A stretch of 15,778 nucleotides of DNA from an uncultured Flavobacteriales bacterium (lineage in GTDB: Bacteria; Bacteroidota; Bacteroidia; Flavobacteriales; Crocinitomicaceae), in contig CAMLDR010000095.1 of the NCBI GenBank assembly GCA_946478775.1, positions 1-15,778 on the forward strand, written 5' to 3'. A program made the position numbers and the translations under genes. Below are positions 1 to 15,778 of this stretch, in pieces. The notes below the pieces were generated by a model. The model was not told the origin of the DNA, ran no database searches, and saw only the letters and a list, made by a program, of their open reading frames with translations. The first letter of the stretch is position 1. Each line of letters starts with the position of its first letter.

Positions 1-32
1 AAGGTGTTGGTTATACATTTTCTGAAAAGTGA
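1..32 (+). CDS. OmpR-family response regulator, last codons only (partial at left edge)
   Basis: Read in the frame whose codons begin at base 3, the first 32 bases encode GVGYTFSEK followed by TGA (30-32). GVGYxF is the usual ending of the winged-helix DNA-binding domain of OmpR/PhoB response regulators, in its final beta hairpin. The stop overlaps the GTG start of the histidine kinase (GTGA, 29-32), which is the normal arrangement for a co-translated response regulator and kinase pair. Only nine residues are visible, so the family rests on this motif plus the adjacent kinase; the regulon cannot be guessed. Confidence 0.75.
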   Translation, partial: GVGYTFSEK

Positions 33-1114
33 AAAAATTAAATCCGTTTACCATTGTTCTTTTAGGAAGTGCCATTGTTGCAGTTTGTTTAACACTTACG
101 CTGCTCGTGGTACACTTCTTCGATCCGATTCCGGCGGGTGCATTTGTATCTATCATCCTTTTTGGGTCGGTCTCTACATTCACTGCTTTCTATTTTCTAT
201 TCAGGAGCTTCATCTTCAACCGATTGCGCATTCTTTACCGCTCGATCCGAAAAGGAAAACTCATGCCCGATGAAAAGCTCTACATCAATATGTCTAAGGA
301 CATTATTGGAGCGGCTGAGTCGGATTCCAAGAAATGGAGCGAACAACGCAGTTCTGAGATCACACAGCTCCAGGAACAGGACAAATTCAGACGTGAATTC
401 ATAGGAAACCTTGCACACGAGTTGAAAACTCCCGTTTTTTCAATCCAGGGCTATGTTTTGACCTTATTGGAGGGCGGATTGGAAGATGACAAAGTGAACA
501 GGATGTTTTTGGAACGGGCTTCCAAGGCAATTGACCGCATGACCAATATCCTGAATGACCTGGACGAGCTGACCAAGCTGGAAGTCAACGATCTGAAAAT
601 GGACCAGCGTCCTTTCGACCTGAAGGAACTCGCCAGGGAAGTCATAGACAGTCTGGAATTGCGTTCGCAGGAAAAACACATCAAACTGCGCTTTGCCAAA
701 GATTACAGCAAGGAAATCATGGTGCGTGCTGACCGCGGAAAAATCGCCCAGGTGCTGACCAATCTGATCAGTAATTCCATTTCTTATGGAAACGAGAACG
801 GGGAAACCCAAATCCGCTTTTACGAAGTGGACGATTTGGTTTCCGTGGAAATTTCAGACAATGGTCCGGGAATTGAACCACACGAATTGCCGCGTTTGTT
901 TGAGCGTTTTTACCGGGTGGAGAAAAGCCGTAACCGAAACGAAGGTGGTTCCGGTCTTGGTCTTTCCATCGTGAAGCACATTTTGGATTCCCATAACCAA
1001 ACAATTTCTGTTCGGAGTACGATCGGTGTTGGAAGTACGTTTACCTTTTCTTTGGACAAGTTTGAAGGAACTTCATCGACTTTGGTTACTTCGCGTGGGA
1101 TTACGATTAAATAA
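29..1114 (+). CDS. Membrane sensor histidine kinase (two-component system, PhoR/BaeS-like)
   Basis: A 361-residue inner-membrane kinase that would autophosphorylate and pass phosphate to the response regulator whose end precedes it. Two membrane segments are visible (about 8-31 and 37-60), with only about six residues between them, so there is no periplasmic sensor domain. A cytoplasmic linker (about 65-120) follows. The HisKA domain has the phosphoacceptor His130 in NLAHELKTP. The catalytic domain shows the N box (LTNLISNS, about 243-250), the G1 box DNGPG (277-281), the F box FERFYR (291-296) and the G2 box GGSGLGLSI (306-314). All catalytic motifs are intact. The start is GTG at 29, because an in-frame TGA lies at 23-25 and the GTG overlaps the regulator's stop. 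Signal sensing is likely through the membrane segments, the linker or a partner protein. The signal is unknown. Confidence 0.93.
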   Translation: MKKLNPFTIVLLGSAIVAVCLTLTLLVVHFFDPIPAGAFVSIILFGSVSTFTAFYFLFRSFIFNRLRILYRSIRKGKLMPDEKLYINMSKDIIGAAESDSKKWSEQRSSEITQLQEQDKFRREFIGNLAHELKTPVFSIQGYVLTLLEGGLEDDKVNRMFLERASKAIDRMTNILNDLDELTKLEVNDLKMDQRPFDLKELAREVIDSLELRSQEKHIKLRFAKDYSKEIMVRADRGKIAQVLTNLISNSISYGNENGETQIRFYEVDDLVSVEISDNGPGIEPHELPRLFERFYRVEKSRNRNEGGSGLGLSIVKHILDSHNQTISVRSTIGVGSTFTFSLDKFEGTSSTLVTSRGITIK

Positions 1115-1150
1115 TTGCGAATTCTCTGCCGCGGCTGACAGAATTACAAA

Positions 1151-1306
1151 TTAGAATCCGCTAAGAAGCACACGAAACACAAGTCTAAAATACGGATAGA
1201 CATCTGTCGATTTGCCCAGTGAGGGCAAGGAGTCCAGGTATTCCTGTTCCAACTGACCCGGTGTTGGAACCAAAACAGCTTTCTTATTCAGGAATTGCCA
1301 ATCCAT
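1151..1306 (-). pseudogene. Remnant of a second copy of the glycosyltransferase C-terminus (51 codons)
   Basis: Reading leftward from ATG at 1306-1304 gives an open frame of 51 residues ending in TAA at 1151-1153. Its first 31 residues (MDWQFLNKKAVLVPTPGQ... to LPSLG) match residues 270-300 of the neighbouring glycosyltransferase with four substitutions (L to W, Q to N, I to V, V to L). Most DNA differences in this part are third-base synonymous changes (CAG/CAA, GCG/GCT, ACG/ACA, CTG/TTG, GAG/GAA), so the copies diverged as coding sequence rather than as junk. There is no catalytic region and no evident promoter. It is probably a leftover of a paralogous or recombined copy rather than a working gene. 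Confidence 0.6.
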
Positions 1307-1308
1307 AA
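1152..1308. repeat. Tandem duplication, distal unit (unit A) of the glycosyltransferase 3' end
   Basis: This stretch directly abuts and matches 1309-1468 along its whole length. Shared anchors are the CCGCTAAGAAGCACA block (1158 and 1316), the GAGGGCAAGGAGTCCAGGTA block (1221 and 1381) and the ATCCAT block near the inner end (1301 and 1461). The period is 157-160 bp because of small indels. The two units agree closely in the non-coding-looking left half but differ at a block (about 1193-1213 against 1351-1374). It fills nearly all of the gap between the kinase and the glycosyltransferase. Confidence 0.85.
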
Positions 1309-2273
1309 TAGATTCCCGCTAAGAAGCACAAGAAACACAAGCCTAAAATACACATCCCGCACCTGCGGGATGTGCCCACTGAGGGCAAGGAGTCCAGGTA
1401 TTCTTGCTCCAGCTGACCCGGCGTTGGAATCAAAACCGCTTTTTTTTGTAGGAACTGCAAATCCATTAGGGTCGAATAACCATTCCGGGAAATGATCGTC
1501 TCTGCAGAAGCGATTTCCGCATCGGCCTGTTTCCAATCAGTGATGAGGGTTACATTCTCCCGAACTTCCGAATAGACTTTGGGAGAGATGACCGTTAGAT
1601 TCTGAGCACCATATTTTGAGATTATCCAATGAAAAAATTGCGTAGAATAAGGTTCCGGCCCGCTAACAATTCCAACGATTTTACCTGGAATAAGGGAAAT
1701 TTCCTGATCCCGGAAACGCGAGTAAAATCCAATATATGTTGATTTAGGAACGGGATTGCTCAAAACTCCGGCAAGCCGTTTTTGGGCATCGTCCATGATC
1801 CAGATAGCTGAAAAACGGTTCATCCATTTCCGGTGAATGCGCTGGGCGATCCAGCCTGCTTTTGGAGGCAGGGAAACCTGGTGTGTAATGAAAATGGATT
1901 GAACGGTATTCGACCGAAAACCGTAGCAGTGATCCGATAGAACAAGCGTAATCCGATGCACACGAACTAACTGTTCGGTTTCAGCCTGCTCTGCTTTGAT
2001 CCATCGGGAAAAACGCCATGCATTTCTCCGCATTTCTGAGGTAAAATTGCCATCCCCTTTGAACCGGAACTGAAATCGGTCGTTCACGATGTATTCCGCG
2101 GGAATTTCATATGTCGTGAAAACCGCCTTCTGAACGGAAGTACAGGAAATAACCAATTCGTTTCCCTGTCCGGATAATTGCTTCAATAAAGAAATGGACC
2201 TGGCCACATGTCCGCTCCCCCAATCGAGGCAGGCGAATAAAATCCGCTCGTGTGACAGTTCGGCCGGAATCAT
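1284..2273 (-). CDS. GT-B fold glycosyltransferase (family 28/MurG-like), C-terminus altered
   Basis: A 329-residue protein probably transferring a sugar from a nucleotide donor; acceptor unknown. The N-terminal Rossmann half opens RILFACLDWGSGHVARS (10-26), with the Gly-rich G-x-GH-x-x-R loop typical of MurG/GT28 relatives. LSDH (112-115) and a THQV segment follow. The C-terminal donor-binding half has VSGPEPYS (203-210), ISRNGYSTLMDL (261-272) and IPTPGQLEQEYL (282-293), the last two matching the GT28 nucleotide-sugar site. From about residue 301 the sequence is unlike the family: a short Cys-rich hydrophobic tail (CGMCILGLCFLCFLAG...) read out of the duplicated repeat. Relatives normally continue with a further polar helix, so the end seems lost and replaced. 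ATG at 2273 lies 3 nt after the kup stop, suggesting co-transcription. No Shine-Dalgarno is visible. Activity is uncertain because of the tail. Confidence 0.75.
   Translation of the reverse strand: MIPAELSHERILFACLDWGSGHVARSISLLKQLSGQGNELVISCTSVQKAVFTTYEIPAEYIVNDRFQFRFKGDGNFTSEMRRNAWRFSRWIKAEQAETEQLVRVHRITLVLSDHCYGFRSNTVQSIFITHQVSLPPKAGWIAQRIHRKWMNRFSAIWIMDDAQKRLAGVLSNPVPKSTYIGFYSRFRDQEISLIPGKIVGIVSGPEPYSTQFFHWIISKYGAQNLTVISPKVYSEVRENVTLITDWKQADAEIASAETIISRNGYSTLMDLQFLQKKAVLIPTPGQLEQEYLDSLPSVGTSRRCGMCILGLCFLCFLAGIYYGLAIPE
1309..1468. repeat. Tandem duplication, proximal unit (unit B), containing the live 3' end of the glycosyltransferase gene
   Basis: This is the counterpart of unit A (1152-1308). 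It encodes glycosyltransferase residues from about 269 onward, so the gene runs through unit B and stops about 25 bases into unit A (TAA at 1284-1286). Unit B contains an 8-base T run on the plus strand (1440-1447; A8 in the gene), a possible slippage site, and the strong hairpin at 1351-1374 that unit A lacks. Confidence 0.85.
1351..1374. repeat. Perfect 10-bp stem, 4-nt loop palindrome inside the glycosyltransferase tail
   Basis: CACATCCCGC (1351-1360), loop ACCT, GCGGGATGTG (1365-1374). A second short inverted repeat, TGCCC/GGGCA (1373-1377 and 1383-1387), overlaps it and is present in unit A too (around 1213-1227). At the matching place unit A has a different, much weaker palindrome (GACA-TC-TGTC, 1199-1208). 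The hairpin lies in the reading frame, upstream of the gene's stop, and no T run follows it on either strand, so it does not look like a normal terminator. Confidence 0.7.
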
Positions 2274-2276
2274 GTG

Positions 2277-4211
2277 TTATTGGCTTCTCTTCAAATTGAT
2301 CGGAGCAGCTTTCGAAAGTACGTAAGGGAAATTCTCCTCCACGTAAGAACTCGGATCCAAACCAAATTCATTCTTCTCCGATAAAGCCCTTCCTTTAATA
2401 AAGAAATAAGCGTTCATGATCAGTTTATGGAACCAGGGAAGCTCGTTGTCATTAGACAGGAACTTACGGATCACAATGAACTTGAAATCACCGATGTGAT
2501 CACTGTGATGGTATTCACACGCGAACCTTGAAAGGATTTCAATCTCTTTATTTTCAACCAATTCTTCCACCACCTGTTTAAACATCATGTCCAGTTTAGG
2601 CTGAATCCGGAACCCTAGTTTGAAATCGATCCGGATCAAATCGTTCTCATCGTGCTTGGTCACTTTGTATTCCTTGGTATAAGGCTCATCCGTTGTGTGA
2701 ACGTGCACAAACCAATAACGCTCTGCACGCTTGGGCTGCTGCTCCAAAATGGAATAGAACACCTTGGATTCCACTTCATCTACACGCTCCGCACTTGTGA
2801 GGTAAACCAAATGGGTTGCATAAGTTGGAATTTGATCATCAATAGATAGTTTTTGAAGGATTGGCAGATAACTCTTCACTTTCACGAAATCGATGATGCT
2901 GTTCCGAATGATCTTACTTTTATAGATCACGTACATGACTGACATTACAGTAACTGCGATAGTCAAGGTAATATAACCACCCTGCGGGAATTTATCAATT
3001 TGAGCGATCAGGAAACTACTTTCCACAATGAAAAACAAACCGATCAAACCGTAGCGCAAGATCGGGTTCCAATGTTTACGGAGGAAGTAAAAATACAAGA
3101 GTACGGTGGAACTGATCATCGTAAGAATAATCGATAATCCGTAAGCCGCTTCCATTCGTTCCGATTTCCTTAAGAAGAAAACAATTGCAATACAACCAAG
3201 CATTAAAAACCAGTTGATAGAAGGAACATAGAGTTGGCCTTTGATCTCGGATGGAAAATTCACTTTTACACGCGGCCACAAATTCAGACGGATCGCTTCA
3301 TTGATCAAAGTAAACGATCCCGAGATCATCGCCTGTGAAGCGACAACCGCCGCAGCCGTTGCAATAATCACAGCTGTCAGTCTGAATCCTTCCGGAACAA
3401 TCGAATAAAAAGGATTTCCTTCAATGTTTGTACCCAAATGACCCATTAAATAAGCGCCCTGCCCGAAGTAATTCAGCAAAAGCATTGCTTTCACGAAAAC
3501 CCAGCTCACACGGATATTTTCTCTTCCGCAGTGTCCCAAATCGGAATACAAAGCTTCACCACCTGTTGTACATAAAAATACCGCTCCAAGCAGCCAGAAT
3601 CCTTTCGGATAATTAACCAGGAGGTCATAAGCGTAATAAGGATTCAATGCTTTTAGAATCGAAGGGTCTTTCATGAAGTACATACACCCGACAATTCCGA
3701 TCATCAGGAACCAAACCATCATGACCGGTCCGAAAAAACGCCCGATAAACTTAGTCCCGAACTGCTGAATGACGAAAATACCTATGATAATTGCAATCGC
3801 AATAGGAACCGTATTGATCTTGGGATTAATATAGCCCAAACCTTCTACTGCCGAAGATACCGAGATCGGTGGTGTAATAATTCCGTCAGCAAGCAAGGCA
3901 GCTCCACCGATCATCGCCGGAATCACCAGCCATTTACGCTGCCTGCGAACCAATGTGTACAAGGAAAAAATTCCTCCCTCCCCTTTGTTGTCTGCACGAA
4001 GCGTAATGATTACGTACTTCAATGTCGTTTGGAGTGTAAGTGTCCAGAAAATACAGGATAATCCTCCAAGGATCAATTGTTCGGTGATTTCACGTTCTCC
4101 GGCTACTGCCTTTAAAACGTAAAGTGGTGAAGTTCCGATATCTCCGAAAATAATTCCCACTGTGATAATCAATCCCGCGAACGAAAGCGCGTGATGATGC
4201 TTCTTTGACAT
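2277..4211 (-). CDS. kup: Kup/HAK-family potassium uptake protein
   Basis: A 644-residue K+ transporter of the KUP family, usually K+/H+ symport across the inner membrane. The N-terminus holds the family signature GDIGTSPLY (23-31) in the first membrane helix. About twelve hydrophobic helices run to about residue 440. A hydrophilic cytoplasmic C-terminal domain of about 200 residues follows, as in full-length Kup. DNKGEGGIFSLYTL, after the second helix, and the TGGEALYSDLGHCGR segment in the middle are also strongly family-like. Length is normal and nothing is broken. ATG at 4209-4211 agrees with the family start. It faces trmB across a 111-bp divergent region and leads into the glycosyltransferase with a 3-nt gap, so the two are probably one transcript. 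No regulatory site (for example a c-di-AMP riboswitch) could be recognised upstream. Confidence 0.95.
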   Translation of the reverse strand: MSKKHHHALSFAGLIITVGIIFGDIGTSPLYVLKAVAGEREITEQLILGGLSCIFWTLTLQTTLKYVIITLRADNKGEGGIFSLYTLVRRQRKWLVIPAMIGGAALLADGIITPPISVSSAVEGLGYINPKINTVPIAIAIIIGIFVIQQFGTKFIGRFFGPVMMVWFLMIGIVGCMYFMKDPSILKALNPYYAYDLLVNYPKGFWLLGAVFLCTTGGEALYSDLGHCGRENIRVSWVFVKAMLLLNYFGQGAYLMGHLGTNIEGNPFYSIVPEGFRLTAVIIATAAAVVASQAMISGSFTLINEAIRLNLWPRVKVNFPSEIKGQLYVPSINWFLMLGCIAIVFFLRKSERMEAAYGLSIILTMISSTVLLYFYFLRKHWNPILRYGLIGLFFIVESSFLIAQIDKFPQGGYITLTIAVTVMSVMYVIYKSKIIRNSIIDFVKVKSYLPILQKLSIDDQIPTYATHLVYLTSAERVDEVESKVFYSILEQQPKRAERYWFVHVHTTDEPYTKEYKVTKHDENDLIRIDFKLGFRIQPKLDMMFKQVVEELVENKEIEILSRFACEYHHSDHIGDFKFIVIRKFLSNDNELPWFHKLIMNAYFFIKGRALSEKNEFGLDPSSYVEENFPYVLSKAAPINLKRSQ

Positions 4212-4305
4212 AAGATCTATGTATTAAAGTATAAATGTACATATATTGGGAAAATCACAGGCTACGATTTGGAGGGAAATCCGCAAAAAACTTTTAGAGA
4301 TTGTG

Positions 4306-4313
4306 TACTTTTG
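4306..4313 (+). promoter_or_regulatory. Bacteroidota-type -7 promoter element upstream of trmB
   Basis: TACTTTTG matches the Bacteroidota -7 consensus TAnnTTTG. It ends 9 bases before the trmB ATG (4323), so the mRNA would have a leader of only a few bases. I see no convincing -33 TTG/TTTG box at the usual 17-23 bp spacing, so this is a half-site call. The rest of the 111-bp kup-trmB gap is AT-rich, and the kup promoter in it could not be assigned. Confidence 0.4.
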
Positions 4314-4322
4314 TAACGATTT

Positions 4323-5003
4323 ATGGGAAAGAACAAACTGAGACGCTTTGCGGAAATGAAATTATGGGACAATGTCTTCGAACCGACCTTGCAATCCAAT
4401 CCGCAGGATGCATTTCCATTGAAAGGAAAATGGCACCAAAATTACTTCAGGAACACCAACCCGATCGTACTGGAATTGGGGTGCGGAAAAGGAGAATATT
4501 CTGTGGGGCTGGCGAAACATTATCCCGATAAAAATTTCATAGGAGTGGACATTAAAGGTTCCCGTATGTTCGTGGGTGCAAAAGAAGCATTGGATGAAAA
4601 CCTGACGAACGTTGCTTTCCTTAGAACCAAAATCGATTTCATTGATTCCTATTTTGAAGCCAATGAAGTGGACGAAATCTGGTTGACTTTCTCCGATCCT
4701 CAACCTCTCAAACCAAGAAAAAGATTGACTTCCGAGCAATTTATTGCACGCTATCGCCGCGTTTTAAGGCCTGGTGGAATTGTTCATCTGAAAACAGATT
4801 CAAGCCTGTTGTTTGAATCTACGGAAGAACAAATTAAAGAACACCAATACGATTTAATTGAATCAACCTGGGATTTGTACCAATCCATGCCCGAAGACCT
4901 GGACCCGACGATTCGCGACATTCTGCATATCAAAACGCATTACGAGCAATTGTTCACTGCAAAAGGTTCGGTGATTAAATATTGTTCGTTTAGGATTAAT
5001 TGA
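4323..5003 (+). CDS. trmB: tRNA (guanine-N7-)-methyltransferase
   Basis: A 226-residue cytoplasmic SAM-dependent enzyme that makes m7G46 in the variable loop of tRNA. The SAM-binding motif I is VLELGCGKGEYS (49-60), followed by NFIGVDIKGSR (71-81). The family's catalytic segment, commonly DPWPK, appears here as FSDPQPLKPRKRL (123-135), as in other Bacteroidota. LRPGG (148-152), HLKTDS (155-160) and the C-terminal THYEQ (205-209, the T-x-x-E motif) complete the pattern. Full length for the phylum (about 220-230). ATG 4323 is supported by the conserved MGKNKLRRFAE opening. No Shine-Dalgarno precedes it and the likely -7 promoter element ends only 9 bp upstream. Single-gene unit, divergent from kup and convergent with clpX. 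The stop is TGA, which shows that UGA is read as stop in this genome. Confidence 0.95.
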   Translation: MGKNKLRRFAEMKLWDNVFEPTLQSNPQDAFPLKGKWHQNYFRNTNPIVLELGCGKGEYSVGLAKHYPDKNFIGVDIKGSRMFVGAKEALDENLTNVAFLRTKIDFIDSYFEANEVDEIWLTFSDPQPLKPRKRLTSEQFIARYRRVLRPGGIVHLKTDSSLLFESTEEQIKEHQYDLIESTWDLYQSMPEDLDPTIRDILHIKTHYEQLFTAKGSVIKYCSFRIN

Positions 5004-5040
5004 AAATGCATTTCGACTACGCTCAATGACCTTTTCAATT
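4998..5040. repeat. Inverted repeat enclosing a dispersed-repeat-like core after trmB
   Basis: AATTGAAAA (4998-5006) and TTTTCAATT (5032-5040) are perfect inverted copies. The left arm overlaps the trmB stop codon. They enclose CGACTACGCTCAATGACC (5014-5031), which resembles a short GC-richer sequence I recall as scattered between genes in many Bacteroidota genomes (GGTCAnTGAGCGnAGTCGA form). This is recall, not a search. It could act as the first of two terminator hairpins for trmB. Confidence 0.5.
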
Positions 5041-5043
5041 ATA

Positions 5044-5089
5044 AATTATCAAGGGGATTCATCTTCTTAGACAAATCCCCTTGATAATT
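5044..5089. terminator. 16-bp perfect hairpin between convergent trmB and clpX (bidirectional terminator)
   Basis: AATTATCAAGGGGATT (5044-5059) pairs perfectly with AATCCCCTTGATAATT (5074-5089) across a 14-nt loop. It lies between the 3' ends of trmB (stop at 5003) and clpX (stop at 5114-5116) and could end transcription from both sides. The stem has A/T ends and only interrupted U tracts, so efficiency is uncertain, but position and length fit a shared terminator. Confidence 0.7.
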
Positions 5090-5113
5090 ATTCCATTTAT
5101 AATGGATAATTCT

Positions 5114-6334
5114 TTATGCGACTTTCAATCGCGCCACTTTGCTTTTCGAGAATTGTGCTTTTGCGTATTCGAGGTCAACTCTGAACTCTGTTTCGTTTTT
5201 GGAAGGCAATTCATACATTGCATCTGTCAGGATTGCTTCACAAATAGAACGCAATCCACGGGCACCCAATTTGAATTCAATTGCTTTCTCCACTACAAAA
5301 TCCAATACGTTTGCATCAAATGTCAGGCGAATGCCATCGATTTCAAATAACCGTATATATTGCTTGATAATTGCGTTTTTCGGCTCTGTAATGATTCTTT
5401 TCAGGCTTTTCGCATCCAGTGGTTCCAGGTAAGTTAATACCGGGAAACGCCCGATCAATTCCGGGATCAATCCATACGATTTCACATCCGTCGGAGTAAT
5501 GTATTTCAGGAAATTGTCTTCGTCTATTTTCTCAGTTACCTGTGAACCAAATCCAATGGTTTGTCTGTTCACACGACTTGCAATAATCCGTTCGATTCCA
5601 TCAAATGCACCACCGCACACAAACAAAATGTTCTTTGTATCGATCGAGATCATTTTCTGCTCCGGATGTTTTCTTCCTCCCTGCGGCGGAACGTTTACGG
5701 TTGAACCTTCCAATAATTTCAATAAAGCCTGTTGAACTCCTTCCCCGGAAACGTCACGTGTAATAGAAGGATTATCGCTCTTGCGGGCAATTTTATCGAT
5801 CTCATCAATGAAAACAATTCCATGCTGTGCTGCCTGAACATTGTAATCTGCAGCCTGCAACAAACGGGAAAGAATACTTTCCACGTCTTCTCCAACGTAA
5901 CCTGCTTCCGTTAAAACGGTTGCATCGGCAATGCAAAACGGAACGTTCAGCATCTTCGCAATGGTCTTTGCAAGTAAGGTTTTACCCGTTCCTGTGCGTC
6001 CAACCAAAATCACGTTCGATTTTTCAATCTCTACGTCTTCGATCTTTGTTTGATGCAAACGTTTGTAGTGATTGTAAACGGCAACCGAAAGTGTTTTCTT
6101 GGCATCATCCTGTCCGATTACATATTCATCCAGTCGCTCTTTAATATCCTGAGGTTTCAGAACATTTACAGGAGCATTTTGAGTGGACGTTTTAGTAGTC
6201 TGATCTTCATCTACGATCATTCTTGCCTGGGCAATGCAATGATCACAAATGTGGCCTGATAAACCTGCTATTAATAAACCGACTTGACTTCGTGGTCTTC
6301 CACAAAACGAGCAGGAAGTTTCCTTTTTTGACAT
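5114..6334 (-). CDS. clpX: ATP-dependent Clp protease ATP-binding subunit ClpX
   Basis: A 406-residue AAA+ unfoldase that recognises tagged proteins, unfolds them and feeds them to ClpP in the cytoplasm. The N-terminal zinc-binding domain has Cys8, Cys11, Cys30 and Cys33. Walker A is GRTGTGKT (112-119), Walker B VFIDEID (174-180), pore loop 1 GYVG (145-148), the RKH loop 221-223 and the IGF loop that docks on ClpP 260-262. The arginine finger is in ELIGRFP (R296) and sensor 2 is GARG (357-360). All key elements are present and the length is normal. It lies downstream of clpP on the same strand, but a strong hairpin in the 76-bp gap suggests that clpP transcripts are partly ended there. Confidence 0.98.
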
Positions 6335-6354
6335 ATTCTAATTTTAATCGACAA

Positions 6355-6387
6355 AAAAGTCACCCCGGCTGAGCCGAGATGACTTTT
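6355..6387 (-). terminator. Intrinsic terminator between clpP and clpX
   Basis: On the minus strand the stem reads AAAAGTCATCTCGGC, loop TCA, GCCGGGGTGACTTTT (15 positions, two mismatches), and a run of six T follows. It sits 24 bp after the clpP stop and 20 bp before the clpX start. It should attenuate read-through into clpX or make clpX depend partly on its own promoter, which would have to lie in or upstream of the hairpin. Confidence 0.75.
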
Positions 6388-6410
6388 AGATAGTATTGTG
6401 TAAAGTTAGA

Positions 6411-7079
6411 CTATTTTGGGTTGCGAAGCAAAATCTCGTCCACCATTCCATAATCTTTTGCTTCTTCAGCTGTCATCCAGTAGTCACGATCTGAGTCAGC
6501 CCAAACCTTTTCATACGTTTGTTTCGAGTGAGTTGCAATAATGTCGTACAATTCTTTTTTCAATTTCTGAATCTCACGAGCGGTGATTTCGATATCAGAA
6601 GCCTGACCTTGAGCACCTCCAAGCGGTTGGTGGATCATTACGCGTGCATGTTTCAAAGCGGAACGTTTTCCTTCAGCCCCTGCACACATTAATACTGCTC
6701 CCATAGATGCAGCCATTCCTGTACAGATCGTTGCTACGTCCGGTTTAATATACTGCATGGTGTCATAAATTCCCAAACCTGCATAAACAGATCCTCCCGG
6801 AGAATTCAAATAAATCTGGATATCTTTCTTTGCATCTACTGATTCAAGGAATAGTAACTGAGCATTGATGATATTTGCGACCTGATCGTTGATCCCTGTT
6901 CCCAGGAAAATGATACGGTCCATCATTAAACGCGAAAATACGTCCATTTGCGTCATATTCATATGACGTTCTTCAATAATATAAGGTGTTAATGAAGATT
7001 CGATGTAGCTGTCTAAATGCATGCTGGAAAGTCCGACATGCTTTGTTGCGTACTTGTGAAATTCGTTTTTATCGAACAT
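6411..7079 (-). CDS. clpP: ATP-dependent Clp protease proteolytic subunit ClpP
   Basis: A 222-residue serine peptidase (S14) forming the double-heptamer chamber that degrades substrates delivered by ClpX. The catalytic triad is complete and correctly spaced: Ser125 in GMAASMG, His150 in VMIHQP and Asp199 in DSDRDYWM. The oligomerisation segment YLNSPGGSVYAGL is at 90-102. The N-terminus is about 25 residues longer than the E. coli protein before MTQMDVFSRLMMDRIIFLG, as is usual in Bacteroidota. ATG 7079 is the only good start. It is followed by clpX beyond a terminator. Upstream, the 106-bp gap to the DUF2797 gene holds a short AT-rich inverted repeat (7099-7114) of unknown role. Confidence 0.98.
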   Translation of the reverse strand: MFDKNEFHKYATKHVGLSSMHLDSYIESSLTPYIIEERHMNMTQMDVFSRLMMDRIIFLGTGINDQVANIINAQLLFLESVDAKKDIQIYLNSPGGSVYAGLGIYDTMQYIKPDVATICTGMAASMGAVLMCAGAEGKRSALKHARVMIHQPLGGAQGQASDIEITAREIQKLKKELYDIIATHSKQTYEKVWADSDRDYWMTAEEAKDYGMVDEILLRNPK

Positions 7080-7185
7080 GTTTGATAGTTTTTTAAGAGT
7101 ATTAAAATTAATACGATTCTGATGATTTTGATCCTTTTTTTGCAGAAATTAACGAGAATAATTACAACAACAAAAAGTTCAAAAC

Positions 7186-7983
7186 TTAATGGTGAGAAAA
7201 TTCGATTTCGTAACTCGTATGTTTGCGAATATTCAAGACTCTTTCGTCATCAAAAATCAAGTACTGTCCTTTGATTCCGGCCAATCTTCCCTGAATAAGA
7301 GGAGATTTGTCGAAGCTGATGCTTTTCACTTTTACCGGATACTTTTCCACCGGGTAATTCAGGGAAATAATCGCATCATTCATACTCACAAAATCACGCA
7401 TATCGAATGGCAGCAAATCTTCCACTCTTCCCTTTTCATCCAGGAGGTCCAATTCGTGATTAATTTCATTTCTGAGCATTCGTTGCCAGTTCGTTTTGTC
7501 TGTCATCAAAGACTTCAGCGCCACTTCAATAATCCCTGCTTCATACCGATTATTTGTCTCTGCCAGAATGATGGCATGAGATGCTCCCTGGTCGATCCAG
7601 CGCGTTAATGTTTGCTCTGCACGGGTAACTCCGACTTTGATGCTGTCTGAAGCCGCCAGATAAACGATATGCGGCTGATTGTGGTGTTTGTGCTCCCAAT
7701 CAATATCCCGTCCTTCACCCAAATGGGCTTTGCAGAGTTCCGGGCTGATGATGCAGGGAGAAGCTTGCGGTGCGGACTGAAAACATGGAAAACAAAAACC
7801 TTGTCCGAATGAATTTTTAGTTTGCTTTCCGCAATTGGAACAGATAATTCTCCCCGTCCAGTTCAGTTCAATTTCCTTTCCGATCAGGTCATTCATCCTG
7901 ATCAGCGGCTCGTTATTTAAAACAAGTTGGTATTGAATCGGTTCCTCAAAGGAAACCCGCATTTTATCCAGTAATCCTTTCAT
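7186..7983 (-). CDS. DUF2797 family protein with zinc-ribbon-like cysteines
   Basis: A 265-residue protein with no established function. Residues 48-67 hold two CxxC pairs (CSNCG and CFPC) like a zinc ribbon, followed by Cys77, Cys84 and His87. The middle, about 105-172 (HIVYLAASDSIKVGVTR, RWIDQGA, NRYEAGIIE, DKTNWQRML), is the conserved core of DUF2797 and faintly recalls GIY-YIG nuclease folds (YLA...VGVTR). I chose ATG at 7983-7981, one base after the ABC-F stop (TAAGATG). An in-frame upstream ATG (8067) would overlap the ABC-F gene by 83 bp and add 28 unrelated residues. This tight junction implies translational coupling with the ABC-F ATPase, hinting at a joint role around ribosomes or RNA (inference only). 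Confidence 0.85.
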   Translation of the reverse strand: MKGLLDKMRVSFEEPIQYQLVLNNEPLIRMNDLIGKEIELNWTGRIICSNCGKQTKNSFGQGFCFPCFQSAPQASPCIISPELCKAHLGEGRDIDWEHKHHNQPHIVYLAASDSIKVGVTRAEQTLTRWIDQGASHAIILAETNNRYEAGIIEVALKSLMTDKTNWQRMLRNEINHELDLLDEKGRVEDLLPFDMRDFVSMNDAIISLNYPVEKYPVKVKSISFDKSPLIQGRLAGIKGQYLIFDDERVLNIRKHTSYEIEFSHH

Positions 7984-7984
7984 C

Positions 7985-9925
7985 TTAATCTTGTATGCTT
8001 TCCAATTCTTCCGTTGCTTCCATCCACAGATCCGAGTAATAATCCAATTTGGACTTGACGTCTTCAAATTCCTTTAAAACCGGGGCCGTTTTTGTTGAAT
8101 CTGAAAAATCCATTGTCGCCAGTTGATCTTCCAGGACCTTCACTTCTTTTTCCAATTCCTGAACGCGCTCTTCATGCTGTCTTACCTTCGTTTGAAGCTG
8201 ATTCTTCTTGCGCTTCAGTTCTTTTCTGTCTTCGTTGGAATGAACTTTGACAGGCGATTCTTCTATTTCTATTATTTTCTGTACCGGTTTCTTTTCCGTT
8301 TTAGGCACGGGCTTGTTAACGGACAGTTTCCGATCCAGGTATTCGTATACTCCAAAATGATGGATTTTCAGGGTTTGGTTCTCAATATCCCAAATACGGT
8401 TCGTTAATCCATCCAAAAATTCCCGGTCGTGAGAAACGATCAGGAATGTTCCTTCGTATTGCAGCAGAGCCCTTTTTAGTACCTGCTTGCTCTGAATATC
8501 CAAATGGTTCGTCGGCTCATCGAGGATCAATACATTCGAGGGACTAAGCAATAGCTGGCACAAAGCCAAACGTGTTCGTTCACCACCGGATAAAACCCCT
8601 ACTTTCTTATCGATGTCCTCGCCTGAAAAAAGGAATGCTCCTAAGATTGAACGCAGGTCTTTTCGAACATCTCCGGAAGCAACCAGGTCTACCGTTTCAT
8701 AAACACTCAAATTCTTATTCAAACGTTCTGCCTGATCCTGGGCAAAATAGGTAATCTTCACATTGTGGCCAAATTCGACCTTTCCTTCAAAATCAATTTC
8801 TTTCGTCAGGCATTTGAACAAGGTAGACTTACCAACCCCGTTAGGTCCGAGAAGTGCAATTTTCTCTCCTCTTCCAACGGTAATCGAAATGTCTTTGAAT
8901 AAAGTTCTTGGCCCATAGCTTTTACCCAAATGTTCCATTTCAAGTACCCATTTTCCGGGCTGTACATTCAGCGGAAAAAAAATGTTCATCCGTGCAACTG
9001 CATCACTTTCCAACTCAATGCGTTCAGTACGATCCAGCTTTTTGATCAATGACTGTGCAAAAGCAGCTTTATTCTTTTTCGCACGGAACTTATCAATCAG
9101 CTCCTGCGTATGTTTAATGTCTTTATCCTGCTGTTTCTTCGCGTCTGCCAACCGTTCCAATTCTTCTGCACGTAACTCCTTGTATTTCGAATAGGCATGC
9201 GGAAAGTCAAGGATCTTACCAAAGGAAATTTCCCAGGTTCGGTTCGTCACGTTGTCGAGGAACAACCTGTCATGGGAAATAACTATTACAGCTCCGTCAA
9301 ATTTCGTCAGGTAATTTTCCAGCCATTGAATGGAAACGATATCCAGGTGGTTTGTAGGCTCATCCAGGAGCAATAAATTCGGTCTGTTCACTAATATCTT
9401 AGCTAATTCGGCCCGCATTTTCCATCCTCCTGAAAATGAGTTCAAAGGCTTTTCAAAATCATCCTTTTGAAATCCCAATCCATCCAATACAGAAGCAATT
9501 TTCTCTTCCCATTGAAATCCGTCGTGGATATTGAACAGGTCATTGGTTGCATTCAGGTCATTCAGGAGTTCCAAATAGGATTCGGATTCATAGTCTTCAC
9601 GGGTCGTCAGCTGCTTATTGATCTCATCAATGTGTAAACGCAAATGATTCAATTGATCATTGGAAAAAAACAGGTAATCAAATACACTTTGAGTTGTATC
9701 AATTACGATATCCTGGGTCAGGAAGCCTAGTTCCAAGCCTTTCTGACGGTGTATTTGACCATCGGTCGGTTTTTCTGTCTGAGCAATTAATCGTAAAAGT
9801 GTGGATTTCCCTGCCCCGTTTTTACCAACTAAACCAATGCGGTCACCCTGGTTGACCTGGGCAGAACATTCTTCAAATAAATAACCTTGCGGGAAATGCA
9901 CTCCCAATTTTTCCAAAACAAGCAT
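7985..9925 (-). CDS. ABC-F family ATPase (Uup-like, two ATP-binding cassettes with C-terminal coiled coil)
   Basis: A 646-residue soluble protein with two ABC cassettes and no membrane segment. Members of this family act on ribosomes or in DNA and RNA processes. Cassette 1 has Walker A GKNGAGKST (34-42), signature FSGGW (164-168), Walker B LLLLDEPTNHLD (184-195) and the SHDR switch (217-220). The charged linker is about 240-325. Cassette 2 has Walker A GPNGVGKST (360-368), signature LSGGE (445-449), LDEPTNHLD (468-476) and VSHDR (497-501). A Lys/Glu-rich coiled coil fills about 562-646, as in Uup-type proteins. Both catalytic glutamates are present. It has its own promoter half-site just upstream and runs directly into the DUF2797 gene. 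There is no sign that it is a drug-resistance ABC-F. Confidence 0.93.
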   Translation of the reverse strand: MLVLEKLGVHFPQGYLFEECSAQVNQGDRIGLVGKNGAGKSTLLRLIAQTEKPTDGQIHRQKGLELGFLTQDIVIDTTQSVFDYLFFSNDQLNHLRLHIDEINKQLTTREDYESESYLELLNDLNATNDLFNIHDGFQWEEKIASVLDGLGFQKDDFEKPLNSFSGGWKMRAELAKILVNRPNLLLLDEPTNHLDIVSIQWLENYLTKFDGAVIVISHDRLFLDNVTNRTWEISFGKILDFPHAYSKYKELRAEELERLADAKKQQDKDIKHTQELIDKFRAKKNKAAFAQSLIKKLDRTERIELESDAVARMNIFFPLNVQPGKWVLEMEHLGKSYGPRTLFKDISITVGRGEKIALLGPNGVGKSTLFKCLTKEIDFEGKVEFGHNVKITYFAQDQAERLNKNLSVYETVDLVASGDVRKDLRSILGAFLFSGEDIDKKVGVLSGGERTRLALCQLLLSPSNVLILDEPTNHLDIQSKQVLKRALLQYEGTFLIVSHDREFLDGLTNRIWDIENQTLKIHHFGVYEYLDRKLSVNKPVPKTEKKPVQKIIEIEESPVKVHSNEDRKELKRKKNQLQTKVRQHEERVQELEKEVKVLEDQLATMDFSDSTKTAPVLKEFEDVKSKLDYYSDLWMEATEELESIQD

Positions 9926-9929
9926 AGTG

Positions 9930-9937
9930 CAAAGGTA
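9930..9937 (-). promoter_or_regulatory. Bacteroidota-type -7 promoter element, ABC-F gene
   Basis: On the minus strand TACCTTTG is an exact TAnnTTTG match. It ends 4 bases before the ABC-F start codon (9925), so the transcript would begin at or next to the ATG. No clear -33 box is seen at 17-23 bp. The conserved opening of the protein (MLVLEKLGVHFPQGYLF) argues against a later start. Confidence 0.45.
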
Positions 9938-10021
9938 GGTAAAGTCTTAGAAAGTTAGAAGTGAAAAGGAATAAGTTCAAAAGGTTCCAGTAGTTTGAAT
10001 GATTGAACAAACAGAAAATAA

Positions 10022-10051
10022 GGGTCGAATCCCGCACGTGCTGTTCGACCC
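10022..10051 (-). terminator. Hairpin after gldM2
   Basis: GGGTCGAA (10022-10029) and TTCGACCC (10044-10051) form an 8-bp stem starting 7 bp after the gldM2 stop. The 14-nt loop itself contains the palindrome GCACGTGC. On the minus strand it is followed by TTATTTTCTGTTTG, a broken U tract. It probably ends the gldM2 transcript before the separately promoted ABC-F gene. Confidence 0.65.
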
Positions 10052-10057
10052 CTACTT

Positions 10058-11794
10058 TTAAAGAACAAAGGATGCCAGTTTTTTCCTCACAATTTGATCC
10101 GGACCCACATACTCCATTCTGATATTCACAATTGTACCAGGTTTTCCCTGTTTAAGTAATCGCGTCGCTTCATCAGAAATGCGGTTCCCCTTCCCTTTTT
10201 CGGGTTTTGGAGCCGTATTCAAGCTCAATTCCCAATTTAGAATACTGAATTTTGCATCTAAGGGGCTGTTCTTGTAGCGAGAGAACAAGTTCTTCTCATC
10301 CTTGGAAATCTTACCTCCTTCTTCCACTGCACCAAAGAAAAACTCAGGATTTGGAAGTGTCATCACACGAAATGAATAAGATCCTAATTTCACTTTCTTC
10401 TTTGAAACAGAATTGATCCCGTAAATATCAATGGAAGCTGTTTTACCACTTGTGGAAACTTTCGCGATATGCTGACTTCCCGATTTGGATAAAGAAACCC
10501 CGTTCCCGCTTAAAATTGTCTGATCGTATCCTGAAGCAACACCTTCAACAATGTTGTTATATCCTTTGTAAAGCACATTCAACCGAGGCAGCGAGACAGT
10601 TCCCTGCGGCTTCATTATTTTGATCGTATGTGTCCAGTTCTCCTTTTTCTCGATTCCAGATTTGTTTTTAATCGAAACTGTTCCACTAAGTGTCATTTCT
10701 GTTCCCGAACCCACTTTTGTTTTAATCAATCCTTTTCCTTCGGTTCCACGGAAAGAATTTCCATTATAAGTCACCGTTGGCTGATTATCGGAATCAAAGG
10801 CAGCCATCATTACGTTCAATTCAACTTCATCTCCGACATTTGCAATTTCCGGGCCGTAGACCAATCCTACAATCCTGTTAAACGAATATTCTCCGACAGC
10901 CACTTTCGATTTTAAATGAGCCAAAGCCAATGATCGGGCAGAAAGCACATCCTGCTGCATCGAAGACAGGGAAGCCAAAGCCGCAACCAAAGGCGCGTGA
11001 TCGAATGTTTGTCCGATCCAGTGAACTCCGGAAAGTTCGTTTTGAGTAACTCGCTCCGGTTTTGTCAGATTCATGTATATCGATGAGAGGATCTCTTCGT
11101 CATCTCTCAAATTGGCTTTGGATGAAAGCAACATTTGTTTCACTTGTTTCCTGAGATCCTGGTTATTCTTAAACGAATTGATTGCTTTCGGGTTGATTGA
11201 AAAACTATTCTTTCCTTCCCGGTAAGTTCCCATTGCCTGAATTAATTTTGAACGAAATCCGTTGTAGTCATTCCAGATCTTCTTTCCTTTTCCCGTCGGA
11301 TTTTTGATATCATCGCCAATCAGAATGTACATCGGAATGTCATACTGGTCTTTTGCCTGAACAGCCATCAGGTTCATCCGTGCAGGTCTGCAGCCATTTC
11401 CTTTCTCCCAAATGATGGTTTCGCGGTCGTCCGGTTTGACTGTAGACACTTCTTCTCCGGATTCTTTCAACAGTTCCATCTTCACCTGGTCAATTTCCCG
11501 GATCAAACTCGCTGAAAGCTGATCCACCTGTTTCATCTGCTTCATTACTTTTTTCAACTTTCGAAGCTTTTCAGCATTCTCTTTCGGATTGGTTGAGACT
11601 ATTTCATTCGACACATCCGAAATAAATTCGGAGCCGCGATCCACCTGCATACCGTTCGATTTTTGAGTATTCTCTTCGATTGCCACAAAAGCGTCCAGGA
11701 TAGTTTTGGATACGTTCAATGCCAAAAGAGCAGTCAACACTAAGTACATCATTCCGATCATCTTTTGTCTCGGGGTTTCTTTTCCTCCTGCCAT
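10058..11794 (-). CDS. gldM: Second GldM paralogue (type IX secretion / gliding motor protein)
   Basis: A complete 578-residue GldM. The short cytoplasmic N-terminus (MAGGKETPRQ, with Arg9 at the membrane face) precedes one membrane helix (about 13-28), which in GldM packs against GldL in the proton-driven motor. A helical periplasmic domain (about 30-230) follows, then Ig-like domains ending in VRKKLASFVL. The region about 260-450 is almost identical to the other GldM of this window (ENWTHTIKIMKPQGTVSLP and VLYKGYNNIVEGVASGYDQ shared). The last roughly 110 residues are far more divergent. ATG 11794 fits the family opening. It is not cotranscribed with a gldL or an intact gldN: terminators lie on both sides. 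All motifs are intact, so it is probably functional. It may form a second or mixed motor complex, or be a regulated spare. Confidence 0.93.
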   Translation of the reverse strand: MAGGKETPRQKMIGMMYLVLTALLALNVSKTILDAFVAIEENTQKSNGMQVDRGSEFISDVSNEIVSTNPKENAEKLRKLKKVMKQMKQVDQLSASLIREIDQVKMELLKESGEEVSTVKPDDRETIIWEKGNGCRPARMNLMAVQAKDQYDIPMYILIGDDIKNPTGKGKKIWNDYNGFRSKLIQAMGTYREGKNSFSINPKAINSFKNNQDLRKQVKQMLLSSKANLRDDEEILSSIYMNLTKPERVTQNELSGVHWIGQTFDHAPLVAALASLSSMQQDVLSARSLALAHLKSKVAVGEYSFNRIVGLVYGPEIANVGDEVELNVMMAAFDSDNQPTVTYNGNSFRGTEGKGLIKTKVGSGTEMTLSGTVSIKNKSGIEKKENWTHTIKIMKPQGTVSLPRLNVLYKGYNNIVEGVASGYDQTILSGNGVSLSKSGSQHIAKVSTSGKTASIDIYGINSVSKKKVKLGSYSFRVMTLPNPEFFFGAVEEGGKISKDEKNLFSRYKNSPLDAKFSILNWELSLNTAPKPEKGKGNRISDEATRLLKQGKPGTIVNIRMEYVGPDQIVRKKLASFVL

Positions 11795-11854
11795 GATTTC
11801 AATTTTTAAGTTATACCAATCGAATGTCTTTTATTCAATTAGTAACAGGAAGGC

Positions 11855-11883
11855 AAAAAAAAAAATGCCGGTTCTCACCGACA
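11855..11883 (-). terminator. Strong intrinsic terminator after gldN2
   Basis: On the minus strand TGTCGGT, loop GAGA, AACCGGCA form a 7-bp stem with one G-U pair (11866-11883), immediately followed by eleven T (11865-11855). It begins 8 bp after the gldN2 stop. This is a textbook terminator and separates gldN2 from gldM2, whose ATG is 60 bp further on. Confidence 0.88.
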
Positions 11884-11890
11884 TTATCTG

Positions 11891-12946
11891 CTAGAAATTC
11901 CAGACATCCTGTTCAAAAGTCCGGATATTCTCTATAATATCAGCGGATTCCTGCAGAGCATCAACTCCCGTCCTGTAACTGTCTATAGACCGGTCAAACA
12001 CATTGCTTTCCTTGTACACCGTACTTGAAAAGCGGCGTTTCCAAAACAGGTCATCGAAGCTCATCCATTGTGCATCATTCTTCTCATTATACACGTAATA
12101 ATTGGTCAGCAGGTATCTCAGGTGCGGGAAGTAGATTCAAAATTTGGTTTCCAGACCTGCAATCGTTTTCTGTCCGTTCGGTGCTGTTTCTTCTTTTAGA
12201 ATTACCGGTGCGATGCCCATGATGCGGACATCCATCACCGAGCGTTCTTTATCGAAAAACCAATCTTCCTTGATACGGTACTTTACAATATCTTTTGAAT
12301 CGATCCAAAAAGTATCTCTCGGGTAATAAACATATTCTTCCACTCCGTTTACCCATATGGTAGAATCCCTTCCATCCACAGTAGATCGTGGAACATCTGA
12401 TTCAGGTCCCAATTTCCCTAAATAATAGAACACTTCATTCCTGAAAATGGAATCATTGCAATAATTTCCGCCTGGTTTAGGAGCAACCGGATACTTAAAC
12501 TGATCACCGTCCACCATATCAAACTGATAGGGATTATAGGCTGAAAACAGTTTCAATTCTCCCTTGACAATGTGGTGTCTCAGGATCGTCCATAAGGACC
12601 AGCAATTGGTATTTCTTACGTATTGCCCGGAAGGAGTATGATAATCGAACGGGTAGTACAAGGAGTGATTGATTTTTTCTCTCAGATCAATTTCACGCCA
12701 AACACGTTTGCTCCATACAACGTCCGCTTCCCTGATATACTCGTAAGGAACGGTTCGTTTCGTTAGAATATGTTCTTTGACATACGGATAATCCAAAGTT
12801 GGTGTGGAGGAAATAAAATCCGTTGATTCACATTGCGCATTCACATCATGGAATGCTGCAAGAAATAAGATAAGAGTCAGCTGTCGCTGACGAAGACTGA
12901 AGCCCCGTCTTGAGACGGGATTGCTAAGGGAGGTAACTCTTTTCAT
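11891..12946 (-). pseudogene. gldN: GldN paralogue (gldO-like), interrupted by one in-frame TGA
   Basis: A 351-position second GldN, the periplasmic partner of GldK and GldM in the type IX secretion ring. It reads through 269 codons to TGA at 12139-12137, then continues in the same frame for 81 codons (IYFPH... to FEQDVWNF) to TAG at 11893-11891. At the TGA the other GldN has Trp (EKFWLYFPH against TKF-stop-IYFPH), so one TGG to TGA change explains it. There is no frameshift and no other damage. The downstream 81 residues are about 75% identical to the intact copy, so the lesion is recent, read through, or a sequencing error. The signal peptide has an extended n-region made by a palindromic insert. 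It follows gldN but is separated by a terminator. In F. johnsoniae a gldN paralogue (gldO) occupies the same place and is partly redundant. Confidence 0.85.
12876..12931. repeat. Palindromic insert within the gldN2 signal-peptide coding region
   Basis: GldN2 starts MKRVT, continues with about 18 residues rich in Arg and Ser (SLSNPVSRRGFSLRQRQL), then TLILFLAAFHDVNAQ. Removing the block leaves MKRVTLILFLAAFHDVNAQ, which lines up with the intact GldN start MKRLVLLSTLIAGSFLTNAQ. The extra DNA, about 54-57 bp, keeps the frame and contains two hairpins: CCCGTC-TTGA-GACGGG (12904-12919) and GTCAGC-TGTC-GCTGAC (12876-12891). The h-region and AQ cleavage site remain, so export may survive with a long, positively charged n-region. 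It resembles the idea of coding palindromic elements such as the Rickettsia ones, but no family was recognised. Confidence 0.6.
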
Positions 12947-13018
12947 GGCCTGGGTTTTTCAGATAGCGAAAAAACAAGTCAATGGTTACAGGTGTTTATC
13001 AGGTAGTTATAAACAAAA

Positions 13019-13048
13019 ACCCCGATCTCGTATGTACGGGACCGGGGT
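13019..13048 (-). terminator. Intrinsic terminator after gldN
   Basis: ACCCCGATCTCGT (13019-13031) pairs with ACGGGACCGGGGT (13036-13048), with one mismatch and one G-T pair, around a 4-nt loop. On the minus strand it is followed by TTTTTGTTT. It lies 22 bp after the gldN stop and ends the gldM-gldN transcript before gldN2. On the plus strand a T-rich stretch also follows, but no plus-strand gene needs it. Confidence 0.85.
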
Positions 13049-13070
13049 CTTTCTTATTTTTTTGATTCGA

Positions 13071-14081
13071 TTAGAAGTTCCAAACGTCGTGTTCGAAATT
13101 TCTGATCTCTTCTGTAATCTTCTCAGATTCCATTAGTGCATCCACACCAGTTTTGTAACTATCGATCTCGCGATCAAACACGTTACTTTCACGGTAGATA
13201 GAACTAGTGAAGCGACGCTGCCAGAACAAGTCATCAAAACTTTGCCATTGGGCGTCATTCTTCTCATTGTATACAAAGTAGTTAGCTAAAATGTAACGAC
13301 AATGTGGGAAGTATAACCAAAATTTCTCATCCATTCCGGTAATGTTCTTACCACCTGTAGGAGAAACTTCTTCCCTGTATACAACCGGTGCAATTCCAAG
13401 GATACGCACATCTAATACAGATCGTTCTTTATCAAAGAACCAATCTTCTTTAATGCGGTACTGAACAATTTGCTCAGAATCAATCCACATGGTATCAGCT
13501 GGCGGATACTTGAAGGTAATTGTTCCATCCGGAAGTGTGATCTCAATTGGATCTCCGAATTCATTAGTCAATGGAACATCACTTTGAGCACCCAATTTTC
13601 CTAAATAATAGAATACTTTGTCGCGGAATAAAGAATCAGTATAATAATTCTTACCCGCTTCAGGTACTATCGGATATTTAAACTGATCTCCATCTAACAT
13701 ATCAAACTGATACGGATTATAAGGGGAAAACACTTTCAAATCTCCATTAATGATATGGTGACGCATGATCGTCCACAAAGACCAACGGCTTGTATTTCGA
13801 ACATACTGACCGGATGGCGTGTGATAATCAAACGGTAAATAAATCGGATGATTCATTTTTTCACGCATATCAATCATGCGCCAAACACGATGACTCCAGA
13901 CTACATCAGCTTCACGAACAAACTCGTATGGGACCATTCTTTTGGTAGGTATATGTTCTGTCATATACACCCCATCAATTACATCCGCCTGAGGAACATT
14001 CACTGGCCCACCATTGATTTCCTGCGCGTTCGTTAAAAACGAACCTGCAATCAAGGTACTTAATAGAACTAAACGTTTCAT
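13071..14081 (-). CDS. gldN: Gliding motility / type IX secretion protein GldN
   Basis: A 336-residue exported protein with a Sec signal peptide (MKRLVLLSTLIAGSFLTNAQ, cleavage after Ala19 or Gln20). GldN binds the lipoprotein GldK to form the periplasmic ring of the type IX secretion system and contacts GldM. Typical segments are KRMVPYEFVREADVVWSHRVWR, DYHTPSGQYVRNTSRWSLW, YNPYQFDMLDGDQFKYP, KEDWFFDKERSVLDVRILGIAPV, EKFWLYFPHCRY and NEKNDAQWQSFDDLFWQRRF. I chose ATG 14081 over an in-frame GTG at 14090, because it gives the MKR opening shared with gldN2 and a normal signal peptide. It lies 27 bp after gldM (stop at 14109) with no hairpin between, so the two are one operon. A terminator follows. 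Complete and probably functional. Confidence 0.95.
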   Translation of the reverse strand: MKRLVLLSTLIAGSFLTNAQEINGGPVNVPQADVIDGVYMTEHIPTKRMVPYEFVREADVVWSHRVWRMIDMREKMNHPIYLPFDYHTPSGQYVRNTSRWSLWTIMRHHIINGDLKVFSPYNPYQFDMLDGDQFKYPIVPEAGKNYYTDSLFRDKVFYYLGKLGAQSDVPLTNEFGDPIEITLPDGTITFKYPPADTMWIDSEQIVQYRIKEDWFFDKERSVLDVRILGIAPVVYREEVSPTGGKNITGMDEKFWLYFPHCRYILANYFVYNEKNDAQWQSFDDLFWQRRFTSSIYRESNVFDREIDSYKTGVDALMESEKITEEIRNFEHDVWNF

Positions 14082-14108
14082 GATTGACACTCTATTACTT
14101 ATTATTTA

Positions 14109-15778
14109 TTAAATGGTAAACACACCACTTTTCTTACGTAGGATTCCGTCCGGCCCTTTAACTTGCGTCATAAAGCTGATACTGGATCCTGGTTTTGCTT
14201 GTCTCATTAAGCTGATTCCATCCGCGTTTAACTGGTTTCCTGATCCTTTAGCAGGACGAGGAGCACCGGCAACGTTCAATTCCCATGATTGAACAACGAA
14301 TTCAGCTTTCAAAGGGCTATCCGAGTAACGTGCAAATAAACGTGTTTCTGCTTTAGAAGCTTTACCACCGTCTTCAACTGCTCCGAAGAACAAAGATGGA
14401 GGAGGTAAGTTCATTACACGGAAAGTAAATGTTCCCAATGAAACCGTTTTGTTTGTTACCGAGTTTTTACCGGAGATAGAGATTGTAGCTGTTCTTCCAG
14501 CTCCGCTCACACGACCGATATAACCGTTACCTGATTTTGTCAAAGAAACACCGTTACCGTTCAGGATAGTCTGATCGTAACCAGAAGCAACACCTTCAAC
14601 AATATTGTTATATCCTTTATACAATACATTCAATTCAGGAAGAGAAACAGTTCCCTGCGGCTTCATGATCTTAATTGTATGCGTCCAGTTCTCAGTTTTC
14701 TTAACTCCTGATTTGTTCTTGATCGATACAGTACCGCTCAATACCATTTCAGCACCTCCGGCAACTTTTGTTTTTATAGTACCCTGACCACCAGCAATCT
14801 CGATAGCTCCATTATTGGAAGTTACCTCTGGTTGGTTATCCGAGTCAAATGCTGCCATCATTACTTTCAACTCTACTTCATCACCTGTGTTAGCAATCGG
14901 AGGTCCGTAAGCCAAAGGCATGATTTTATTGAATGAGTATTCTCCTGTAGACACTTTAGATTTCAAGTGAGCAAGCGCATAAGCACGAGCAGACAAAACA
15001 TCCTGTTGCATCGAAGTTAAAGATGCAACTGCCGCTACTAACGGAGAGTGATCAAATGTAGCTCCGATCCAGTGAACACCTTCCATATCGTGAACTTTCA
15101 TTCTTTCAGGCTTCGTCAAGTTAATGTACAAGTCCGTTAAAGCCTGGTCATCATCCATGTGATTCACATTGCTTTTCTTCACCATATCAGAAACCTGCTT
15201 CACCAAGTCCGCATTGCTCTTATACGTATTGATCGGTTTCACATTAATGGAGTATGATTTACCTCCTTCTTTGTAAGAACCTACCGTTTTCAGGATATCC
15301 GCGCGGAATTTGATTAAATCATCCCACAACTGTTTTCCTTTTCCAGTTGGAGTTTTAATATCTTCTCCTACGATTTCGTGCATTGGAACATCGTATTGAT
15401 CCTTTGCCTGAACAGCCATCAGGTTCATACGAATAGGCTTACAATTCGCCCCTTTTTCCCAAAGGATTGTATTCTCGTCGTCCTTTTTGTATTCCTTTAC
15501 AGCTTCACCGGATTTCTCTAAGATCTCAAGTTTAATCTCATCAATATTTTTAAGCAACTTATCGGATATCTTGTTTACTTCATCCATTTGCTTTAAAATC
15601 TTCTGCAACTTTTCTCTCTTAGCAGCATTTTCAGCATTCTTAGGAGTTGTATTCAGCTCACTATTTACATCACTAGTGAAACCTTCTCCACGCTCAAACT
15701 GAGCGATGTTTGCTTTTTGTATATTTTCTTCAATTGCGACAAAAGCGTCGAGAATCTGCTTTGATACGTTCAACGCCA
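14109..15778 (-). CDS. gldM: GldM, canonical copy, truncated by the right window edge
   Basis: The visible part is about 556 codons. The first ones, ALNVSKQILDAFVAIEEN, correspond to the end of the membrane helix, so only about 22-25 N-terminal residues lie outside. A helical periplasmic region (to about 220) with MNLMAVQAKDQYDVPMHE is followed by Ig-like domains with the shared block VSIKNKSG, ENWTHTIKIMKPQGTVSLP and LYKGYNNIVEGVASGYDQ, and the end RKKSGVFTI. It couples the GldL motor in the inner membrane to the GldK/GldN ring in the periplasm. It is followed directly by gldN, the canonical gldL-M-N order, so gldK and gldL are expected just beyond 15778. There is no internal stop or frameshift. 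Confidence 0.96.
   Translation of the reverse strand, partial: ALNVSKQILDAFVAIEENIQKANIAQFERGEGFTSDVNSELNTTPKNAENAAKREKLQKILKQMDEVNKISDKLLKNIDEIKLEILEKSGEAVKEYKKDDENTILWEKGANCKPIRMNLMAVQAKDQYDVPMHEIVGEDIKTPTGKGKQLWDDLIKFRADILKTVGSYKEGGKSYSINVKPINTYKSNADLVKQVSDMVKKSNVNHMDDDQALTDLYINLTKPERMKVHDMEGVHWIGATFDHSPLVAAVASLTSMQQDVLSARAYALAHLKSKVSTGEYSFNKIMPLAYGPPIANTGDEVELKVMMAAFDSDNQPEVTSNNGAIEIAGGQGTIKTKVAGGAEMVLSGTVSIKNKSGVKKTENWTHTIKIMKPQGTVSLPELNVLYKGYNNIVEGVASGYDQTILNGNGVSLTKSGNGYIGRVSGAGRTATISISGKNSVTNKTVSLGTFTFRVMNLPPPSLFFGAVEDGGKASKAETRLFARYSDSPLKAEFVVQSWELNVAGAPRPAKGSGNQLNADGISLMRQAKPGSSISFMTQVKGPDGILRKKSGVFTI

Follow-up and report, generated by a model that had tools for sequence, protein, structure and literature searches.

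An otherwise intact second gldN gene interrupted by a single in-frame TGA raises the question of whether the stop is a fresh lesion, an error in the sequence, a recoded codon or the end of a shortened but working protein. The gene lies in a stretch of 15,778 nucleotides (hereafter, the window) from a Fluviicola-like member of the Crocinitomicaceae, and its closest listed GldN2 matches are mostly Fluviicola or Flavobacteriales records. On the minus strand, the window carries the gene order gldM1-gldN1-gldN2-gldM2, with the following features:

10058..11794, minus strand: gldM2, intact, downstream of gldN2 (open reading frame, profile match)
11865..11885, minus strand: terminator-like hairpin with a T run behind it, past the end of gldN2 (read from the sequence)
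11891..11893, minus strand: TAG stop, where full-length orthologues end (translation, orthologue comparison)
11894..12136, minus strand: gldN2 part after the stop, 81 open and strongly conserved codons (translation, profile matches, orthologues)
12137..12139, minus strand: in-frame TGA at the position of the relatives' conserved Trp (sequence, orthologue comparison)
12140..12946, minus strand: gldN2 part before the stop, 269 codons including the insertion (translation, TIGR03523 and PF19841 matches)
12875..12931, minus strand: 57-bp insertion, in frame and forming two hairpins, within the part of gldN2 that encodes the signal peptide, resembling a dispersed repeat of relatives (alignment, fold, repeat search)
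13020..13047, minus strand: terminator-like hairpin between gldN1 and gldN2 (read from the sequence and alignment)
13071..14081, minus strand: gldN1, the intact neighbour, likely starting at the ATG at 14081 by comparison with P0007, in a frame open from the GTG at 14090
14109..15778, minus strand: gldM1, cut by the window end (open reading frame, profile match)

The plus strand reads tca at 12137-12139, which is a minus-strand TGA directly following the residues KF in frame, and the stop is truly in the given sequence, which is one assembled contig. The 81-codon tail behind it ends in VWNF, and direct comparison of the translations revealed 61 of its 81 residues (75%) equal to those of the window's own GldN (GldN1). 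Both pieces of gldN2 match consecutive parts of the GldN models: the N-terminal piece scores over the cut-offs of TIGR03523 (98.9 versus 85.9 bits) and PF19841 (108.8 versus 23 bits), and the C-terminal piece over that of PF19841 (87.8 bits) but, alone, under that of TIGR03523 (70.8 bits). Since the frame halts after 269 codons, a GldN domain complete to its C-terminal end is not encoded, and the tail exists in DNA only. The original prediction, which described an in-frame TGA splitting gldN2 and 81 uninterrupted codons about 75% identical to GldN down to VWNF, was right in both respects. Nearer the start of the gene, it had missed 19 extra in-frame codons stemming from a palindromic insertion.

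Comparison with relatives places the stop in time. The codon at its position is TGG in all eight orthologues compared (G013, L001-L006 and G014), all of which run through it, and all 43 of the GldN proteins aligned, 42 chosen among the 120 listed of 2023 matches plus GldN1, share the corresponding Trp. Full-length GldN2 orthologues occur in 8 of the 14 genus genomes, those holding the GldN2 clade; inner stops are absent from the 27 GldN rows retrieved from these 14 genomes (two rows being weak partial matches) and from the listed rows of a family search of 240 genomes, 223 of which carry GldN. The single markedly short protein among the 120 listed of 2023 matches is P0044 (228 aa, 68% identity), from an 865-base contig. 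Against each of the eight orthologues, the tail differs at 2-5 of 81 residues and at 39-56 nucleotides, and its YN00 dN/dS amounts to 0.011-0.027 in the five window pairs yielding a value; YN00 gave none in the remaining three of eight, and for the tail NG86 gave no dS in any window pair. The part before the stop differs at 18-61 of 250 residues, with NG86 dN/dS of 0.026-0.080 over the eight window pairs, which makes the lost part the better conserved one. A strict count assigned no amino-acid change private to the window to the tail and two to the part before the stop. gldN2 thus displays one inactivating lesion and no private change after it, instead of the several lesions and relaxed constraint of a decaying pseudogene. 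An old truncation, to be expected if relatives lacked the downstream part, is rejected because the tail is conserved and the orthologues examined are full length. The proposal that the lesion is either very young or not real held up.

The age of the stop can be roughly bounded under assumed figures of ~0.5 synonymous changes per site on the window branch and ~180 non-synonymous sites in the tail. Unconstrained evolution over the whole branch would then predict ~90 non-synonymous changes in the tail, where two residue differences are seen with respect to L004 (95% Poisson limit 6.3), so the stop would be younger than ~7% of the branch.

What is directly observed here, that is, the stop, its absence from the orthologues compared, an intact conserved tail and intact gldN1 and gldM2 frames, is best read as a nonsense allele of very recent origin in a dispensable gldN paralogue next to an intact gldN1, a sequence-based reading to which we give a probability of about 0.6. 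gldN2 would be a tandem paralogue comparable to gldO of Flavobacterium johnsoniae, in which one recent nonsense mutation, particular to this lineage, changed the codon of the conserved Trp to TGA. If the allele is real in the cell, translation would halt after 269 codons; lacking the last 81 residues and the Trp, the product probably could not be built into the PorK/N-type ring but would be degraded or remain inert, and GldN1 would presumably compensate and carry the function. Dispensability of a second copy over evolution seems plausible because 3 of the 14 genus genomes (G009, G010 and G012, of unstated completeness) show a single GldN. The genus tree unites the GldN2 copies of the window and of eight genomes in a single clade (100/100), apart from other tandem GldN pairs carried by G007, G008 and G011. 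However, the gene overall is far from useless, since GldN2 is strongly constrained across species, as the dN/dS of its N-terminal part attests, and an allele known from one contig may be rare and untypical of the species.

The main rival is a sequencing, assembly or strain-mixture artefact in a cell that has an ordinary Trp codon, which we regard as distinctly less likely than a nonsense allele yet a serious contender. It leads the competitors because the searches turned up no other sequence of this species, and none of this strain, across the TGA, which weighs equally on the nonsense reading. Both the lack of any other sign of decay in gldN2 and the lack of an inner stop in every listed relative fit such an error; on the other hand, assembled consensus sequences seldom contain an isolated wrong base, and none of the window's other large frames contains an inner TGA. 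Near-100% proteins were not found among the matches listed for either piece of gldN2, the best reaching 82% in one search (lengths ~148-470) and 79% in another (28 matches, lengths ~45-142), which decides nothing, as conserved fragments of the tail could be concealed by clustering at 90%. In the adjacent gene, a GldM2 100% identical to that of the window (P0122) is found on a 2988-base contig that may or may not be independent of the window.

Read-through or suppression of the UGA, yielding some full-length GldN2 and keeping the tail under selection, would explain a tail as constrained as that of intact orthologues, but it is improbable. With the stop observed in just one lineage, no period can be demonstrated over which selection of this kind would have acted. 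Furthermore, UGA serves as a normal stop: it ends trmB in the window, the gldN2 genes of L006 and G014, and, at 30-32, a frame at the window start with the tail GVGYTFSEK, named a response regulator by the earlier reader. A mechanical count of frame ends adds little, with two TGA ends in the window, one of them the gldN2 TGA itself, and none in L001, L003 and L004. These termini agree with the original prediction that UGA is a true stop elsewhere in the window and that a changed genetic code is excluded, and we likewise reject the latter. SelB scored over the cut-off in none of eight relatives versus 2 of 14 controls, weaker matches occurring in all eight relatives and in controls. The tRNA-Sec model exceeded the gathering score in four of the eight relatives, barely (47.3 versus 47 bits), and in 5 of the 14 controls; ARAGORN called all four places in the relatives tRNA-Ser. 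Folding is weak in the 70 nt that begin at the stop (−4.6 kcal/mol, a value without shuffle control). As judged from the relatives' genomes and from this weak fold in the window, the SelB, tRNA-Sec and post-UGA hairpin of a selenoprotein or programmed UGA are not in evidence; selenocysteine is unsupported, the suggestion of a suppressed codon gained no positive evidence, and recoding of this UGA is very unlikely given its role as terminator of trmB and of two orthologous gldN2 genes and the SelB result. Read-through at an ordinary low level may nonetheless occur, and the strain may have a suppressor tRNA.

The palindromic insertion in gldN2 is a new observation of this analysis. With respect to P0002-P0006, the window gldN2 has 19 extra codons after the fifth codon, and the DNA encoding them folds into two hairpins (an 81-base stretch reaches −23.0 kcal/mol, calculated without shuffle control). 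G013, a different species at 80-83% nucleotide identity, carries the insertion at the same place with 6 of 57 bases different and has an intact gldN2. Among the 14 genus genomes, insertion-like matches at an E value of 0.001 numbered 18 in G001, two in G013 (one being the gldN2 site), and one each in G004 and G014, with none in the other ten at this threshold; the window itself holds one copy. Of 26 repeat stretches of at least 25 bases, distributed over 17 loci of G001 and G004, 25 lie outside any frame of at least 100 codons with a preceding ATG. Small palindromic mobile repeats are known from bacteria, the Rickettsia palindromic elements among them. Based on the dispersed, mostly intergenic copies in G001 and G004, the insertion looks similar to repeats of the REP or MITE type, in this case one that signal-peptide code tolerates without loss of frame; the many dispersed palindromic copies that define such repeats are those of relatives' genomes, and by eye the alignment disclosed no clear target-site duplication.

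The history of the insertion looks like a recombination mosaic, since gldN2 of the window groups in the tree with that of G004 (89/86, unstarred), a genome without the insertion there, yet both the insertion and a similar terminator before gldN2 are shared with G013. Along the window, the gld region aligns to relatives in pieces of 73-89% nucleotide identity, and the closest relative shifts: L004 for gldN2, L001 by nucleotides for gldN1-gldM1 (88.8%), and L003 for the ABC-protein stretch at 7983-9945 (83.0%). Because the closest relative changes in this way when compared with L001-L006 and L135, the pattern suggests recombination between Fluviicola species. gldN1 and gldN2 are close neighbours in L003-L006 and ~1.9 kb apart in L001 and L002; no RNA family matched the window at gathering score. 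Elsewhere in the window, a diverged tandem duplication of ~160 bp at 1158-1466 (pieces 86% and 94% identical) overlaps the 3' end of a glycosyltransferase gene (1284-2273, minus strand), the C-terminus of which is thus unlike that of G013. As for the relatives, the record of L006 (CP034120.1) is titled Glaciecola amylolytica, a name that looks wrong because its gld cluster belongs within the Fluviicola GldN2 clade.

The insertion also encodes SRRGFS in the window and SRRGLS in G013, before a hydrophobic stretch. Twin-arginine signal motifs follow the pattern S/T-R-R-x-F/L, which SRRG[F/L] resembles, and TatC is present in eight of eight relatives. One could therefore imagine that a mobile palindromic repeat entered the signal-peptide code of gldN2 in frame, in an ancestor or through subsequent recombination, kept its frame open in two species and supplied a long twin-arginine-like n-region, so that a normally Sec-exported ring subunit could use Tat or another export route, and that the later stop marks the loss of this altered copy. 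We consider this chain of events highly improbable.

Slightly less credible still is that the 269-codon product works as a shortened or dominant-negative ring subunit. The structural model of the orthologue P0002 (mean pLDDT 74.9, pTM 0.70, with residues 291-310, in the tail, under 55) speaks partly for it: the part before the stop would retain most central strands, and what follows comprises a short strand, two short helices, another short strand and a long C-terminal helix. Yet the lost part is precisely the better conserved one, the 27 rows of the 14 genus genomes contain no inner stop, and P0044 is the sole markedly short protein among those listed, so the idea of a dominant-negative or alternative ring subunit found no support. 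An old pseudogene or a changed code deserves next to no credence, the tail being free of decay and TGA an ordinary terminator in the window and in two orthologous genes.

Any mechanism beyond loss of function is unsupported, and the two leading causes, a recent nonsense allele and an artefact, are both ordinary. If the allele is real, it captures a duplicated secretion-ring gene at the first step of loss, with decay yet to begin, in a genus whose second gldN copy is otherwise strongly conserved. The insertion, for its part, illustrates that a signal peptide can be extended by a small dispersed repeat while the reading frame is preserved. Neither of the two changes the understanding of type IX secretion.

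Three known systems frame these findings. An earlier report (PMC2229807) places small bacterial repeats in intragenic positions; the insertion in gldN2 is similar to small palindromic mobile repeats of the REP/MITE kind in being short, palindromic, dispersed in a relative and in frame within a gene, whereas the window copy departs from the relatives' form, with 57 nt versus up to 59 nt and whole-length identities of 69-76%. Both pieces of gldN2 match GldN/PorN, the ring subunit of the type IX secretion system (TIGR03523, PF19841), and the modelled fold of the P0002 orthologue is akin to that of Porphyromonas gingivalis PorN chains 9mzu, 9ots, 7pvh and 9myj (TM-scores of 0.52-0.54 by query length, the ring entries 9mzu and 9ots included); gldN2 differs from this family in being interrupted at about three quarters of its length and in its longer signal-peptide n-region. 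Finally, gldN2 lies adjacent to gldN1 in the gld cluster, as gldO does to gldN in F. johnsoniae, where the two proteins are described as partially redundant (PMC9127263) and are both reported to contact GldM in two-hybrid assays (PMC8986121). The GldN tree covers this genus and the window alone, and the likeness to GldO is one of position and paralogy: two neighbouring GldN paralogues, one of them maybe dispensable, with the difference that in the window a second gldM follows the second gldN.
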